Shown here in pieces: positions 1 to 64,000 of a stretch of DNA of 64,000 bases. The stretch covers positions 1,860,001 to 1,924,000 of the forward strand of contig NZ_CP064787.1 of NCBI RefSeq assembly GCF_017094505.1. Direction: 5' to 3'. Every line of letters begins with the position of its first letter. Positions within the stretch are counted from its first letter, which is position 1. The position numbers were made by a program, and so were the translations under genes. Source of the stretch: Halapricum desulfuricans (GTDB taxonomy: Archaea > Halobacteriota > Halobacteria > Halobacteriales > Haloarculaceae). Below the pieces are notes generated by a model that made no database searches, was not told the DNA's origin, and worked only from the letters and a program-made list of their open reading frames with translations.

Positions 1-1949
1 ATGTCCTCGACGACCAGCGTGTCGCCCAGCACGTACGAGAAGACCGGTGCGTACTCGCTGTCGAACTCGACGAGATTGTAGGCGAAATCCACCACGCCCG
101 GGAGGTCCGGCTTCGCCGGGAGCGAGCGGTGTTGCATCTCCGTGATCGGCAGGAAGGTCGCCCGTCCGGCGTTGCGGGACTTGAGGTATTCGATGCACTG
201 CTGGCCGACGCCGTCGTCATCGACCACGACGTGTGCCATCCGCCCGCCCGCGGCCGTCTCGCAGGCCGTCGCGTACTGGCCGCCGACGCTACCGAGCTGT
301 GCGACCGTCCCGTGAACGCCGTCCATGCCGGCGTTGAGAACCGTCGTCACCGCCCGCCCGTAGGAGCTGTCGCCGCTGTCGTCGGCTTTCGCCTCTAGCT
401 GGGCGTACTCCTGCTGTTTGGCGCTGATCTCGTCTTCGATGGATTCGAGGTCCGATTGCAGTTCGCGCTTCTCCTCGGTGAGATCGGCGACGACCTCGGC
501 GATCGTCTCGCGGTTCTGCTCGGCCTTGTCAAGTTCCGCACGCAGGTCCTCGAGCTCGGCCTCGATCTCGGGGATGCGGGCCTCGGCCTCCTCGATCGCC
601 TCCTCTTTTTGACGCTGGTCGTTCGACCGCCGCCTCGCTTCGTCGAGCAGTCGGTCCTGCTCGTGCTGGAGTTCGCTGCGCTCGGATCTGGCGTCCGCGA
701 GATCCGCCTTGCGCGACTCCAGCTCCTCGCGGACGTCCTCGAACTCCTCGCCCAGTTGCTCGATCTCGGCCTCGACCGACTCCAGTTCGGCCTCTTTCTC
801 CTGGATCTCGGCCATCAGCGAGGACTTCTCGACTTTGATCTCGCGGATCTCGCCCTCCAGATCGTCGATCGTCTCCTGCTTGCGATCGATCTCGACGAAG
901 GCCTGCCTGCGCTCGTTCTCGGCGTCTTCGAGTTTCTCTTCGGCAGTGGCGACCTTGTCTTCCAGCCGGGAGATCTCGCCTTTGACCTCCTCGATCTCCC
1001 GTTTGAGCTGGAGCTGTTCGTCCTCGCCCTTGCGTTCGATCTCGCGGTTGAGCTCGGCCAGATCGTCCTCCAGCCGGACGACTTTCCCTTCCCGTTCGTC
1101 CAGTTCGGCCTGCAGTTCGGCGAGCTCGTCGTCCCTGTCGGCGATCTCTTCGCGGACGTCGTTCAGTTCCTCGCGTTTGTCCTCCAGTTCGGCGGCCTTT
1201 CGGTAGCTCTCGTACTCCTCTTTCTGCTCGCGCAGGTCCTGGTATTCGAGGGCGGTCTCGCGTTCGTCCTCGAGCTGATCGAGCCGATCCCGTTTCTCCT
1301 CGATGCGGAGGTCGGCCTCCTCGATGCGGTCTTCGACGACCTCCAGTTCCTCGAAGGCGTCCCCCTTCTTTTCGTCGAACTCGGCGACGCCCGCGATCTC
1401 GTCGATTATCTGTCGGCGGGCGTGAGGCGTCATGTTGATGATCTCGGTCACGTCGCCCTGCATGACGACGTTGTACCCCTCGGGCGTGACGCCCGCCTGC
1501 GCGAGGAGATCCCGGATGTCAGAGAGGTTGACCGACCGACCGTTGATGTAATAGTAGGAGTAGTAGTTGTCGTCGGTCTCCTTGACGCGGCGCTTGATCG
1601 TGATCTCCTCGATTTCGCCGACCTTGTCGGTGCCGGCGGCGTTGACGACCTGCGAGCGCTCCAGCGTTCGATCGGCGTTGTCGAGCACGACCTCGACGCT
1701 GGCCTCCCGCTCGCCGGCCGTCTCGGCGCTGCCGTCCTGATGGCCGGGGTTGTAGATGAGGTCGGTCAGCTTCTCGGCGCGGATGCCCGAGGTGCGGGCC
1801 AGCCCAAGCGCGAACAGCACGGCGTCGATAATGTTCGACTTGCCCGAGCCGTTCGGACCGCTGATGGTGGTAAAGTCCTCGTAGAAGGGGATTTTCGTCT
1901 TCCGACCGAAGCTCTTGAAGTTGTCGAGTACGAGCTCTTTGATGTGCAT
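1..1949 (-). CDS. smc: Chromosome segregation ATPase SMC, N-terminal two thirds (3' end outside window)
   Basis: The product binds and organises chromosomal DNA as a dimeric ABC-type ATPase. Translation from the ATG at 1949 gives the SMC head start (MHIKELVLDNFKSFG) and a Walker A GPNGSGKS at residues 31-38. A very long E/R/K/Q-rich coiled coil runs from about residue 170 to 510. The beginning of the glycine-rich hinge (GMDGVHG and following) comes next. The frame stays open to base 1, so the second coiled coil and the Walker B head half lie outside the window. A small coiled-coil protein is encoded 60 bases upstream on the same strand and may be co-transcribed. Long open frames on the opposite strand here are shadows of the coiled-coil codon pattern. 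Confidence 0.97.
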   Translation of the reverse strand, partial: MHIKELVLDNFKSFGRKTKIPFYEDFTTISGPNGSGKSNIIDAVLFALGLARTSGIRAEKLTDLIYNPGHQDGSAETAGEREASVEVVLDNADRTLERSQVVNAAGTDKVGEIEEITIKRRVKETDDNYYSYYYINGRSVNLSDIRDLLAQAGVTPEGYNVVMQGDVTEIINMTPHARRQIIDEIAGVAEFDEKKGDAFEELEVVEDRIEEADLRIEEKRDRLDQLEDERETALEYQDLREQKEEYESYRKAAELEDKREELNDVREEIADRDDELAELQAELDEREGKVVRLEDDLAELNREIERKGEDEQLQLKREIEEVKGEISRLEDKVATAEEKLEDAENERRQAFVEIDRKQETIDDLEGEIREIKVEKSSLMAEIQEKEAELESVEAEIEQLGEEFEDVREELESRKADLADARSERSELQHEQDRLLDEARRRSNDQRQKEEAIEEAEARIPEIEAELEDLRAELDKAEQNRETIAEVVADLTEEKRELQSDLESIEDEISAKQQEYAQLEAKADDSGDSSYGRAVTTVLNAGMDGVHGTVAQLGSVGGQYATACETAAGGRMAHVVVDDDGVGQQCIEYLKSRNAGRATFLPITEMQHRSLPAKPDLPGVVDFAYNLVEFDSEYAPVFSYVLGDTLVVED

Positions 1950-2009
1950 GGGGGTCAGTTCTCTGCAGACGCCGGTTGGGCACCCGGTGGCGTCATGCCG
2001 AAGTCGGTC

Positions 2010-2288
2010 TCATGCGATGATGATGTCCGAATCGCCGTCCGTCTCCAGTTCCTCGTCGTGTTCGTCCGTTGAGTCGGCTTCCTCGGTGTTAGGTTCTTCG
2101 GCCGAAGGCGGCTCCGTCTCCGAGTCAGTCTCCGACGAGGCCGGGCTGAACCCCATGTCGGTGTCGACAGCGTTCTCGAGTTCGCGGATGCGAACCTTGC
2201 ACTCGACCAGTTCGTCGGTCAGCCCGTCGACGGTCGCCTGCAGTTGATTGACCTGCTCTTCGAGCTCTTCGACGCGATTGCCGCACAT
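2010..2288 (-). CDS. Small coiled-coil protein upstream of smc (haloarchaeal conserved type)
   Basis: A 92-residue acidic protein. Residues 1-35 form a short heptad-type coiled coil ([15 protein letters not shown] and following). The rest is a disordered E/S/T/D-rich tail ending DSDIIIA. The ATG at 2288 was chosen because the coiled coil begins directly after it; an in-frame start nine codons upstream adds only Arg/Gly-rich residues. It lies 60 bases before smc on the same strand, which suggests a functional link with SMC. From memory, similar small proteins sit beside smc in other haloarchaea, but no biochemical role is known to me. Confidence 0.75.
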
Positions 2289-2432
2289 ATCCCTACCACG
2301 CGCCCCCGCCCGCATAAACTTACGTCAGACATTCACATAGTAACTGATACGATCGGCGGTCGTGGACGCGAAGGGGACGACTCGGCAGCGCGGACGCGAA
2401 CCCTTTTCCGGGTCCGGGTCGGCCTTTCGAGT

Positions 2433-3113
2433 ATGAAACGCGGGGGCACGGACGAGCAGAAGCGCGCCGCGGGCGAATCGGCGGTCGACGCCGTCGCCGA
2501 CGGCATAGTCGTCGGTCTCGGAACGGGAAGCACGACTGCCTACGCGATCCGCGAACTCGGCAGGCGCGTCGACGCTGGGCTGGACATCGAGGGGATCCCG
2601 ACCTCCTATCAGTCGCGACAGCTGGCCCGCGAGGCCGGGATTCCGCTGACGACGCTTGACGACGCGAGGCCCGAGGTAGCGATCGACGGGGCGGATCAGG
2701 TCGCCGACGGGACACTGATTAAGGGCGGCGGAGCAGCACACGCCCGCGAGAAGCTCGTCGACGCGGCCGCCGACCGGCTGCTCGTGGTCGTCGACCCGAC
2801 GAAGGAATCGGACGTCCTCGATCACCCGGTGCCGGTCGAGGTGCTCCCGGACGCCCGCCGGACCGTCGCGGACGCGGTGGCCGACCTCGGCGGCGACCCG
2901 CAACTGCGGGCGGCCGAGCGCAAGGACGGCCCGGTCGTCACGGACAACGGCAACCTCGTGCTGGACTGTGACTTCGGCGAGATCGGAGACCCGGCGACGC
3001 TGGCGAGCGACCTCTCGGCGCTACCGGGCGTGCTCGAACACGGCCTGTTCGTCGATCTGGCCGACGAGATCCACTGCGGGACGGTCGACGGCGTTCGCGT
3101 GACTCGCCTCTAG
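2433..3113 (+). CDS. rpiA: Ribose-5-phosphate isomerase A
   Basis: Interconverts ribose 5-phosphate and ribulose 5-phosphate in pentose metabolism. The 226-residue product has the RpiA substrate loop GLGTGST at residues 28-34, the DGADQV motif, and [11 protein letters not shown], which carries the catalytic-region lysine. Length is normal for the family. The ATG at 2433 is supported by a TATA-like CCCTTTTCC centred near 2405, about 28 bases upstream, which implies a leaderless transcript. Its TAG stop overlaps the stop of the convergent AEC transporter gene by three bases. Confidence 0.95.
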
Positions 3114-4105
3114 AGAACGAAACCTGTCTGCAGGATCGCGATCAGCGCGGTCAGCGTCGGGATCGAGACGAGCGTCGAGGTGAACACGACCGTCGAGACG
3201 TACGACTCGGGGGTGACTCCCTCGACCGAGCCGCCGGAGAACTCGCCCACGAGGATCAGCGGCGTCACGGCCGCCGGCGTCGCACACTCGAGGACGAACA
3301 CGCGGGCGACGGTCGCCTGCGGGCCTTCCAGTCCGAGCCGGGCAAAGGCCGAAAGCGAGAGCAGTGCGACGCCGACGGCGACGACCGGTGCAAGCACCAT
3401 CTTCAGGGCGTTTGCCCGGACGACGCTGCCCATCGCGGCCCCGAGTTCGGCGTTCGACAGCTGGACCCCGAGCAACAGCAACATCACGGGGATCGAAGCG
3501 TTGCCGACCATCCCGACCGTCTCCATGGTCGCGCTCTCGGCGGGCGGCAACAGCCCCAGCGGCCCCGCGACCAGCCCGACGGCGACGGCGTAGACGAGCG
3601 GGATCGAGAAGACCCGGCGCACGCCGGCCATCGCGCTCTCGTCGCGGCCGCGAGCGGCGAGATACACTCCGAGCGTGTACAGCAGGACGCTCTGGACGAC
3701 GATATACAGCACGGCGGTCGAGCGGCCGACCGCGCCGAAAGCGAAATCCGAAAGCGGGATCCCGTAGTTGCCGGCGTTACCGAACGAACTCGTCAGGACG
3801 AAGGCCCCGAGCAGGGGTTCCGTCTCGCCCGCGAGCTGTCCGACTCCCTCCGCGAGCGCGGCCATCGTCAGCGTGAACCCCGTGACGCCGACCGCCAGCC
3901 ACAGCAGCGTCTCTCCGCCGAGCGGCGTGGTCGCGACGCTGTGAAAGACCAGCGCCGGCGCGAGCACGTAGACGGTAATCGTGTTCAGCGGCCCGGCATC
4001 GATGTCCTGCGTTCGACCGAGAGCGTATCCCACCGCTGCGATGGCGATGATCGGCGCGATGGCGGTCGCGAAGATCGACAGCAGGCCCGAATCGACTGGC
4101 GACAC
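3110..4105 (-). CDS. AEC-family (auxin efflux carrier-like) permease
   Basis: Integral membrane transporter of about 331 residues with roughly ten hydrophobic segments. The pattern is typical of AEC permeases: an N-terminal [11 protein letters not shown] helix, a central break, and a second five-helix half. The substrate cannot be told from sequence; family members export organic anions or auxin-like acids. I chose the GTG at 4105 ([12 protein letters not shown]). Starting at 4222 would add a charged Arg/Ser/Pro-rich stretch and overlap the divergent phosphorylase gene. The 4105 start is less certain than the gene itself. Confidence 0.85.
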
Positions 4106-4214
4106 GGACGGGCGTCGTCGCGCCGAGCGCTTGGGCGTTGCGGATCGTCCGGACCGTCCGAGGAGCGGCCGCGGATCGACCCGATTTTTGTCCCCGGGGG
4201 ACTCACCGCGAGAC

Positions 4215-4955
4215 ATGGCCAAACAGCCACACCTGCTCGTCGAGGAGGGAGACGTTCACGACCTGGCGCTCGTGCCGGGCGATCCCGGCCGCGTCGACCG
4301 TATCGCCGACCGCTGTGAGGACGTCGAACTCGTCGCACAGAACCGCGAGTACAAGCTCGTCAACGCCACCTACGAGGGGCGACCGCTGACGGTCTGTTCG
4401 ACCGGAATCGGCAGCCCTTCGGCCGCGATCGCCGCCGAAGAACTTGCCGCTGTCGGCGTCGAAACCCTCGTCCGCGTGGGGACGACCGGGGCGCTCCAGC
4501 CGGGCATCGAAATCGGCGACATGATCGTCGCGACGGGCGCGGCCAAAGACGAGGGAACGACGAAACGCTATGAGTCCGCGACTGTCCCGGCCGTTCCCGA
4601 CTACGAGGTACTCTCCGGGCTCGTGGGTGCGGCCGAGCGGATCGAAGACGAGACCGCGGGCGGGACCGTCCACGTCGGTCCGATCGCGACCGACGACGCC
4701 TTCTACGCCGAGACCGGCGAGTACGTCGACGCCTGGGAGGCGGCCGGACTGCTGGCCGTCGAGATGGAAGCGGCCGCGCTGTTCACGCTCGCCCGTCGGA
4801 AGGAGCTGTCCGCGGGCGCGATCTGCACCGTCGACGGCAACCTCGTCGAGGGAACCCAGAAGGGCGAGACCGACGACGAGGAACTGCCCGAAAAGGCACG
4901 AGACAACGTCGAACGGGCGATAGAGATCGCGCTCGAGGCGGCGACGGGACTGTAG
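4215..4955 (+). CDS. udp: Nucleoside phosphorylase (uridine phosphorylase type)
   Basis: A 246-residue PNP/UDP-family phosphorylase that splits nucleosides with phosphate in nucleoside salvage. Signatures are VPGDPGRVDRI near residue 19 (phosphate-binding loop), STGIGSPSAAI, and VEMEAAALF, whose Met-Glu contacts ribose. The ATG at 4215 follows a TATA-like GATTTTTGTC at 4181-4190, the right distance for leaderless transcription. Uridine is the likely substrate from overall resemblance, but purine specificity cannot be excluded. An AMP phosphorylase gene (54972-56450) gives the genome a second nucleotide-degradation entry. Confidence 0.9.
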   Translation: MAKQPHLLVEEGDVHDLALVPGDPGRVDRIADRCEDVELVAQNREYKLVNATYEGRPLTVCSTGIGSPSAAIAAEELAAVGVETLVRVGTTGALQPGIEIGDMIVATGAAKDEGTTKRYESATVPAVPDYEVLSGLVGAAERIEDETAGGTVHVGPIATDDAFYAETGEYVDAWEAAGLLAVEMEAAALFTLARRKELSAGAICTVDGNLVEGTQKGETDDEELPEKARDNVERAIEIALEAATGL

Positions 4956-5047
4956 CGCGGACCCCGAGATCTGCCGCCGAAGCGGGGGTCGTGACCGGAA
5001 CGGGGCCACGGATTTTTTGTCCCTGTAGGCGGATCGGACGGTAAGCC

Positions 5048-6640
5048 ATGTTCGGCCCGGCCGATAGCGTGCGAGGGCTCTCGAAGCGGATCTCCAGGCT
5101 GGTCCACGGGAGGGTTCGGGCGTTTCGCCGGTGGATCGAGACGACCCGCAATCTGGTCCACCTCTCGGTGCTGCTCGCGCTGCCGCTGTTGCTGGGGACC
5201 GTGACGGCGCTGTCGAACGCGATCGACCTCCTGCCGTTTCTGCTCTTCCCGCCGCTGGCGTCGGGATCGTACACGCTCTTTTCCAGTCCCGAGAGTCGCT
5301 CCGCCTCGCCGCGCCGGTTCGTCGGCGGGCTCACGGCGGGCGCGTTCTCCGGCTGGGTCGCGCTCGAACTCGCGTTGCAGTACTGGTATCAACCGCAGCC
5401 ACAGACGCTTGCAGCCGACCCAGTGGCCGTCGCGCTGGGGCTGTTCCTGACGGGCGTCGTCACCTGGGCGCTCGACATCGAGGAGGCGTCGGCGTTCTCG
5501 ACGGCGCTTCTGGTACACGTCACCGGCGCGGATCAGTTCGCCTACGTTCTCAGCGTCGCGGCGTCGAGTGTGCTGGTCGCCGCCGCGTTCGCCCTCTGGC
5601 GTGACAACGTGTACGAACAGCGCGCGAGCATCCTCTATGAATCGACACGCGGCGACGATCGCGTGCTGGTTCCGACAGGCGGCCCCCACGAAGACGCGAC
5701 GGCGATGCTCGGCGCGCGGCTCGCGGCCGCTCACGACGCCGGGAACGTCGTCCTCTGTGACGTCGTCGCCGACGAGGACGTCGCCGAACAGGAACAGGCG
5801 CTGCTGGAGGGGCGCGGAGAGCCCGTCGACGGGACGCTTGACGTTGTTGTCCCGCGGGCCGATCCGACCGGCGTTCAGCCCGGCGACGTCCATCAGAACT
5901 GGGCCGACTTCGAGCGCGAATCCCCGGACCACAGCCAGGGGGTCGACGCCGGCGACATCAGTCAGGACTGGGACGCCTACGACGCGGACACGATCCGAAA
6001 ACGCGCGCGCGACCGGGCCGTAGCCGTGTCGGCAGCGGCGCTCGAATCGCGTGCCGAGCGCATCGAGACGGACGTGGGCGTCCCCTGCGAGGTCGTCGTC
6101 GCTGCCGGCCGCGGGTCCCGCGCCCGGACGATTTCCCGGACGGCCCGCGAGACCGGCTGTGACCTGATCGCGGCGTCCTACGAGACCGACGACGGGGACC
6201 TCGCACCGTCGGTCCGCGAGCTATTCGAGAGCGATATCGACGTGCTCGTCCACCGGTCTGCCGGCGGACAACTCCGCTGGTCACGAGTGCTGGTACTGGT
6301 GCGACGAGCCAGCGACGTCGCACACACTATGATCGACTTCGCCACGCGACTGACCGGCAACGACGTCAGCCTGTGTCGCTGTATCGACGCCGAGCGCGAG
6401 CGCCGCGACGCCGAGGAGACACTCGCCAACCTCGCCGAAACCGCGGACGGAAGCGTCGAGACGCGCGTCGCCCGGACAGACGTCGTGTCGTTTCTCGAAG
6501 CGAACGCCGCCCAGTTCGATCTGGTCGTGCTCGGATCGAGCGGAGACCGAAGTGCCACCTCCCGGTTTCTGACTCCGCCGACCTACGAACGACTCGGGGA
6601 GCTCGACACCGATATCGCAATTCTCGACCGGGGCGGGTGA
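5048..6640 (+). CDS. HPP-family membrane protein fused to universal-stress-protein domains
   Basis: A 530-residue two-part protein. Residues about 38-180 contain four or five hydrophobic segments of the HPP type (LLPFLLFPPLASGSYTLF and following). Residues about 200-530 are soluble and Usp-like: one half starts DDRVLVPTGGPHEDA, and a second ends in the typical LVVLGSSGDRSATSRFL nucleotide-binding pattern. An Asp-rich insert (PGDVHQNW, AGDISQDW) separates them. A role in membrane-associated stress or nucleotide sensing is inference from the domains. The downstream convergent gene is a gated K+ channel, so this locus may deal with ion homeostasis. Confidence 0.85.
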   Translation: MFGPADSVRGLSKRISRLVHGRVRAFRRWIETTRNLVHLSVLLALPLLLGTVTALSNAIDLLPFLLFPPLASGSYTLFSSPESRSASPRRFVGGLTAGAFSGWVALELALQYWYQPQPQTLAADPVAVALGLFLTGVVTWALDIEEASAFSTALLVHVTGADQFAYVLSVAASSVLVAAAFALWRDNVYEQRASILYESTRGDDRVLVPTGGPHEDATAMLGARLAAAHDAGNVVLCDVVADEDVAEQEQALLEGRGEPVDGTLDVVVPRADPTGVQPGDVHQNWADFERESPDHSQGVDAGDISQDWDAYDADTIRKRARDRAVAVSAAALESRAERIETDVGVPCEVVVAAGRGSRARTISRTARETGCDLIAASYETDDGDLAPSVRELFESDIDVLVHRSAGGQLRWSRVLVLVRRASDVAHTMIDFATRLTGNDVSLCRCIDAERERRDAEETLANLAETADGSVETRVARTDVVSFLEANAAQFDLVVLGSSGDRSATSRFLTPPTYERLGELDTDIAILDRGG

Positions 6641-6661
6641 GTCACGCGGACTCGCTGGCGA

Positions 6662-7879
6662 CTACGCGTCTTCGGGTTCGTCCTGAGCGATTTCCTCGAC
6701 TTCTTCGCCTGAGGTGCCCAGGATTCGGTCGGCGACGGATTCGACTTCCGCCTCCCCGAGCGCCGACTGGACGAGGAGATGTCCGCCGATGACTGCGGGG
6801 CTGATGACGGCGTCGGCACCGGCCCGCCGGAGTTTGTCGATATTCTGACGGTCGGTCGCCGCCGCGACGATCCGGATCTCGGGGTTGAGCTCCCGCGCGG
6901 TCAGGATGGCGAGCGCGTCCTCGGCGTCGTTGTTCGTCGCCGCCACGACGCCGGTCGCGCGTTCGATCCCGGCGTCGTACAGCGGTTGCTCGTCGCTCGG
7001 GTCGCCGATCAGGACGTTGAGCTCTCGATCCCGGAGCGAGGAGGCTCGCTCCCTGTCCGGCGTGACGACGATAAAGGAGGTGCGCGCTTCGTCGAGTCCC
7101 TCGAGGATCGGTTCGGTCAGTTCGCCATATCCCATGACGATGATGTGGTCTTCGAGCATGCTGAGTTGTGCCTCCGACATCTGTCCGAGCGCGGCAGCGA
7201 ATCTGGCCTCGATCGCCGGGCCGAGCAGCGTCCCCGCCGCGACACCGAAACTGGCGACGCCGATGACCAGCACGGACGTGCTGAACAGCCGTCCGATCTG
7301 AGTGGCCGCCGTGAGGTCGCCGTAGCCGACCGTCGAGGCCGTCACGAGCGTGAAGTAGAACGCGTCGAACGCCGTGTTCACGCCCGGGAAGTGTTCGCGC
7401 AGCGCGTAGGTTCCGACGGTCCCGTAGATCTGTGCACCGACCAGCGCCGACAGCGCCGCGAGCTGACTCGTCGACAGCGACCACGACTCGGTGTACTGGC
7501 TCCGACCGCTCGCGACCAGCGGGATCGACACCACCGAGAGCACGACCAGCGGCGTCGAAGCCGGGATCGGGATCTCGATCAACGGGACCGGGATCGTTCC
7601 GGGCTGGACCAGTCCCTGCAGTGCGGCCACCGGCAGCAAGACCAGCGTCGAGTACCAGGCTGCACGGAGTCGCTTCCGGAGCCCATAGGCACTGGTCAGC
7701 ATGAGAAAGCCGGTCATCGCGCCGGTGAACCCAGCGAGACGCTGGATCGACTCCGGGACGTATGCGCTCAGTAGGGCCACTTCCTGGGACGCGATGTTGA
7801 CGACTCCGACAGCGAACGAGAGCACCGCGACGACGGTCACGAGCCAGACCGTCGCTCGCGCTCCCGGATGCCGGATCAT
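6662..7879 (-). CDS. Two-pore-helix K+ channel with RCK/TrkA-N domain
   Basis: A 405-residue potassium channel. The selectivity filter TVGYGD is at residues 183-188, preceded by the pore helix FDAFYFTLVTAS. Additional hydrophobic segments occur before residue 130. The cytoplasmic part from about residue 245 is a Rossmann-type RCK domain (HIIVMGYGELTEPI, then a conserved acidic end VVTPD). A C-terminal acidic tail follows. The channel-plus-RCK arrangement is that of ligand-gated prokaryotic K+ channels such as MthK/Kch. It is convergent with the HPP-Usp gene. Confidence 0.92.
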   Translation of the reverse strand: MIRHPGARATVWLVTVVAVLSFAVGVVNIASQEVALLSAYVPESIQRLAGFTGAMTGFLMLTSAYGLRKRLRAAWYSTLVLLPVAALQGLVQPGTIPVPLIEIPIPASTPLVVLSVVSIPLVASGRSQYTESWSLSTSQLAALSALVGAQIYGTVGTYALREHFPGVNTAFDAFYFTLVTASTVGYGDLTAATQIGRLFSTSVLVIGVASFGVAAGTLLGPAIEARFAAALGQMSEAQLSMLEDHIIVMGYGELTEPILEGLDEARTSFIVVTPDRERASSLRDRELNVLIGDPSDEQPLYDAGIERATGVVAATNNDAEDALAILTARELNPEIRIVAAATDRQNIDKLRRAGADAVISPAVIGGHLLVQSALGEAEVESVADRILGTSGEEVEEIAQDEPEDA

Positions 7880-7934
7880 ACCTATGCTCGTCCGGCGACG
7901 GATATAACAGTTACAGGTTCCGGGGAACGGTCGG

Positions 7935-8798
7935 CTACCGGACGCCGTCGACTTCGAGCCAGGGGACCTCGACGAGCGCCGGGATGTGCGTCTCGACGTG
8001 GTGTTCCCAGACGCCTTCCTCGCCGAAGGCCTCGCCGTGATCGGCCGTCACGACGACCGTGCCGTCGAGGTCCTCGACGAGTTCGACGACCGACTCCAGC
8101 GCGATCCGGAGGTTCTCCTCATAGAGGTTCATCGCCGCGCCGCGCGTGCCGTCCTGCAGGACCGCACGCGGGCCGAGTTCCAGCCACAGCCCCATCTTCT
8201 GGGCGAGTTCGACGCCGTCGAGCGCGCCCTCGACTTTCCGGCGGACCCCGCCGACAGCCGAGGAGATGACTCCGTCGTCGTCGGAGTGGTCCCGGGCGCC
8301 CTGTCGTTTGATGCCCTTCTGGATCTGCTTGAGTTTCTGGCCCTTGCCGCGCGAGAGATACGGCGCGTGGGGCTGCATGTAGTGAACCACGGTTCGGTCG
8401 GCGGCCTCGACGGCGTCCCGATTGGCGAAGAAGGCTTCGTTGAGGCTGTCCGGCGGGACCGTCTCCAGGTCGTCGTCCCAGCCGGTCTGCCAGACGTCGA
8501 AGATGTTCGTGATGTGCTCGGCGGCCGTCCACGTGTAGCCGGCGCTTGCCCCCCACTTGAGTTCGTTGAGCGGGATCCCCAGATCGTTGATGAAGGGATT
8601 GCCCGAGAAGTACGCCAGATCGTGCTCGCCGGTGAACGTCTTCGAGGCCCATTCGGGGGTCGAGGAGCCGATGCTCGTTCGCTTTTCGAGGTCGCCCTCG
8701 AGGTAGTCCTCGTAGACGTCGCTGAAGACATCGTACCGGCACGCGTCCAGCACGACCGCGTAGTCCCAGTCCGATTCGAGGAAGTCGTGGTCCGCCAT
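7935..8798 (-). CDS. Alkaline-phosphatase/sulfatase superfamily protein
   Basis: A 287-residue member of the alkaline phosphatase superfamily. The N-terminal metal-site region is DYAVVLDACRYD (residues 12-23), with a cysteine where sulfatases carry Ser/Cys. The C-terminal metal motif is TADHGEAFGEE, followed by a His-rich HHVETHIPALV. Similar genes in haloarchaea occur with glycan or exopolysaccharide genes, but no such neighbours are present here, so the substrate is unknown. The ATG at 8798 was chosen because the first conserved strand starts ten residues later; the longer start adds only basic residues. Confidence 0.8.
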   Translation of the reverse strand: MADHDFLESDWDYAVVLDACRYDVFSDVYEDYLEGDLEKRTSIGSSTPEWASKTFTGEHDLAYFSGNPFINDLGIPLNELKWGASAGYTWTAAEHITNIFDVWQTGWDDDLETVPPDSLNEAFFANRDAVEAADRTVVHYMQPHAPYLSRGKGQKLKQIQKGIKRQGARDHSDDDGVISSAVGGVRRKVEGALDGVELAQKMGLWLELGPRAVLQDGTRGAAMNLYEENLRIALESVVELVEDLDGTVVVTADHGEAFGEEGVWEHHVETHIPALVEVPWLEVDGVR

Positions 8799-8888
8799 CG
8801 ATAGACGGTAGTTCGTGCGTGCGTATCTATTTCTTTGGTTTCTCGGTCGAGGCGACTTCACGCACGGGGCTGTCTGTGACAGCTATCG

Positions 8889-9302
8889 TCACGCCGATAC
8901 GGGTTCGGCGTTCGGGATCGAGGCGAAGGCGGCCTCGACAAGGCTGCTCACCTCTTCAGCGATTGGTTCGACTGCCTCGTTTTCGGTAATCGCCAGCACT
9001 GCCGTCGGATCGACGACGCTGACGCCGGTCTCCTCGCCGTCCGTCTCGTAGACGACGACGTTACACGGCAACAGGGCACCGATCTCGAACTCCACGTCGA
9101 TCGCGTCGTACGCGAGCGGCGGGTTGCACGCTCCGAGAATCCGATACCGGACGTGCTCTTTGTCGAGTTTCTCCTCGAACGCTGCCTGCATGTCGATATC
9201 GGAGAGGACGCCGAACCCTTCCTCGGCGAGCGCGTCGGTCACGATCTCGATCGTCTCGTCGAACGGTGCGTCGACTCGGTACTGGTGGGTATAGGGTGCC
9301 AT
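8889..9302 (-). CDS. DUF302 domain protein
   Basis: A 137-residue cytoplasmic protein matching the DUF302 pattern. It opens with a beta strand YRVDAPFDETIEIVTDAL, then GFGVLSDIDMQA, then a conserved RILGACNPPLA containing Cys59. It continues with LLPCNVVVYE carrying Cys80. DUF302 proteins are often linked to stress or sulfur/metal chemistry, but no activity is established to my knowledge. It starts at the ATG at 9302. Confidence 0.88.
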   Translation of the reverse strand: MAPYTHQYRVDAPFDETIEIVTDALAEEGFGVLSDIDMQAAFEEKLDKEHVRYRILGACNPPLAYDAIDVEFEIGALLPCNVVVYETDGEETGVSVVDPTAVLAITENEAVEPIAEEVSSLVEAAFASIPNAEPVSA

Positions 9303-9383
9303 CGTCCACTAGACGAGCTGAGCACTCATCAACCCTCCGTGCGGATCAATCGTTGCCGGGATCGTTTCGGATGTCGACGGACT

Positions 9384-9456
9384 GTTGCCACGAGGCTATC
9401 GAACGGCGCGAGACGGCGATCGGCAACGCTGACGAACCGTTGCCGCGAGGCTGTCG
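9384..9456. repeat. Paired 18-bp direct repeat with internal inverted GTTGCC/GGCAAC
   Basis: GTTGCCACGAGGCTATCG at 9384-9401 recurs as GTTGCCGCGAGGCTGTCG at 9439-9456 (16 of 18 identical). Between them lies GGCAAC, the complement of the repeat start, so the first copy can fold into a stem. The block sits downstream of rps19e and upstream of the DUF302 gene. It could be a 3'-end structure of the rps19e transcript. No gene is visible. Confidence 0.6.
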
Positions 9457-9489
9457 GGAAACGGAGCGAACGAGCAGAAGCAGCGCCGA

Positions 9490-9948
9490 TCAGGCGTAGC
9501 GTTCGAGTTCGGGCCGGTCGAGTTCCTCGAGCACGTCCTCGGCGATCGAATCGAGCAGCTTTCGTCCCTCGGCGGTGACCACGCGACCGTCGTTGGCTTC
9601 GGTCTCGACGTAGCCGGCGTCTTCGAGCTGCTGGAGCGCGGTGCGGATGATCTTGCGCGACCCGTCGCTCTGGCTCGGGGGCCGGACCTGATAGCGGTTG
9701 GAGCCGCCCTTGGTGTTGCCGTAGGCGGTCGCGAGCGATCCGACGCCGACGGGGCCGTCGACGGCGACCTTCCGGAGCAGGCTGGCGGCGCGACGCGACC
9801 AGAAGTCGTCCTGCTCGGGCGGCAGTTCGCGGTCGACGCCCGTGGTCGTGAACTCGATCCAGTCCGGTTGCTCGAGGTCGTCCTCGTCGAGTCGGTCCGC
9901 GACGGCCTCGATGAGGTCCTCCGCGGGGACATCGTAGAGTGTCGTCAT
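9490..9948 (-). CDS. rps19e: 30S ribosomal protein S19e
   Basis: A 152-residue archaeal/eukaryotic-type small-subunit ribosomal protein. Family hallmarks are the N-terminal MTTLYDVPAEDLI, the DFWSRRAASLLRKV helix, the basic GNTKGGSNRYQVRPP loop, and the C-terminal ALQQLEDAGYVE winged-helix-like end. The ATG at 9948 gives normal family length; an upstream in-frame start adds twelve residues without family character. It stands upstream of, but well separated from, the DUF302 gene. Confidence 0.97.
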   Translation of the reverse strand: MTTLYDVPAEDLIEAVADRLDEDDLEQPDWIEFTTTGVDRELPPEQDDFWSRRAASLLRKVAVDGPVGVGSLATAYGNTKGGSNRYQVRPPSQSDGSRKIIRTALQQLEDAGYVETEANDGRVVTAEGRKLLDSIAEDVLEELDRPELERYA

Positions 9949-10024
9949 TGAGCGTTCATACTGTGGTCGGTCATTTAAGCACATCGTCTCGTGCCCGTGA
10001 CTGCCGGTGTCGATCGGGGTCCGA

Positions 10025-12139
10025 CTACCCGTGACCCGGATAATCGCGTTCGAAGCGGGCTTCGATCTCGTCGGTGTCGATCTCGATCAGCACCGGGCGA
10101 CCGTGCGGACAGGCGTAGGGGTTCTCACAGTCCGCGAGCGCCTCGAGCAGCGAGACGACCGACCCGTCGGTCAGCGAGGTGTTGGCAGTCACAGAGGGAT
10201 AGCAGGCCAGGTCGGCCAGCAGCTCGTCGGCGACCGCCTCGACCGTCCCGGCGGCGTCGCTGTCGCGCTCGACGAACGACGAGAGGACGTCCCGGACGAG
10301 TGCCGGACCGCCGGCCTCCGCGATCAGCGCCGGGACCGTCCGTACCTCGATCGTCCGGTCGTCGATCCGCTCCGCCTGAAAGCCCAGTCGAGACAGCGCC
10401 TCGGTGAACTGCGCGAACAGCGCCGACTCCCGGGCCGTGAGTTCGATCTCGACGCTGTCGGCCAGCACCTGTGTCGTCGTTTCCCCGAGGAACTGCTCGC
10501 GGAGCCGCTCGTAGTTGATCCGCTCGTCGGCCGCGTGCTGGTCGATCAACACCAGTCCGTCGTCGGTTTCCGCGACCACGTAGCTGTCCTCTATCTGTCC
10601 GAGCACGCGCATCGACGGCAGCGAATCGAACGACTGCATCTCGGGATCGTCGTCGCCGAACCGCCGCTGTTCGGTCGCCGTCACCGCTGGCGTTTCGACT
10701 GTCGATCCCGATCGCCCGGACGTTCCATCCGCCGACCCCTCTCGTTCGGGCGTTCGATCCGGCGACTCCGGCCGATCGTCCGTCTGTTCGGCCGGCTCTG
10801 GCTGGCTGTTGTTGTGACTCGGCTGACTGCTCTCTGCTGTACCCGTCCGGTCGCCCGATGGCGTCCCGACGGACTCGGTCGGGCCGTCGTTGCTCGTTTC
10901 GGTCGACAGTCCGCCGTCCGAGGGGGCTTCACTCGGCGTCATCGAACGCTCGTTGTCCGAATCATGATCGCCCGCAGTGCTCGAGCGTCCGCCCTCGCTG
11001 TGTGTGTCAGCCGCCGTCGAATCGGTTTCGTCGCCCCGGTCCGGTCGGCCGTCAGCCCGGTCTCCGGGGGCGATCTCGGTCTGTTCCGGGGCGGACTGAC
11101 CGCGAGGTGCACGCGTCCGGAGTCCACCTTCGCGACGGAGCGCGTCCTCGACGGCCGCCGTGATCTGCTCGCGGACGCCCTCGGCGTCGGCGAACCTGAC
11201 CTCCATTTTGCGGGGGTGGACGTTGACGTCGACCAGCGCGGGGTCGACCTCGACGAACAGGACGGCGAAGGGGTAGCGGTCGCTCGCGATCTGGCCGCCG
11301 TAGGCCTCGATCACGGCCTCGCGGACGGCGTCAGCGGTGACGAACCGTCCGTTGACGTACGTCGAGAGGTACTCCCGGCTCGCGCGGTTGGTCTCGGGGT
11401 GACTGACCAGCCCCGAGACGTCCTCGAGCGGCCCCTCGGGGACGGCCGCCCCGTCGATCTCGATCATCGCCTCGGCGACCTCGCGCCCGTAGACGTCGAG
11501 CACCGTCGCTTCGAGGTCGCCGCGACCGGTCGTCGCAAACACCTCCCGACCGCCGTGTTCCAGCGCCACGGCGACGTCGGGGTTGGCGAGCGCGTAGGCG
11601 GTCGTGACGCTGTTGACGTGTGCGAACTCCGTGGCCTCCTGCGCGAGGTACTTCCGGCGGGCGGGCACGTTGTAGAACAGGTCGTCGACCTCGACGGTCG
11701 TCCCGACCGGACAACCGGCCGGCCGGACAGTCCCGACGTCGCCGCCCTCGACGGTGAGTTTCGCGCCGCGGTCGGCGCCGCCGTCTCGCGGGCGTGAGGT
11801 GATCGTCAGCCGCGAGACCGCTCCGATCGCGTGGAGCGCCTCTCCGCGGAACCCGAGCGTCGCGAGCCCGCCCTCGAGGTCGTCGATGTCCCGGATCTTC
11901 GAGGTCGTGTGCTGTCTGACCGCTCGCTCCAGCGCCCGCTCGTCCATCCCGATACCGTCGTCGCTGACGCGGATCGACTCGGTGCCGCCGCTCTCGACGG
12001 CGACGCGGACCCGCGAGGCGTCGGCGTCGAGGCTGTTCTCGACCAGCTCTTTGACGACCGAGGCGGGTCGCTCGACGACCTCGCCGGCGGCGATCCGTTC
12101 GACGGTCGTCGGATCGAGCTCCCGGATCTCCTGGGGCAT
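10025..12139 (-). CDS. mutL: DNA mismatch repair protein MutL
   Basis: A 704-residue GHKL ATPase that links mismatch recognition to strand incision. The N-terminal domain has ELVENSLDADA (catalytic Glu and metal Asn), DDGIGM, TLGFRGEAL and VNVHPRKMEVRF. A long acidic Ser/Thr/Gly-rich linker spans about residues 350-500. The C-terminal domain carries the endonuclease metal motif DQHAADERINYE and ACPHGRP, so this MutL should have latent nicking activity. No mutS lies in the window. Confidence 0.97.
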   Translation of the reverse strand: MPQEIRELDPTTVERIAAGEVVERPASVVKELVENSLDADASRVRVAVESGGTESIRVSDDGIGMDERALERAVRQHTTSKIRDIDDLEGGLATLGFRGEALHAIGAVSRLTITSRPRDGGADRGAKLTVEGGDVGTVRPAGCPVGTTVEVDDLFYNVPARRKYLAQEATEFAHVNSVTTAYALANPDVAVALEHGGREVFATTGRGDLEATVLDVYGREVAEAMIEIDGAAVPEGPLEDVSGLVSHPETNRASREYLSTYVNGRFVTADAVREAVIEAYGGQIASDRYPFAVLFVEVDPALVDVNVHPRKMEVRFADAEGVREQITAAVEDALRREGGLRTRAPRGQSAPEQTEIAPGDRADGRPDRGDETDSTAADTHSEGGRSSTAGDHDSDNERSMTPSEAPSDGGLSTETSNDGPTESVGTPSGDRTGTAESSQPSHNNSQPEPAEQTDDRPESPDRTPEREGSADGTSGRSGSTVETPAVTATEQRRFGDDDPEMQSFDSLPSMRVLGQIEDSYVVAETDDGLVLIDQHAADERINYERLREQFLGETTTQVLADSVEIELTARESALFAQFTEALSRLGFQAERIDDRTIEVRTVPALIAEAGGPALVRDVLSSFVERDSDAAGTVEAVADELLADLACYPSVTANTSLTDGSVVSLLEALADCENPYACPHGRPVLIEIDTDEIEARFERDYPGHG

Positions 12140-12323
12140 TCGTGGGCTCGTTGGGAAGCGACGCTCTTGAGACTGCCGGCTGTGTGCGACCCGCGATCGT
12201 CGGTCACAGCGGTGAGGGCACGGAAACCCACCCGTTCGCGGTCGTCGACCCGGAGCAGACTGCCGGCGGTCACTGCGAAGTGTCGATCCAAGCGCTTTAT
12301 TTTCTCGATACGAAACCGTATCT

Positions 12324-12932
12324 GTGGCCCTATACGACCGCTATCTCGCCGCGCGCATCCGCTGGAGCGACGCGTCGCTGCCCGAATCGGTCGCCGTCGT
12401 CCTCACCGAGCGGGACCTCCTCGAGAAGGGGGCTTACGAGACGCTGGAACGGTGCTGGCGCTGGGCGTTCGAGTACGGGGCAGCGCACGTTCTGGTGTAC
12501 GTCAGCGTGCTCGACGAGGAGGTCGTCCCGACGTTACAGCGCCAGTTCGGCGATGTAGACGCCCCCCGTCCGACCGCCGTCCGCGGCCCCGGTGACGACC
12601 GGCAGGCAGACGCGCCGATCCAGGTGAGTATCGGACTGGGCGGCAAACACGAGTTCGCGACCGCAGTCCAGGGACTGGCCGAGGAGGTCGCGGACGGCGA
12701 ACTCGATCCCGAAGACGTCGACGAATCGGAGATCGAGAAGCGACTGGTCTTCCCGACTGCCCCGGATCTGGTCGTCAAGACCGGTGCCGAACGGCTCTCG
12801 GATTTCATGATCTGGCAGTCGGTGTACTCCGAACTGTACTTCACCGACGTGAACTGGCGCGATTTCCGCAAGCGAGACTATCTGCGGGCGCTGCGGGACT
12901 ACCAGACTCGACAGCGTCGGTACGGTCGGTGA
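12324..12932 (+). CDS. Cis-prenyltransferase (undecaprenyl diphosphate synthase) family protein lacking the usual catalytic Asp
   Basis: A 202-residue protein. Its C-terminal half fits cis-prenyltransferases: LVVKTGAERLSDFMIWQSVYSELYF, then W-x2-F and a terminal RQRRYGR. At the N-terminus, where active enzymes have VAIIMDGN, this protein reads VAVVLTERD, so the aspartate that binds Mg2+-diphosphate is absent. It may be a non-catalytic partner, comparable to the Nogo-B-type subunit of eukaryotic enzymes, or an enzyme with altered chemistry; both are inference. The GTG at 12324 lies 25 bases after the TATA-like GCTTTATTTT. Confidence 0.8.
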   Translation: MALYDRYLAARIRWSDASLPESVAVVLTERDLLEKGAYETLERCWRWAFEYGAAHVLVYVSVLDEEVVPTLQRQFGDVDAPRPTAVRGPGDDRQADAPIQVSIGLGGKHEFATAVQGLAEEVADGELDPEDVDESEIEKRLVFPTAPDLVVKTGAERLSDFMIWQSVYSELYFTDVNWRDFRKRDYLRALRDYQTRQRRYGR

Positions 12933-12999
12933 TCGACCCTCCACCGCGATAGTCGGACGCATCCGGACGCTTTTGTCCCGGCCGGCCCCAGCGAGACGC

Positions 13000-13692
13000 A
13001 TGGACGTACTCGGCGACCTCGTGAGCCCCGAACGCGGCGACGACCGGCTGTGGATTCACCGACCGGGGCCGCGAAGCCGATCCTGGAGCGGCGAGCAGTT
13101 CCGCGTCGACGCCTGGAAGGCCGGCAACCTCCTGCGACACTACGGGGTCCGAAAAGGAGCGACGGTCGGGCTGCTCGACGGCGACGGCCCCCCAGACGCG
13201 CAGGCGCTGATCGCGCTGTTTGGCGCGTGGACGCTCGGTGGGATTGTCCGGCCGAATCCTGTGGACATGGACGGAGTCGACGTGGTCGTCGGACCGACCG
13301 ACGACCTCGACGGTCGGGACCTGCCACCCGGGTGCAAGGCGATGGGGTTCGGTCGCCCGCCCGACGATCCGACGGTCGCGCACTTCGAGGGCGAACGCTG
13401 GAGCGAGAACCCAGTGCCGTTTCCCGCCGACGTCGAACCGTCCGATCGGGCGCTGCGGACGGACGACGGCGAATACACGCACGCGGAACTGCTGGCGGAC
13501 GGCGAGCGGGCCAGCGAGGAGTTCAGTCTCGGAGCGGACGACCGCGTGGCGCTGCGAGCGTCGCTTTCCGAGGCCGGAGCCGTCGTCGCCGGCGTGCTCG
13601 CGCCGCTGCTTTCGGGTGCGACGATCACGCTGGGTGACGAAGCGACGGTAACGGTGACAGGAGACGACGGGACGGCAACGGTGTCGCGCTAG
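13000..13692 (+). CDS. Truncated adenylate-forming (AMP-binding) domain protein
   Basis: A 230-residue protein resembling only the N-terminal part of acyl-CoA synthetases: WIHRPGPRSRSWSGEQFRV, LLRHYGVRKGATVGLL, and a paired ALIALFGAWTLGGIVRPN. It lacks the Ser/Thr/Gly-rich ATP loop and the C-terminal lid, so adenylation activity is unlikely. No stop or frameshift marks a longer remnant downstream, and the start has a good promoter (CTTTTGTC near 12973, 27 bases upstream). It therefore looks like a stable short protein rather than fresh decay. Confidence 0.65.
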   Translation: MDVLGDLVSPERGDDRLWIHRPGPRSRSWSGEQFRVDAWKAGNLLRHYGVRKGATVGLLDGDGPPDAQALIALFGAWTLGGIVRPNPVDMDGVDVVVGPTDDLDGRDLPPGCKAMGFGRPPDDPTVAHFEGERWSENPVPFPADVEPSDRALRTDDGEYTHAELLADGERASEEFSLGADDRVALRASLSEAGAVVAGVLAPLLSGATITLGDEATVTVTGDDGTATVSR

Positions 13693-14432
13693 TCGCGCGG
13701 GCGGACGTAGTTCGCCAGCGTCACGAGCGTCCCGAGGATCCAGCCGACGGGAACGGCGATCCCGAACCACATGACGACGTAGGCGACTCCCTCCAGTTCG
13801 TAGTTGTTCCGGAGATACGTGTTGATATCACCGATAGCCAGGACGTTGTCGAGTATCCACACCGCCAGTGACTCGCTCTGCGGGAAGACGACCGCAGCGA
13901 GTTGCTGAGAGTACAGCGCGGCCACGACAGGGGGCAGGAAGATCGCAGTGATCGCCAGCGGATAGGAGACGAGGACCGTCGACGCGCGACCGCCGACCCG
14001 ACTGGTGACGACGGCGAGGGCGGCCGAGGCAGTTGCGACCGCTCCCGCGGCGACGACGGCGACGACGCCGGCCGTGGTCATCTCGAGCTGGAAGCGCGCG
14101 AGCGCCGAAAGCGCGCTCCAGACCACGACGGAGACGACGACGACGCCGAGCACGCCGATCCGGGTGGCCGCCGAGTCGAGCTTGCTCGCCTGATAGCGCA
14201 GCACGTACCCGAAAAGCACCAGCGGATAGAGCAGACCGACGAGCGGCGCGCCGAGCCCGGCCCACAGCCAGTAGGCGATCCGGCTCCCCGTCGTCTCGGG
14301 ACGCCACTTGCCCAGAACCGTCTGTTCGGCGTCGAGCTGGCGCGGATAGAGCAGTTCCATCCAGGTCTCGTGGAGGCGCTTGAGGTCGATCCGGATCGCC
14401 CCGGCGAGACCCGTCCGATTGGCGGCCGACAT
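13689..14432 (-). CDS. Polytopic membrane protein of unknown function
   Basis: A 247-residue protein. A cytoplasmic N-terminal region of about 50 residues contains the distinctive WMELLYPRQLDAEQTVLGKW. About six hydrophobic helices follow, and the C-terminus is short and charged. The ATG at 14432 is preferred over the GTG six bases upstream because the TATA-like ATTAACC is centred 28 bases before it. I do not recognise the family. It overlaps the convergent adenylation-domain gene by three bases at the stops. Confidence 0.75.
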   Translation of the reverse strand: MSAANRTGLAGAIRIDLKRLHETWMELLYPRQLDAEQTVLGKWRPETTGSRIAYWLWAGLGAPLVGLLYPLVLFGYVLRYQASKLDSAATRIGVLGVVVVSVVVWSALSALARFQLEMTTAGVVAVVAAGAVATASAALAVVTSRVGGRASTVLVSYPLAITAIFLPPVVAALYSQQLAAVVFPQSESLAVWILDNVLAIGDINTYLRNNYELEGVAYVVMWFGIAVPVGWILGTLVTLANYVRPRD

Positions 14433-14537
14433 ACGCACCGGTTCGATCGCCCGCTGGTTAATAGTTATCAGTTTCCGTCCGTCGAGACGCAGGCGCCTGC
14501 TCGAGGCGCGAATGTCGCCACCGGAGCACGAACGCCG

Positions 14538-15368
14538 TCACCAGGGTGCGAACCCGGGGTCGACCTTTCGGCGCGTCCGGTCGATGCTATCGATCTTCCG
14601 GAGGTCTTCCTCGTCCAGTTCCAGCGTCAGGCTCTCCCAGTTGTCACGGATGTGTGCCTCGCTGGTCGCTTTCGGGATCGCCGTAACGTCGCTTTCGCGC
14701 AGCCACGCCAGACTGACCTGCGCCTCGCTGACGCCGTGTTTCTCGGCGATTTCGGAGAGAACGTCGATTTCGAAGACGTCACCGCGTGCCAGCGGCGAGT
14801 ACGCGACGATTTCGATATCGTGTTCGCGGGCGTACTCGCGCAACTCGCGCTGCTGGAGCATCGGATGGGTCTCGACCTGATTGGCGAAGATCGGCGCGTC
14901 GAGATGCTCGCGCGCCTCGTCGACGTGTCGCGGCTCGAAGTTGCTCACGCCGATGTTCCGGATGGTCCCCTCGTCGTAGAGTTCGTCGAACGCCTCCAGC
15001 GTCGATCCGGGCTCGTAGGTTCGCGACGGCCAGTGGACGTACAGCAGGTCGAGATAGTCAGTCCCGAGCCTGTCGAGACTCTCCTGAGTCGTCTCGAGGA
15101 CGTCCTCGTAATCGAGATTCGAGATCCAGACTTTCGTCGCGAGGAAGATCTCGTCGCGGTCGACGTCCGCGGCGGCGATTCCCTCGCCGACGGCGTCCTC
15201 GTTGCCGTAGGCCTGTGCGGTGTCGATGTGGCGATACCCCGTCTCCAGGGCCGTCCGGACGCTATCGGCACACTGGTTCGGGTCCTCGTTCTCCCAGGTA
15301 CCGAGACCGAGCATCGGCATCCCTTGCGCACGCGGGACGCTCTCTGGCGTCAGTTCAGTAGATGTCAT
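14538..15368 (-). CDS. Aldo/keto reductase
   Basis: A 276-residue NADPH-dependent oxidoreductase with the full AKR tetrad: Asp49, Tyr54, Lys79 and His112. The family also shows in GYRHIDTAQAYGNE, IGVSNFEPRH, and the C-terminal IPKATSEAHIRDN that binds the 2'-phosphate. It is probably a 2,5-diketo-gluconate-reductase-like enzyme, but the substrate cannot be read from sequence. The TATA-like CTTTAAAT at 15392-15399 lies 28 bases upstream of the ATG, giving a leaderless transcript. Confidence 0.93.
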   Translation of the reverse strand: MTSTELTPESVPRAQGMPMLGLGTWENEDPNQCADSVRTALETGYRHIDTAQAYGNEDAVGEGIAAADVDRDEIFLATKVWISNLDYEDVLETTQESLDRLGTDYLDLLYVHWPSRTYEPGSTLEAFDELYDEGTIRNIGVSNFEPRHVDEAREHLDAPIFANQVETHPMLQQRELREYAREHDIEIVAYSPLARGDVFEIDVLSEIAEKHGVSEAQVSLAWLRESDVTAIPKATSEAHIRDNWESLTLELDEEDLRKIDSIDRTRRKVDPGFAPW

Positions 15369-15453
15369 CGTTTCAAACGAGGGGTTCGACGCTTTAAATC
15401 GTTCTGAAGCGTGTGGCGATCTATCATGAGAGGCGGCCGCATGTCGGGCGCGA

Positions 15454-16824
15454 TCAGTACTTCGGCTCGGCCCCGACGCGGTCGTAGAAGCGGTTCATGA
15501 ACTCGTCGCGTTCGCGTCGCCAGTGTCCGAACCCCGACGGCGTCGTGGGGAACTGATCGTAGATCGACTTGAGTTCGTCGGCCATCGCGTTGACCCGGTA
15601 CGCGTCGTACAGCGTCCCCCAGTGGCCGACCGTCGAGACGGCAAGCTCGAGTTTGTCGAGCAGTCCCATCGAGGCCGTGCCCTCCCTGCCGAGGACGTCG
15701 ATCAACTGCCGGGCGGGCAGCGACGCGATCACGTCGGTTAGCTCGTCGATCGAGTGGGCGGTCCCGAAGACGTTGTACAGGTCCATCGCGGCGAAGCGCT
15801 TGCCGAAGTCCGTCTGGATCCGGTGGTTGTACTCCCAGAGCGCGCCCTCGTCGGTCGCCTCCTCGACGACGGCGTCGGCGGCGATCTCGCCGGCCCAGTG
15901 ACCGGCCTTTGCCGCGCCGGGGATGCCGCCGCCGGTCGTCGGGTTGACGTGCGCGGCGGCGTCCCCGGCCGCGAGATAGCCCGGTGCGACCGCCGAGTCG
16001 TACGGCCGGCGCGTCGGCAACGCCGCGCCGAGTTTGTCCTCGACGGTCGCGCCCGCGAATTCGGGCCGCGCTTCGAGGTCCTGACGGAGCGTTTCGACCA
16101 GCTGCATCGGCTCTTCAGTCATCTGAAAGCCAAGTCCGACGTTGATCTCGGTCTCCGTCCGGGGGAAATACCACAGGTAACCCAGCTGTTCGGTCGGCTT
16201 GAACACCAGCGCGTCGTCGTACCCGACGGGGTCGTCCACCCGCAGGACCTCTCGGTAGGCCGAACAGAAGTGCGTGTAATCGACGTTCGTCTCGAAGGTC
16301 GCCCCCGAGAAGTCGGCCTTGTCCTGTAGTATCGACAGCGCCCCGGCCGCGTCGATCGTGATCGGGGCCTCGTAACGGCGCTGTGTGTCGTTCCGTACCG
16401 CGACGACCCCCTCGACGACACCGTCGCGCTGAACGACGTCTTGCACGACGGTGTCGTAGTGGATCGTCACGCCGGCGCGGTCGGCCTCCTCGAGCAGGAC
16501 CTCGCCGTAGCGCTTGCGATCGATGATCGAACCGGACCGGTCGCCGAACGAGTATTCGATGCGGTCGCCGTCTGGGAGTTCAAACAGCGCTCGCTGGACC
16601 GTGTCGTTGGTGAACGACTCCGCACGGAGATACTCCCGGTCGATCGCGTCCGGGAACGTGCTCGCGCCCTTGATCGCGTCACCGCAGGCGATGTGGCCCG
16701 CCTCGTCCGCGGATTTCCGCTCCAGCAGTGCCACGTCCAGTCCCTCGCGGGCGGCGGTCGTGGCGGCGAACGCGCCGGCGGTACCACCTCCGACGACGAT
16801 CACGTCGAACTGTCGGCCATGCAT
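15454..16824 (-). CDS. Geranylgeranyl reductase-family FAD oxidoreductase
   Basis: A 456-residue flavoprotein. It has the N-terminal FAD Rossmann motif VIVVGGGTAGAFAA, the GGR-type IACGDAIKG, and the late FAD motif GYLAAGDAAAHVNPTTGGGIPGA (given here as its recognisable core). Family members saturate the isoprenoid chains of archaeal lipids or quinones, and that role is plausible here. The ATG at 16824 was chosen over a GTG at 16842 because TATA-like sequences (CCTTTTGG, GGTATATC) sit 24-29 bases before it. A more distant relative lies at 48844-50208. Confidence 0.88.
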   Translation of the reverse strand: MHGRQFDVIVVGGGTAGAFAATTAAREGLDVALLERKSADEAGHIACGDAIKGASTFPDAIDREYLRAESFTNDTVQRALFELPDGDRIEYSFGDRSGSIIDRKRYGEVLLEEADRAGVTIHYDTVVQDVVQRDGVVEGVVAVRNDTQRRYEAPITIDAAGALSILQDKADFSGATFETNVDYTHFCSAYREVLRVDDPVGYDDALVFKPTEQLGYLWYFPRTETEINVGLGFQMTEEPMQLVETLRQDLEARPEFAGATVEDKLGAALPTRRPYDSAVAPGYLAAGDAAAHVNPTTGGGIPGAAKAGHWAGEIAADAVVEEATDEGALWEYNHRIQTDFGKRFAAMDLYNVFGTAHSIDELTDVIASLPARQLIDVLGREGTASMGLLDKLELAVSTVGHWGTLYDAYRVNAMADELKSIYDQFPTTPSGFGHWRRERDEFMNRFYDRVGAEPKY

Positions 16825-16981
16825 CGCCGTCTCGTTCGCCACGATATACCAAAAGGCTGTCGTGAACGTACGGTCAGGTGTTCGGAGTTTCCGACGCTCG
16901 TTCCAGAACTGCAGACAGAGCCACTGTTCCTGTCAATCTGTCCGGCAGAATTGATTTACTGTCCCGACCCCGAGTTCCGGC

Positions 16982-17629
16982 GTGGCGTACGAGACGATCC
17001 TGTTCGACATGGACGGCGTGTTGCTGACGGGCTGTCACACCGACCCCGACGTCTATCGCCGGGCGGTCGCCGCGACGCTCGCCGACTTCGGGACCGACTA
17101 CGACGGTGAGCCCTCGGGACTGGTCAGGCCCGACGACGTCGCGGAGATACGGACGACCTGTGACGACCTCGGACTGGCGGCCGCCCCGGCCTGGGCCTAC
17201 CGCGAACGGGCCGCGACTGACATCGAAAACGAGCGCATCGCCGGCGGCGATCGGGTCCCATTCGAGGACGTCGCCGTCCTCTCGGAACTCGCTGAGAGCC
17301 GGACGCTCGCCGTCGTCAGCAACAACCGACAGGGGACGGTCCGGTTCGCCGCCGACTACTTCGACTGGCCGGTCGAAATCGCCCGCGGCCGCTACCCGAC
17401 GCTGTCGGCGTTCGGCCGGTGCAAGCCCGACGGACACCTGCTTCGGTGGACGCTCGATCGACTCGGCACGGACGACGCCCTGTTCGTCGGCGACCGCCAT
17501 ACGGACGTCGAAGCGGCACACCGTGTCGGCATCGACGCCGCGCTGCTGTCCCGGGGCGACGTGCCCGACGGCGGCCCCGAACCCACCCACCATATCGAGT
17601 CGCTTTCCGAACTTCCGGACCTGCTGTGA
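16982..17629 (+). CDS. HAD-superfamily hydrolase
   Basis: A 215-residue haloacid-dehalogenase-type phosphatase. The motifs are in order: LFDMDGVLL near residue 8 with the nucleophile and acid aspartates, VVSNNRQG, GRCKPDG with the motif III lysine, and VGDRHTDVEAA. It resembles phosphoglycolate-phosphatase-like enzymes, but the substrate is open. The start is a GTG with TTGATTTACT centred 26 bases upstream, so the message is probably leaderless. Confidence 0.9.
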   Translation: MAYETILFDMDGVLLTGCHTDPDVYRRAVAATLADFGTDYDGEPSGLVRPDDVAEIRTTCDDLGLAAAPAWAYRERAATDIENERIAGGDRVPFEDVAVLSELAESRTLAVVSNNRQGTVRFAADYFDWPVEIARGRYPTLSAFGRCKPDGHLLRWTLDRLGTDDALFVGDRHTDVEAAHRVGIDAALLSRGDVPDGGPEPTHHIESLSELPDLL

Positions 17630-17713
17630 CCGTCGGCGGGTCGACGACGGTGCTTGCATAGTCTTGTGTTTGTCCCAATGTATTACTTAGTCCAGTGACT
17701 ATCCCGGATGCAC

Positions 17714-17917
17714 ATGGAACGCAACGTCGGTCGGACGGACCGGAATGCGCGCATCGCCGCGGGATCAGCGCTCGTCGGTGCAGGACTACTCGCGGGACCG
17801 AAAGCCCCGGCAAAGAGCGCGGCCGCTGCCGGTGTCGGCAGCGTGATGGTCGCAACCGCAGCGACAGGTCGCTGTCCAGCCTACGAACTCGCCGGGATCG
17901 ACACGCTCGAAGGATAG
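17714..17917 (+). CDS. DUF2892-type small membrane protein
   Basis: A 67-residue protein beginning MERNVGRTDRNARI, with a short hydrophobic middle and the typical end VATAATGRCPAYELAGI. This is the pattern of the inner-membrane DUF2892 family, often found near rhodanese or sulfur genes though not here. The TATA-like TATTACTTAG at 17681-17690 places transcription at the ATG at 17714 rather than the ATG six bases earlier. Confidence 0.85.
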   Translation: MERNVGRTDRNARIAAGSALVGAGLLAGPKAPAKSAAAAGVGSVMVATAATGRCPAYELAGIDTLEG

Positions 17918-17964
17918 CCGTCGACTCGTTTTCTGAACTGTCGATTTCGGCGTCCAGACGCCGC

Positions 17965-18561
17965 CTACGGGCAGTCGTTTCGACACGGACCGAACGCCTC
18001 CGAGAGACGTTCCCTGTCGACGTATCGCCCGACACGCGAGCGATAGTCCTCGTAGCGATCACCGTAGCGCTCCGCCAGCGCCGGCTCCTCGGCGAGCGGC
18101 CTGACCGCGAACCAGCCGACGATCGCCCCCGCCAGAATCAGCGCCTGCCAGGAGCCGGCCGCGACCGCGAGTCCGGCGACGGCACCGGCATGACCCACCA
18201 CTTCGGGATTGCGCGAGAACCGGAACGGGCCGTCGGCGTGGTGGTTCCACTCCAGCCCCAGGATCTCTTCGGGACCCTCGAACTCGTCGGCGGTCAGGAC
18301 GTTGACCGCCGCGCCGAGCACGAACGCGCCGCCTCCGAGGATCGAGACGACGCCGACCGGATAGAGACTGCCCGACGTGGTCGCTATCAGAGTGAAAAAC
18401 GACCCCGCCATCGACATCACGAGCAGCCAGTACAGCCCGAACCGCCCCGTGATCTCGTCCGGCGGCCAGGGCCGACGTTCGGCGTCGATCGCCGCCCGCC
18501 CCGTCAGGACGAACTGCAGCGCGGCCCCGGTCAGCCCGATTGCAAGTAGGGTCTCACTCAT
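17965..18561 (-). CDS. Isoprenylcysteine carboxyl methyltransferase-like membrane methyltransferase
   Basis: A 198-residue integral membrane protein with four or five hydrophobic segments. It carries the ICMT/phospholipid methyltransferase signature: FRFSRNPEVVGH, and later EEPALAERYGDRYEDYRSRVGRY. These motifs bind S-adenosylmethionine at the membrane face. Proteins of this kind in prokaryotes methylate lipids or unknown small substrates. The short DUF2892 gene ends 47 bases from its stop, convergent. Confidence 0.85.
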   Translation of the reverse strand: MSETLLAIGLTGAALQFVLTGRAAIDAERRPWPPDEITGRFGLYWLLVMSMAGSFFTLIATTSGSLYPVGVVSILGGGAFVLGAAVNVLTADEFEGPEEILGLEWNHHADGPFRFSRNPEVVGHAGAVAGLAVAAGSWQALILAGAIVGWFAVRPLAEEPALAERYGDRYEDYRSRVGRYVDRERLSEAFGPCRNDCP

Positions 18562-18627
18562 ACGTGTCCTGTGGGCTACACCGACTTGTATTGTGGGATC
18601 GTCGAAATACTGCCCCGCGTGCCCGAC

Positions 18628-19860
18628 CTACACCTGTCGCGCCTCGCCGAGCTCGGGGGCGCTCGCGTCGTATCCCGCCTCTCGCAACTCCGCGGCGAAG
18701 GCCTCGCACCGATCGCCGTGGTCGATCAGGAGTTCGGCGTCACGGTACGAGTCGAGAAACGCCAGCAGTCCGTCGCGGTCGGCGTGCGCGGAGAAGTCGT
18801 AGGCCTCGACCTGCGCGGCGACGGGCATCCGTCGGCCGTCGATCTCGGCGCTGCCGGTCTCGAGCAGTTCGCGGCCGGGCGTGCCCTCGACCTGATAGCC
18901 GGTCAGCGCGATCTTGTTCGTCGGATTGGACCGGATCTCGGGGATGTACGTCATGGCGGGACCCCCGGACAGCATGCCGCTGGTCGTGATGATCGCCGTG
19001 TTCCGGTCGGCGATTCGTTTTCGCTGTCCTTCGCGGCCAGTGACGAATCGAGCGTGTGACTTCGCGCGTCGCAGTCTGTCAGCGTCCCGGACGAACTCGG
19101 GGTACTGCCGAAGGGTTTCGGTGACCTGCTTGCCCATCCCGTCGACGTAACAGGGGATGTCGTACGCCTCACAGACGAGCATCATCTCCTGGGTGCGCCC
19201 GATGGCAAACGCCGGGACGACGACCGTCCCGCCCTCCCAGAGCGTCGTCTTGACGCTCTGTGCGAACTCTTCGGTAACTTCGTCACGGTCGTCGTGTTCG
19301 ACGTCGGCGTACGTACTCTCGCAGACGACGACGTCCGCGTCGGGTCGTGCGGTCGTCCCCGAGACGAGACGCTGGTCGTCAGTGTGAAAATCGCCCGTGT
19401 AGAGGAGCCGGGTGTCGCCGTCGTCGACGAGCACGTGAGCGCTACCCGGGATGTGGCCGGCGTCGTAGAACGTCACTTCGTGACCTGCCGCTTCGAACGG
19501 CTCCCGGTAACCGTGCGTCTCGGTGACTTCGGTCACGCGCTTGATGTCGTTTTCGGTGAACGGGCAACGGTACGACCCGCCGTGGAGTTTGAGCGTGTCG
19601 CGGGCGAGCGTGAGCGCGAGTTCGTACGTCGGCGGCGTCCAGTGGATCGGGGGGCGGTCGTCACCGGAAAGCAGCGACGGGACCGTCCCGACGTGATCGA
19701 GATGACCGTGTGAGACGACGACCGCATCGGGATCCGGACTCCCGACCGGGAACTGGGGCGGGTTCCCGGTCGACATACCGAAATCGAGAAGCAGCGAGTC
19801 GTTCACGAGGACGGCACTCCGGCCGATCTCCCGCGCGCCCCCGTGGAACTGAACCTTCAT
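18628..19860 (-). CDS. Beta-CASP metallo-beta-lactamase ribonuclease
   Basis: A 410-residue RNA-processing nuclease of the CPSF-73/RNase J group without KH domains. It has the metal motif HGHLDH at residues 51-56, AGHIPGSAH, YTGDFHTDD, and the beta-CASP motifs ending FSAHADRDGLLAFLD and IDHGDRCEAF. The absence of an N-terminal KH pair points to the aCPSF2-like class rather than aCPSF1. It is expected to act as an exo- or endoribonuclease in the cytoplasm. Confidence 0.93.
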   Translation of the reverse strand: MKVQFHGGAREIGRSAVLVNDSLLLDFGMSTGNPPQFPVGSPDPDAVVVSHGHLDHVGTVPSLLSGDDRPPIHWTPPTYELALTLARDTLKLHGGSYRCPFTENDIKRVTEVTETHGYREPFEAAGHEVTFYDAGHIPGSAHVLVDDGDTRLLYTGDFHTDDQRLVSGTTARPDADVVVCESTYADVEHDDRDEVTEEFAQSVKTTLWEGGTVVVPAFAIGRTQEMMLVCEAYDIPCYVDGMGKQVTETLRQYPEFVRDADRLRRAKSHARFVTGREGQRKRIADRNTAIITTSGMLSGGPAMTYIPEIRSNPTNKIALTGYQVEGTPGRELLETGSAEIDGRRMPVAAQVEAYDFSAHADRDGLLAFLDSYRDAELLIDHGDRCEAFAAELREAGYDASAPELGEARQV

Positions 19861-19959
19861 TGTCGGTACTACTGTCCCGGACGGATTACTGTACTGGTTT
19901 GCCGCTCCGACCGCCCAGAGTCGGGCGGTCGATCAGAAACAGACGTACGATAATCCGTC

Positions 19960-20439
19960 TCAGTGATCCTCTTCCTCGTAGACCCAGACGGCGTCGGTCC
20001 GCTCGTAGTCGACAAGTTCCTCCTCGTCGAAGAACAGGTCGATCTCGCGCTCGTTGGAGCCGGGGTCCTCGTGATCGGAGCCGTGGATGATGTTCTGGCC
20101 GAGATCCAGCCCGTAGTCGCCGCGGATCGTGCCGGGTTCGGCCTCGGCGGGATCGGTCGCGCCCATCATCTGGCGGACCTGCCGGGTCGCGTCAGCGCCT
20201 TCCCAGACCATCGCCATGACCGGTCCGGACGTGATGAACTCCACGAGCCCGTCGAAGAAGGGCTTGTCCTCGTGTTCGGCGTAGTGTTCGTGTGCGAGTT
20301 CCTCGTCGATCTGCATGAACTTCGCACCCACGAGTTTCAGGCCCCGCTCCTCGAGTCGCGTGATGATTTCGCCGACCAGCCCGCGCTGGACGGCGTCCGG
20401 TTTCGCCATTACGAACGTTCGCTCGTCGTGGTGGCTCAT
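19960..20439 (-). CDS. ndk: Nucleoside diphosphate kinase
   Basis: A 159-residue enzyme that equalises NTP and NDP pools. The phosphohistidine is His119 in [17 protein letters not shown], and the nucleotide-binding start is [14 protein letters not shown]. The length is slightly above bacterial Ndk because of a halophilic N-terminus. It lies 21 bases after rpl24e and is the last gene of the cluster rpl7ae-rps28e-rpl24e-ndk, an order conserved in archaea. Confidence 0.97.
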
Positions 20440-20460
20440 AATTGAGATGAAGGTGATCGC

Positions 20461-20874
20461 TCAGGCCTCGGCCTCTTCGGCCTCGGTGTCGTCATCTGTT
20501 TCGGAGTCGTCCGATTCGTCCGCGTCGGCCTCGGTATCGCCTGTCTTCTCGGCGTCGTCCGCCTCGGCTTCGGCGGCTTCGATATCCGGCGCAGCCTCGG
20601 ACTCGTCTTCCGTTTCGGCTGTCTCGGCGTCCGACTCGACGTCGTCTGTCCGCTCCGTCTCGGTCTCGCGCTCGGCGGCGACAGTCTCCTGGCGGTCGCT
20701 CTCGCGGCCGGCTTCGGTCCAGTTCAGGTCGCGGGGTTCCCGGCCGAGTTCGGCGTTCTTCTCGCACTTCGAGGAGCAGTAGTACAGCGTCGTCCCGTCG
20801 GTTCGGACGAGCATCGTCCCCGTCCCGGGTTCGATCTCGCCCCCGCAGTAGTCACACTCGCGTGTCTGTGGCAT
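20461..20874 (-). CDS. rpl24e: 50S ribosomal protein L24e with long acidic tail
   Basis: A 137-residue protein. The first ~60 residues are the L24e zinc-ribbon domain with Cys7, Cys10, Cys33 and Cys37 and the conserved [12 protein letters not shown]. The remaining ~75 residues are an E/D/A/T-rich, low-complexity acidic extension not present in typical L24e (~60 residues). The ATG at 20874 starts [10 protein letters not shown]; the upstream in-frame region overlaps rps28e. The tail may be a halophilic adaptation or an extra interaction region. Confidence 0.93.
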
Positions 20875-20875
20875 C

Positions 20876-21103
20876 TTACTGGCCTCCGATTGCGTCGGCT
20901 TCGCGGGCGGTTTCCCGGAGTTGCAATACGTCACCTTCCCGGACCGGGCCCAGGACGTTCCGGGTGATGATCCGGCCCTGGTTGGATCCCTCGCGGATGC
21001 GGCACTTGACCTGCATGGCCTCGCCGTGCATCCCCGTCCGGCCGACGATCTCGATGACCTCGGCGGCCGTGGATCCGCTGTCTTCGGATTCCTCAGCGCT
21101 CAT
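20876..21103 (-). CDS. rps28e: 30S ribosomal protein S28e
   Basis: A 75-residue small-subunit protein with the full S28e core: [22 protein letters not shown], then [20 protein letters not shown], quoted here as its landmarks. The stop is one base from the L24e start, and the gene follows rpl7ae by 11 bases, so translation of the cluster is probably coupled. Confidence 0.96.
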
Positions 21104-21114
21104 AACCGGTCACC

Positions 21115-21477
21115 TCACCGAAGCTCCTCGAGCTTCTCGACGATGTCTTCGACATCGCTGCCGGCGTCGCCGGCGTCGACGATCGCCGCGGCCGCGCTGC
21201 CGACCTCCAGGCCGGCGGCCTCTCCGAGGTCGTCCTGCTGGGCGACGAAGACGAACGGGACGCCCTTCTCGTCGGCCAGCTCGGGGAGATGCATGACAAT
21301 CTCCTCGGGCTGGACGTCCTCGGCGACGAAGATCAGCTCGGCGGAGCCGCGCTCGACGGCTTTGGTCGTTTCGTTGGTACCTTTCTTGACGGATCCTGTG
21401 TCCCGCGCGATCTCGAGCGCCTCGAGGGCGTCGGATTCGAGATCGGCAGGGACGTCGAAATCGACGTATACTGGCAT
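21115..21477 (-). CDS. rpl7ae: 50S ribosomal protein L7Ae (kink-turn binding)
   Basis: A 120-residue RNA-binding protein that in archaea serves the ribosome, box C/D and H/ACA RNPs and RNase P. Signature residues are [14 protein letters not shown] and [16 protein letters not shown]. The ATG at 21477 is preceded by an unusually strong Shine-Dalgarno GGAGGTGA nine bases away. This is uncommon here, where most transcripts look leaderless, and it implies a real 5' leader (see the separate entry). Confidence 0.97.
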
Positions 21478-21650
21478 GTGTTGGTCACCTCCTGCACGTG
21501 GGCTCGCGCTCCCCCGCCGTTTCGGAGGCCGACCCTCCGGCCGCGCCGAAACCGGCGCACGCAAATCCTAGATGGCTAGGAGCATCATCAACCCCGCGCA
21601 GGCTGTACTCGATAGTGAACTGCCACACCTAAAAGCGCTTTCGAAGCGCT
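21478..21650 (-). promoter_or_regulatory. rpl7ae promoter and structured 5' leader
   Basis: On the minus strand a TATA-like CTTTTAGG is centred near 21632, with a perfect 7-bp inverted repeat (21634-21650, spacer TCG) directly upstream. The predicted transcript start near 21605 leaves about 125 bases of leader. It holds three back-to-back perfect hairpins: TCCTAG-CCAT-CTAGGA (21566-21581), GCGCCG-GTTT-CGGCGC (21543-21558) and GGAGG-GTCGG-CCTCC (21524-21538). A box-C-like UGAUGA lies at 21585-21590. Autoregulation by L7Ae is inferred. Confidence 0.6.
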
Positions 21651-21720
21651 CACTGCGTGTGGGGGCGGCACACACCGGTCGAAGCGACGGCTCGATCCCC
21701 TGCATGTCCGGACGGTACCG

Positions 21721-22509
21721 TCACGCGATGTCCCGGCGACCGAAGTACAGCATGCTCGCGCCGACTAGCAGTGCTGTTCCTCCAAGCAGGATCGCGCCGC
21801 CGGCCCAGTCGTAGCTCCCCTCGACGAGCACCGCCGTCGCGTCGAAGTATCGCATCGGCGCGATAGCGCCGAGCTGTTCGTAATCGGCGATGATCGTCAC
21901 CGACTCGAACAGGAACAGCCCGAATATCGCGACTAACGCGCCGCGCTGAGCGACTGAGGATCGACTGGTGAGCACTGACAGCACAAGCCCGATCGCGCCA
22001 CAGGCCAGCAGGTACGGGATCGCGAGCAGATGCACGACCACCAGATTGACCGGCTCGACGGGGTATCCGATCGCTGCCGTCCCGGCGTAGATGATGACCG
22101 GCAAGACGGCGTTCACGGTGAAGATCGGCACGAGCAACGCGAGGAACTTCTCGCCGAGCACGCGCGCCCGCGAAATCGGGAGCGACAACAGGACGTCCAT
22201 CCGCTCGCGGTCGATGTCACTTGCGATCAGGCCCGCGCCACTATAGGCCACGTACAGCCCCAGCAGGAGGACCCAGCCGATCGAATACAGTTCGGCGGCG
22301 AGAAAGCCCTCGATGGTGTTCATCGTCGCGATGTTGAACAGCTCCAGAAAGACCTCGGGCATCTGCTCGAGAAACTGATCGAGGTCCATGCCCTCAGCCA
22401 GCGACGGGAACGTCGCGATGTACATCCCCGCGAGCAGCGTGAGTCCGACCGTCAGATAGACCGTCCCCTTCAGCCGGCGTCGTGCCTCGTAGCGAGCGAG
22501 TTCAAGCAT
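21721..22509 (-). CDS. ABC transporter permease (ABC-2 type)
   Basis: A 262-residue membrane subunit with six hydrophobic segments. It has the ABC-2 hallmark IDRERMDVLLSLPISRARVLGEKF between helices two and three, quoted as its key stretch. Its ATG overlaps the end of the ATPase gene by eight bases, so the two are translationally coupled. The substrate is unknown; such pairs export drugs, lipids or copper-related compounds. Confidence 0.88.
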   Translation of the reverse strand: MLELARYEARRRLKGTVYLTVGLTLLAGMYIATFPSLAEGMDLDQFLEQMPEVFLELFNIATMNTIEGFLAAELYSIGWVLLLGLYVAYSGAGLIASDIDRERMDVLLSLPISRARVLGEKFLALLVPIFTVNAVLPVIIYAGTAAIGYPVEPVNLVVVHLLAIPYLLACGAIGLVLSVLTSRSSVAQRGALVAIFGLFLFESVTIIADYEQLGAIAPMRYFDATAVLVEGSYDWAGGAILLGGTALLVGASMLYFGRRDIA

Positions 22510-23515
22510 CGAGATCGCCCCCGGACGGTTCGGCTTCGCCGTCCCGTGTCGACTGTCGGTCCGGTTCGTCGCTTCCCTCGGGTCCGTAAAACCGCATGAA
22601 CACCTCTTCGAGCGGGGCCTCCTCGACGTCGAGATCGACGTACGTGTGCTTCCCGAGTTCGGCCACGAGATCGTTGATGTCGCCGGTATAGGTGAACCTG
22701 ACTTCGGTGACGACCTCGGCGTCGCCCTCGTGGCCGGTCGCCGCGAGCAACTCGCCGGCGCGGTCGTCGATCCGGGTGCGTTCGAGGCCATGGACCGCAT
22801 CGCCGTCGAACGCGCCGCGCTCGACGCTGCCGACGATCCGGGCGCGGACGAACTTGCCCGAGCGGTCGAGCAGCGACTCGATCGCCTCAGTCGTGACGAG
22901 TTCGCCCTCCCGGAGGATCGCGACCCGGTCGCACACCCGCCGCACTTCGCTGAGCACGTGCGAGGAGAAAAACACCGTCACGCCCTGCTCGCGCTCCGCG
23001 CGGACGAACTCGTTGAACCGCTGTTGCATCAGCGGATCGAGCCCTCTGGTCGGTTCGTCCATGATCACTAGCTCGGGGTCGTGCATGAACGCCTGGACGA
23101 CGCCAAGTTTCTGTACGTTTCCCGAGGAATACTCCCGGACGTTGCGGTCCAGCGGGGGCTCGAACAGTTCCAGCAACTCCTCGCGCCGGTCGTCGCCCTT
23201 GATCGAGGCGTGGAGGTCCAGTATCTCCCGGCCGGTCGCGCCGTCGTCGAACGCGGGATTCGCCGGCAGGTAGCCGATCGATCGCTTGGCCTCGATCATC
23301 GCCCGCTCGTCGGTGCTGTCCGCGCCGAGCACAGTCGCCCGTCCGGCAGTCGGGCTCAGCAACCCCAGCATCGTCCGGATCGTGGTTGTCTTGCCCGCGC
23401 CGTTGGGCCCGAGAAAGCCGAAGATCTCCCCCGCTTCGACCGTGAAATCGATCCCCTGGACGGCCCTGACTTCGCCGTAGTGTTTGGTCAGGTCCATCAC
23501 GTCGATGACGCTCAT
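22502..23515 (-). CDS. ABC transporter ATP-binding protein
   Basis: A 337-residue ATPase with Walker A GPNGAGKT (residues 36-43), a variant signature YSSGNVQKLG in place of LSGGQ, and Walker B LVIMDEPTRGLDP. It also has the H-loop FFSSHVLSEV. A ~110-residue C-terminal extension beyond the ATPase core is usual for ABC-2 drug/bacteriocin-type exporters. It forms a two-gene operon with the overlapping permease. Confidence 0.93.
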   Translation of the reverse strand: MSVIDVMDLTKHYGEVRAVQGIDFTVEAGEIFGFLGPNGAGKTTTIRTMLGLLSPTAGRATVLGADSTDERAMIEAKRSIGYLPANPAFDDGATGREILDLHASIKGDDRREELLELFEPPLDRNVREYSSGNVQKLGVVQAFMHDPELVIMDEPTRGLDPLMQQRFNEFVRAEREQGVTVFFSSHVLSEVRRVCDRVAILREGELVTTEAIESLLDRSGKFVRARIVGSVERGAFDGDAVHGLERTRIDDRAGELLAATGHEGDAEVVTEVRFTYTGDINDLVAELGKHTYVDLDVEEAPLEEVFMRFYGPEGSDEPDRQSTRDGEAEPSGGDLDA

Positions 23516-23570
23516 TCCCTTATACGTCTCAGCCCTGCGTGAAATACGTTACCCGAGACGACCGGCTCGC

Positions 23571-24095
23571 TCACAGCAACGCGATCACGACGACCGCAAG
23601 AAGTATCGAGCCGGTCAACAGCGTCTGGACGACGACCGTCCCGAGCACGCCCGCGGTCGCGTAGGCCGCCGTTCGGATCCCGGCGGCTGCTTCCCGTTCG
23701 CGGGCGTAACTCGCCAGAAACACCGTCCCGGCGACGCCGACGAGCAGGCCGACCGGCCCGGCGACGACGGTGCCGGCGAGGCCGGCGACCCCGGCCAGCA
23801 GGCTGACTCGCGTGGAGACGCCGCTGCCCTTCGCGGCCGCCGCGCCGCCCAGCCAGTCGACGAGTACCGCCGCCACGCCGACCGCGAGCAGCACAGTCAG
23901 TGCCAGCGGGCCCGGGTCGCCGGTCGCCCACCGGTAGACGAGCACACCGCCGACCGACAGCACCGGCCCCGGCAACAGCGGGACGACGCTGAAGACGACG
24001 CCCGCGATCAGCAACGCGAACGCGACGACGACGAACGGGCCGGGAATCGGTACCCCGCGTATCAGGGATGCGAGTATCGTTGGATCGCGAATCAT
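23571..24095 (-). CDS. DUF456 membrane protein
   Basis: A 174-residue integral membrane protein with about five glycine/alanine-rich helices. It has the DUF456 pattern: VVPLLPGPVLSVGGVL near the N-terminus and GPVGLLVGVAGTVFLASY near the middle. Its ATG overlaps the tmcA stop in ATGA, so it is downstream in the same transcript. The family function is unknown. Confidence 0.85.
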   Translation of the reverse strand: MIRDPTILASLIRGVPIPGPFVVVAFALLIAGVVFSVVPLLPGPVLSVGGVLVYRWATGDPGPLALTVLLAVGVAAVLVDWLGGAAAAKGSGVSTRVSLLAGVAGLAGTVVAGPVGLLVGVAGTVFLASYAREREAAAGIRTAAYATAGVLGTVVVQTLLTGSILLAVVVIALL

Positions 24096-26452
24096 TCGAA
24101 TCGCTCCAGTTCCGCTCGCGCCTCGTCGGTTCCATAGGCTTCGATCAGCCGTGCGGTCACGTCCCCGAGCGCGCGCATGCACTCCCGGCGGGAGACGAAG
24201 TCCAGTTCCGCCGTGACACTGTCCCAGTCGTGGGCCTGCAGCACTTTCCGAACGAGCAGTCGTTCGGCCCGGGGTTCGAGCGCCGGTTCTCCGTCGCCAG
24301 TCGATGTCGGGCCGTCAGTGTCGACGGGCGTCGGACTGTCGGCCATCGCGGGGTCGCCACCGCCGGTCGGCGTCGGGCTGTCAGCGTCGGTCAACGCCCG
24401 GAGCGCGAGCGCGCGGAAGGCGTCGGGTGCGGTGTCGAACAGCCCGGCCCCGTGCGGCGAGCCGGCGACCAGCCGCCACTCCCAGTCGGTCAGTTCCAGT
24501 CGAGCCGTCCCCTCGGCGGCCGCAAGCACCGCCCGGACCACGTCCGGGTCGAGATCCGCGAGCGGGTCGGTGAGCATCCCCCGGACGCGCTCGAGAAACC
24601 ACTTCGTGTGTCGGTCCTGTAGCGCCTCGCCCGCCTCCGAGAGCGCCCGCAGCATGATCGCGGAGTGTTCGCCGCTACGGTCGTTGCGGGTCGTCGAGAC
24701 GTGGACGGTCCGATAGCCGTTTTCGGCCCAGAACGAGACCAGTTCGGGTGTCGCGCCGAACCCGACGCCGAGGTAGTCGCACGCGCCGCATTCACCCGTT
24801 TCGGTCGAACCGGATCCGCCGGCAGCCTCCGCTTCGATTCGCTCCAGCAGCAGCGATCCCAGGCCACGCTCGCGGGCCGCGTGATGGGTCGCGATCCGCA
24901 TGACGCGCCACCCTGTTTCGATCCCGGCTGCTTCGTCGCGGAGCTGGGTCGTCAACACGTCCGGGAGCATGTTCCCCCTGATCCGCCCGCCGGCGTACAT
25001 GTCCGCCCGACGATCTTCGTCTAGTCCGCCCTCGCGAGCCAGCAGCGCGACCGAGACGACGTGACCGTCGTGCAAAAGTGCGCGAACCGAGACGTTCGGG
25101 CCGTCGAGCAGCCGCGCGAGGTCGTCGGGCTCGGTCCGGTAGTGAGCGAGCACGAGCAACCCGAACGCCTCCCGAAGCAGGTGCTCGTCCGACAGGAGTC
25201 GCTCGGCCGAGAGGGATTCGTAGGTCACTGTCTCCGGGCGAGCGTCGGCGACCAGCGGCTCGACCGGCGGGCGCGCGTCGAGCAACAGCGCCCGGCTCGC
25301 CCACACCTCCACGGGGTCGCCGGCTGCGTACCGGATCGGCTCGTCCATGCGCACCTCCCGAACCGTCCGGTCGGACTCGGCCAGCCGGTCCTTGAACCGG
25401 ACGGAGAAACCGCGTCCGGCCCCCTCGTAGCCGTGGATCGTCGTCGTGAACGCCACCGCGGGGGCGTCGAGAAACCCCGAAAGCAGTCGGACCGGCAGCG
25501 CCGCCGCCTCGTCGACGACGACCGCGTCCGGATCGCCGGGCAACGCGACGGCCTCGGTCGGCGGCGCGTATCGCACTCGTCCGCCGTCGGTCGAGAGGCA
25601 GTGCGGCGTCGTCTCGTCGTCGACCTCGATTCGCTCGTCGAGCGCGTCGAGCAGCTCCCGGGCGCGGGCGAACACCTCGCCGGCCCGCCGGTACTGCGGT
25701 GCGGTCACGAGCACGTCCCGGCCGGACGCCGCGAGACTCCCCGCGGCCAGTCCCGCGCCACTGGACTTCCCGCGACCGCGATCGGCCTCGACGACGACGG
25801 TTCCGCCGGGTTCGGAAAGCGCCTCCATCGCTGCCAGCGTCTCGGATTGATCGCGAGTCAGACAGGCGGTGTACGCTTCGACCGGGAACGTGCGGTCCTC
25901 GCGGTCCGGAACTCCCGGATCGGGCGAGGCCAGTCGTGGCGCGGGATCGGTCAGTCCGTCGGACTCGACCGTATCGGTCTCGACGTCGACGACGGCGACC
26001 CCGCGATGGGCGTATAGCGTCTCGATTACCCGCGACCGGAAGTGACCGGTCACGTCGCCGGACTCGAACGGCGGAACGGCGAGCGTCTCGTCGAAGTCGT
26101 CCCGCCTCGAGGGCCACGCCGACAGCGGCGGGGCCAGCAACACGAGCAGGCCGCCGCCCTCGACGGCCCCGACGAGCTGGCCGAGCGCGTTCGGCCGGAG
26201 CGATCCGTGGGCGTCGTAGACGACCGCCGTGCGCGTCTGCCCGAGCAACTCGCTGGCGCGGTCGGCGTCGAAACGCTCGCAGTCCAGAAACGGTTCGGGG
26301 CCGACCAGCGTCGTCTCCGCACCGTCGATCCCGGCGGCTTCGAGCGCGTCCGCGGCGCGGGCACGCGTGGTCTCCGGCTCGCCGGCCAGCACGAGCAGCC
26401 GACGCTCGTTGCAGTCCCGTGCCTCCGCCCGGAGCGCGGCCGCCAGCTCCAT
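24092..26452 (-). CDS. tmcA: tRNA(Met) cytidine acetyltransferase TmcA
   Basis: A 786-residue enzyme that forms N4-acetylcytidine at the wobble base of elongator tRNA-Met. Relatives act widely on archaeal RNA. In order it has a DUF1726-type N-terminal domain (ERRLLVLAGEPETTRARA), a helicase-like module with Walker A EADRGRGKSSGAG and VVVDEAAALPVRLL, a GNAT acetyltransferase region (IRGNMLPDVL, RIATHHAARERGLGSLLL), and a C-terminal RNA-binding part. The ATG at 26452 matches the family N-terminus. It is coupled to the DUF456 gene. Confidence 0.95.
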   Translation of the reverse strand: MELAAALRAEARDCNERRLLVLAGEPETTRARAADALEAAGIDGAETTLVGPEPFLDCERFDADRASELLGQTRTAVVYDAHGSLRPNALGQLVGAVEGGGLLVLLAPPLSAWPSRRDDFDETLAVPPFESGDVTGHFRSRVIETLYAHRGVAVVDVETDTVESDGLTDPAPRLASPDPGVPDREDRTFPVEAYTACLTRDQSETLAAMEALSEPGGTVVVEADRGRGKSSGAGLAAGSLAASGRDVLVTAPQYRRAGEVFARARELLDALDERIEVDDETTPHCLSTDGGRVRYAPPTEAVALPGDPDAVVVDEAAALPVRLLSGFLDAPAVAFTTTIHGYEGAGRGFSVRFKDRLAESDRTVREVRMDEPIRYAAGDPVEVWASRALLLDARPPVEPLVADARPETVTYESLSAERLLSDEHLLREAFGLLVLAHYRTEPDDLARLLDGPNVSVRALLHDGHVVSVALLAREGGLDEDRRADMYAGGRIRGNMLPDVLTTQLRDEAAGIETGWRVMRIATHHAARERGLGSLLLERIEAEAAGGSGSTETGECGACDYLGVGFGATPELVSFWAENGYRTVHVSTTRNDRSGEHSAIMLRALSEAGEALQDRHTKWFLERVRGMLTDPLADLDPDVVRAVLAAAEGTARLELTDWEWRLVAGSPHGAGLFDTAPDAFRALALRALTDADSPTPTGGGDPAMADSPTPVDTDGPTSTGDGEPALEPRAERLLVRKVLQAHDWDSVTAELDFVSRRECMRALGDVTARLIEAYGTDEARAELERFE

Positions 26453-26528
26453 ATCCAGTTGTGATCGGCGCTCGTCGTAAGTCAATTCCGCCTCGATCGG
26501 AGCGACCTGCGAAACGGACGCGGTGCGT

Positions 26529-26882
<354 letters not shown>

Positions 26883-26942
26883 CTAATACTGTCGCCGGAT
26901 CGTCGCTCTCGTTTCTGGTTCCGGTTACTATGGTGTTCTCCA

Positions 26943-27296
26943 TCAGTCCATGAGCTGTTGATTGATCGCTCCGTTCACTTGATGAAGAAGATCGAGTAGT
27001 TCGCTCGCCGAATTGACGCGATACCGCTGCGGGGAAGAACCCTCAACTGGTTCGAGAACCTCCAGAGCAAGTAGCAAATCTAAATGCGTATACAGCGACT
27101 GGCGACTGACACCGGCTTCCGTCGCAAGTTCGGATTTGGTGAATTCTGCTCCCGGGAGTGCGTCCATCAGTGCGTCAAGAATGTATCCGACACTCTCGTT
27201 CTGCACGAGTATTCGCCATCCACTCGGGTACTCATCGCGAAGGTCATCCATCGCAGGGTTCTCGGTTTCATTCGTCGGTGGTTTTTGACGTGACAT
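26943..27296 (-). CDS. Winged-helix transcriptional regulator
   Basis: A 117-residue protein with a clear helix-turn-helix at about residues 53-80 (FTKSELATEAGVSRQSLYTHLDLL), followed by a wing PVEGSSPQRYRV. Such short haloarchaeal regulators often control the neighbouring divergent gene. Here that is the 27388-27720 protein, with the 91-base gap holding an AGTCAGC motif twice. Base composition is lower in GC than the flanking genes, suggesting acquisition. Confidence 0.8.
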   Translation of the reverse strand: MSRQKPPTNETENPAMDDLRDEYPSGWRILVQNESVGYILDALMDALPGAEFTKSELATEAGVSRQSLYTHLDLLLALEVLEPVEGSSPQRYRVNSASELLDLLHQVNGAINQQLMD

Positions 27297-27387
27297 GGCG
27301 CTCAGTCAGCTATTCTACTGTTAGTCAGCAGCTGTGTTAAATCTGTTGGACACCTCCGTCAAACCTAATTGAACAAATACATATAGA

Positions 27388-27720
27388 ATGGATTTCGATA
27401 CACCGACAATGTCGGACCAGGTGGCGAAGTTCGTCTGGAAGCTGGCGCGTCGTCATTCGTGGGGGTCGCCCGTTCCGGACGAACAGCTCGTTCGGCTGGT
27501 GGCTGGGTCGGGAGATCACGACGAACTGAAGCGTGTTCTCGAAGACGAAGTGCTCGAACTGCCGTTTGTTGTCCGATCTCGAGACGGGGTCTACATTCCG
27601 AACGGACAGGGAGCCCATATCGAGGCAGCCGACTGGCTGCGAGCCCAGACGGAACTCGACGACCTCACGATCAAGGCGACTCTATCGCGTCTTCCGGAAG
27701 GCTGGCCAGACAATACTTGA
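27388..27720 (+). CDS. Unknown protein divergent from a winged-helix regulator
   Basis: A 110-residue acidic protein with no motif I recognise. It contains VAKFVWKLARRHSWGSPVPDEQLV and later SRDGVYIPNGQGAHIEAADWL, looking like a small alpha/beta fold that might itself be a degenerate winged helix. The ATG at 27388 is close to an AT-rich AAATACATATAG; a second ATG seven codons in (MSDQVAKF) fits a leaderless start equally well. Expression is probably controlled by the divergent regulator. Confidence 0.6.
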   Translation: MDFDTPTMSDQVAKFVWKLARRHSWGSPVPDEQLVRLVAGSGDHDELKRVLEDEVLELPFVVRSRDGVYIPNGQGAHIEAADWLRAQTELDDLTIKATLSRLPEGWPDNT

Positions 27721-27785
27721 CCCCCTCTCCGTGGGGAACCCAGCCAGTTGGTTCCCCCGGATGTGAACGTGCGGGTGTGCAACGA

Positions 27786-28316
27786 TCACTCCGCGAGCAA
27801 CGCCGCGAACTCCTCGCGGACCTTCTGGACCTTCGGCTCGACCTGCACCTGACAGTAGCCGTCTGCGGGGTTCTTGTCGTAGTAATCCTGGTGATACTCC
27901 TCGGCCTCGTAGAAGGTTTCGAGGGGTTCGACCTCGGTGACGATCGCGCCGTCGTAGACCTCCTCGTTCAGGCGCTCGAGGAACCCCTCGACCTGCCGGC
28001 GCTGCTCGTCGTCGTGATAGAGCACGATCGAGCGATACTGACTGCCGACGTCCGGCCCCTGTCGGTCCTTCGTCGTCGGGTCGTGCACCTTGAAGAAGAC
28101 CTCGAGCAGTTCGAGGTAGCTGATCTCCCCGGGGTCGTACTCGACCTGCACGACCTCGGCGTGGCCCGTCGAACCCGAACAGACCTTCTCGTATGAGGGG
28201 TTCGCCACGTCGCCGCCGGCGTAGCCCGAGGTCACCGATCGGACGCCTCCGAGTTCTTTCATCGCGGCCTCGATACACCAGAAGCAGCCGCCGCCAAGCG
28301 TCGCCGTTTCAGTCAT
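27786..28316 (-). CDS. msrA: Peptide methionine sulfoxide reductase A
   Basis: A 176-residue repair enzyme that reduces methionine-S-sulfoxide in proteins. It has the GGGCFWCIEA catalytic site with nucleophile Cys11. It also has the conserved SGYAGG, GHAEVVQV and GSQYRS segments. A resolving cysteine candidate lies in the C-terminal DGYCQVQ. Length is normal. No msrB is adjacent. Confidence 0.96.
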   Translation of the reverse strand: MTETATLGGGCFWCIEAAMKELGGVRSVTSGYAGGDVANPSYEKVCSGSTGHAEVVQVEYDPGEISYLELLEVFFKVHDPTTKDRQGPDVGSQYRSIVLYHDDEQRRQVEGFLERLNEEVYDGAIVTEVEPLETFYEAEEYHQDYYDKNPADGYCQVQVEPKVQKVREEFAALLAE

Positions 28317-28487
28317 GGCTTCGTGTTGGTGTTGCAGGGGTAAGTCCCCCGCGGTGGTGGCAATCGAGTTCGGCGATCTGCCAGCATCGTTCGCGATACG
28401 GTCGTCGATATCAGATCGGCGGACTTCGAACTGTCACGGCCGGCAGTGCGAGCCGGCGAATGTCGTGTGTACGTCCAGCCGACGCTT

Positions 28488-30230
28488 CTAGAGTTGCGTT
28501 TCGTTCAGGGCGAACAGTCCGTTGTCGCCGCCGCTGGGAACCATCGGGAAGACGTTTTCGGCGGGGTCGATGATCGCGTCGATCACGGCCGGCCCGTCGT
28601 GGGCCCGCGCTCGCTGGATCACGTCCTCGACGTCCTCATAGGATTCCACTCGGAACCCGCGGGCGCCGAACGCTTCCGCGAGCTTGTCGAACTCCGGCAC
28701 CCAGGGGTATTCGGAGGCCATCCGCCGGCCCTCGTAGAAGCCGTCCTGCCACTGGCGGACCATCCCGATCGCCTCGTTGTTCAGGACGACGTAGGTGATA
28801 TCGAGGTTCTCTCGGACTGCGACCGACAGCTCCTGTATCGTCATCAGGAAGGATCCGTCCCCGTCGAAGGCGACGACCTCCGTGTCCGGCGCGCCGATCT
28901 TCGCGCCGATGGCAGAGGGGACGCCGTAGCCCATCGTCCCCAGCCCGTTGCTGGAGACCCACGTCCGCGGGTACTCGTAGGTCCAGAACTGTGCGGCCCA
29001 CATCTGGTGTTGCCCGACGCCAGTCGTGACGATCGCGTCGTCGTCGGCCAGTTCGTCGAACGTCTCGACGACGTACTGGGGTTTGAGTGGCTCGTCGTCG
29101 GGGGTTTCGTAGTCAAGCGGGTACTCCTCGGTCCAGGTCTGACACTGCTCGCGCCACTGGTTCGCCTCGGGAACGTCCGTCATCGCGTCGTTTAATTGGT
29201 CGAGGACGCGCTTTGCATCACCCAGCAGGGGATAGTCCGCCTCGATGTTCTTGGAAATCTCGGCGGGATCGATCTCGACGTGGATGACCTCTGCGTCGGG
29301 CGCGAACGTCTCGACGCCGCCGGTCAGTCGGTCGTCGAACCGGGTGCCGACGCCCAGCAACACATCACAGTTCGTGACGGCCATGTTGGCCGCACCGGTC
29401 CCGTGCATCCCGGCCATTCCCAGCGACAGCTCGTCGGTCTCGGGAAAGCTCCCGAGTCCGGGCATCGTCGTGATGACGGGAATCTCGTACTTGCGGGCGA
29501 ACGCGCGCAGCTCGTCGGTCGCCTCTCCCTTGACCACGCCGCCACCGGCGAGAATCACGGGCCGATCCGCACGTTCAAGCGCGTCAGCGGCGGCCGTCAC
29601 GGTCCCGTCGTCGGCGGTCTCAGGCGGATCGTACGTGGTTGGTGTTTCGGGCTTGGCCGGCCGAGATTCGGTCTCACCGACCGTGGAGTCTTTCGGGAGG
29701 TCGACCAGCGTCGGGCCCTGGCGGCCCGCCCTCGAGAGCGCGAACGCCTCGCTGACGGTATCGCCGACGCTGTCGCTGTCGCCGGCGAAGTAGTTCTCTT
29801 TGGTGATCGGTCGGGTGATCCCAGTCGTATCCGTCTCCTGGAAGGCGTCGTTGCCGACGAAGTCCGTCTCGACCTGGCCGGTCAGCGCGATGATCGGGTC
29901 CGAGTCCATCGAGGCGTCGGCGATGCCCGTTATGAGGTTGGTCGCGCCGGGACCGGACGTCGCCGAGGCGACGCCGGGCTCGCCCGAGACGATTCCGTAG
30001 GCGTCCGCCGCGTGAGCCGCGCCCTGTTCGTGGACCATCGTGAAGTGACTGATCTCGGAATCGTACAGGGCGTCGTAGACGGGCATGATCGCGCCACCGG
30101 CGACGCCGAACATATCCTCGACGCCGGCCTGTTCGAGCGCGGCCACCACGGCTTCCGCACCTGTCGTTATCTGTCGCTGTCGTTCGCGCTGTGCTTGCTC
30201 GCTGTCTCTCACTTTCGTTCGCTCACTCAT
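28488..30230 (-). CDS. ilvB: Acetolactate synthase large subunit
   Basis: A 580-residue thiamine-diphosphate enzyme that condenses pyruvate for valine/leucine or with 2-oxobutyrate for isoleucine. Signatures are FGVAGGAIMPVYDAL with the catalytic-Glu region after it, and the C-terminal TPP/Mg motif FDGDGSFLM...NNEAIG. The ATG at 30230 overlaps the stop of a short upstream ORF in ATGA (see 30227-30331). A regulatory ilvN partner is not in the window, since proA and not ilvN lies next to it. Confidence 0.95.
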   Translation of the reverse strand: MSERTKVRDSEQAQRERQRQITTGAEAVVAALEQAGVEDMFGVAGGAIMPVYDALYDSEISHFTMVHEQGAAHAADAYGIVSGEPGVASATSGPGATNLITGIADASMDSDPIIALTGQVETDFVGNDAFQETDTTGITRPITKENYFAGDSDSVGDTVSEAFALSRAGRQGPTLVDLPKDSTVGETESRPAKPETPTTYDPPETADDGTVTAAADALERADRPVILAGGGVVKGEATDELRAFARKYEIPVITTMPGLGSFPETDELSLGMAGMHGTGAANMAVTNCDVLLGVGTRFDDRLTGGVETFAPDAEVIHVEIDPAEISKNIEADYPLLGDAKRVLDQLNDAMTDVPEANQWREQCQTWTEEYPLDYETPDDEPLKPQYVVETFDELADDDAIVTTGVGQHQMWAAQFWTYEYPRTWVSSNGLGTMGYGVPSAIGAKIGAPDTEVVAFDGDGSFLMTIQELSVAVRENLDITYVVLNNEAIGMVRQWQDGFYEGRRMASEYPWVPEFDKLAEAFGARGFRVESYEDVEDVIQRARAHDGPAVIDAIIDPAENVFPMVPSGGDNGLFALNETQL

Positions 30231-30331
30231 TTTTCTCCCCCGCTGTATGGGTCCCGTTCGTGGATGGGGGCGTCCCACGTGGGTGTCGTCGGTCCTCGCG
30301 TCGCGGATCGACTGTTCGACTCCTGTGCCAT
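30227..30331 (-). CDS. Putative 34-codon leader ORF translationally coupled to ilvB
   Basis: From the ATG at 30331 an ORF encodes MAQESNSRSATRGPTTPTWD plus 14 more residues and stops with a TGA that overlaps the ilvB ATG (ATGA). It is not enriched in Leu, Val or Ile codons, so classical attenuation by branched-chain starvation is not indicated. No Shine-Dalgarno is visible before it. It may still guide ribosomes to ilvB by termination-reinitiation. It could also be chance, as its only support is the exact stop-start overlap. Confidence 0.4.
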   Translation of the reverse strand: MAQESNSRSATRGPTTPTWDAPIHERDPYSGGEK

Positions 30332-30480
30332 CGAAACCGGACAAAGGGAGAGTACGGGGCCTACGCGGCCCCTACGAAAACAGGGCTGGACGCGACGCCA
30401 TCGAACCGCGATCCGGACACTGGCATCGGCCGCATTCGTCTGCCAGTATTTCGCCCGCCCTCAATAAGTATACCGGACAA
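30332..30480 (-). promoter_or_regulatory. ilvB promoter and leader with GC hairpin
   Basis: The best TATA-like sequence on the minus strand is TATACTTATTG around 30466-30476. This would start transcription about 200 bases before ilvB. The leader contains a perfect hairpin GGGGCC-GCGTA-GGCCCC at 30356-30372, 25 bases before the small ORF start, and a CCCACGTGGG palindrome within the ORF. The length and structure suggest post-transcriptional control, which is inference. Confidence 0.45.
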
Positions 30481-30540
30481 CTGCAGTGGAAACCGGCCGT
30501 TCGGCCGTGACGTCGATGCCATATGTCGCCGTGCTGTTAG

Positions 30541-30614
30541 AGTGATTGCTGCTGGTCTGTTCCGGCTCAACTGCACGAGTGCGGTTGGCCCGGTAGTTCG
30601 TCACAGCAGTCACG
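30541..30614. repeat. Dispersed palindromic repeat, copy 1 (3' of proA)
   Basis: About 74 bases beginning AGTGATTGCTG and ending ACAGCAGTCACG. The central part, TTCCGGCTC...TGCACGA...GTGCGGT, can fold (GCAC/GTGC). It shares extended blocks with the copies at 33658-33747 and 40430-40503. It directly follows the proA stop, so it may act in 3'-end formation of that transcript. Confidence 0.55.
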
Positions 30615-31958
30615 TCACTCGTCGCTGCGATGACCGGGCGTCCACTCGCCGTCGAAATTGACGTGGGTAAACGGTTTCGCGTCGTCGCCGGCGTAGGTGG
30701 CCACGAGCTGCCCGTCGCCCTCCAGGTAGTACTTGTAGGTCGTCAATCCAGCAAGCCCGACCGGACCGCGGGCGTGGATCTTGCCCGTCGAGATGCCGAC
30801 TTCCGCGCCCAGCCCGTAGCGGTAGCCGTCCGCGAAGCGGGTCGAGGCGTTGTGGAAGACGCTGGCGGCGTCGATCCCGGTCATGAACGTCTCGGCCGCC
30901 TCGCTGTCCTCGGTGACGATCGACTCGGTGTGTTTCGAGCCGTGCGTGTTGACGTGCTCGACGGCCTCGTAGACGTCCTCGACGACCTTGATCGACAGTT
31001 CGAGGTCGCCGTACTCGGTGTCCCAGTCGGCCTCGGTCGCGGGGTCGATATCGACGATTTCGCGGGTGTTCTCGTCGCCGCGCAACTCGACGTCCGCCCC
31101 CTCGTATCGCTCGACCATGTCGGGCAGGAACTGTTGGGCGACGGCCTCGCTGACCAGCAGCGTCTCGACGGCGTTACAGACCGCGGGGTACTGGACTTTC
31201 GCGTCGAAGGCGATATCCTCGGCCATCTCCAGGTCGGCCGCCTCGTCGACGTAGACGTGACAGATCCCCTCGGTGTGACCGAGAACGGGGATCTGGGTGT
31301 TGTCCTGAATGTAGGAGACGAACTCCGAGGAGCCACGCGGCATGAGCAGGTCGACCTTGTCGTCCATCGAAAGCAGTCGGTCGACCTCCTCGTGGGCCTC
31401 GATGAGCTGGGCCCACCCCTGCGGGATCGCGTCGACGGCCTCGGCCGTGGCCTCGACGATCGTCTCGTAGAGGATCCGGTTTGACTCGGCGGCCTCGCTG
31501 CCGCCCTTGAGGATGACGCTGTTGCCGGACTTCAGCGAGAGCGCGGCGATCTGGACTAACGCGTCGGGCCGGGACTCGAAGATCGTGCCGACGACGCCGA
31601 TCGGGACCGCGACCTTGTACAGCTCGAGGTCGTCGTCGAGTTCCCGGGCTTGCAGCGTCTCACCGAGCGGGTCGTCCTGCTCGGCGACGCTCTCGACCAT
31701 CTCCGCGATGGACTCGAGTTTGCCCGAATCGAGTTTGAGCCGGTCGACCAGCGCCTGGGTGTACTCGCCGCGTTCGAGCATCGCCTCGGCCTCCTCGACG
31801 TCCGCGGCGTTGGCTTCGAGGATAGCGTCTTCGCTGTCGCGGATCGCGTCGGCGATCGAGTTGAGCGCGGCGTTGCGCGTCGCCTCGTCGACGTTCGCCA
31901 GCCGGAGCGCCGCCTGCTGTGCCGCTGTCACCTGGGCCTCCGTGTCGTACTCACTCAT
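30615..31958 (-). CDS. proA: Gamma-glutamyl phosphate reductase
   Basis: A 447-residue aldehyde-dehydrogenase-fold enzyme, second step of proline synthesis: glutamyl phosphate plus NADPH to glutamate semialdehyde. It has the family sequences [31 protein letters not shown] and the catalytic-cysteine region [10 protein letters not shown]. The ATG at 31958 overlaps the proB stop by eight bases (ATGAGTGA), so translation is coupled. It is the last gene of proC-proB-proA. Confidence 0.96.
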
Positions 31959-32811
31959 CGTAGTCACCGTTTATAGGGACGAATAACGTGCCGACTGGTT
32001 TGGCTGTGGCGATTTTTTCCAGCACGTCTCGCTCGGTCGATCTGGCGATGATCGCCGGGATACCGTACTCGCTGACGTCCCGTGCACCCTGAACCTTCGT
32101 CTGGATGCCGCCGAATCCTGCCGTCGTCGTCTCCTCGATTATCTCCTGGACGGCGTCGTAGTTGTCCCCGACGGCCTCAATCAGCTCGGCGTCGGGATCG
32201 TCCTTCGGGTTGCCGGTGTAGACGCCGCCGACGTCGGTCAGCGTGACCAGCAGGTCGACCTCGATGCCGACCGCGATCGACGCCGAGATCATGTCGTTGT
32301 CGCCGATCTGGATCTCCTCGGTCGCGACCGCGTCGTTCTCGTTGACGATCGGGACGACGCCCCACTCGAACAGCGTCTCGACGGTGTTGCGGAAGTTGGT
32401 GAACCGCTCGGGGTTCTTCAGGTCGTGTTCGGTCAGAAGCAGTTGCGCGACCTGCTGGTCGTATCGATCGAAGCTCTGGGTGTAGTGGTGCATCAGGTGG
32501 CTCTGGCCGACCGTCGACAGCGCCTGTCCCTCCTCGACCGTGTCGCCGTCCTTGCCGAGCAGGCCCGTGCCCGCGCCGATCGCGCCGGAGGAAACCAGCA
32601 GGACGTCCTTCCCGCGCCGGCGCAGGTCCATGATGTCGCTGACGAGCTTGTCCAGTTTCACGCGATCGAGCTGTGAGTCGTCGTCTGTCAGGGAGTTCGT
32701 CCCGGCCTTGACGACGACGCGCTGTGCGTCCGCGGCCAGCTGTCGGGCGTGCTCGACTGCCTCTGCGTCGACCTGTTCGATCTCCCCGGGTCGCTCGATT
32801 TCGTCACTCAT
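31951..32811 (-). CDS. proB: Glutamate 5-kinase (without PUA domain)
   Basis: A 286-residue amino-acid kinase: [11 protein letters not shown] (phosphate-binding Lys), [33 protein letters not shown], and [11 protein letters not shown] with the late [12 protein letters not shown]. It lacks the C-terminal PUA domain found in many bacterial ProB proteins, which is a known short form. It shares an eight-base overlap with both proC upstream and proA downstream. Confidence 0.96.
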
Positions 32812-33580
32812 CGTCGAACGCCTCCGCGATCTCGGCGGAGCGTCGCTCGGCCGCCCCGACGGCCTCGACGATCCGGTCTTCGACGTCGCTGTCCCACAGG
32901 ACTTCCATGCCCTCGATCGTCGTCCCGTTGGGCGAACAGACGGCGTCGATCAGTTCGTCGACGCTGCGCTCGTCCCGGAGGACCGTTTCGGCCGCGCCTT
33001 TGAACGTCTGAGCGGCCAGCGTCTCCGCCTGTTCGGGATCGAGACCGCCCTCCATGCCGGCCGCTTTCATCGCGCCGATGAGATAGAAGACGAAGGCCGG
33101 ACCGCTCCCGTTGACAGCCGTCGAGACGTCCATCAACGCCTCGTCGATCACGGCGTACTCCCCGACAGTCGCAAGCAGTTCGCGGACGTCCTCGGAGAGT
33201 CCATCGCGGGTAACGGCGGCCGCCATGTCGCCGGTCTCGGCGGCGAGGTTCGGCATGACCCGGACGACCGTCGCGTCCGTGCGGTCGGCGACGAACGACC
33301 GCGAGACGCCCGCCGCGACCGTGACGAGCGTCTGGTCGGCCGACAGATCCAGTTCGTCGAGTACCGTCGCGACCACGTCCGGCTTGACCGCGAGAACGAC
33401 CACGTCGCTCTCTCCCGCGGCCGCAAGGTCCGTCGTCGTTGTCGTGCTGTACGCTTCGACCGCTTCGAGCGCGTCGGGGTCGGCGTCGATCGCCGTCACC
33501 CGATGCTGGCCGCTCCGGGCGAACCCTTTCACCAGAGCGCTGCCCATGTTTCCACAGCCGATGACGCTGACGTCTACCAT
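32804..33580 (-). CDS. proC: Pyrroline-5-carboxylate reductase
   Basis: A 258-residue NADPH enzyme for the last step of proline synthesis. The Rossmann start is [16 protein letters not shown]. The family end motif is [22 protein letters not shown], followed by [11 protein letters not shown]. The ATG at 33580 was chosen because the Rossmann strand follows at once. It heads the tightly overlapped operon proC-proB-proA, an order that makes the whole pathway from glutamate one transcript. Confidence 0.96.
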
Positions 33581-33891
33581 CTTGCCCGAGTAGAGTGTAC
33601 TGGGCGACATACCAACTGCGATTTCGCCCGAGACGATCGCCCGCCGTCGTCTGTCAAAGTGACCGTTGTACGTCTGTCCCGGGTCGACTCGACAGCGTTG
33701 CCGACGCCGTCGTGCGGTTGCACCGGTACATCGTTACAATGGTCACTATCAGTGCGGGAGGGATTAATATGACAAATTGTTCATATTTGGGGCCAAATAT
33801 CGTATTGCCGATAGGGCCATCTTTCTGATACCACGCTGTCTCTTCGGTCTGCGCGCTTGGGCCGGACGGTCGGGTCGGCTCCGTCAGGCGA
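33581..33891. other. Intergenic region between tyrS and proC: promoter, palindromic repeat, 8-bp dyad
   Basis: No convincing gene. It contains the proC promoter zone next to 33580. It also holds the 90-bp palindromic repeat copy (33658-33747) and a perfect dyad ATATTTGG-GG-CCAAATAT at 33783-33800. A 19-codon ORF (33771-33830) with GGGAGG seven bases upstream spans that dyad, but is too short to trust. The dyad looks like an operator, though no gene start lies immediately beside it. Confidence 0.5.
33658..33747. repeat. Dispersed palindromic repeat, copy 2
   Basis: A 90-bp element with near-perfect terminal inverted repeats: AGTGACCGTTGTA at the left and TACAATGGTCACT at the right (12 of 13 complementary). 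The interior CCCGGGTCGACTCG and GTGCGGTTGCACCGGTACA are shared in part with the copy at 40430-40503. It lies between tyrS and proC and encodes nothing. Confidence 0.65.
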
Positions 33892-34947
33892 TCACTGCGC
33901 GCTCGTTTCGTCGCCGTATTTCTCGGGATACGCGTCCGCCAGCAACTGCGGGTCGTCGTTCAGTCGGGTTCGGATCGGGTCGATCACGTCGGAGATGTAC
34001 TCGCCCGCGGCGTTTTTCAGATCCTGTGGGTGCAGTTCCTCCTCGAGGAAGTCCGTTTCGAGTTGCTCGTAACTGTCGTAGACGAGATCGCCGCCGTATT
34101 TCTCGGGGCGCTCGACGACGAACGACTCGTCGTGTTCGTCGAGAATCGGGAACACGAGGTGCTGGACGTACTCCAGGACGCCGTTGTCCTCGCGTTCGCC
34201 CATCGGGCAGTAGGCGTCGTTCAGTTTTTCCGCGACCACATCGGGCGAGTCGTTGAGGTTGACCTTCGAGGACTCCTCGGAGGCGCTCATCTTCCCGCCC
34301 GACAGGCCCGACAGCAGCGGGGCGAACAGACAGATCGGCGCGTCACCGCCGTGGTCGGGCAGGATCTCGCGGGAGAGCATGTAGATGCCGCGCTGGTCGA
34401 CCCCGCCGTAGGCGATGTCGGCGTCCAGCGCGTCCACGTCGAGCGTCTGCATCAGCGGGTACAGCAGCCCGCCGAGTTTCGGCGAGTCGGACTCGCGGAC
34501 GACTTCGCTTGCGGCGCGCTGGGCGCGCGAGATCGTCGTCTCGGCGGCCATCCGAAGCAGCTCCAGCGAGTACTCCTCGTCGAGTTCGAAATCGCGCCCG
34601 CGGACGAACGCAACGCCCTCGGGATCGGCTCCGGCGGCGTCGATCATCGCTCGGATCGTCTCCTCGTAGTACGCCGCACGCGCGTCGAGCAGATCGAACG
34701 GGCTCTTCTCGTCGTCGAGGTGGGCGTGCAGATCGGCGATCAGGACCGTCACGTCCAGTCCCGCATCGAGGAAGTCGGCGAGTTTGCGCATCGTCGTGAA
34801 GTGTCCGATGTGCATCTCGCCGGTCGGGGCGTAGCCGATGTAGGCCCGGGGTTCGTCGCGTTCGTCCAGCAGCGTCCGCAACTCCTCCTCCGTGACGACC
34901 TCCTGAGTGTGGCGGGTCGTCAACTCGAGTCGCTCGTCGACGTTCAT
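33892..34947 (-). CDS. tyrS: Tyrosyl-tRNA synthetase
   Basis: A 351-residue class I aminoacyl-tRNA synthetase of archaeal type. It has the HIGH motif in GEMHIGHFT and the KMSKS-equivalent KMSAS in GLSGGKMSASEES. Tyrosine-binding residues lie in YIGYAPTG and in YPLMQTLDVDAL. The ATG at 34947 gives the family N-terminus (MNVDERLELTTR); the longer frame adds Arg-rich non-family residues. Confidence 0.97.
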   Translation of the reverse strand: MNVDERLELTTRHTQEVVTEEELRTLLDERDEPRAYIGYAPTGEMHIGHFTTMRKLADFLDAGLDVTVLIADLHAHLDDEKSPFDLLDARAAYYEETIRAMIDAAGADPEGVAFVRGRDFELDEEYSLELLRMAAETTISRAQRAASEVVRESDSPKLGGLLYPLMQTLDVDALDADIAYGGVDQRGIYMLSREILPDHGGDAPICLFAPLLSGLSGGKMSASEESSKVNLNDSPDVVAEKLNDAYCPMGEREDNGVLEYVQHLVFPILDEHDESFVVERPEKYGGDLVYDSYEQLETDFLEEELHPQDLKNAAGEYISDVIDPIRTRLNDDPQLLADAYPEKYGDETSAQ

Positions 34948-35091
34948 ACAGATGGTAGCCGCCGGGGGCGACAAAACCGTTGTTACTCGGTCCGAACGTC
35001 GATGGATCGACGACAGTCGTCGCCGGGGTCGCACCCCTGTTTCGGCCACGAAGCCGTCGGCGTCGTCGAGACCCGGGCGAACAGTCAGGGA

Positions 35092-35156
35092 TTAGCGTAG
35101 CCGATCGGGAGACCGGATCATCGTTCCCGGGCGAAATCTATGGGTTTCTACGCTAA
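35092..35156. repeat. Inverted repeat TTAGCGTAG / CTACGCTAA flanking a 47-bp spacer
   Basis: TTAGCGTAG at 35092-35100 is exactly complementary to CTACGCTAA at 35148-35156. A CCCGGGCGAA direct repeat runs from just before the first arm to inside the spacer. It lies in the intergenic region between the divergent tyrS and the 35196 gene. It could be a regulator site or a transcript hairpin. Confidence 0.45.
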
Positions 35157-35195
35157 CCCCCGAGTACAAGCCGTTCCAGTCCCGAAAACCGACGA

Positions 35196-35648
35196 ATGTA
35201 CACCGGCAAGACGGAGAAGCCCTGCTGTCTGTGCGGGGAGCCGGAGACGGCCGCCCGGATCGACATCCCACCGCGGGCGCTCCAGCTGTGCAAGCACAGC
35301 GACCCCATTGCCTGGCAGGATATCGTCGGTGAAGTCTCGCTGTATCTGTGTGAGGACGACTGGGAACTTCTCGAGGAACTCGTACTGGAGATCGGCGTGC
35401 TCCCGCTCTCGCGGTGCAACGCCGCGCGGGCGAGTTTCGACCTCCGGGAGGACTTCGAGGCCCTGCTGAACGACGTTCGGGACGAACCCGACCACCAGCC
35501 CCTCGAGGCCGAAATGCGTGCCGACGCCGAAGCCGCGGTCGACGCCGCCCGGCGTGGTGAGAACGTCGGCCCGCAGCGACTCGTCCAGGCCCGGATCGTC
35601 CGGTGGGCGCTCGACGAACTCGACGCCGCCCGTGCTGACAGTGACTGA
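35196..35648 (+). CDS. Unknown zinc-ribbon-like protein
   Basis: A 150-residue acidic protein whose N-terminus carries CCLCGEP (a C-x2-C knuckle) and a later paired CKHSD and LYLCEDD, enough for one zinc site. The rest is helical, with a Glu/Leu-rich middle and a C-terminal ENVGPQRLVQARIVRWALDEL. I do not recognise the family. Its 3' flank consists of the 37-bp repeats. Confidence 0.7.
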   Translation: MYTGKTEKPCCLCGEPETAARIDIPPRALQLCKHSDPIAWQDIVGEVSLYLCEDDWELLEELVLEIGVLPLSRCNAARASFDLREDFEALLNDVRDEPDHQPLEAEMRADAEAAVDAARRGENVGPQRLVQARIVRWALDELDAARADSD

Positions 35649-35653
35649 TCGTC

Positions 35654-35771
35654 GACATCGCGGTGTTTGACACAGAGGGATGTCCCGTTCGACAGCGCGG
35701 TGTCTGACACACCGGAATATCCCGTTCGACAGCGCGGTGTCTGACACACCGGAACGTTTTTTGTCCCGTTC
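35654..35771. repeat. Three tandem copies of a ~37-bp unit with internal dyad
   Basis: Units at 35654-35690 (diverged), 35691-35727 and 35728-35771 (with a T-rich insertion). Each has the form GACAGCGCGGTGTCTGACAC-ACCGGAA...CCCGTTC, split here for display. Each good copy carries the hairpin GGTGT-CTGAC-ACACC. The last copy contains GTTTTTTG, about 25-30 bases before the next gene start, so the array covers the promoter of the 35793 gene and the 3' end of the 35196 gene. Confidence 0.8.
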
Positions 35772-35792
35772 GGGGTGTGTTGAGACGTGTCC

Positions 35793-36563
35793 ATGGACGA
35801 CTCGTCGGAGGACGAGCCGTTGTTCGACCCTCGGATTACGAGCTACAACTGGATGGCCGGCGTCGTCGGGGGCGTGTTGACGTTCATTGTGGGCTACCTT
35901 GCGATGGTCGTCGTCGCGCTGGTGCCCGACGGCCTTCCGGAAGGGGCCGAGGTGCAGGGCGTCCTCGCGGAGATCGGTCGAGCCTTCTACGCCGCGCACA
36001 ACGTGGCCCTGGAAGCCCGGACGCTCACAGACGACGTCTCGATTATCGATGGGGAGTACCTGTCCGAGGTCAACGGGACGATCGACTTTTCGAATATGCG
36101 GGAAAACGAGACGGTGATCATCGACACGGAGAGCCCGCAGGTCCTGTCGATCCCCGGTGAAGTCAATCCCGATCTGATCTTTCAGATCGACCTCGATCAG
36201 GCCCAGCAGCCGATCCAGCACGCTCAGGACAAGCCGGAACTGCTGTACTATCTCCTTCCGATCGTCGCGCTCGTCGCTGCCGGCGCAGTGCTTGCCGCTC
36301 TCACGCTCGGTGAGACCGCCTCGATACACGAGGCCGTACTGCCGGCGATCGGGCTCTCGGCCGGCTACACCGCGGCCGCAATGGTCGGAACCGTCCTCGT
36401 CGGTCTCGAACTTGCCGACGGTGCGATTCTGGTCGCCCCGAGTCTCGTCCAGACGGTCGTGTTCGCGCTGGCGTACAGTCTCCTGTGTGGACTCGTCGGA
36501 GGGTACCTGATCGGGTTCTGGCGCGTCAGGAGTGCGTCCCCTCGAGCGCCGACCGATCAGTGA
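35793..36563 (+). CDS. Membrane protein of unknown function
   Basis: A 256-residue protein with one helix near residues 20-42 and an extracytoplasmic acidic segment of about 100 residues (FYAAHNVALEARTL, VLSIPGEVNPDLIF). A cluster of four hydrophobic helices follows to the C-terminus. The ATG at 35793 is preferred over the GTG two codons earlier, but either is possible. The T-rich promoter candidate is inside the upstream 37-bp repeat array. I can assign no family function. Confidence 0.75.
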   Translation: MDDSSEDEPLFDPRITSYNWMAGVVGGVLTFIVGYLAMVVVALVPDGLPEGAEVQGVLAEIGRAFYAAHNVALEARTLTDDVSIIDGEYLSEVNGTIDFSNMRENETVIIDTESPQVLSIPGEVNPDLIFQIDLDQAQQPIQHAQDKPELLYYLLPIVALVAAGAVLAALTLGETASIHEAVLPAIGLSAGYTAAAMVGTVLVGLELADGAILVAPSLVQTVVFALAYSLLCGLVGGYLIGFWRVRSASPRAPTDQ

Positions 36564-36687
36564 TCGCCACCGAGCCTGTGTCGACGTACCGTTCCGGTCG
36601 TCCTCTAGCGGCGTCTGAGAGCGAGCCCAGCGAGGCCGCACCTTCCTCGAGCGGTGGGCTTTTGCTGAGTCCGCCCGCAGACTGGCT

Positions 36688-37503
36688 ATGGACGACGGCG
36701 ATCCGACGATCCTACTGACGAACGACGACGGAATCGAAACGACCGGGTTCCGGGCACTCTATGACGCGCTGACAGACGTCGGAGAAGTGATCGCAGTCGC
36801 GCCCGACAGCGACCAGAGTGCTGTCGGACGTGCGCTGTCGGACTCGGTCACGGTTACCGACCACGAACTCGGGTACGCGGTCGCCGGAACGCCCGCCGAC
36901 TGCGTCATCGCCGGCGTGGAGGCGCTGGTGCCCGACGTCGACCTCGTGGTGTCCGGCTGCAACGACGGGGCGAACCTCGGGGCGTACGTCCTCGGTCGGT
37001 CCGGCACCGTCAGCGCGGCCGTCGAGGCCGCCTTCTTCGACGTGCCGGCGATCGCCGTCTCGATGTACATCCCCGTTCGAGAGGACGTCACTTCCGAGGC
37101 GGTGAGATCAGAGTACGACGCCTACGGCGAGGCGACGCGAGCAGCCGCATACCTCGCGGACCACGCGCTCGGGGCGGGTGTCTTCGAGTCCGCCGACTAT
37201 CTGAACGTCAACGCGCCGATGGCCAGCGGGGAATACGGGCCGCTCGACGACGGCGAGCACGCGCCGCTCGCGATCACGGAGCCGTCACGCGTCTATCAGA
37301 TGGACGCCGTCCGTGACGGGGCCGAGATCCAGCTGTACGACCGGATCTGGGAGCGGATGGCCGACGGGGATCTGCCCGACGAGAACGGGACCGATCGACA
37401 AGCCGTCGTCGACGGCAAGGTCAGCGTCTCGCCGCTGACTGCGCCCCACACGAGCCAGCACCACGAGGCGCTGGACGCGCTGGCAGAGACGTATCCGGCG
37501 TGA
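36688..37503 (+). CDS. surE: 5'/3'-nucleotidase SurE
   Basis: A 271-residue metal-dependent phosphatase that acts on nucleoside monophosphates. The N-terminal metal motif ILLTNDDGIET is intact. Further SurE landmarks are APDSDQSAVGRALS, GTPADCVIAGV, SGCNDGANLG and the late LNVNAP. The TATA-like GCTTTTGC lies 27 bases before the ATG, giving a leaderless start. It is convergent with the DUF502 gene. Confidence 0.95.
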   Translation: MDDGDPTILLTNDDGIETTGFRALYDALTDVGEVIAVAPDSDQSAVGRALSDSVTVTDHELGYAVAGTPADCVIAGVEALVPDVDLVVSGCNDGANLGAYVLGRSGTVSAAVEAAFFDVPAIAVSMYIPVREDVTSEAVRSEYDAYGEATRAAAYLADHALGAGVFESADYLNVNAPMASGEYGPLDDGEHAPLAITEPSRVYQMDAVRDGAEIQLYDRIWERMADGDLPDENGTDRQAVVDGKVSVSPLTAPHTSQHHEALDALAETYPA

Positions 37504-37542
37504 CCACTGTCTTGCGAGCTGTCTGTGACAGTTCGGTGCGCT

Positions 37543-38346
37543 CTACACGTTGGTTTCATCGTGCGTGTTGTCTTCGGTGGACACGTCGGTTTCGTCGAGC
37601 GTGTTGTCTTCGGTGGACACGTCGGTTTCGTCGAGCGTGTCGTCTCTATCAGATGCGCTGTCCTCTCCGGGCACGTTACTCGACGTGGTCGCTGTTTCGA
37701 TGGCGTCGCTGATGTCCGGGTCGAGTGCTTCCAGTTCGTCTTTCGTCTCCGCGATGCCGGTCGTGACCATCAGTCGGATGCCCCGCCGAACCGAGATGTC
37801 GAGTTCGTGGACTTCCGACTCGGGGACGAGCGCGAGGTGACCGTTCGTCGGGTTCGGACTGTTCGGGAGATAGACGTTGTAGGCCACCCCGATCGCGGTC
37901 TGTACCGGTTCCGGGCTCTCGGACGTGATGAATCCGAGCGCGTAGACGCCGTCACGGGGATATTCAACGAGGACGACGCTTTTATACCGATCAGTCGACT
38001 CGACCAGCGAGTTGGCCACGCCCTGAACGCCGGTGTAGATGACCCGTACCATCGGAATGAGCCCGATCGCACGGTCGAGACCGCCGAAGAAACTACCGGT
38101 GATACCCCACTGGGCCAGAAAGCCGGCGAGCCAGATCAACACGAGCAGCAGTACCACCGCCAGCAATCTGGCCAGGAACTCGCTCTCGCCGGTGAATCGC
38201 GTCAGATCCATCGTCGTGACGAACGGCTCGACGAAGCCGGTCAGCCACCCGAACGAGAACCGCAGCGCGACGATCGTGACGACCAGCGGTGCGATCAGTA
38301 TCAGGCCGGTGACGAAGCTATTTCGGATCCAGTACTTCCAGTTCAC
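37543..38346 (-). CDS. DUF502 membrane protein with repeated acidic tail
   Basis: A 267-residue protein with two N-terminal helices (GLILIAPLVVTIVALRF, LLAVVLLLVLIWLAGFLA) and the DUF502 cytosolic core (IPMVRVIYTGVQGVANSL, VLVEYPRDGVYALGFIT). The tail consists of a 12-residue repeat, DNTLDETDVSTE, encoded by a 36-bp tandem. The GTG at 38346 is supported by AACTTTTTTGTG 26 bases upstream; the longer frame runs into the origin region. The function is unknown. Confidence 0.85.
   Translation of the reverse strand: MNWKYWIRNSFVTGLILIAPLVVTIVALRFSFGWLTGFVEPFVTTMDLTRFTGESEFLARLLAVVLLLVLIWLAGFLAQWGITGSFFGGLDRAIGLIPMVRVIYTGVQGVANSLVESTDRYKSVVLVEYPRDGVYALGFITSESPEPVQTAIGVAYNVYLPNSPNPTNGHLALVPESEVHELDISVRRGIRLMVTTGIAETKDELEALDPDISDAIETATTSSNVPGEDSASDRDDTLDETDVSTEDNTLDETDVSTEDNTHDETNV
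37565..37646. repeat. 36-bp tandem repeat inside the DUF502 coding tail
   Basis: Two exact 36-bp units at 37565-37600 and 37601-37636 plus a partial third, with a diverged partial copy before them. The unit is a multiple of three and keeps the reading frame, so it only lengthens the acidic tail of the protein. Confidence 0.85.
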
Positions 38347-38434
38347 GTCCGGGTGTCCCGCGGTAGCACAAAAAAAGTTCCCGCCTATTTTTCGGACTGG
38401 TCCGGACAGCCACGCCAGATGCGCCGACCGGTAG

Positions 38435-38461
38435 AGAGACACACCACTGTTGCAAGTGAAG
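38435..38461 (-). promoter_or_regulatory. Candidate origin recognition box, left copy
   Basis: A 27-bp sequence that reads CTTCACTTGCAACAGTGG-TGTGTCTCT on the minus strand (one mismatch to the right copy at 38904-38930, inverted orientation). The pattern of a short dyad followed by a T/G-rich flank is like haloarchaeal ORBs recognised by Orc1/Cdc6. It points outward from the enclosed repeat array. Confidence 0.6.
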
Positions 38462-38578
38462 CCGGGGCATTGAACGAGGGGGTGGGCCCACCAGCGGGTG
38501 TGGAAAGGCGAACCAGTGCAAGACGACCGTGACGTCCTGCCGTCCCGACCAGCCCGGCCTAGCGCCCCGCGCCGGACG

Positions 38579-38810
38579 ATCAACGGAGAATACACCGTAA
38601 TGCAGCGATCAACGGAGAATACACCGTAATGCAGCGATCAACGGAGAATACACCGCAATGCAGCGATCAACGGAGAATACACCGCAATGCAGCGATCAAC
38701 GGAGAATACACCGCAATGCAGCGATCAACGGAGAATACACCGCAATGCAGCGATCAACGGAGAATACACCGCAATGCAGCGATCAACGGAGAATACACCG
38801 CAACGCAGAA
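38579..38810. repeat. Eight tandem copies of a 29-bp repeat inside the putative origin
   Basis: Perfect 29-bp periodicity from 38579, unit ATCAACGGAGAATACACCGC-AATGCAGCG (split). Copies 1-2 have T for C in ACCGT, and copy 8 ends diverged. There are no spacers, so this is not a CRISPR. The unit is not a multiple of three, and all frames through it are repeat artefacts. Its place between two inverted origin boxes suggests iteron-like sites for an initiator. Confidence 0.95.
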
Positions 38811-38825
38811 TGTGCCGTACGCTGA

Positions 38826-38872
38826 GACCAATAGTCAGCTAAAAATGTAAATGCTTTAGTTGAAATTGTGGA
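38826..38872. other. AT-rich tract, possible duplex-unwinding element
   Basis: After the tandem array the sequence becomes AT-rich (AGCTAAAAATGTAAATGC, TTTAGTTGAAATTGTGG), in contrast to the GC-rich surroundings. It lies between the array and the right origin box. A duplex-unwinding role is inferred from this position. Confidence 0.45.
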
Positions 38873-38903
38873 CTGTTGCGCTACTAGGGTAGTCAATTCG
38901 CCG

Positions 38904-38930
38904 CTTCACTTGCAAGAGTGGTGTGTCTCT
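38904..38930 (+). promoter_or_regulatory. Candidate origin recognition box, right copy
   Basis: CTTCACTTGCAAGAGTGG-TGTGTCTCT on the plus strand, inverted match of the left copy (26 of 27). It contains the exact palindrome CTTGCAAG. A partial third match, AAGAGTGG at 39022-39029, touches the TATA box of the orc1/cdc6 gene and could allow autoregulation. Confidence 0.6.
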
Positions 38931-39021
38931 GTCGTTCACGGTGCTGGCCATCCGGCTCCGAGGAGACAGTAAGGTCGCCGACAACCGCACACCAACGCTC
39001 CGTCTCACATGAATCAGATGT

Positions 39022-39038
39022 AAGAGTGGATTTATATA
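39022..39038 (+). promoter_or_regulatory. orc1/cdc6 promoter with partial origin-box match
   Basis: TTTATATA at 39031-39038 is a near-ideal archaeal TATA box centred about 26 bases before the ATG at 39061, so the message is probably leaderless. Directly upstream, AAGAGTGG repeats part of the origin box. Confidence 0.7.
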
Positions 39039-39060
39039 TGAACGATCGAAAGGCGGAGGC

Positions 39061-40287
39061 ATGCGTCGATTCGTGCGGAAGCAGAACATCTTCCGCAACA
39101 AGGATGCGCTCGGGGAATCCTACCAGCCGGACCGGATCGAGGAACGCGACGAGGAGATCGAGGAATACATGGACGCGCTCCAGCCGGTCGTCGACGGCTG
39201 GGAGCCGAACAACGTCTTCCTCTATGGGAATACGGGGGTCGGGAAGACAGCCGTCACTGACTATCTTCTCGACAGACTCAAAAGAGACGTTGCGGACTAC
39301 GACGATGTCGATCTGTCCGTGTTCTCGGTCAACTGCAAGACGCTCAATTCCTCGTATCAGGTCGCAGTCGAGCTGGTGAACGAACTCCGGCCAACAGGTG
39401 GCGAAATTAGTTCGACCGGGTATCCCCAGCAGACTGTCTTCAAGAAGCTCTACGAAGAACTCGAGGCGATCGGCGGCACGATTCTGATCGTACTGGACGA
39501 GATCGACTCGATCGGTGATCGAGACGAACTCCTGTACGAACTCCCGCGGGCGCGAGCCAACGGCAAGCTCGACTCGACGAAGGTCGGCGTCATCGGGATC
39601 AGCAACGACTTCAAGTTCCGCGATCAGCTTGATCCCCGCGTTCAGGACACGCTCTGTGAGCGAGAACTGCAGTTTCCGCCGTACGACGCGCCGGAACTGG
39701 AGAACATCCTCGAGTCGCGCGCCGAGATCGCGATCGCTGAGGGTGCCATCGAGCAGGGCGTGTTGAACTTCTGTGCGGCGCTGGCCGCCCGTGACAGCGG
39801 AAGCGCCCGACAGGCGCTCGATCTCCTGCGACTGGCGGGCGAGATCGCCGAGAATCGGGACGCCGACCTCGTCGAACGCGATCACGTCGAAGCGGCACGG
39901 TCCCGTCTCGAACAGGAGCGTGTCGAGGAAGGGATGCGCGAACTGACGACACACGGCCGTCTCGTCCTGCTGGCAGTCATTTCGAAAGCCGCCAGAGAGA
40001 AAACGCCGTGTCGTATTCGAGAGATTTACGAGGAGTACGCGACGCTCTGTGACACCTCCGGGATCGACCCGCTCGCACAGCGATCTGTCCACAACCACCT
40101 GTCCGATCTCCGGATGCTCGGGATCCTGTCGGCCTACGAGAACCGGAGTGGCTCTCGGGGCAACTACTACAGCTACGAACTGGACGTCCCGTTTGCGAGC
40201 GCGATCGAGGCCATGTCAGACGTCCTCCGACTCGACAACGAGATCGAAACGATCCGCGAAATCGCATCGAGAAACGACGTCACGTGA
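39061..40287 (+). CDS. Orc1/Cdc6-family replication initiator
   Basis: A 408-residue AAA+ initiator that binds origin boxes and loads the MCM helicase. Walker A is GNTGVGKT at residues 56-63, Walker B VLDEID at 145-150, and sensor 1 lies in GVIGISNDFKF. A C-terminal winged helix follows (RIREIYEEYATLC...RSVHNHLSDLRMLG). The last twelve codons (TIREIASRNDVT) are part of a 38-bp tandem repeat continuing downstream, so the protein end has been shaped by repeat expansion. The 5' flank is the origin candidate. Confidence 0.94.
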   Translation: MRRFVRKQNIFRNKDALGESYQPDRIEERDEEIEEYMDALQPVVDGWEPNNVFLYGNTGVGKTAVTDYLLDRLKRDVADYDDVDLSVFSVNCKTLNSSYQVAVELVNELRPTGGEISSTGYPQQTVFKKLYEELEAIGGTILIVLDEIDSIGDRDELLYELPRARANGKLDSTKVGVIGISNDFKFRDQLDPRVQDTLCERELQFPPYDAPELENILESRAEIAIAEGAIEQGVLNFCAALAARDSGSARQALDLLRLAGEIAENRDADLVERDHVEAARSRLEQERVEEGMRELTTHGRLVLLAVISKAAREKTPCRIREIYEEYATLCDTSGIDPLAQRSVHNHLSDLRMLGILSAYENRSGSRGNYYSYELDVPFASAIEAMSDVLRLDNEIETIREIASRNDVT

Positions 40288-40404
40288 TTATCCGCGAAAT
40301 CGCATCGAGAAACGACGTCACGTGATTATCCGCGAAATCGCCTCGAGAAACGACGTCACGTGATTATCTGCGAAATCGCCTCGAGAAACAACGTCACGGG
40401 AATT
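40252..40404. repeat. Four tandem copies of a 38-bp repeat at the orc1/cdc6 3' end
   Basis: Units start at 40252, 40290, 40328 and 40366. Each begins ATCCGCGAAATCGC and ends GACGTCACGTGATT, containing the palindromes GACGTC and TCACGTGA. Copies 1-2 are identical, copy 3 has one change, and copy 4 has several. The first unit is coding for the end of Orc1/Cdc6 and includes its TGA; the others are noncoding. Confidence 0.93.
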
Positions 40405-40429
40405 GCGTCCTCTGTCGCCTGTGACGCAT

Positions 40430-40503
40430 AGTGACCGTTGGAAGTCCCTTCCGGGTCGACCGCACGAAGTAGTGCGGTCGAGTAAACCGTTACAACAGTC
40501 ACT
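40430..40503. repeat. Dispersed palindromic repeat, copy 3 (3' of the PhoU-domain gene)
   Basis: 74 bp from AGTGACCGTTGGA to TACAACAGTCACT, ends complementary at most positions. It has an internal hairpin CCGCAC-GAAGTA-GTGCGG. It matches copy 2 at both ends and copy 1 in the TTCCGG and CAGTCAC parts. It immediately precedes the stop codon of the minus-strand PhoU-domain gene. Confidence 0.65.
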
Positions 40504-40504
40504 A

Positions 40505-41554
40505 TCACTCGTCGCTCGGCGTTCTGATCGTCGTGTGTTCGCTCTCCTCGTTGAGCGCGAGGTTCGTCGCGATCTCGGCGTTCCGCACGGCGTATTCGGC
40601 CGTCTGCTGGAGGCTGACGAGCACTTCTCTGATCTCGAGGAGGTCCGTGTTGCTCATCTCGGGCAGGTCTCCCAGAATCTCCTGCACGCAGTCCTCGACT
40701 TCGGCGTACTGCTTTCGGACCTCGATGGCTGCGTTGTAGTCTCGTTCGACGGCGGCGTGGGCGGCCTGTTCGGTCATCTCGTTGACCTGGTCGGTGAAAT
40801 CGCGGATTCGCTTCATCGTCGAGGAGTCGACCTGTAGCGTGTGGTCTTCGGCTTCCAGCGCGATCTCGGCGATGTCCTCGGCGTTGTCGGCAGTCAACTC
40901 GAGGTTCTTCGCGATCGACCGATAGCCGATCAGCGGGAACCCGTCCTCCAGCCCGACGGCACGGGCGAGATTCGGGTTCTGGTAGGCCGTGAAGATCAAC
41001 CGAAGCATGAGTACGAAGATCTTGTTCGCCTGCCGCTCCCGGTTCAGCGCACGCTGTGCGAGGTCGGGATTGCTGTGGGCCAGCGCCTTGATCCCCTCGT
41101 TTCGCATCGTCGATCCGGTCGACTCGAGGCGCTCGATGAGGTTGTCGAGCGTGAAGTCCTCCGCGTCGACCGAACACCGGATCGCGATCCGGTCCGGGGT
41201 CTCCTCGATGACGCCCAGCCCCATCAGCTGCGTCTCGGCGTTGTAGACGGCGTTGATGTGCTCGCTGGCCAGCGTTTCTCCCTCTCCGGCGTCGACGTGG
41301 ATGATCCGCCTCCCCAGCACGTACTGGGCGACGATCGCGCGTTCCAGACTGTCGGCGTCCAGATCGGCCGCGTGGATGACGGCCTCGGACTCCTCCGACT
41401 GGACCGACTCCGGCAGCACCGTCAGCGTCCCCTTGTCACCGATCCGCAACGAGACCTCGTCGCCCTTCTCGACGCCCTGGTTGGTGGTCCACTCCGCCGG
41501 CAGGGTCATCGCCAGCGTCGATGGCCCCAGTCGCTGCACTTTCCTGGTTTCCAT
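40505..41554 (-). CDS. AbrB-like/PhoU-domain regulator
   Basis: A 349-residue protein. Residues 1-45 are a SpoVT/AbrB-type DNA-binding swapped hairpin (METRKVQRLGPSTLAMTLPAEW, then VEKGDEVSLR). The rest comprises PhoU-type three-helix repeats with acidic metal-binding clusters (AEDIAEIALEAEDH, YAEVEDCVQEIL). Such proteins control phosphate transport genes. No pst genes are in the window. The ATG at 41554 starts the AbrB hairpin exactly. Confidence 0.88.
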   Translation of the reverse strand: METRKVQRLGPSTLAMTLPAEWTTNQGVEKGDEVSLRIGDKGTLTVLPESVQSEESEAVIHAADLDADSLERAIVAQYVLGRRIIHVDAGEGETLASEHINAVYNAETQLMGLGVIEETPDRIAIRCSVDAEDFTLDNLIERLESTGSTMRNEGIKALAHSNPDLAQRALNRERQANKIFVLMLRLIFTAYQNPNLARAVGLEDGFPLIGYRSIAKNLELTADNAEDIAEIALEAEDHTLQVDSSTMKRIRDFTDQVNEMTEQAAHAAVERDYNAAIEVRKQYAEVEDCVQEILGDLPEMSNTDLLEIREVLVSLQQTAEYAVRNAEIATNLALNEESEHTTIRTPSDE

Positions 41555-41628
41555 ACCCCCTTTATGATTTGCAGTGTACCTTAATCTTGTGCATACACAA
41601 CCATATTTGGGCATTTGTCAACCTATGT

Positions 41629-41688
41629 CTATACACTCTACTCTCCAGCACACCGATGCTATACACTCTACTCGCCAGCAAACCAGTG
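41629..41688. repeat. Two tandem ~30-bp repeats upstream of the PhoU-domain gene
   Basis: CTATACACTCTACTCTCCAG-CACACCGATG at 41629-41658 is followed directly by CTATACACTCTACTCGCCAG-CAAACCAGTG at 41659-41688. On the minus strand each gives GTGTATAG, and a related GTGTATGCAC lies at 41590-41599, nearer the gene. These may be regulator sites for the PhoU-domain gene or part of the 3' region of the ATP-NAD kinase-like gene. Confidence 0.7.
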
Positions 41689-41709
41689 TCATCGAAGGGA
41701 TCGCGCCGG

Positions 41710-42789
41710 CTAGACGATCTCCATGAGGCGGCGCTCGAAGCGCCCGACGCGGACGCGGTGCCACCCGCGCAGGCGGTCGTCGAGGTCGGCATCGCCGGTA
41801 TCGACCCGGAGCACGCCCAACTGATCGACCTTCCGCCGCGACGCGACGATCTCGGTCTCGCACTGGCGGATCACGGCCGGCGAGAGTTGCTGGTTGCCCC
41901 GTCCGAAGACGAACCCCTGGCCGCCGATCGGCGAGACGACGATCACGTTCTCGTCGCCGAGCACGTCGAGAATCTCGTCCTCGCGAGCGTCGGCCACCAG
42001 CAGCTCGCCGTCGCGCCAGACATCGACCCCGAGCGGCGACCCGTCGAATCCCAGCCGGGATTTGATCGCGCCGACGGTCCCCCCCGGTCCGAGGACGTAC
42101 GTGACGTCCGGTCGGGCCTCCTCGGCGACCCCCTCCGCGACTGCCTCGACAGTGCCGCCGGCGAGTTGCTTGCTCGACTGACGCTGCCGGGCCCGCGGGA
42201 CGGTCACGACGGCGTGCAACTCAGAGCGGACCTCCCCCTCCCGGTAGGCTTGCTCGTCGATGTCGTTGACTTCCCCGTCGGTCACCGCATCGAAGGTTGC
42301 TGCGACCCGCCCGGCGGCGCGCGGCGTCACGCCGAAGACCGACGAATAGACCTTGACGCCGGCAGGCACACCGAAGACCGGTACGTCCGATTCCCCGAGC
42401 GCCTCGGCGACGTCGACGGCCGTCCCGTCGCCCCCGACGAAGACGACGACGTCGACGCCGCGATCCAGAAACGCCTGGACGGCCGCGCGCGTGTCCTCGG
42501 CTGTCGTCTCGTCGACAGCGGCGTCGGGGCCGGCCTCGGGTTCGCCGATAATTTCGGGATCAAAGCCGGCCTCGCGAGCGGCAGACGCGCCCATGACGCC
42601 GGCGTAGGTCACGAGCATGACGTCGGTGTCGGTCGCGGCCATCGCCTCGAGCGCTTCTCGCGCCCGGTCTGGCGCACGCGGTCGCGCTCCGCGCTCGCGG
42701 GCCTGCGACAGCTTGCCGTCGGTGCCTTTCAGCCCGACGCGCCCGCCCATGCCGGCGATGGGGTTGACAACGAACCCGATCGTGCGCAT
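41710..42789 (-). CDS. ATP-NAD kinase family protein
   Basis: A 359-residue protein of the NAD kinase/diacylglycerol kinase fold. It has IGFVVNPIAGMGGRVGLKG at the start, the family GGDGT motif in VVFVGGDGTAVDV, and VPAGVKVYSSVF. A late GPGGTVGAIKSRLGFDGSPLGVD fits the AcoX-like ATP-NAD kinase branch. The substrate is uncertain; it is longer than ordinary NAD kinases. The ATG at 42789 begins the first strand. Confidence 0.85.
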   Translation of the reverse strand: MRTIGFVVNPIAGMGGRVGLKGTDGKLSQARERGARPRAPDRAREALEAMAATDTDVMLVTYAGVMGASAAREAGFDPEIIGEPEAGPDAAVDETTAEDTRAAVQAFLDRGVDVVVFVGGDGTAVDVAEALGESDVPVFGVPAGVKVYSSVFGVTPRAAGRVAATFDAVTDGEVNDIDEQAYREGEVRSELHAVVTVPRARQRQSSKQLAGGTVEAVAEGVAEEARPDVTYVLGPGGTVGAIKSRLGFDGSPLGVDVWRDGELLVADAREDEILDVLGDENVIVVSPIGGQGFVFGRGNQQLSPAVIRQCETEIVASRRKVDQLGVLRVDTGDADLDDRLRGWHRVRVGRFERRLMEIV

Positions 42790-42949
42790 ACCCGTTCCAC
42801 GGGGCCTCGGAAGGAAAGCGCCACGGTGTCCGGCGGTGACTGTGACACGGCGTCCCGGCGCGACAGCGACGCTCGGATCCGGAAGCTGGAACGACACTCC
42901 AGACGCTCTGCCGATCACATTTTTACCGCTCGAGGACCGAGAGTGTGAC

Positions 42950-43072
42950 ATGCTCGTACCGCTCGCGGAGACCGCAGTCAACGGGGACGTGATCAATCTC
43001 GCCGGCGCGATCGTCGCCGTCGGCGGGCTCGTATTGACGTATGCCTGGCTGCAGGAACTCTATCTGGATTGA
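42950..43072 (+). CDS. Small single-pass membrane protein (40 residues)
   Basis: MLVPLAETAVNGD is followed by a ~20-residue hydrophobic helix and ends LQELYLD. The support is the start: TTTTTA at 42920-42925 is centred 27 bases before the ATG, a typical leaderless promoter. Its end overlaps the stop of the convergent cinA/moaB-like gene by 13 bases. Function is unknown. Confidence 0.65.
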   Translation: MLVPLAETAVNGDVINLAGAIVAVGGLVLTYAWLQELYLD

Positions 43073-43761
43073 TCGTCCGGGCGATCGACGCGCTCGGCGA
43101 GCCACCTCGCGGCTGACTCTACGGTTTCAACGTCGGTTCCGGAGACTTTTACGCGGACGTGCTCGCCCGGATAGACGCCGACGGTCACGTCGAAGCGCTC
43201 GCGGAGGTCATCGATCCGGTCGAGGAGTGCGCTTTCGGGCTCGTCGGCGACGACCGTCTCGGTGTGCTTGACCGTCCCGCCGAACTGATCGGCGATCTCG
43301 CCGAACATCCCTCGCATCTCCTCGGGGACGCCCGGGAGCACGTAGACGTTCTCGACGTGACAGCCCGGCGCGACCCCCTCCGGGTTCGGGATGAACTGCC
43401 CTCCGGCGGGGATCTCGGTCGTTCCCTCGGTCAGGTCCTCGCGGGCGTAGCCGCGCTGTGTCTCGATGTATTCCAAGGCCGCCTCGCTGTGCTCCATCGG
43501 CTGGCCGACGGCCGCCGCGACCGCGTCCATCGTCACGTCGTCGTGCGTGGGTCCGATCCCGCCGGTGACGACCACGGCGTCGTATTCGGCGCGGTACTCG
43601 TTGACGACGCGCGCGATCTCTCCGATACGGTCCGGGACGGCAGTGACGCGTTCGACCGTCACTCCGCGGTCGGTCAACTTCCGGGAGAGCCACGCGGCGT
43701 TCGTGTTGACGGTGTCACCGGCAAGCAACTCGTCGCCGACGGTTACCAGCGCGACGCGCAT
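43060..43761 (-). CDS. CinA/MoaB-type molybdopterin-binding domain protein
   Basis: A 233-residue protein with the MoCF-biosynthesis fold. The start is VALVTVGDELLAGDTVNTNAAWLS, then VVVTGGIGPTHDDVTMDAVA, then the CinA-specific YVLPGVPEEMRGM, each quoted as a key stretch. It lacks the C-terminal amidohydrolase half of bacterial CinA. Family members may act in nucleotide or NAD repair; the role in haloarchaea is not known. Confidence 0.9.
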   Translation of the reverse strand: MRVALVTVGDELLAGDTVNTNAAWLSRKLTDRGVTVERVTAVPDRIGEIARVVNEYRAEYDAVVVTGGIGPTHDDVTMDAVAAAVGQPMEHSEAALEYIETQRGYAREDLTEGTTEIPAGGQFIPNPEGVAPGCHVENVYVLPGVPEEMRGMFGEIADQFGGTVKHTETVVADEPESALLDRIDDLRERFDVTVGVYPGEHVRVKVSGTDVETVESAARWLAERVDRPDDQSR

Positions 43762-43823
43762 ACCGGCTTGTTATGGTCTCGACAGCAAAGGCGTGTCGCC
43801 CTCTGTTTGGCTCGTTCGAGGAC

Positions 43824-44582
43824 TTATCGTCCCATCCCGGGCGGCGGCCCCCGATCTCCCAGGTCGTCGTCCTCGTCTTCGACGTCGAGCCCGACCTCCT
43901 CGCGGCGGTCCTGTAGCGACCGGATCTGCAGCCAGTAGTACAGCCCGCCGCCGAGTCCGACGATCGCGAGCAGCGCGAACAGGCCGCCGAACAGCCACAG
44001 GTCGCGCTCGAGGTAGTACTCGACGACCAGCTGGTCGCTGTCGACGTCGTCCCAGGTGATGTGGACCCGTCCGTCGATCGTCTCGGTCTCGTAGCCGCCG
44101 GGAGCGACGTTCGAGAGGATCGGTACGCCGACGTCGGTCTTCGGCGGGAGCACGACCTCGTAACTGCCGTCGACGAACGTCGCCGTCCGGACGGCCTTGC
44201 CGTTCTGCTCGACGGTGTAACCGACCTTCCCGGTTCGGTCGGGCAACTCGAGGCGGATCCGCTCGGCGTTTCTTGAGACGTCGAACGCCGAGGCGTTGAC
44301 GACCGTGCCGTTCGGATAGCGGAACTGCAGCGCCCTGATCGGGAGCGGCTCGCGGTTGTTGAACATGTCCCGCTGGTAGAGGTTCAGCGCCGACGTGTTT
44401 GCGACCTCGTAGACGGCCGTGTAGCTGTCCCCGCCGAGCTGGATTGTCCCGTTCGCGGTGGTGTTCCAGTCATAGGTCGCGTCCTCGCTCAGCTGTGCGT
44501 CCGAGGGACTAGACCCCCCTAGACAGCCCGCGAGAACGATTAAAACGCCAAGACCGAGGAGTGCGAGCAGCCGACGATTCAT
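43824..44582 (-). CDS. DUF5803-type lipoprotein
   Basis: A 252-residue envelope protein. It has an N-terminal signal with lipobox LAGC (Cys19), an exported domain of about 170 residues (ATYDWNTTANGTIQLGGDSY), one transmembrane helix near residue 205 (LFALLAIVGLGGGLYYWL), and a short acidic cytoplasmic end. Its ATG overlaps the DUF2110 stop in ATGA. The trio tfe-DUF2110-DUF5803 appears to be one operon. Confidence 0.82.
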   Translation of the reverse strand: MNRRLLALLGLGVLIVLAGCLGGSSPSDAQLSEDATYDWNTTANGTIQLGGDSYTAVYEVANTSALNLYQRDMFNNREPLPIRALQFRYPNGTVVNASAFDVSRNAERIRLELPDRTGKVGYTVEQNGKAVRTATFVDGSYEVVLPPKTDVGVPILSNVAPGGYETETIDGRVHITWDDVDSDQLVVEYYLERDLWLFGGLFALLAIVGLGGGLYYWLQIRSLQDRREEVGLDVEDEDDDLGDRGPPPGMGR

Positions 44583-45250
44583 GGAACGACAGCGAGCAAC
44601 TCGGCGGAGAGATACGACCCGATGCTCGATAGCAGACCCGGCGGGTCGGTGTCGTCCGTACAGACGATGCTCTGTTCGAGCAGCCCGAGCCGTTCGACGG
44701 TGACGATGTCCTGCGCGTGACCGGCGCGGTTGACCGTCGCCCGGACCTCCGCCCGGGTCGCGCTATTGACGTTGACCCGACCGTTGCCGCGCGTCCACTC
44801 GTAGAGGCGGTCCCGCTCTTCGTCAGCCAGCCGCGCCGGACCGTCTTCCTGGGGCACGAACCGCAGCGGGAGATGCTGGACCAGCCCAAACCGCGTCCGG
44901 ATCTGCTCGGGCGACCCCGGGCCGAGCCCGAGTTCTTCGGCCGGAACGTAAACTTCGCGTCCGGCATCGAGGTAGAACCCGTCGTCGTCCCAGCGCTCGA
45001 GCGTGCCGACGTAGACCTCGCCCGGTGTGAGATGGGGCGTGATCTCCCCGAACTCCTCGCGCAGGAGGTTCTGGGCGACCGTCGCGTCGTCCCCCTCGAC
45101 GGTTACCGACGGGAACTCGTCGTCGCGAACGCCGACCTCGTAGGTCACGTCTAGCTCGCCCAGCAGGTTCTCGATCTGCGAAGACAGCGAATCCAGGGCT
45201 CGCTGTCGGGCGTCGCCGGCGACGTAACACTTGGTTGCGAGGACTACCAT
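44579..45250 (-). CDS. DUF2110 protein
   Basis: A 223-residue protein. It starts MVVLATKCYVAGDARQRALD, followed by an S1/KH-like middle (EVYVGTLERWDDDGFYLDAGREVYVPAEEL) and a C-terminal helical part with RLYEWTRGNGRVNVNSATRAEV, cited for recognition. The ATG at 45250 shares its A with the tfe TAA. It may be an RNA-binding factor acting with transcription initiation, but this rests only on context. Confidence 0.85.
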   Translation of the reverse strand: MVVLATKCYVAGDARQRALDSLSSQIENLLGELDVTYEVGVRDDEFPSVTVEGDDATVAQNLLREEFGEITPHLTPGEVYVGTLERWDDDGFYLDAGREVYVPAEELGLGPGSPEQIRTRFGLVQHLPLRFVPQEDGPARLADEERDRLYEWTRGNGRVNVNSATRAEVRATVNRAGHAQDIVTVERLGLLEQSIVCTDDTDPPGLLSSIGSYLSAELLAVVP

Positions 45251-45786
45251 TAGGCTTGGACTTCCGAATCCGGTTCGACGTTGAGTTCGTCGCGCAACTG
45301 TTCGATCCGTTCCTCCATCGCCTCGAGCAGCATCGTGTTCTCCATCGAGTCGAGCTGGGAGCCACACTCCGGACACTCGAAGCCGAAGTCCATCGCCTCG
45401 CCGAACTCGAAGCGGATGCCGCAGCTCTCACAGAGGTAGAACTCGTGTTCGAACTCGTACTCGCGGCGCTCTTCGAGCCCCTCCAGCAACCGGTGCATCT
45501 CCCCCTGGAGTTGTTCGGGGATGTTCTCGTAGTGGAACGTCCAGAGGTAGGTAAGCCACCCCGAGTCCTCGTCGCGCAGCCGGCGGTAGCTCGCCAGATC
45601 GTTCTCATAGAGGATGAAAAGCGCCCGGCGGACGTCGTTGAGTTCGAGCCCCAACTCCTCCGCCAGTTCCTCGTCCGTCACTTCACCGTCCGGCGGCGCG
45701 GCGGCGACGGGCATCCCCTTCGGTCCGACGAGTTCGTGGAGGTACTTCTGTATGACAGGGTCCTCCAGGAGATCCTCAAAAGCCAT
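45250..45786 (-). CDS. tfe: Transcription factor E (TFE, TFIIE-alpha homologue)
   Basis: A 178-residue general transcription factor. The N-terminal winged helix contains VTDEELAEELGLELNDVRRALFILYEND. The C-terminal zinc ribbon has Cys pairs in FYLCESCGIRF and FECPECGSQL. It stabilises the open promoter complex with RNA polymerase. It heads the overlapping operon tfe-DUF2110-DUF5803. Confidence 0.96.
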   Translation of the reverse strand: MAFEDLLEDPVIQKYLHELVGPKGMPVAAAPPDGEVTDEELAEELGLELNDVRRALFILYENDLASYRRLRDEDSGWLTYLWTFHYENIPEQLQGEMHRLLEGLEERREYEFEHEFYLCESCGIRFEFGEAMDFGFECPECGSQLDSMENTMLLEAMEERIEQLRDELNVEPDSEVQA

Positions 45787-45818
45787 TGTGCGTACTTGCG
45801 CCTGTGACGCGGTTAAGT

Positions 45819-46057
45819 CTTTAGCTTTTCCCGTGGCGAAAACGAACGCCGAGGTTCGCTGTCACCGACCTCGTCGTCCCGGCTGTGGAGGAGCGCCCCG
45901 GAAAAGCCGGCCAGCGAGAGATGCGACAGCGCGTGGGGACCCGGTCGACCGCCGCGACGACTTCGGCCGTGTCGTCTTCGACGTTTGCCGGGAGGGGCTC
46001 GTGACACCACATCGCGCCCCAGCCGCCACAGCCGACGTGAATCACTCGCTGTGCCAT
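45819..46057 (-). pseudogene. 5' relic of a Gfo/Idh/MocA-type oxidoreductase
   Basis: From the ATG at 46057 the sequence reads MAQRVIHVGCGGWGAMWCHE followed by PLPANVEDDTAEVVAAVD. This is the N-terminal Rossmann strand and loop of Gfo/Idh/MocA dehydrogenases. After about 38 codons the similarity is lost, while another frame continues to give plausible residues, and only ~80 codons remain of an expected ~350. It is a truncated, probably frameshifted remnant between tfe and the HMG-CoA synthase gene. Confidence 0.6.
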
Positions 46058-46162
46058 GGATAGGGTGGGACGTGCGTCGGACAGCAAACCGGCGTATTTC
46101 GACGATTGTCGTATCAGTAGTCGACAAACACTTAACCCAGTTCCCCGTCAGGACAGGTGAAC

Positions 46163-47497
46163 ATGAAAGACGTAGGCATCGACGCCGTCGAGTTCCGGTC
46201 AGGGAAGCTCATGCTCGATCTCCCGGGGACGTTCGCGGAAGTCAAGGACGAAGACCCGGCGAAGTACACGAAGGGGCTGGGGCTACACGCGAGTTCGTTC
46301 CCGGACGCGTACGAGGACATCGTGACGATGGCGGCAAACGCCTCGAAGCGACTGATGGACCGCAAGGGTCTGGAACCCGACGACATCGGCCGTATCGACG
46401 TCGCGACGGAGAGCGCGTTCGACCACTCGAAGCCGGTTTCGACGTACGTCGCCGGCTGTCTGGAGCAGGTCTACGACGGCGATTTCCGCCACGCCAACAA
46501 GGGCGAGCGCAAGTTCGCCTGCATCGCCGGCACCCAGAGCGTCGACGACGCCGTCAACTGGATCGCCGCCGACAAGAACCGCGGTCGCGCCGCGATCGTG
46601 ATCTCGACCGACACGGCCCTCTACGAGCGCGGCGACTCCGGCGAGGCGACCCAGGGTGCCGGCGCCGTCGCGATGCTCATCGACGAGGACCCCGATCTCG
46701 TCACGATCGACCCCGAACAGGGTATCGGTAGCGTCGACGAGACGGACTTCCTCAAGCCGAACCAGCAGTTCCCCTCAGTCGACGGCAAGCGCTCGATGCA
46801 GGTGTATCTCATGCGGATGCGCGAGGCGCTGGAAGACTACGAGACGCAGGTCGAGACCCACCCAGACGACTTCGCGTTCGTCCCGTTCCACACGCCGTTC
46901 CCGGGGATGGTGCGCAAGGCCGCTCCGCTGGGGTACCGACACGTCGCGCGCGACACCGAAGTCGAGGACGAACTCGCCGAGGAGATCGGCCGCCAGCCCC
47001 GGCCCGAGGCGTTCGACGATGACGAGGCGTACCGCGAGGCGCTCAAAGAGTACACCGACAAACTGACCGAGACCGAGCGCTATCAGGAGTGGTACAGCCG
47101 CGCGATCGAACCGACGCTGGACATCTCCTCGCGCGTCGGCAACTGGTACACCAGTTCCGTCCACCTCGCCCGCATCTCGGCGCTCAAGCACGCCCGCGAG
47201 AACGGCATCGACCTCGACCACGAGCGACTGCTGGTCGGCTCGTACGGTTCGGGGGCGCAGGCCGAGATCCACGGCGAGACGGTCCAGCCCGGCTGGGAGG
47301 ACGAGATCGCACAGCTCAACGTCGACGATCAACTGGTCGAGCGTTACGACCTCTCCTGGGAGGAGTACGAGCAGATCCACGACGTGCACAACCACGAGGA
47401 ATCGGTCGACGTCGATCCGTTCACGACGCCTGAAGGGGAGTTCGTCTTCGACGGCTGGGGTCGAATGGGCGAGCGGAAGTACACCTACGTCGAATAG
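46163..47497 (+). CDS. hmgB: Hydroxymethylglutaryl-CoA synthase
   Basis: A 444-residue mevalonate-pathway enzyme joining acetyl-CoA and acetoacetyl-CoA. The catalytic cysteine is in KFACIAGTQS. Other landmarks are ATESAFDHSKPVSTYVAGC, AFVPFHTPFPGMVRKA with the active His, and the GSYGSGAQAEI near the C-terminus. The ATG at 46163 is preferred over the GTG two codons earlier; CACTTAACC lies about 30 bases upstream. Its last 42 coding bases are duplicated 210 bases downstream. Confidence 0.95.
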   Translation: MKDVGIDAVEFRSGKLMLDLPGTFAEVKDEDPAKYTKGLGLHASSFPDAYEDIVTMAANASKRLMDRKGLEPDDIGRIDVATESAFDHSKPVSTYVAGCLEQVYDGDFRHANKGERKFACIAGTQSVDDAVNWIAADKNRGRAAIVISTDTALYERGDSGEATQGAGAVAMLIDEDPDLVTIDPEQGIGSVDETDFLKPNQQFPSVDGKRSMQVYLMRMREALEDYETQVETHPDDFAFVPFHTPFPGMVRKAAPLGYRHVARDTEVEDELAEEIGRQPRPEAFDDDEAYREALKEYTDKLTETERYQEWYSRAIEPTLDISSRVGNWYTSSVHLARISALKHARENGIDLDHERLLVGSYGSGAQAEIHGETVQPGWEDEIAQLNVDDQLVERYDLSWEEYEQIHDVHNHEESVDVDPFTTPEGEFVFDGWGRMGERKYTYVE

Positions 47498-47501
47498 TCA
47501 C
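47456..47501. repeat. 46-bp direct repeat, first copy (3' end of HMG-CoA synthase gene)
   Basis: The sequence from TGGGGTCGAATGGGCGAG to CGAATAGTCAC recurs exactly at 47666-47711. This copy holds the true end of the HMG-CoA synthase gene. Confidence 0.95.
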
Positions 47502-47665
47502 CGCAGGACACTCACTCGCGAGCGTCGGAGACGCGAGCGAGGTCGTTTTTCCCCACGTTCGTCAGAGCGAAGCTCTGACGCAGCCCATCAGAAATCTCCG
47601 ATTTCTGAGGACGTTTTTGCGACCGAGCGGTTCCCGCAGGGCCGAAGGCCCGAGGGAGTAAAAAG
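47502..47665. repeat. Hairpin-rich insert between 46-bp direct repeats
   Basis: 164 noncoding bases with four stem-loops: CTCGCG...CGCGAG, the perfect GTCAGAGC-GAA-GCTCTGAC, CAGAAATC-TCC-GATTTCTG, and GGGCC-GAA-GGCCC. It also has two GTTTTT tracts (near 47549 and 47612). It separates two genes whose stops would otherwise touch. It may be a small non-autonomous mobile palindromic element or a bidirectional terminator block that was duplicated in. Confidence 0.7.
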
Positions 47666-47711
47666 TGGGGTCGAATGGGCGAGCGGAAGTACACCTACGT
47701 CGAATAGTCAC
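47666..47711. repeat. 46-bp direct repeat, second copy (at dehydrogenase 3' end)
   Basis: Exact copy of 47456-47501. It contains an orphan HMG-CoA synthase C-terminus and stop, and the TGA (47708-47710) of the convergent dehydrogenase gene. This copy therefore probably preserves the ancestral convergent junction. Confidence 0.95.
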
Positions 47712-48679
47712 GGAACGACCTGATTGTCGAGGTCGTCCCACGATCCGGACTCGACCGCGCGTTCGACGTTCCTGACGACGATATCGGCCAGTCGATCGTA
47801 GTACTCGGGCGTGTACCCGCCGTTGTGTGGCGTGATCAGGACGTTCTCGAAGTTCCAGAGCGGGTGCTCCGGGGGCAGCGGCTCGGGATCAGTCACGTCC
47901 AGCGCGGCCCCGCGGATGTGGTTCCACCGCAGCGCGTCGACCAGCGCGTCGGTCTCGATCACGCCGCCGCGGGCGACGTTGACGACGACCGCGTCGGGAT
48001 CGAGCAGGTCGAACGCCGCACCGTCCAGCAGGCCCTCGGTCGTCTCGGTCAGCGGGCACGCGAGTACGACCCCCTCGGAACCGGAAAGCGCCGTCTCGAG
48101 GTCGTCGTAGCCGAACACCGCGTCGGCGGGGCCGCCCTTTTCCGGCGTGTGACGGACCGCCCGGAGGTCGACGTCGAACGGCCGGAGCCGACGGGCGATC
48201 GCCGTTCCGATCGCGCCCAGTCCGACGACGGTGACGGTACGACCGGCGAGTTCGCCGGGCTGGAAGTTGCGCCACTCGTGGTTGCGTTGCTGGCGGCGCG
48301 CCCGGAAGAGGCCGCGAGTCAGCGAGAGCAGCGACCCGACGGCGTGCTCGGCGACGTTCGATGCGTGGACGCCGCCGGCGTTGGTCACCGTTACGCCCTG
48401 CTCGCGCAGTTCCGAGAGCGGGAGGTGGTCGGTGCCCGCGTACGAGCAGGCGAACAGTTCGAGGGCCCCGGCCCGGTCGAGGTCGTCGGGCGAGATGTAG
48501 TTTCCGACGACGACGGTCGCCGAGGGCAACGCCGCGTCGATTTCGTCGCTCGTTCGGGCGAGCGATACGTCCCCGTCGTAGCGTGCGCGCAGCGACGAGA
48601 CCAGCGATTCGACGGGGATCCCGTGTGGCTTCTGCGGGAGGACGAGAATCTCGGGTAACGCTGTCATCGTACGGGTCAT
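47708..48679 (-). CDS. D-2-hydroxyacid dehydrogenase
   Basis: A 323-residue NAD(P)-dependent reductase of the SerA/GyaR fold. The Rossmann motif is VVGLGAIGTAIA. The catalytic Arg is in NVARGGVI, the Glu in DPEPLPPEHPLW and the His in TPHNGGYTP. The substrate could be glyoxylate, hydroxypyruvate or a longer keto acid. A TATA-like box near 48708-48712 favours the ATG at 48679 over the ATG four codons later. Its stop lies in the second 46-bp repeat. Confidence 0.92.
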   Translation of the reverse strand: MTRTMTALPEILVLPQKPHGIPVESLVSSLRARYDGDVSLARTSDEIDAALPSATVVVGNYISPDDLDRAGALELFACSYAGTDHLPLSELREQGVTVTNAGGVHASNVAEHAVGSLLSLTRGLFRARRQQRNHEWRNFQPGELAGRTVTVVGLGAIGTAIARRLRPFDVDLRAVRHTPEKGGPADAVFGYDDLETALSGSEGVVLACPLTETTEGLLDGAAFDLLDPDAVVVNVARGGVIETDALVDALRWNHIRGAALDVTDPEPLPPEHPLWNFENVLITPHNGGYTPEYYDRLADIVVRNVERAVESGSWDDLDNQVVP

Positions 48680-48843
48680 GGTGTGCCGCGTTTGTCATAC
48701 TGGTGGCTATACGTTCGTAACGATATCTGGCACGACGGCATGCCAGATCATTTCGAAATGGTATCGCCATCAGTATCAATGCTCCCGTCGGCGGCGCGAC
48801 CCGAGGTCACGAGATTTAACTATCGACAGGTAGGGGTATGGAT

Positions 48844-50208
48844 ATGGAACGAGTCGACGTCGCCATCGTCGGCGGCGGTCCGGCGGGGTTGTCCGCCGCG
48901 CGGGCCGCGGCCGAACGGGACGCGGACGTGCTCGTCGTCGAGAAGGGGGTCCCGCGGGCGGACCGCGAGCGGCTGGGCCCCGACTCGACCGACGCAGCCG
49001 GCATGCTCGATTACTGGGTCGACCTCATGGACTACGAACCCGAGGAGATCCCCGAGGAAATCGTGTTACAGGAACTCGACGGCGCGGTCTTCGAGGGGCC
49101 GTCGGAGTCGGTGACGCTCAGAGAGACGGGAATCGACGCCAGCTACGACGAATTCGGGTTCGCCTTCCATCGCGCCCGATTCGACGACTGGCTCCGCGAG
49201 GAAGCCGAGGTCGCCGGCGCGTCCTACGAGGTCGGCACGAGCGTCAACAACGTCACGTCGACGTTCGAACAGGGCTCGTTCGTGCACACGCTGACGCTCG
49301 CCGACGGAGAGCAAGTCGAGGCCGACGCGCTCGTGCTCGCGGACGGCCCCCAGCGGACGGTCACGATCGACGCGCTCGACCAGTTCATGCCCGACGACCG
49401 GTCGGTCGCAGACCTCCTCGGCCCGGATCGCGCGAACCACATCGCCTATCAGGAACACCGCCGTATCCCCGACGAGCTATTCGACGAGGACCTGATCAAG
49501 TTCTGGTGGGGCGTCATCCCCGGTCACACCGCCTATCCCTGGATCTTCCCGAACGACGACGGCGTCGCTCGCGTCGGACTGACGATGCCGATCGGAACGG
49601 ACCTCGGAGACGTCAGGAACCCCGGCGACTACGCGCTGCTCGAACCCGACGACGAGCAGGTTCCCCCGGGCCGGGTCTACCTCCGTCGGCTGCTGGAGTG
49701 GCGCTATCCCGAGTACGACCTCGATGACTTCCCGCTCGTGGAAGACCGGGGCAAACGCGGCGGGACGGAAGCGTATCCCATCTCCTCGACGCGGCCGATC
49801 GAGTCACCGACCCAGGCCGACATCGCCGTCGTCGGCGGCGCGATGGGCGCGACCTCGGCGTTCCACGAGGGCGGCGATCATGTCGCCGTCCGGACCGGCA
49901 AACTCGCCGGTCGGCTCGCCGCCACGGACCGGCTCCGTCGGTACAACAGTGCGTGGCAACGTGCGCTCGGCGACGAAGTCCTGCGCAACGTCACGCTCGC
50001 GGAGCTGGCGCGTGACATGGAGCCGTCGGACTGGGACGAGACCTTCGCCACCGTCGATCGGATGCTCTCGGTCGAGGGATCGCGCTACCGACAGGCGCTC
50101 GGAGCGGGTCTGAGTGGGCTTTCGGTGGTCGCTCGCTACAGGTGGCTCCGGCGGCAGTTCCGGGACGGCAAGTACGTCCAGCTCCGCGAGTCGGAGTACG
50201 TGCTCTGA
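48844..50208 (+). CDS. FAD-dependent oxidoreductase (geranylgeranyl reductase/ETF-dehydrogenase-like)
   Basis: A 454-residue flavoprotein. It has the FAD motif VAIVGGGPAGLSAARAAAE at the start, a middle sheet with IKFWWGVIPGHTAYPWIFP, and a late substrate/FAD segment ADIAVVGGAMGATSAFHEGG. The C-terminal ~100 residues are helical and basic (RWLRRQFRDGKYVQL), perhaps membrane-facing. The ATG at 48844 fits the TATA-like ATTTAAC centred 28 bases upstream better than the ATG two codons earlier. It is translationally coupled to a 58-residue membrane protein. Confidence 0.88.
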   Translation: MERVDVAIVGGGPAGLSAARAAAERDADVLVVEKGVPRADRERLGPDSTDAAGMLDYWVDLMDYEPEEIPEEIVLQELDGAVFEGPSESVTLRETGIDASYDEFGFAFHRARFDDWLREEAEVAGASYEVGTSVNNVTSTFEQGSFVHTLTLADGEQVEADALVLADGPQRTVTIDALDQFMPDDRSVADLLGPDRANHIAYQEHRRIPDELFDEDLIKFWWGVIPGHTAYPWIFPNDDGVARVGLTMPIGTDLGDVRNPGDYALLEPDDEQVPPGRVYLRRLLEWRYPEYDLDDFPLVEDRGKRGGTEAYPISSTRPIESPTQADIAVVGGAMGATSAFHEGGDHVAVRTGKLAGRLAATDRLRRYNSAWQRALGDEVLRNVTLAELARDMEPSDWDETFATVDRMLSVEGSRYRQALGAGLSGLSVVARYRWLRRQFRDGKYVQLRESEYVL

Positions 50209-50384
50209 TGGGGCTCCTCCAGCGGTTCCTCCCGGTGATCGGGATCCTGTATCTCGCCTATCTCGCGCTCCAGCCGCCGCCGCTTCGATGGATCGGGCTG
50301 CTCTGTCTGGCCGTCCTGACGCCGTTCGTGCTCGGGTGGCTGCTGGGACGGCTGGCCGGGATCGGCCCGTGGGCACCAGAGTGA
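50208..50384 (+). CDS. Small two-helix membrane protein coupled to the flavoprotein
   Basis: A 58-residue hydrophobic protein (FLPVIGILYLAYLAL, then LLCLAVLTPFVLGWLLG). Its ATG overlaps the flavoprotein TGA in TGATG, so it is made in fixed proportion. It probably anchors the flavoprotein or acts with it in a lipid or quinone reaction; that is inference. Confidence 0.75.
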   Translation: MGLLQRFLPVIGILYLAYLALQPPPLRWIGLLCLAVLTPFVLGWLLGRLAGIGPWAPE

Positions 50385-50408
50385 TATCGGGGGAACGCGT
50401 ATCTATCG

Positions 50409-52994
50409 GTGAATTCCGGTAGTGTGACAGTGATCGCAGACCCCCACAGCCGACCGGGCAAGGAAGTGCTGTCCGCGGCCGACAGCGCTGTCGGGGGGAT
50501 TTCGTCCGACGAAGCCCAGCGACGACTCGCCGCGTACGGCGAGAACGAGGTCGCCCGGACGGACGGGCGGACGCCGCTCGACGTCTTCCTCGCGCAGTTC
50601 GACAGCGTTCTCATCTGGGTCCTGCTGGTCGCGGCCGCGCTCTCGGCCGGGATCGGTCACACCGTCGACGCGCTGCTCATTGCCGTCATCGTCGTCGTGA
50701 ACGGGGCTTTCGGTTTCGCTCAGGACTACCGGGCCGAACGGAGCCTCGAAGCCCTCCGCGAACTGTCCGCGCCGACGGCGACCGTCAGGCGGGACGGCAC
50801 AGCCGTCGAGGTCGACGCGACCGAACTCGTCCCCGGCGACGTGATCGAACTGACGAGCGGCGACGTGGTTCCCGCCGACGGGCGGGTGCTCGAATCGGTC
50901 GACCTCGAGGTCGACGAGGCGGCGCTCACCGGCGAGAGTATGCCGGTCTCGAAGTCGCCGGAGCCGGTCGAGCCGGCGACGCCGCTGGCCGAGCGCGACT
51001 GCATGGTATACGGTTCTACGAGCGTCACGCGCGGACGAGGGGCCGCTGTCGTCACCGCGACCGGGAACGACACCGAGGTGGGATCGATCGCCCGGGAACT
51101 CACAGCCACCGCGGAGACGGAGACGCCCCTTCAGGAGAAACTGGACGACCTCGGCCGCCGACTCGGAGCGGGTGTGCTCGTACTCGCCGCGCTCGTGGTC
51201 CCGCTATTGGTGCTCCGGGATACGCCACCCATCGAAGCGGCGCTCACCGCGGTGTCGCTGGCCGTCGCCGCGATACCCGAGGGATTACCGGCCGTGGTGA
51301 CGCTGACGCTCGCGCTGGGAGTGCGGACGATGGCCGAGGAGAACGCGCTTGTCCGACGGCTGCCGGCCGTCGAGGCGCTCGGCTCCGTCGATGTCGTCTG
51401 TACCGACAAAACCGGGACACTCACCGAGGGGCAGATGACAGTCGGCAGGATCTGGGTGGACGACGCAGTCGTCGATCCCGACGGCTCCGGAGTCACCTCC
51501 GAACGGGTCGATCTCCTGTTGCGGGCAGGGGCGCTGTGTAACGACGCCACCGCCGAGACGGGTGATCCGACCGAGCGGGCGCTGGTCGAGGCCGCCGACG
51601 AGTCCGGGATCGACGTCGAGAGGCTCCGTGCGGGTCGACCCCGAACCGGCGAGGTCCCGTTCTCTTCCGAGCGCAAGTGGATGGGGACCGCCCACGGCGA
51701 TGTCGGGTACGTCAAGGGTGCGCCGGAGGTCGTCCTCTCGCAGTCCTCTCGCGTGCTCGCCGACGACGGCCCGGCCGATCTCTCTCCGGAGACGGCCGAA
51801 CGGATCCGCGATCGAGTCCGGTCGTTCGCGGACGACGCGCTCCGCGTGCTCGCGATCGCCTACACCGATGACCCAGCGGATCTGGAGGGCGATCTGGTGT
51901 TCGTTGGACTCGTCGGGTTGCTCGACCCGCCACGATCGGAGGTCGCCGAGGCGCTCGCGGCGACCGAGCGAGCCGGGATCGACGTGAAGATGATCACCGG
52001 CGACAACGTCCGCACGGCCGGCGCGATCGCGGCGTCGCTCGGCATGGGGCGGGCGGTGCTCGAAGGCCGTGACCTCGAGGCACTGGACGATGCGCAACTG
52101 GCGAGTCGAGTCGAGGACGTCGACGTGTTCGCTCGAGCCACGCCCCGGCACAAGGTGCGCATCCTGCAGGCGCTCAAGGCGAACGGCCACGTCGTCGCCA
52201 TGACAGGGGACGGCGTCAACGACGCGCCGGCGCTGAAAAACGCCGACGTCGGCGTCGCGATGGGCGTCAGGGGGACCGACGTGGCAAAACAGGCCAGCGA
52301 CGTGATCCTGCTCGACGACAACTACGCCACTATCGAGCGGGCGATCGAACGCGGCCGGGCGATCTTCGACAACGTCTGGAAGTTCGTCGCGTTTCTGCTC
52401 AGCGCGAACGTCGCCGAGGTCGCGCTGGTCTTTCTCGCGTCGCTGTATGGCTATCTGGTGCTTCCGGCCGTGCAACTGCTGTGGATCAATCTGCTCACCG
52501 ACGGGCTGCCCGCGCTGGCGCTCGGTGCGGATCCACAGAGCGGCGACGTGATGGAACGCCCGCCGCGCGATCCCGACCGAGGGATCGTCGGACGCCCCAT
52601 GCTCGCGCTCGTCGGGGGAACCGGAACCGTCTCGACGGCCCTCATGCTCGGACTGCTGGCGTACGCGCTCGACGGAGCGACTGCGATCACGCCGTACGCG
52701 ATGACGATGGTGTTCACGGGCTTCATCTTCCTCGAGTTCGAGAAGCTGTACGTCATCCGTCGGGTCCGAGCGACGCCGACGCTCTCAAACCCGTGGCTCG
52801 CGCTCGCGGTCGCGATCTCGATCGCGCTGCAACTCGCGGTGCTGTACAGCCCTCTCAACCGGTACTTCGGGACGGTCCCGCTCGCCGTTGCCGACTGGGC
52901 GCTCATCGGGGCTGTACTGGCGGTTGCGCTCCCGCTGTACGGCGCTGTCGTCGTCGCGATCGGACGATGGGTGCCAGACGAGACGACTCGCTGA
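50409..52994 (+). CDS. P-type cation-transporting ATPase (Ca2+-ATPase-like, type II)
   Basis: An 861-residue ion pump. In order: a cation-ATPase N-terminal domain (GISSDEAQRRLAAYGENEV), the actuator motif LTGESMPV, AAIPEGLPAVVTLTLALG in helix 4, the phosphorylation site CTDKTGTLT, KGAPE, TGDGVNDAPALK, and six C-terminal helices (LLWINLLTDGLPALALG). IPEGLP fits Ca2+-type pumps, but other cations are possible. The start is a GTG at 50409; another GTG is five codons later. Confidence 0.94.
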   Translation: MNSGSVTVIADPHSRPGKEVLSAADSAVGGISSDEAQRRLAAYGENEVARTDGRTPLDVFLAQFDSVLIWVLLVAAALSAGIGHTVDALLIAVIVVVNGAFGFAQDYRAERSLEALRELSAPTATVRRDGTAVEVDATELVPGDVIELTSGDVVPADGRVLESVDLEVDEAALTGESMPVSKSPEPVEPATPLAERDCMVYGSTSVTRGRGAAVVTATGNDTEVGSIARELTATAETETPLQEKLDDLGRRLGAGVLVLAALVVPLLVLRDTPPIEAALTAVSLAVAAIPEGLPAVVTLTLALGVRTMAEENALVRRLPAVEALGSVDVVCTDKTGTLTEGQMTVGRIWVDDAVVDPDGSGVTSERVDLLLRAGALCNDATAETGDPTERALVEAADESGIDVERLRAGRPRTGEVPFSSERKWMGTAHGDVGYVKGAPEVVLSQSSRVLADDGPADLSPETAERIRDRVRSFADDALRVLAIAYTDDPADLEGDLVFVGLVGLLDPPRSEVAEALAATERAGIDVKMITGDNVRTAGAIAASLGMGRAVLEGRDLEALDDAQLASRVEDVDVFARATPRHKVRILQALKANGHVVAMTGDGVNDAPALKNADVGVAMGVRGTDVAKQASDVILLDDNYATIERAIERGRAIFDNVWKFVAFLLSANVAEVALVFLASLYGYLVLPAVQLLWINLLTDGLPALALGADPQSGDVMERPPRDPDRGIVGRPMLALVGGTGTVSTALMLGLLAYALDGATAITPYAMTMVFTGFIFLEFEKLYVIRRVRATPTLSNPWLALAVAISIALQLAVLYSPLNRYFGTVPLAVADWALIGAVLAVALPLYGAVVVAIGRWVPDETTR

Positions 52995-53034
52995 TCGCGA
53001 CCCCCATACCATCTCCGGCGTGCCGGTAGAACAG

Positions 53035-53898
53035 TTACTCTCCCTGTCCGACAGTGATGACGGGGACTGGCGCGGATCGGACGGTCTTCTCGGCCACGCT
53101 CCCGAGCAGAATCCGATCAGTGCCGCGCTTGCCCGAAGTCCCCATGACGACGGCGTGAATGTCGTTCGCCTCGATCGTATCGAGGATGACCTCGTTGGGC
53201 GTCCCCCGTTCGACGTGCCGGACGACGTCCGCGACGCCGCGATCCTCAGCCGCCGAGACGAGGTCGTCGACGGCGTCGGTCGCGGCCTGCTGGCGCTCCG
53301 TATCGGCCGATCCGAGGTCCAGTCCGAGCAGGTCGTCCTCCACGACAGACAGCACGTGCACGGTCGCGTCGAGCGCCGCGGCGAGCGAGAGCCCGTGTTC
53401 GCCGGCCCGAGCCGCCCTGGAGCTCCCGTCGGTCGGAACGAGGACGTTCTCGTAGGGGAACGTCAGTTGCTCGTCGGGTCGCATCCGCATCGTCACCACC
53501 GGCACGTCCGAGAGCCGGACGACCTTCTCAGTGACGCTGCCGATAACGTACCGAGAGATGCCCTCTCGGCCGTGTGTCGGCATCGCAATCAGGTCGTGGC
53601 CGTATTGCTCGGCGTACTCCGCAATCATCGGCGCCGGGTTGCCCTGAATGACGTCAGTCTCGTAGTCCGCCCCGAGCGTGCGCAGGGTCTTCGCCGCGTC
53701 CTCGACGATCTCCTCGCCCTTTTCGACGAGCGCGTCGACGACGTGCGTCTCGACGACCGTGACGCTATCGCGCGTCGTGTCCGCCACGAAGAGGACGTGG
53801 ATCGTGGCGTCGGCCCAGTGTGCGATCTCGGCCGTGTGATGCAGGGCCGCCGCCGCTCCGTCGCTCCCGTCGAACGGGAGCAGAATGTCGTCGTACAT
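53035..53898 (-). CDS. Tandem universal stress protein
   Basis: A 287-residue protein made of two Usp domains, each starting with a strand (YDDILLPFDGSDGA, YENVLVPTDGSSRA) and ending in the ATP-binding G-x2-G-x9-G-S/T-V loop (THGREGISRYVIGSVTEKV; SGKRGTDRILLGSVAEKT). It is divergent from a second tandem Usp gene across a ~150-base intergenic region. The ATG at 53898 begins the first strand; an ATG three codons upstream is possible. Confidence 0.9.
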   Translation of the reverse strand: MYDDILLPFDGSDGAAAALHHTAEIAHWADATIHVLFVADTTRDSVTVVETHVVDALVEKGEEIVEDAAKTLRTLGADYETDVIQGNPAPMIAEYAEQYGHDLIAMPTHGREGISRYVIGSVTEKVVRLSDVPVVTMRMRPDEQLTFPYENVLVPTDGSSRAARAGEHGLSLAAALDATVHVLSVVEDDLLGLDLGSADTERQQAATDAVDDLVSAAEDRGVADVVRHVERGTPNEVILDTIEANDIHAVVMGTSGKRGTDRILLGSVAEKTVRSAPVPVITVGQGE

Positions 53899-54050
53899 CT
53901 CTCGCATGGCAGTACACGTCTCACTACCTAATCGTTTGTCACTCGAACGACGATGACACGCGGGCCGGAAACAAAGCGATGTCGCGGTTCTGTGTCACTC
54001 TTCGAGAGTTCAACTCCGATATTGATGTGTCTGCTCGACAACTGTGCCGT

Positions 54051-54908
54051 ATGTTCGACCGCATCCTCGTCCCGGTCGACGGCAGTGCGTGTTCGCAGGT
54101 GGCCGTCCAGTACGCGACGGAGCTGGCGACGCGCTACGGCGCGAGCGTCCACGCGCTCTGTGTGGCCGATTCTAGAACGCTCGAAAACGCACCCCACCGC
54201 GATCAGATCGAGCACGAATGCGCGGAGATCGCTGCAGACGCCTGTAAACACATCGCAGCGAGTCCCGTCTCGGCCGAACGGGCCGTCCGTACCGGCGTCC
54301 CTCACAGGGCGATCCTTCGATACGCGACCGAGCGCGGAATCGATCTCGTCGTGATGGGCTCTCACGGACGCACCGGCGTCGACAGATATCTGCTCGGGAG
54401 CGTCACCGAGAGAGTCGTCCGGCTCTCGGACGTGCCCGTTCTGACGGTCAAGGCGGCCGATGACGGAGGTATAACATACCCCTACACCGACATACTGGTG
54501 CCGACGGACGGAAGCGCATGCGCCGAGGCCGCTATCGACCCCGCAGTCGATATCGCACGAGCCTACGACGCGCGACTCCACGCGCTCTCGGTCGTCGAGA
54601 CGGTGTCGATGGGTGTCGATATCGGTTCGGCGGAAGTGTTCGACGCGCTCGAAGCGTCGGCGCGATCGGCCGTCGAAACAGTCGAGACCCGGGCCGAACA
54701 GGCGTCAGTCCCCGCGATCGAAACCGCGGTACTACACGGGACCCCATACCGGGGGATCCGATCCTACGTCGAGGACCACGACGTCGGTCTCGTCGCGATG
54801 GGCACCCACGGACGCACCGGCGTCGGACGATACCTCCTCGGAAGCGTCACTGAACGGACCGTGCGCACGTCTCCCGTCCCCGTGCTGACGGTTCGCGCCG
54901 ACACGTGA
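54051..54908 (+). CDS. Tandem universal stress protein
   Basis: A 285-residue double Usp. The first half runs from MFDRILVPVDGSACS to HGRTGVDRYLLGSVTERVV, the second from YTDILVPTDGSACAE to HGRTGVGRYLLGSVTERTV. Both nucleotide-binding loops are complete. GATATTG at 54018-54024, about 28 bases before the ATG, is the likely TATA box. With its divergent neighbour it may form a stress pair responding to the same signal. Confidence 0.92.
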   Translation: MFDRILVPVDGSACSQVAVQYATELATRYGASVHALCVADSRTLENAPHRDQIEHECAEIAADACKHIAASPVSAERAVRTGVPHRAILRYATERGIDLVVMGSHGRTGVDRYLLGSVTERVVRLSDVPVLTVKAADDGGITYPYTDILVPTDGSACAEAAIDPAVDIARAYDARLHALSVVETVSMGVDIGSAEVFDALEASARSAVETVETRAEQASVPAIETAVLHGTPYRGIRSYVEDHDVGLVAMGTHGRTGVGRYLLGSVTERTVRTSPVPVLTVRADT

Positions 54909-54971
54909 CGGTCCCCGGGACAGCCGCCCCGTTGCAGGCGGTCATTCGGTCGGGGCTGATGGGAGTCGCTC

Positions 54972-56450
54972 TCAGAGCTGTTCGACGAGCGCCTCGCCCT
55001 CGGGGAGGACTCGGACCGGTTCGTTCGCGGCCGCGAACGAGCGTGCCTGTTCGAGTTTCGCCCGCTTCTGGGCGTGGATCGTCACCAGTACTTCGCCGTG
55101 TCGGACGCGATCACCGACCCGAGCGTCGAGGTACACACCTGCGCGCGTGTCCTTCGGCGAGCCGGCCCGCCTCGCGAGTTCGTTGACGCGGCGGTTGTCG
55201 ACGTGGGTCACCACGCCGTCACGGGCTGCCGTCACCGTCTCGGTGTGCTGGCCGGGAACGAGATCGTCGACGCTCACGTTCGGGTCGCCACGCTGTGCGT
55301 CGACGATCTCCCGGAACTTCGCGATCGCGCGGCCGTCAGAGAGGATTTCTGATGCCGACACCTCGACGCCGGCCGTATCGAGCAACAGCTGTGCGAGGCG
55401 CTCGCTTTTGATCCGGAGGTCGTCCGGCCCGTCGCCGTTCAGGACCGCGAGCACGTCGCGCGCTTCGAGGACCGGCCCGACGCCGCGACCGACGGGTTGC
55501 TCGCCCCGCGTGATCGCACACGTGACCTCCATGTCGAGGCTCTCCCCGACTCGATTGAAGTCTCTGGCCATCTCCCGGGCCTCCGAGAGCGCCTCGACTT
55601 TCGCGCCCTCCCCGTACGGGATGTCGATGACGACGTGTGTCGACCCGGCGCTTTTCTTCTTCGAGAGGACCGACGCGACGATCTGTCCCTCCGGGTCGAC
55701 CGACAGCGGCGTCTCCGCGCGGATGATCTTGTCGTCGACCGGCGAGAGGTCGACTGATCCACCCCAGATCATACAGCCGTTGGTCCGTTCGACGATCCCC
55801 CTGATCTCGTCGAGCGTGAAGTCCACGTCACAGAACACCTCGAGCGTATCCGCCGTCCCGGCGGCGGAGGTCACGGCCCGCGAGGAGGTCTTCGGGATCG
55901 GGACGCCGGCGGCGGCCACGATAGCGACGACAATCGGCGTCACCCGGTTGCCCGCCACGCCGCCGATAGAGTGTTTGTCCCCGATCGGTCTGCGGTCCCA
56001 CTTCAGGGTCTGGCCCACCTCGACCATCGCGGACGTCAGGCCCTGCATCTCCTCGCGCGACAGTCCGTTCGCGAACACGCCCGAGACGAACGCGCTCAAC
56101 TCGACGTCGTTCAGCCGGTCGTGTTTGATGTCCTCGACGATCGTCCGCAACTCCGTGAGTTCAAGCTCCTCGCCGAGGAGTTTCTCCCGGAGGTGGACGA
56201 CGGAATCGGGCCTGTCCGCGACGACGACCTCGACGGGACCGGTGACGTGTCCCAGCGGCCGCGTGACGCCGAGGGTCCCTCTCGAGACCAGTTCGTCGGT
56301 CACCTCGACGATTCCCGTCGTCGTCCCGCCGTCGTACTGGAGCCGGACCCGATCGAGCGGGTGGACGCCGATTTCAGACGCGTCCGCCGCGTTGAGCAGG
56401 ACGGTCGGCGTTCGCGTCCCGATGTCGATCGCTTCCACAGCGAGTCGCAT
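54972..56450 (-). CDS. deoA: AMP phosphorylase
   Basis: A 492-residue archaeal enzyme of the thymidine/AMP phosphorylase family. It converts AMP plus phosphate to adenine and ribose 1,5-bisphosphate, which then feeds archaeal RuBisCO. Landmarks are DRRPIGDKHSIGGVAGNRV, PKTSSRAVTSAAGTADTLE, and KKKSAGSTHVVIDIPYG. The N-terminal swivel domain of ~80 residues distinguishes AMP phosphorylase from ordinary thymidine phosphorylase. The ATG at 56450 gives normal length. Confidence 0.94.
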   Translation of the reverse strand: MRLAVEAIDIGTRTPTVLLNAADASEIGVHPLDRVRLQYDGGTTTGIVEVTDELVSRGTLGVTRPLGHVTGPVEVVVADRPDSVVHLREKLLGEELELTELRTIVEDIKHDRLNDVELSAFVSGVFANGLSREEMQGLTSAMVEVGQTLKWDRRPIGDKHSIGGVAGNRVTPIVVAIVAAAGVPIPKTSSRAVTSAAGTADTLEVFCDVDFTLDEIRGIVERTNGCMIWGGSVDLSPVDDKIIRAETPLSVDPEGQIVASVLSKKKSAGSTHVVIDIPYGEGAKVEALSEAREMARDFNRVGESLDMEVTCAITRGEQPVGRGVGPVLEARDVLAVLNGDGPDDLRIKSERLAQLLLDTAGVEVSASEILSDGRAIAKFREIVDAQRGDPNVSVDDLVPGQHTETVTAARDGVVTHVDNRRVNELARRAGSPKDTRAGVYLDARVGDRVRHGEVLVTIHAQKRAKLEQARSFAAANEPVRVLPEGEALVEQL

Positions 56451-56595
56451 ACTGTCCGTTCGTCCGGACGAACCATAGAACCACGAGGTGCAGACCACTC
56501 TCGGCGATTTTCGCCACACTTCGTTCGGCAGAAGATGCGCCGGAGGGCTCGCGCCTGCTCGCCTTCTGGGCCCTCGCTCACGTCGTTCGCGAGGA

Positions 56596-56622
56596 CACCG
56601 GCCGGGATTTGAACCGGAGCCA
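56596..56622 (-). other. tRNA-like 3' fragment, possible old attachment site
   Basis: On the minus strand TGGCTCCGGTTCAAATCCCG-GCCGGTG matches the T-arm and acceptor end of the tRNA-Gly fragment at 58703 in 24 of 27 bases. No anticodon arm or 5' half accompanies it, and one T-stem pair is broken, so it is not a working tRNA. It may be the scar of an earlier integration, with the IS element now lying between the two fragments. Confidence 0.45.
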
Positions 56623-56766
56623 GACGTGCTCGCTACGCTGCGCTTCCAGGCTGCGACTTTCAGGGTGACGTAACAGTTACAAAATCCGGCAGCAAACAGC
56701 AGCACTCAGCAGCAAATCGAGAAGCTACCCCAAACCTTTAAATGTATATTTAATCTACATTGAGGT

Positions 56767-56904
56767 ATGGCCGAGTTCACATTCCAAGGCGAGGAAGCAA
56801 TCACGAAGGATGTAACCAAAACAGGAACGGGCGCACACGTCTTCGTTCCGAAAGAATGGCTTGGTGAAGAAGTCGCCGTCATCCGACTATCCCAAGACGA
56901 CTGA
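56767..56904 (+). CDS. DUF2080-family transposon-encoded small protein
   Basis: A 45-residue protein, MAEFTFQGEEAITKDVTKTG then TGAHVFVPKEWLGEEVAVIR plus a short end. It looks like a single SpoVT/AbrB-type hairpin and matches the DUF2080 proteins encoded just upstream of haloarchaeal tnpB genes. TTTAAATGTATATTTAA at 56737-56753 supplies the promoter. It ends 10 bases before tnpB. It may regulate the element. Confidence 0.85.
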   Translation: MAEFTFQGEEAITKDVTKTGTGAHVFVPKEWLGEEVAVIRLSQDD

Positions 56905-56914
56905 TACTACATAC

Positions 56915-58642
56915 ATGTCCTCTACACACCTCTCCCTCCCAGTCCGCTTGCCAGCCGAGGAGAGAGAGCGATACAATCGACTCGCTGAACTCACCACGCA
57001 AACAGCGAACACGCTCATCGAGCAATACTGGACACTAGACCACCTATCTGAGATTCACGAATCCTCGCATCAAGCGTGGAAATACTTTGACGAACACGAA
57101 GCGTTTGACGAGTTCAATATCTACCTCCCTTCCAGATACAAACGCTGCCTGTTGCAGAAAGTCGGTGAAACCCTGCGAAGCCACGCCGACAAACGAGACG
57201 CTTTTCAGACTATCAAGCCGCTGCTTCCCGACCACAAGATTCGACGCATCCACACGCGACGAATCAAAGAGCGGCTCTGGGAGTCGGACGAATACCTGTC
57301 TTCGGGCTACGTAGATGCACTAATCAACCAGTTGAACGCTTACTACGACGTTCACGGCGAATATCCAGACACGTACTTTGACTTTCAAGACTGCCCAGAA
57401 TACTCCTCTGGCGTGTTACCGTATTCAGCAGATGACGGGCCAACTAGCGGTCAGGCAGTCAAATACCAGTACGACGAATCCACGCAACAACTCACTGTCG
57501 AACTCAAAACCCCTGATACACTTGAAGCCGACACATGGGGTGACTGGACATGGACAGAATACACCTTAGATGGCTACGACGCCTTCCGCGAGTTAGTTGA
57601 ATACGGGAGTCTCTCCGCTCCATCATTCCAACCCAACACGTCGAAACGGGGCACTGAATACTACGAGTTGTCGTTCCCCGTCGAGGTCGAACACACAGAC
57701 ACCCCTGACGACGTTAAAACTGTGTTAGCGATTGATGGCGGTCTTCGGAAAGATGCAACCGCTGTCGTCGTAGACAACGAAGGAGAACAACTCTCCACCC
57801 CGTATTTCATCCAGAATACGGAACGAGAGAGGATGCGGAATCTGAATCAGGAGCGCAATCAACTCAACTCGAAACTCGCTCATCTACGCCGACAGGGACG
57901 CGACCATACAGACCACTTTAAACACATTCAATCGGAGTACGAGCGAGTGAACAACAAGCTTCGGCACAAGCGCGAGCAACTTGTCCACGACGTATCCAAC
58001 CAAATCCTCGCACTCGCCGTAGTGTACGACGTGGACGCTATCGTCCACGAAGACCTGCGGTCACTCTCACCACCACGGGGTGACGGACAGCTCTCATGGG
58101 AACTGTCATCATGGGCACGTCGAGAGATTATCGAGAGCATCAAATACCGCGCCGATATTGCGGGTATTCACGTTGAGAGAGTGTATGCAGGAAACACGAG
58201 TCGGTCGTGTCCTCGCTGTGGCTCGACAGGACATACAACGAAATCGCCGGACCACGACTACGAGGTCTGGCACGGCGGGCACTTCCGTTGCGACAACTCG
58301 CGGTGTGGCTTTCAGGCTGACCGTGACTACGTTGGCGCGGTCAACGTGGCCCGCGTGTTTTACGCGGAGTCGGACTCGCTAGACTCTGGTTTCACGTCTT
58401 CCTATACGGGAGACTCTGAAATCGAGCTAGCTGGCCGTTCCGCTGGCTCGCGTCCCGCGTTCGGCAACGCCCCCGTAGCGTATACTGGACAGTCGAGAGT
58501 GACTGCTGGTGGCGGGTCGGCGTTTATCGCGCCCGCTGTCACTCTGACAGGGACGAAAAACAATGGCAGCAAAAGTTCTGTGTCAAGCCCAGCGATACAC
58601 AGTTACTCTCGCTTCGTGCGAGATACTGCTGTTTGCTGCTGA
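56915..58642 (+). CDS. tnpB: TnpB RNA-guided nuclease of an IS1341-type element
   Basis: A 575-residue OrfB/TnpB. The RuvC catalytic residues are present: Asp274 in VLAIDGGLRKD, Glu379 in DAIVHEDLRSLS, and Asp471 in RDYVGAVNVARV. The zinc finger is CPRCGSTGH...CDNSRCGF. It is longer than the usual ~400 residues, with an extra N-terminal ~120 residues and a ~95-residue C-terminus that reads through the right-end hairpin and inverted repeat, so the guide-RNA scaffold would overlap the coding 3' end. The nuclease looks intact. Confidence 0.92.
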   Translation: MSSTHLSLPVRLPAEERERYNRLAELTTQTANTLIEQYWTLDHLSEIHESSHQAWKYFDEHEAFDEFNIYLPSRYKRCLLQKVGETLRSHADKRDAFQTIKPLLPDHKIRRIHTRRIKERLWESDEYLSSGYVDALINQLNAYYDVHGEYPDTYFDFQDCPEYSSGVLPYSADDGPTSGQAVKYQYDESTQQLTVELKTPDTLEADTWGDWTWTEYTLDGYDAFRELVEYGSLSAPSFQPNTSKRGTEYYELSFPVEVEHTDTPDDVKTVLAIDGGLRKDATAVVVDNEGEQLSTPYFIQNTERERMRNLNQERNQLNSKLAHLRRQGRDHTDHFKHIQSEYERVNNKLRHKREQLVHDVSNQILALAVVYDVDAIVHEDLRSLSPPRGDGQLSWELSSWARREIIESIKYRADIAGIHVERVYAGNTSRSCPRCGSTGHTTKSPDHDYEVWHGGHFRCDNSRCGFQADRDYVGAVNVARVFYAESDSLDSGFTSSYTGDSEIELAGRSAGSRPAFGNAPVAYTGQSRVTAGGGSAFIAPAVTLTGTKNNGSKSSVSSPAIHSYSRFVRDTAVCC

Positions 58643-58680
58643 AAATTGGAACGGTTCAAACCCGGTTCCGCAGTCGCCCG
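58560..58680 (+). ncRNA. Predicted position of the TnpB-associated omega/reRNA and its guide
   Basis: In IS200/IS605 elements the guide RNA runs from the tnpB 3' end across the right end, and the first bases beyond the element are the guide. Here the CTCGC-TTCGT-GCGAG hairpin and the end GCTGCTG are followed by AAAATTGGAACGG. Placement is by analogy; there is no direct evidence of transcription. Confidence 0.35.
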
Positions 58681-58702
58681 TCACGTCCGTTTCTCGCAGA
58701 CA

Positions 58703-58746
58703 TGCGCCGGCCGGGATTTGAACCCGGGCCATGAGCTTGGAAGGCT
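58703..58746 (-). other. 3' half of tRNA-Gly(UCC): attachment site at the left end of an integrated element
   Basis: Reading the minus strand: a partial anticodon stem, the loop CTTCCAA (anticodon TCC), GCTCA, a variable region, the perfect T-arm CCGGG-TTCAAAT-CCCGG, the acceptor end CCGGCGC and a discriminator A. Upstream of the anticodon stem there is no D-arm or 5' acceptor strand. The fragment is what integration into a tRNA 3' half leaves behind. The intact tRNA-Gly should lie to the right, beyond base 64000. Confidence 0.75.
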
Positions 58747-58752
58747 AAGGAA

Positions 58753-58852
58753 GCAATTTCTGCGAAATTGCTATTCTTCCATCGGAGACAGCGCGTAACG
58801 CCCGATTTATCGGGATTCACCCCTACCTTCGCACCCTACCCTTTTATATATT
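58753..58852 (-). promoter_or_regulatory. Strong TATA-like box and two hairpins at the element border
   Basis: GAATATATAAAAG on the minus strand (58841-58853) is a very good TATA box pointing toward the tRNA fragment. Downstream are the hairpins CCCGAT-AA-ATCGGG (58801-58814) and GCAATTTC-GCA-GAAATTGC (58753-58771). No ORF starts there. A short transcript ending in the tRNA fragment is possible. Nothing else is seen between here and the gene ending at 58965. Confidence 0.4.
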
Positions 58853-58964
58853 CGGGGGCAAAATCAGGGGGGTCCCGGAGTCGAAGCCTTGTGGCTCATT
58901 TATTGTACGCTCATCCGTTTACTGAAAAGACGGTAATACTTGCCGGTTTGCGGGGAGAACCGGG

Positions 58965-59480
58965 CTAATTCTGAAGACCCTCGATCAAATACGTCAGCGG
59001 TTTCACCCACGGATCAGTAGGCCGAATCGCAACGTACTCTTCCCGGTTCCCATTAATCGTCGGTCGAACCCGGCGGTCTTCAGTCGCTAAGAGATACTTC
59101 GCCGTCACCGGGTCCAAATCAATCACCCGGATCAATTCTTCGCTGTCGAGGACGTGAGCGACGAACATCTTCTCGCCCCTTTGGGCAATAATCTGTTCAA
59201 TCTTGTCTGGCCGGACCCACATCTCGCTCGACGGTGAGATGGGTACATCTGTTCCAGTCACCTCAACATACGCGTCCCGATCTGGAACGTAGAGATCAAA
59301 CGCCCCCTTCGAAAACCCATTCTCTTCGCCGCTTCCCTCAATATACTCCGTCGAAGTCGCACCGAACCCGGCTACCTCAACACTCAGACCCGCGTCTTCC
59401 AACAATTCAGCAACACGTAGTTCTCGATCTCGACTTATTCCCCAATGGTGCTGATATGCGTCTTTTAATGTGCTACTCAT
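58965..59480 (-). CDS. Unknown element protein, possible PD-(D/E)XK-like fold
   Basis: A 171-residue protein. It contains GAFDLYVPDRDAYVEVTGTD, in which Asp...Glu-Val-Thr resembles the core strand pair of restriction-endonuclease folds, but the lysine is missing. WGISRDRELRVAELLEDAGL near the start resembles the helix preceding such cores. The ATG at 59480 lies ten bases after the stop of the upstream gene; a GTG at 59504 would overlap it. The assignment is tentative. Confidence 0.6.
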   Translation of the reverse strand: MSSTLKDAYQHHWGISRDRELRVAELLEDAGLSVEVAGFGATSTEYIEGSGEENGFSKGAFDLYVPDRDAYVEVTGTDVPISPSSEMWVRPDKIEQIIAQRGEKMFVAHVLDSEELIRVIDLDPVTAKYLLATEDRRVRPTINGNREEYVAIRPTDPWVKPLTYLIEGLQN

Positions 59481-59490
59481 AATATTAGAA

Positions 59491-59721
59491 TTATATAAAG
59501 TCACTCAATCCGGTTTGACCAGAGACCGGCTCCGGTTCAGGTTCAGGAACCTCAACGGAACCAGGGGGACCGGTCGCGTCGGGACCATACATTCTCGCCC
59601 GAATATACGGCCACCGATGTTCCCAGCACAGTACCTTCGACCCACCGCGTTCGTTCTTCCCAAAAAGCAGGAATGACTTTACATTCTCAGTCTCTCCACA
59701 CCGCTCACACGTCAAGGTCAT
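59491..59721 (-). CDS. Small zinc-finger protein
   Basis: A 76-residue protein with TCERCGETENV (C-x2-C) and VLCWEHRW supplying a third Cys and a His, then a Pro/Glu-rich tail (EVPEPEPEPVSG). The ATG at 59721 overlaps the preceding gene by 17 bases, typical of compact viral gene clusters. The function is unknown. Confidence 0.7.
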   Translation of the reverse strand: MTLTCERCGETENVKSFLLFGKNERGGSKVLCWEHRWPYIRARMYGPDATGPPGSVEVPEPEPEPVSGQTGLSDFI

Positions 59722-59905
59722 ATTCAATTACTATCTCTCTCGGATCAAGCCGCGCCCCACACGCCGCACAGGCGAACGCGTTCCCGTAGAAATCCACGTC
59801 CATCCAGCATTGCTCTTCCTGTCGTATCAGCCACTCCAACCACGGCTCCTCTTCAGACGGCGACGGAGACACGGTGTGACACTCGGAACAAGACTTTATC
59901 TTCAT
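59705..59905 (-). CDS. Small zinc-ribbon protein
   Basis: A 66-residue protein with two knuckles: KSCSECHT near the N-terminus and CAACGARLDP near residue 45. Together these form a complete four-cysteine zinc ribbon. Its ATG overlaps the polymerase stop in ATGA. It may assist the polymerase or bind nucleic acid, which is inferred only from coupling. Confidence 0.7.
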   Translation of the reverse strand: MKIKSCSECHTVSPSPSEEEPWLEWLIRQEEQCWMDVDFYGNAFACAACGARLDPREIVIEYDLDV

Positions 59906-62418
59906 AGGAACGCCTCTAATCCCGTCTGGTTCTGTCCAGACACCGCAGCCTCAACATCAACATCAACTGCGTCCAGCATTTCTCCTAACGGCTTGATCAA
60001 CAATTTCGTCGTCATTTCACCGGCTGCGATATTCAGCCGGTCACTGATCGGCCGGAGATCGTCACTACTCTCATACCCAATCACGTCGATCTTCTCACCG
60101 ACTTCATCAAAGTACGCCGGCTGAAGGTAGCACCGCATTGGCTTCGACGCTTTCCCGAACTCCGTACCCAGCAACTCATTCGCGTACTTCGCCGCTCGGA
60201 TATGAGCTGTGTTACTCTCATACTCGTCTAACTCCTTGCGGATACCACCAGGAATCCCGATCAATTCCCAATCCGGATTCGCCGGATCAATCAACTTGGC
60301 GGCGTCATAGACGATCTGTTGCACATCACCTTCTCGCCCATCGAGGATCGTGTTAATGATCTCCTTTTCAGTGTCCCGAGTCAGGCGAGAACTGTCCGAC
60401 CGCTTGGAAGCAGACCCCTTGATAACCGTCTCAGGTTCATCCATCACCGCGCCCGGTTCCATCCCTTCTTTCCACGTCGCTCTGTACGCGTACTTCTTCT
60501 TCTTTCCCCACTGTAAGAACCGGGGAGCGAACATCTCAGGACCGATCCGCCACTCGCAATCCTCTGCCGGAACGTTCATCGATTCCGCCAGCGGTGGATA
60601 GACCTCTTCTTCTAACCGATCACAAATCTCAAACGCCGACTCGATACACCGCTTCTGGTCCCACTCGGGCGGGAAGGCGATGTAGTTCGAGTCCGTGTCA
60701 CCGTAGATTACTCGGGCTTCAGTCTTGGAATCAACGAATGCACCAGATTCCTTCACAACTTCCTGCCCAGCCAAGGTCACAGCCTCAGCCGTTTCACGGT
60801 CATAGAGGAAGAATCTATCCCACCCAATCACCCCATAGATTGAGTTGGTGATAGTTTTTGATACTTGATACTTTACCGCGTACAGTGCCTCTTCGACGGA
60901 CCCCGGATCGGCCTCGTTCTTGAGAGTGCGGAAGCCCTCTTTCAGATCCAGCGCGTCCTTAACCAGCGACTTGAACAGCCCATCCCGATCAAGCCGGAAG
61001 CACACACCGTTCGGTGCTTTCGAATACGGGATTCCCTCAGCCTTGGCCCGCTCTTCGCTGATCTTGGTGTCCGGGGACGCGTTCAGCATATACATTGTCC
61101 ACGGGTACAGCGATTCCACGTCGATCCCGAGAACGTTCATTACGACGCCCGTGTAGGGCTTCATAACGTGACCGCCCTCGTACTTCCGGCCGCCCGTCGA
61201 GTCAGCAGTCGGGCCAACTTCTCGCCGATCTCGCAACTTCCGCCGAGCCATCATTTCGATGAACTGGTAATTGTTCACCGTGTTCTCGAAGTTCACGCCA
61301 ATCTGCTTCCGGAGATTATCTCGGAAGTCGATAACGGCCGCACTTTCGTTAATATCGACCGACAGTAGCACGTCCCGGCCGTTGTAATTGATCAACAATT
61401 CCGGGTTCTCCCTAAACATCTGGAAGTACCCTTCTTCGTGGCTGATCTTCGCCGCGCCAAGTTCTACTCCGGCGACGTAATCCAGGCTGTAAGACCGAAG
61501 TTCGCCCCACGAGTTCTTCTTGTACGCCGTCAAAAGGTCATACACCGACCGGCCCTTAATCCGACCCTCGCCGTTGTAGTTGATGTACGCCTCTCCGAGC
61601 GGCGACATTACTCCGGGATTCGCTCCGACACGTTCCATCCGCTCGATCACGTAAGGCGCGTCGAAGTCAACATTCCACGCTGTCAGCACGTCCGGATCTC
61701 GTTCGGCTACCCACTCAGCAAACCGAATCAACATCGACTTCTCGTCTTCATCAACGTGCAACAGATCAACCTCTTCCGGCTTACCGTTCGGGAACATCTT
61801 CGCAATGTCCCGACCGTCGCCGTCGATGAATCCGGTGTACTTGTTTTCGTAATTGTCGTGGGCAACGATTGATGTGACACGCTTCTCGCCCGGCTCAGGG
61901 AACGACCCTCTGTCGTCAACCTCAATGTCAAAGGTCACGATCCTGGTCTCTGGATCAATCTCAACGGGTGCCTCAATCGGTTTTACATCTTCAATATCAA
62001 CCGGTGGGCTTTGCATACCGGGACGGGTATCAATAGGAACCTGCACCCAGTCTTTCAGACCGGTGTCGATCCGGAACCGTTGAACGGGCCGCACGTCGGC
62101 TTCATAGTGTGTTGGGAAGAGGGAAGCCGCCCGCTTAATCATCTTCGGAGACTCGACAACGATCTGGCTCACATCACGGTCTTCCCCAAAGGGCGAGAAG
62201 GTTGTCTCGTGGTTGATGGACACTACGCCCTCGTCGCCGAGATATTCGCGTTCTCGATCAAGGACGTACTCGGTGTCGGTGTAGAAGTATGGTTCGAACC
62301 CGTGAATGGTGACAGCCTGACGGGTGCCCTCAGTGTCACGACCAAACAGATGAATCTCTGTCGTATTGGTGTCGTCGTTCGTTACTGCTTCGACGTTTGT
62401 GATTAATAACTCTATCAT
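59902..62418 (-). CDS. polB: Family-B DNA polymerase with C-terminal PCNA-binding motif
   Basis: An 838-residue replicative polymerase. The exonuclease motifs are complete: Asp164-Ile-Glu166 (Exo I), Asn249...Asp253 (Exo II) and Tyr345...Asp349 (Exo III). The polymerase motifs are DVESLYP (433-439), KTITNSIYG (521-529) and YGDTDS (572-577). The last eight residues, QTGLEAFL, fit a PIP box, so host or viral PCNA should act as clamp. There is no intein. It differs from chromosomal haloarchaeal PolB in its low-GC setting and provirus context. Confidence 0.95.
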   Translation of the reverse strand: MIELLITNVEAVTNDDTNTTEIHLFGRDTEGTRQAVTIHGFEPYFYTDTEYVLDREREYLGDEGVVSINHETTFSPFGEDRDVSQIVVESPKMIKRAASLFPTHYEADVRPVQRFRIDTGLKDWVQVPIDTRPGMQSPPVDIEDVKPIEAPVEIDPETRIVTFDIEVDDRGSFPEPGEKRVTSIVAHDNYENKYTGFIDGDGRDIAKMFPNGKPEEVDLLHVDEDEKSMLIRFAEWVAERDPDVLTAWNVDFDAPYVIERMERVGANPGVMSPLGEAYINYNGEGRIKGRSVYDLLTAYKKNSWGELRSYSLDYVAGVELGAAKISHEEGYFQMFRENPELLINYNGRDVLLSVDINESAAVIDFRDNLRKQIGVNFENTVNNYQFIEMMARRKLRDRREVGPTADSTGGRKYEGGHVMKPYTGVVMNVLGIDVESLYPWTMYMLNASPDTKISEERAKAEGIPYSKAPNGVCFRLDRDGLFKSLVKDALDLKEGFRTLKNEADPGSVEEALYAVKYQVSKTITNSIYGVIGWDRFFLYDRETAEAVTLAGQEVVKESGAFVDSKTEARVIYGDTDSNYIAFPPEWDQKRCIESAFEICDRLEEEVYPPLAESMNVPAEDCEWRIGPEMFAPRFLQWGKKKKYAYRATWKEGMEPGAVMDEPETVIKGSASKRSDSSRLTRDTEKEIINTILDGREGDVQQIVYDAAKLIDPANPDWELIGIPGGIRKELDEYESNTAHIRAAKYANELLGTEFGKASKPMRCYLQPAYFDEVGEKIDVIGYESSDDLRPISDRLNIAAGEMTTKLLIKPLGEMLDAVDVDVEAAVSGQNQTGLEAFL

Positions 62419-62990
62419 TGTAGATCATACCCAAGGACGATCAGTTTCATCCCGATCCGATTCTTCAGGGCACCATAATCCAGATCGTTCTCAACCGGGT
62501 GGTCACTCAGATGTTCCAGTTTACGTAACCCCCACTCCGCCTCTCGAATGTCTCGTTCTATCAGATCGACTTTACCGAACCGATCTTCACCGTCTCTCCC
62601 TCGTTGCTGTAGGCGCTGAAGACGAATGTCCGGATCAGCGTCAACGAATATGACGGGAATGTAGCCGAACACCACTTCAAACACGTACAATTCTTCGATT
62701 GCCCGAATGCCCTCGATGTGAACAGGTTCTTCTGGGTAGCCGTGTTCATCCCACCACTCGATCACTCGGTTCGCCATTACAGCCGGGCCGCCTATGTATC
62801 GACTCACTGTTGCCCAGTGACCGATCTCGTGGCTGGTTGCGTCTTCACCCAGTTTATCATAGGCGATTTCTTTTACAACGTCTCCCATTGAGACGTGTTC
62901 ACCCCCGATCCATTGTTCTCCGAACGTTGCCGCTTCTGTCTTGCCAGCACCGGGATACCCGGTATAGGCGATTGCTCTTGGTTGGGTCAT
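62415..62990 (-). CDS. P-loop nucleotide kinase-like protein
   Basis: A 191-residue protein resembling adenylate or dephospho-CoA kinases. Walker A is GYPGAGKTEAA, followed by GDVVKEIAYDKLG (NMP-binding-type helix) and VIFVDADPDIRLQRLQQRGR with lid-like arginines. It may phosphorylate dNMPs for element replication. The ATG at 62990 suits a TATA-like GAAATATC near 63033; the ATG at 63023 is too close to it. Its end overlaps the polymerase ATG. Confidence 0.8.
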   Translation of the reverse strand: MTQPRAIAYTGYPGAGKTEAATFGEQWIGGEHVSMGDVVKEIAYDKLGEDATSHEIGHWATVSRYIGGPAVMANRVIEWWDEHGYPEEPVHIEGIRAIEELYVFEVVFGYIPVIFVDADPDIRLQRLQQRGRDGEDRFGKVDLIERDIREAEWGLRKLEHLSDHPVENDLDYGALKNRIGMKLIVLGYDLQ

Positions 62991-63052
62991 TGATTGGGTT
63001 TCGTCAGCCGCCCCAACTTTCATTCTGATATTTCAAACTACGGGGCGGTTAC

Positions 63053-64000
63053 TCAGATTCCGAGTTTGGACTTGGTGTACCGAACCGCACCGAAATCCAT
63101 CCCGAAATGTTCAGCAAGTTCGTGATCAGAGAGCGTGCCGGCTAAACGCCGGAACTCCTCTTCGTGTTTGAGACCTTCGCCCCACGTCGAGGAACACATA
63201 TCATAGTACGGACACTGTTCGTCCTTCCCAGTTCCCCACTTACACAGGGGCTGTTCGTCGATCTCAAGGTGAGCAGGGTTCTCGCCACTCACCGCCTGCA
63301 TTTCGTGAACCACCTGCCGGATCTTCGCCCGGCGGGATTCCTTCAACGGCGACACGATCAATTCATCCGCTTTCGGATAATACCCGGCAACGCCGGCTAC
63401 ATCCCACTCAGATTCGAACAACATCGCGTAGTATTCGCCTTCAAGATAGATCCCCTCTTCCCGGTACTTCGGGTTCGGGGTCTTGCCGGTCTTGAAGTCT
63501 ACAATCACTACGCCCTCGTCGGTCTCGATCTCCGGGAAGCCTGACGCCGGATAGATCGCGTCGGCATATCCCATCCACGGGATAGCCTCGTCGCCGTAAT
63601 CCAACGGGTCTTCCAGCCACTCTTCTGCTTCGACCGCGACCGGCAACCACGCTTCTGGCGTCGGTGCGTCCCGTGCCCGGCGTGCTTCAAAGAGCAGGAA
63701 GTTTGCGACGAACGGCTCAGTGTAGTCAGCCCAGCGCCGCGTATCCGGAAGCAGGTCGATCATCTCCGAGATCGTGGGTGTCCGGCCGTGGGTCTCAACG
63801 AACCGTTCAGCGGCCGCGTAGTAGTCCTCGAACGTCTCGTGAACCGCCGTCCCGCGCCGCATATACCGCGTCTCTGGCTCCTTGTACCCTTTCAGGTAGG
63901 AGTAGTTGAACTTCTCTTGGCAGGTGAGCCACTTCTTCACTCGGGATTTGCTGATATAAGGGATCTCGCCCGGCTCAACGCTCTCTCGAAGGGCAAGAAC
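63053..64000 (-). CDS. RecB/Cas4-type PD-(D/E)XK nuclease, 5' end outside window
   Basis: At least 315 residues, with the frame open to the last base of the window. Residues before the internal GTG at 63940 (EIPYISKSR) continue the family start ISKSRVKKWLTCQEKF, so that GTG is not the true start. The nuclease core is GTAVHETFEDYY, then GYADAIYP and VVIVDFKTGK. An N-terminal Cys and C-terminal CKWGTGKDEQCPYYDMC suggest a 4Fe-4S cluster as in Cas4/AddB. It probably processes DNA ends for element replication or recombination. Confidence 0.87.
   Translation of the reverse strand, partial: VLALRESVEPGEIPYISKSRVKKWLTCQEKFNYSYLKGYKEPETRYMRRGTAVHETFEDYYAAAERFVETHGRTPTISEMIDLLPDTRRWADYTEPFVANFLLFEARRARDAPTPEAWLPVAVEAEEWLEDPLDYGDEAIPWMGYADAIYPASGFPEIETDEGVVIVDFKTGKTPNPKYREEGIYLEGEYYAMLFESEWDVAGVAGYYPKADELIVSPLKESRRAKIRQVVHEMQAVSGENPAHLEIDEQPLCKWGTGKDEQCPYYDMCSSTWGEGLKHEEEFRRLAGTLSDHELAEHFGMDFGAVRYTKSKLGI

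Follow-up and report, generated by a model that had tools for sequence, protein, structure and literature searches.

Replication origins adjacent to an orc1/cdc6 gene and equipped with family-specific boxes (ORBs) are a known kind in haloarchaea (PMC3528665). The ORBs lie in inverted orientation upstream of the origin's own orc1/cdc6 gene, an AT-rich tract lies between them, and the box type is tied to the initiator family (PMC3528665). An origin was predicted by Wu et al. 2012 at every orc1 gene on the replicons pNG500, pHTUR04 and H. jeotgali plasmid 2 (PMC3528665). In Haloarcula hispanica, oriC2D, with 11 ORBs, is undeletable while oriC2 is present and lowers oriC2 activity (PMC3936714), probably by titration of the initiator (PMC3936714). 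Haloarchaeal origins with good anatomy may nevertheless be dormant (PMC3528665, PMC4595724).

The locus studied here lies in a 64-kb stretch of DNA (the window) that corresponds to positions 1860001-1924000 of a single-contig 2.94-Mb genome. It has the anatomy of the orc1/cdc6-adjacent origins and is probably a new member of that kind, with two private changes. With a probability of about 0.8, positions 38435-39060 together with orc1/cdc6 would constitute an Orc1/Cdc6-dependent origin of an often plasmid-borne haloarchaeal family, in which the tandem array does not provide initiator sites. The features of the locus are as follows.

38435..38461, minus strand: left ORB, G/T-rich tail pointing outward; its minus-strand sequence, CTTCACTTGCAACAGTGGTGTGTCTC, equals the family consensus exactly
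38462..38521, plus strand: tract adjoining the left ORB on its inner side, with 67% purine on the plus strand
38577..38808, plus strand: tandem array of the unit CGATCAACGGAGAATACACCGCAATGCAG, period 29, 8.0 copies, 99% matches, 232 bp
38809..38903, no strand: candidate unwinding region, AT-rich, 43% GC against 64% for the window
38854..38879, plus strand: internal ORB-like element, CTTTAGTTGAAATTGTGGACTGTTGC, family form approximately CTTTAGWTGAAAYTGTGGACTGTTGY, inside the AT-rich tract
38904..38930, plus strand: right ORB, CTTCACTTGCAAGAGTGGTGTGTCTCT, tail outward, near the family consensus
39004..39029, plus strand: promoter-proximal ORB-like element, CTCACATGAATCAGATGTAAGAGTGG, followed directly by the TATA box
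39031-39038: orc1 TATA box, TTTATATA
39061..40287, plus strand: orc1/cdc6, 408 aa, intact and full-length
40252..40398, plus strand: tandem array of 3.9 x 38 bp, repeating the last 38 bp of orc1

The preliminary description of this DNA had reported 27-bp inverted boxes at 38435-38461 and 38904-38930 that match at 26 of 27 positions, an AT-rich tract and eight 29-bp tandem repeats between them, and an Orc1/Cdc6 gene starting 130 bases past the right box. All of these are correct. The box arms can be extended to an inverted repeat of 28 nt (38435-38462 and 38903-38930, 96% complementary). A position weight matrix was made from the boxes of relatives, with the consensus given above for the left ORB. 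Scanning of the window with this matrix returned two boxes only, at 47.0 and 45.5 bits, with everything else at 5 bits or below, and chance is not a reasonable source of the pair. The tail, GTGGTGTGTCTC, is G/T-rich, conserved and located at the expected end of the ORB, yet it has no run of G; in this it differs from the long G run of the described origins (PMC3528665).

Elsewhere in the 2.94-Mb genome the box occurs a single time, 411 kb away (G000:C1:2309986-2310008). This solitary ORB may serve as a titration site at a distance, or it may be a relic. It sits between NTPase-like and carbonic anhydrase-like genes and abuts a MITE-like inverted-repeat element. An element of this type, about 80 bp long with inverted repeats, is also found in the window (approximately 48695-48778), has 76 matches in its own genome and is present at dozens of places in Halapricum genomes.

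The plus strand just inside the left ORB is G-rich, as at oriC1, which has a G-rich inverted repeat acting as an enhancer (PMC3936714). Unlike that enhancer, the stretch is represented by its left half only, and only in the window and in close relatives: the purine fraction of the tract is 0.65-0.80 in the closest relatives and 0.53-0.57 in Natrinema. By analogy, the tract at 38462-38521 may tentatively be regarded as a counterpart of half of the oriC1 repeat.

The product of orc1/cdc6 matches TIGR02928 (E = 1e-141), has AAA+, Cdc6_lid and Cdc6 winged-helix domains, and aligns nearly end to end with chains 2qby_A and 2v1u_A of solved archaeal Orc1/Cdc6 structures. Comparison with the H. hydrolyticum orthologue gave 148 differences in synonymous and 33 in nonsynonymous codons, a pattern that points to a gene under purifying selection.

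Alignment of the right half of the origin across about 33 relatives revealed two further conserved elements. The internal element at 38854-38879 scores 4.1 bits, compared with a 95% background of -14.5 bits (p = 0.0025 against shuffles). The promoter-proximal element at 39004-39029 scores -4.2 bits, also above the 95% background of -14.5, and is conserved in the aligned relatives as TTCACTTGAAACAGATG..GTGG..TTTATAT. The internal element may mark the site where opening is nucleated; the promoter-proximal element is a probable autoregulatory site of orc1.

Orthologues of the initiator with 71-94% identity were found in Haloarculaceae, Haloferacaceae, Natrialbaceae, Haladaptataceae and Halorubellaceae and on plasmids. 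The preliminary description had named a lack of conservation of the boxes beside orthologous orc1/cdc6 genes as evidence against an origin. Instead, the upstream pair is kept in 43 of 44 orthologues (44 of 45 clade members when the window is counted), L030 being the exception, which supports the proposal of an orc1/cdc6-adjacent origin with inverted ORBs. Clade members with the pair have at least two boxes upstream of the gene, usually near -290 and -90 relative to the start codon; in close relatives they are inverted with their tails outward. A quick tree of 68 initiators placed 45, including that of the window, in one clade and 23 outside it. The box label is clustered on this tree, with 3 changes compared with 18.2 in shuffles; outside the clade a box above threshold accompanies three of the 23 initiators, two of them having a box of a related type.

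Within the genus the box is confined to the two genomes that hold the gene and was absent when sought in the four Halapricum genomes without it. It is also absent beside the other orc1 genes tested in its own genome. The box had been described as a type of its own. It is instead the ORB of a known haloarchaeal origin family, one that occurs on plasmids and in many haloarchaeal genera.

A sister initiator family (L066 and L069, about 52-55% identical) has the same GTGGTGTGTCTG tail with a different dyad, TTTTACTGGCAAAAGTGG, and ORB tail and dyad seem to evolve separately. A second orc1 of the same genome (59% identical; approximately 714430 and 717500) has tandem repeats of its own that are ORB-like but differ in type, GAACACTTGACAGGGTGGGGTG. 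A CRISPR array with at least 38 copies of the repeat GCTTCAATCCCTCAAGGGTTCGTCTGGAAC (approximately 930500-933000) adjoins an orc1/cdc6-like gene at 929434. Contig PUOX01000009.1, binned as a Mollicutes MAG, has a haloarchaeal orc1 of the present family together with its boxes and is probably mis-binned.

On three plasmids this Orc1 is the only one found: pJCM16430-01 of Haloplanus aerogenes (41 kb, 92%), a 100-kb plasmid of Haloarcula taiwanensis and a 188-kb plasmid of Haladaptatus halobius. As the only Orc1 found there, it is likely to be the replicator of these plasmids. Orthologues are also carried by H. marismortui pNG500, H. turkmenica pHTUR04 and H. jeotgali plasmid 2.

The relatives have 1-6 ORBs just downstream of orc1. 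At least one ORB lies within 700 bp 3' of the gene in 39 of the 45 clade members, often with several in tandem at 22-36-bp periods. Relatives of the window's origin thus have the same architecture as oriC2-cdc6E/oriC2D of Haloarcula hispanica (PMC3936714). The window's locus departs from it: no ORB was found downstream of its orc1, the best score there (-21.7 bits) being that of the background. The 38-bp array at 40252-40398 occupies the spot where relatives have their downstream ORBs.

Identity of the window's origin with oriC2-cdc6E of H. hispanica was considered and dropped, because the chromosomal homologue of H. marismortui shares only 56% identity and its box is of another type, while the close orthologue of that species is located on pNG500. 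Cdc6E is probably a sister family of the window's initiator, as judged through the H. marismortui gene rather than the H. hispanica sequence.

These comparisons also bear on the reading that the boxes are mere operators for orc1 and the divergent DUF502-family gene and do not form an origin. Two points favor it: the location of the boxes between divergent promoters and the overlap of one ORB-like element with the TATA box of orc1. Nevertheless, the gene upstream varies among relatives, whereas orc1 retains its box pair; no other orc1 was found on some of the plasmids; and most relatives have boxes on the 3' side of the gene too. We consider the operator reading very unlikely.

The array between the boxes (38577-38808) had been described as iteron-like. 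It resembles bacterial iteron origins (RK2, R6K, F) in having direct repeats in tandem close to an initiator gene, together with an AT-rich tract. It differs from them in that its repeats neither resemble initiator sites nor are conserved, and in that the initiator is Orc1/Cdc6 and not Rep. Bacterial iterons are approximately 17-22 bp long, compared with 29 bp for the unit here. The unit is absent from the other Halapricum genomes searched, no tandem array was found between the boxes of relatives, and neither array nor box has an exact match in the viral contigs. The unit was also tried as a degenerate ORB and rejected: its similarity to the ORB is no better than that of its own shuffles (p = 0.385), and its weight-matrix score of -22.9 bits is at background (mean -23.6). 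In addition, a 29-bp period does not correspond to an integral number of helical turns. The iteron-like character thus finds no support here. Since the array is absent from relatives and its unit is not ORB-like, we conclude from the comparison that it would be a recent, lineage-specific expansion and not a set of initiator sites, though it may act in melting or as a spacer.

The array accounts for most of the difference in spacing between this locus and its relatives. The inter-box gap is 442 bp here, compared with 176-178 bp in near relatives and 144-264 bp in a wider set; the corresponding start-to-start distances are 468 bp here and 202-204 bp in near relatives. A 442-bp inter-ORB distance with a tandem array, and no downstream ORBs, also sets the locus apart from the described origins (PMC3528665). 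The layout is unusual, as the preliminary description had it, with the cause lying in an added array and lost downstream ORBs and not in a combination of ORBs with iterons.

A functional array, serving as second-class initiator or cofactor sites (iterons) or as an extended unwinding element by which firing or copy number is tuned, is improbable in our estimation. It would be favored by the position between the ORBs, where unwinding should begin, by a GC content of 51% (a higher AT content than that of the genome, with a stability about 1-2 s.d. below the window mean), and by the near identity of the eight copies with both ORBs left intact despite the insertion. The unit also shows a weak similarity to the inter-ORB DNA of relatives (single relatives p < 0.01, summed p = 0.0175), so that it may have arisen by duplication of ancestral DNA from between the boxes, for which the signal is weak. 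Set against this are the private occurrence of the array, the lack of ORB similarity and the helical phase discussed above. Moreover, the 100-bp stretch of the origin that melts most readily, 38830-38930, lies beside the array and outside it. Between the left box and the array the GC content is 72%.

The origin is not a constant feature of the genus. No close homologue of the initiator was found in genomes G003, G023 and G037, and G062 has only a 51% one. With four of six Halapricum genomes lacking it, the origin is dispensable in the genus. G003 is a sister genome whose flanking PhoU-type gene is about 94% identical. Its DUF502-family gene lies right next to the PhoU-type gene, and a cassette of about 2.1 kb (approximately 38390-40498) is missing, with no obvious target duplication. 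In H. hydrolyticum the DUF502-ori-orc1 linkage is common with the window and the PhoU-type gene is elsewhere, so that loss of the cassette in G003 is the simpler reading. G003 also has a TnpB-type gene (L097 5253-6494) at the place of a 37-bp array of the window (35652-35754).

Absence from the sister genome is one of the points in favor of a decaying or dormant origin, in which array insertion and loss of the downstream ORBs would reflect relaxed selection after chromosomal integration. The enlarged inter-ORB distance and the missing downstream ORBs agree with it, and cases of dormancy have been described among haloarchaeal origins of lower conservation (PMC4595724). The left ORB, however, is still the family consensus and the right one near it, the codon differences indicate purifying selection on orc1, and both the internal and the promoter elements are kept. 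Decay or dormancy is a possible but rather unlikely explanation.

The 29-bp array is one of five unrelated arrays, with periods of 37, 36, 29, 38 and 30, that crowd the 6 kb from 35652 to 41684, on both sides of the origin. The survey of array density covered about 730 kb of chromosome, taken as stretches: 19 arrays scoring at least 100 were found in all, 14 of them in the other 724 kb. With the density elsewhere as reference, five arrays in 6.1 kb correspond to a Poisson probability of 1.7e-7, or about 2e-5 when corrected for the number of places, for a region picked post hoc. No arrays were found in the homologous 8 kb of G003, which lacks the origin, or in the origin region of H. hydrolyticum, where two downstream boxes (L012, approximately 6273-6349) are kept. 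Across relatives, enrichment of arrays near this origin type was not significant (4 near, 5 far). It is conceivable, at rather long odds, that loss of the downstream ORBs led to over-initiation or fork stalling, and that breakage and template switching then produced the five 29-38-bp arrays, the 8 x 29-bp array included. If true, the arrays would be a scar that deregulated firing of an archaeal origin has left in the genome.

Returning to the preferred reading of an Orc1/Cdc6-dependent origin, we infer binding, unwinding, firing and autoregulation from the sequence. The 408-aa Orc1 would bind both ORBs with their outward tails, probably also the weaker internal element, open the AT-rich tract at 38809-38903 and load MCM there. 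Bound to the weak element over the orc1 TATA box, it would probably repress its own gene. The array would have expanded recently between the left ORB and the core, widening the gap from about 178 to 442 bp, and would not be bound by Orc1. The wider box spacing might impair firing.

GC skew shows no turn at the locus (difference -0.001 at 20 kb; 404 kb scanned). The presumed oriC1 shows no clear turn either (326 kb scanned), and the skew test is therefore without power here. A sharp turn at 1.953 Mb, to the right of the window, is explained by strand-biased, provirus-like genes: the region 1924000-1983000 contains strand-biased large genes and an integrase-like gene and looks like a provirus. 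The origin described here would be secondary to oriC1 and perhaps dormant or weak.

With this locus, a Halapricum chromosome gains a probable origin of plasmid type with clear limits. The locus also supplies a clear box consensus for one Orc1 family. It is a natural variant of the architecture dissected in Haloarcula hispanica, with a longer inter-ORB gap, an array gained and the titration cluster lost. Since some sister genomes have the cassette and others lack it, direct tests can be made of what downstream ORBs, the spacing between ORBs and local instability of repeats contribute.

Follow-up and report, generated by a model that had tools for sequence, protein, structure and literature searches.

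How did the 3′ end of an HMG-CoA synthase gene come to stand twice, on either side of a short palindromic sequence, with the gene itself intact? The locus lies in a 64,000-nt stretch of DNA (the window) from the single-contig, 2.94-Mb genome of a haloarchaeon of the genus Halapricum, referred to here as G000.

The duplicated gene end and its insert

The HMG-CoA synthase gene (46157–47497, plus strand; PF01154 and PF08540) ends with a TAG stop codon at 47495–47497. A preliminary description of the locus had reported a 46-bp direct repeat around this stop, and the two copies (47456–47501 and 47666–47711, plus strand, with starts 210 bp apart) proved identical at 46/46 positions; the whole window holds two copies of the 46-mer and no more. 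The left copy comprises the gene 3′ end, the stop codon and 4 nt. The right copy contains, as had been described, the stop codon (TCA at 47708–47710) of a convergent 2-hydroxyacid dehydrogenase gene on the minus strand (47708–48679, assigned by Pfam). Between the copies lies a palindrome-rich insert of 164 bp (47502–47665, plus strand). Its exact boundary can be placed only to within about 3 nt, since TGG opens the gene copy and GTGG closes the insert.

The four stem-loops and the T tracts attributed to this insert were recovered as well. Triloop stem-loops are predicted at about 47515–47541, 47560–47580, 47588–47608 and 47639–47651, and T tracts lie at 47546–47550, 47614–47618 and, on the minus strand, 47664–47660. 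The folding z-scores were −4.5 for RNA and −4.7 for DNA, and 0/200 shuffled inserts were equally stable in either calculation. Read on the plus strand, the first predicted stem-loop (47515–47541) stands 5′ of the T tract of a conserved left motif, TTTTTCCCCACGTT (47546–47559), in which the T tract is followed by C, like the intergenic termination motif of H. volcanii in excerpts of PMC7237163. Then come a nested, PATE-like block of two hairpins (56 bp, 47558–47613), a core arm TTTTT ... AAAAA (47614–47664) enclosing the inner hairpin at 47639–47651, and the conserved right end AAAAAGTGG (47660–47668; CCACTTTTT on the minus strand), which forms a precise junction with the gene copy. Rfam gave 0 matches within the window at the gathering score.

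Filled and empty sites in relatives

Comparison of the junction in a close relative, which the preliminary description had proposed, revealed an empty site. In G001, the closest among six genomes of the genus, the synthase and dehydrogenase genes abut through a single 46-mer with 2 differences, the insert is absent, and the downstream DNA is continuous with the right repeat copy of G000. Within G000 the two copies match fully, and each departs from the G001 sequence at 2 positions. Plain replication slippage, which had also been put forward, is not supported, because slippage alone brings in no cassette that is absent from the empty site. A gain of the cassette at the G000 synthase locus is likely rather than certain, because in the outgroups G002–G005 the synthase does not lie beside the dehydrogenase.

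Another G000 cassette (L038) provides a second filled/empty pair against G001; its 45-bp repeat stops at a T tract and is present twice in G000 and once in G001. At L037, the gene and the first hairpin are kept in G001 and the core is missing; this pair is weaker because the DNA beyond differs in G001. The repeat copies of L195 are identical (41/41), yet that site is filled in other species too, and identical copies are therefore no proof of youth.

The synthase gene of G003 also carries a cassette, with a different repeat of 127 bp, and none was found at the synthase of G002, G004 or G005 within the 400 nt that follow the stop codon. The right repeat copy of G003 runs into TAG(C/A)GAG, the same downstream start as in those three genomes, whose downstream sequence favours cassette gain in G003. 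The synthase gene has thus been hit twice, with differing breakpoints (repeats of 46 bp in G000 and 127 bp in G003). The synthase 3′ flanks of G002, G004 and G005 (L016, L014 and L012) carry rapidly differing hairpin arrays of another type, made of GGAGTAGCGAGA... units.

A cassette family with two settings

A search for the block elsewhere, likewise suggested at the outset, identified the insert as one copy of a multi-copy cassette family standing behind many genes; the finding is a cassette family rather than a lone curiosity. The 98 distinct copies compared follow a common plan of one or more hairpins, TTTTTCCCCA(A/C)GTTTTT, an inner palindrome and AAAAAGTGG. The stretch CCCCA(A/C)GTTTTT is only partially complementary to AAAAAGTGG, the left boundary varies, and a stem of at least 4 pairs beside TTTTT/AAAAA was present in 27/88 interiors versus 8.3% of mispaired ones. 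With at most one mismatch, TTTTTCCCCACGTT has 11 matches in G000 (reversed control, 0). The shorter TTTTTCCCCA(A/C)GTT occurs in 58/116 genomes of the taxonomic family (its reversed control gave one match, in one genome), and TTTTTCCCCA(A/C)GTTTTT in 52/292 genomes of the class (control, 0). Named hosts, from genome contigs and with the right end missing in a few matches, are Halapricum, Halorhabdus, Halorientalis, Haloarcula, Halosimplex, Halomicroarcula, Natronomonas, Salinibaculum, Salinarchaeum, Halobacterium and Halococcus.

The right end followed within 300 bp in 101/105 motif matches, and the largest core in the 300 bp searched measured 195 bp. On contigs with non-haloarchaeal titles the right end followed within 300 bp in 1/52 matches, most of which are evidently chance. 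A phage origin was rejected, as the insert had no match in phage records; six plasmid records matched, with best places covering 21–38% of the query around the nested block, and a motif scan of viral contigs found 39 stretches with the 17-base motif. Removal of 4 matches without a right end and of 3 repeats from the 105 left the 98 copies, at 91 loci; L020, L022 and L026 were read as well and are not among the 98. All listed places were taken in G000 (11/11), G001 (10/10), G002 (7/7), G003 (33/33), G101 (13/13) and G105 (3/3), and some of them in G005 (11/12), G061 (3/4), G004 (9/20) and G050 (1/5). G003 has the most copies, with 33 motif matches on one contig.

For each copy, 400 bp upstream were compared with 150 bp downstream, and a score of at least 19, a threshold chosen after the scores were seen, was taken as a direct repeat. 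Such a repeat was found in 34/98 copies. In 32/98, at 28 loci, its downstream copy begins at a position between −2 and +10 nt relative to the GTGG end of AAAAAGTGG. When flanks were mispaired, 19/3000 comparisons had a repeat at the right-end position and 122/3000 reached the score anywhere, the top-scoring ones including shared orthologous genes; in the reverse-complement control, a copy's own downstream flank scored in 2/98. Orthology among several of these 28 loci brings the number of independent insertion events below 28. In most cases the duplicated upstream DNA is the 3′ terminus of the preceding gene, usually including its stop codon, and 28 of the 34 copies with a repeat have on their left a predicted gene whose 3′ end faces the cassette. 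At 21 single-cassette loci, which have two gene-end copies and one cassette, the repeat is 25–127 bp long (median 52; L198 with 88 bp is included). The left boundary coincides with the stop codon or follows it closely (L039, L206, L232), comes after a first hairpin (L036, L037, L196) or lies at TTTTTCCC (L038, L237, L252).

No repeat was detectable in 64/98 copies. A predicted gene on the right runs towards the cassette in 58 of these 64, and its stop codon lies 0–12 nt from GTGG in 53/58 (49 within 0–6 nt) and 139–368 nt away in the other five; in copies with a repeat, the nearest facing stop is 39 nt from GTGG. Gene ends on both sides were predicted, in place of annotation, by a purpose-built codon model trained on 36 reading frames of the window. 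One repeat-free cassette, behind a gene with a GGM tail that we take to be thermosome-like, is kept in four species (G000–G003) and absent from G005, and its stem shows compensating changes (ACGCCG/CGGCGT in G000, CGGCTG/CAGCCG in G003). Some cassette copies are evidently old and conserved, others recent. According to the preliminary description, a block without the duplication, or one that is an ordinary conserved terminator, would tell against a mobile unit. Both objections apply in part, as 64 copies are repeat-free and the class kept in four species looks like a conserved terminator, whereas at the synthase locus the block and the duplication come and go together.

The nested 56-bp block (47558–47613) also stands without a cassette in haloarchaeal plasmids (six records matched, four read), and one plasmid relative sits within a tnpB-type coding sequence of an IS605 element, beside tnpA. 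A further relative without the cassette motif was observed in G000 itself (L005, G000:C1:1079891-1082950, at about 1494–1549). The block resembles the PATEs of Haloquadratum, which have near-terminal palindromes and no target duplication, according to excerpts of PMC3119063. Five cassettes in four species carry the nested block at the same core position, with neighbour genes that differ by eye; between G000 and G005 the blocks are identical (56/56) and the cores match at 118/132 positions. Either one tagged cassette would have spread, or the block would have re-entered the same site, and spread is the simpler reading. A donor cassette with the nested block was not found elsewhere in G000.

Several loci have peculiarities of their own. 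Nine in G003 (L214, L215, L216, L218, L220, L224, L229, L230 and L233) have a repeated 3′ module (...GGTGGCC...CCCGGGGAAGGGCAGGCCTGC...) ahead of the cassette; Rfam gave no match for this module at the five loci tested, and tRNAs only across ten cassette loci. L194 (G001:C1:700839-704233) consists of tandem units of gene end and cassette, in which the gene-end copies are near-identical and the hairpin stems are exchanged for different, fully paired stems. At L044 (G000:C1, about 225.8 kb), L247 and L201, a stray gene end "...VEEAVGD stop" precedes the cassette and the front gene is a different one; at L044 and L247 it stands directly behind an older cassette-like right end. This gene end may be a passenger carried with the cassette, and gene ends related to it were found elsewhere too. 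At L027 (G005:C1:808612-811677), a tRNA gene adjoins the cassette, and the 3′ end of the tRNA is partly repeated on the cassette's far side.

Proposed insertion and termination, and known systems

What the sequences themselves display is a repeat, its empty site, a cassette family of consistent orientation, and a right end that is precise where the left end and the duplication length vary. We consider it probable that the insert is one copy of a haloarchaeal cassette that spreads as a bidirectional terminator, has a single precise end and comes with target duplications of great and variable length, and that it landed at the synthase after the split from G001. The small unusual mobile unit suggested in the preliminary description thus gains support from the G001 empty site, the multi-copy family and the 28 loci where a cassette accompanies a duplicated gene end, but its form differs from the one proposed. 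A short non-coding cassette would spread between the 3′ ends of haloarchaeal genes and would have arrived behind the synthase after the lineage had separated from that of G001. Its right end (AAAAAGTGG plus 0–5 nt) would have been joined about 40 bp inside the 3′ end of the synthase gene, and the left end immediately beyond the stop codon; joining at these two points would explain why 46 bp were duplicated and the synthase left intact. Insertion could proceed by one-ended, target-primed copying from another cassette, in which the precise right end is joined first and the process finishes variably on the left, at short homologies such as hairpin arms or TTTTTCCC.

Two candidate enzyme families were searched in 16 cassette-bearing genomes. 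The reverse transcriptase family RVT_1 was found in 0/16 (the control search was positive in 3/14 known genomes). Y1_Tnp was present in 11/16 and not found in G003, G004, G020, G050 and G105; a Y1 transposase as a necessary component was rejected, since Y1_Tnp was not found in G003. The searches for these two families did not identify the inserting enzyme. We tentatively raise the possibility of a new class of haloarchaeal mobile element, a non-coding terminator cassette of 60–250 bp that would copy itself between gene ends by a one-ended, target-primed DNA mechanism without need of RVT_1 or Y1. It would duplicate the last 25–127 bp of the host gene and leave that gene intact, and the transcription terminators of a genome would thereby be dispersed and exchanged as mobile DNA.

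The terminator function proposed in the preliminary description agrees with the hairpins and T tracts, which are terminator-like signals; termination in both directions is read from the sequence. The intergenic termination motif of Haloferax volcanii is a T tract with termination at C (excerpts of PMC7237163), and the cassette likewise has a T tract followed by C, with a preceding hairpin, directly behind genes. It differs from the H. volcanii terminators in that the same excerpts describe those as site-bound signals, whereas the cassette is repeated, keeps a fixed core and turns up at new genes. We infer that the cassette acts as a bidirectional terminator: the hairpin followed by TTTTTC would stop synthase transcripts, and CCACTTTTT would stop those arriving from the opposite (right) side.

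The same comparisons bear on other readings. That the cassette is ancestral at the synthase and was lost cleanly from G001 by recombination between the direct repeats seems rather unlikely. Precise loss between the 46-bp repeats would yield exactly the G001 sequence, a syntenic outgroup is absent, and the site shared by L195 and L252 suggests that homogenisation of repeat copies can occur; however, the G000 copies are identical to each other with both 2 positions from G001, and the outgroups favour gain at the same gene in G003. It is also unlikely that the copies are ordinary, vertically inherited bidirectional terminators whose repeats arose as tandem duplications of gene end plus terminator by unequal exchange. 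Such a history would suit the 53 of 58 repeat-free copies that sit 0–12 nt from a facing stop codon, the copy kept in four species with compensating stem changes, and the tandem gene end and cassette arrays at L194, L040 and L229. Unequal exchange, however, requires a prior cassette, and the G001 synthase and L038 sites have none; moreover, the single-cassette loci have two gene-end copies for one cassette, and the genes beside the nested-block lineage change from one species to another.

That the cassette is a non-autonomous unit of the IS200/IS605 type (PATE), mobilised by a Y1 transposase, appears improbable. The PATEs of Haloquadratum resemble the cassette in being short, non-coding, palindromic, multi-copy and haloarchaeal (excerpts of PMC3119063), palindromes run throughout the cassette, a PATE-like block is nested in it with a relative inside the tnpB of an IS605 element, and Y1_Tnp is present in 11 of the 16 genomes. 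Yet PATEs and IS605 elements give no target duplications, according to those excerpts, whereas the cassette duplicates 25–127 bp, and Y1_Tnp was not found in G050 or in G003, the cassette-richest genome with its 33 motif matches. Insertion of a retroelement by target-primed reverse transcription would account for an element whose 3′ end is precise while its 5′ end and its target duplications vary. The cassette shares these hallmarks with LINE-type elements in its right end, left end and repeat length; we nevertheless regard a retroelement as very improbable, with no RVT_1 in any of the 16 cassette-bearing genomes searched for that family. Unlike LINE-type elements, the cassette is non-coding and prokaryotic. 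Gene and tRNA 3′-end repeats of such length are typical att duplications, and the L027 repeat lies at a tRNA. That the cassette is what remains of an integrated element whose tyrosine integrase attached it at gene 3′ ends is nonetheless scarcely credible, because the repeats differ from gene to gene and the cassette stays constant, so that no element could hold att sites to match all these genes; nor do the copies have a long interior, the right end lying at most 195 bp away within the 300 bp searched.

The preferred reading, a spreading terminator cassette, also has partial parallels among other repeats. REP/BIME sequences with RAYT transposases are palindromic repeats between genes, often behind them; to our knowledge, REPs give no gene-end duplications, unlike the cassette. 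In Neisseria and Haemophilus, paired DNA-uptake sequences serve as terminators and are thus, like the cassette, repeated inverted sequences behind genes; they differ in measuring about 10–12 bp and are not known to bring a flanking duplication. Target duplications of MITEs are short and of fixed length, unlike those of 25–127 bp at the 21 single-cassette loci. MITEs, including the haloarchaeal ones in excerpts of PMC3119063, otherwise resemble the cassette in being small, repeated and non-coding with inverted near-end sequences, which in the cassette are only partly complementary (CCCCA(A/C)GTTTTT ... AAAAAGTGG). An autonomous parent of the cassette was not found in phage and plasmid records or where the right end was sought within 300 bp of the motif. 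The literature search, which covered few subscription papers, gave no description of such a cassette family, and the main text of PMC12306157, on REP/BIME elements with RAYT transposases, contains no word starting with "Halo".

If this reading is true, a large archaeal group owes part of its transcription terminators to a DNA cassette that spreads, rather than to evolution in place. The cassette would also explain duplicated gene ends that otherwise resemble assembly errors or slippage. Its scars, with one exact end and long, variable gene-end duplications, fit no prokaryotic transposition mechanism known to us. The set of filled and empty sites offers concrete material for tracing the enzyme and for asking whether a terminator can be gained in one step.
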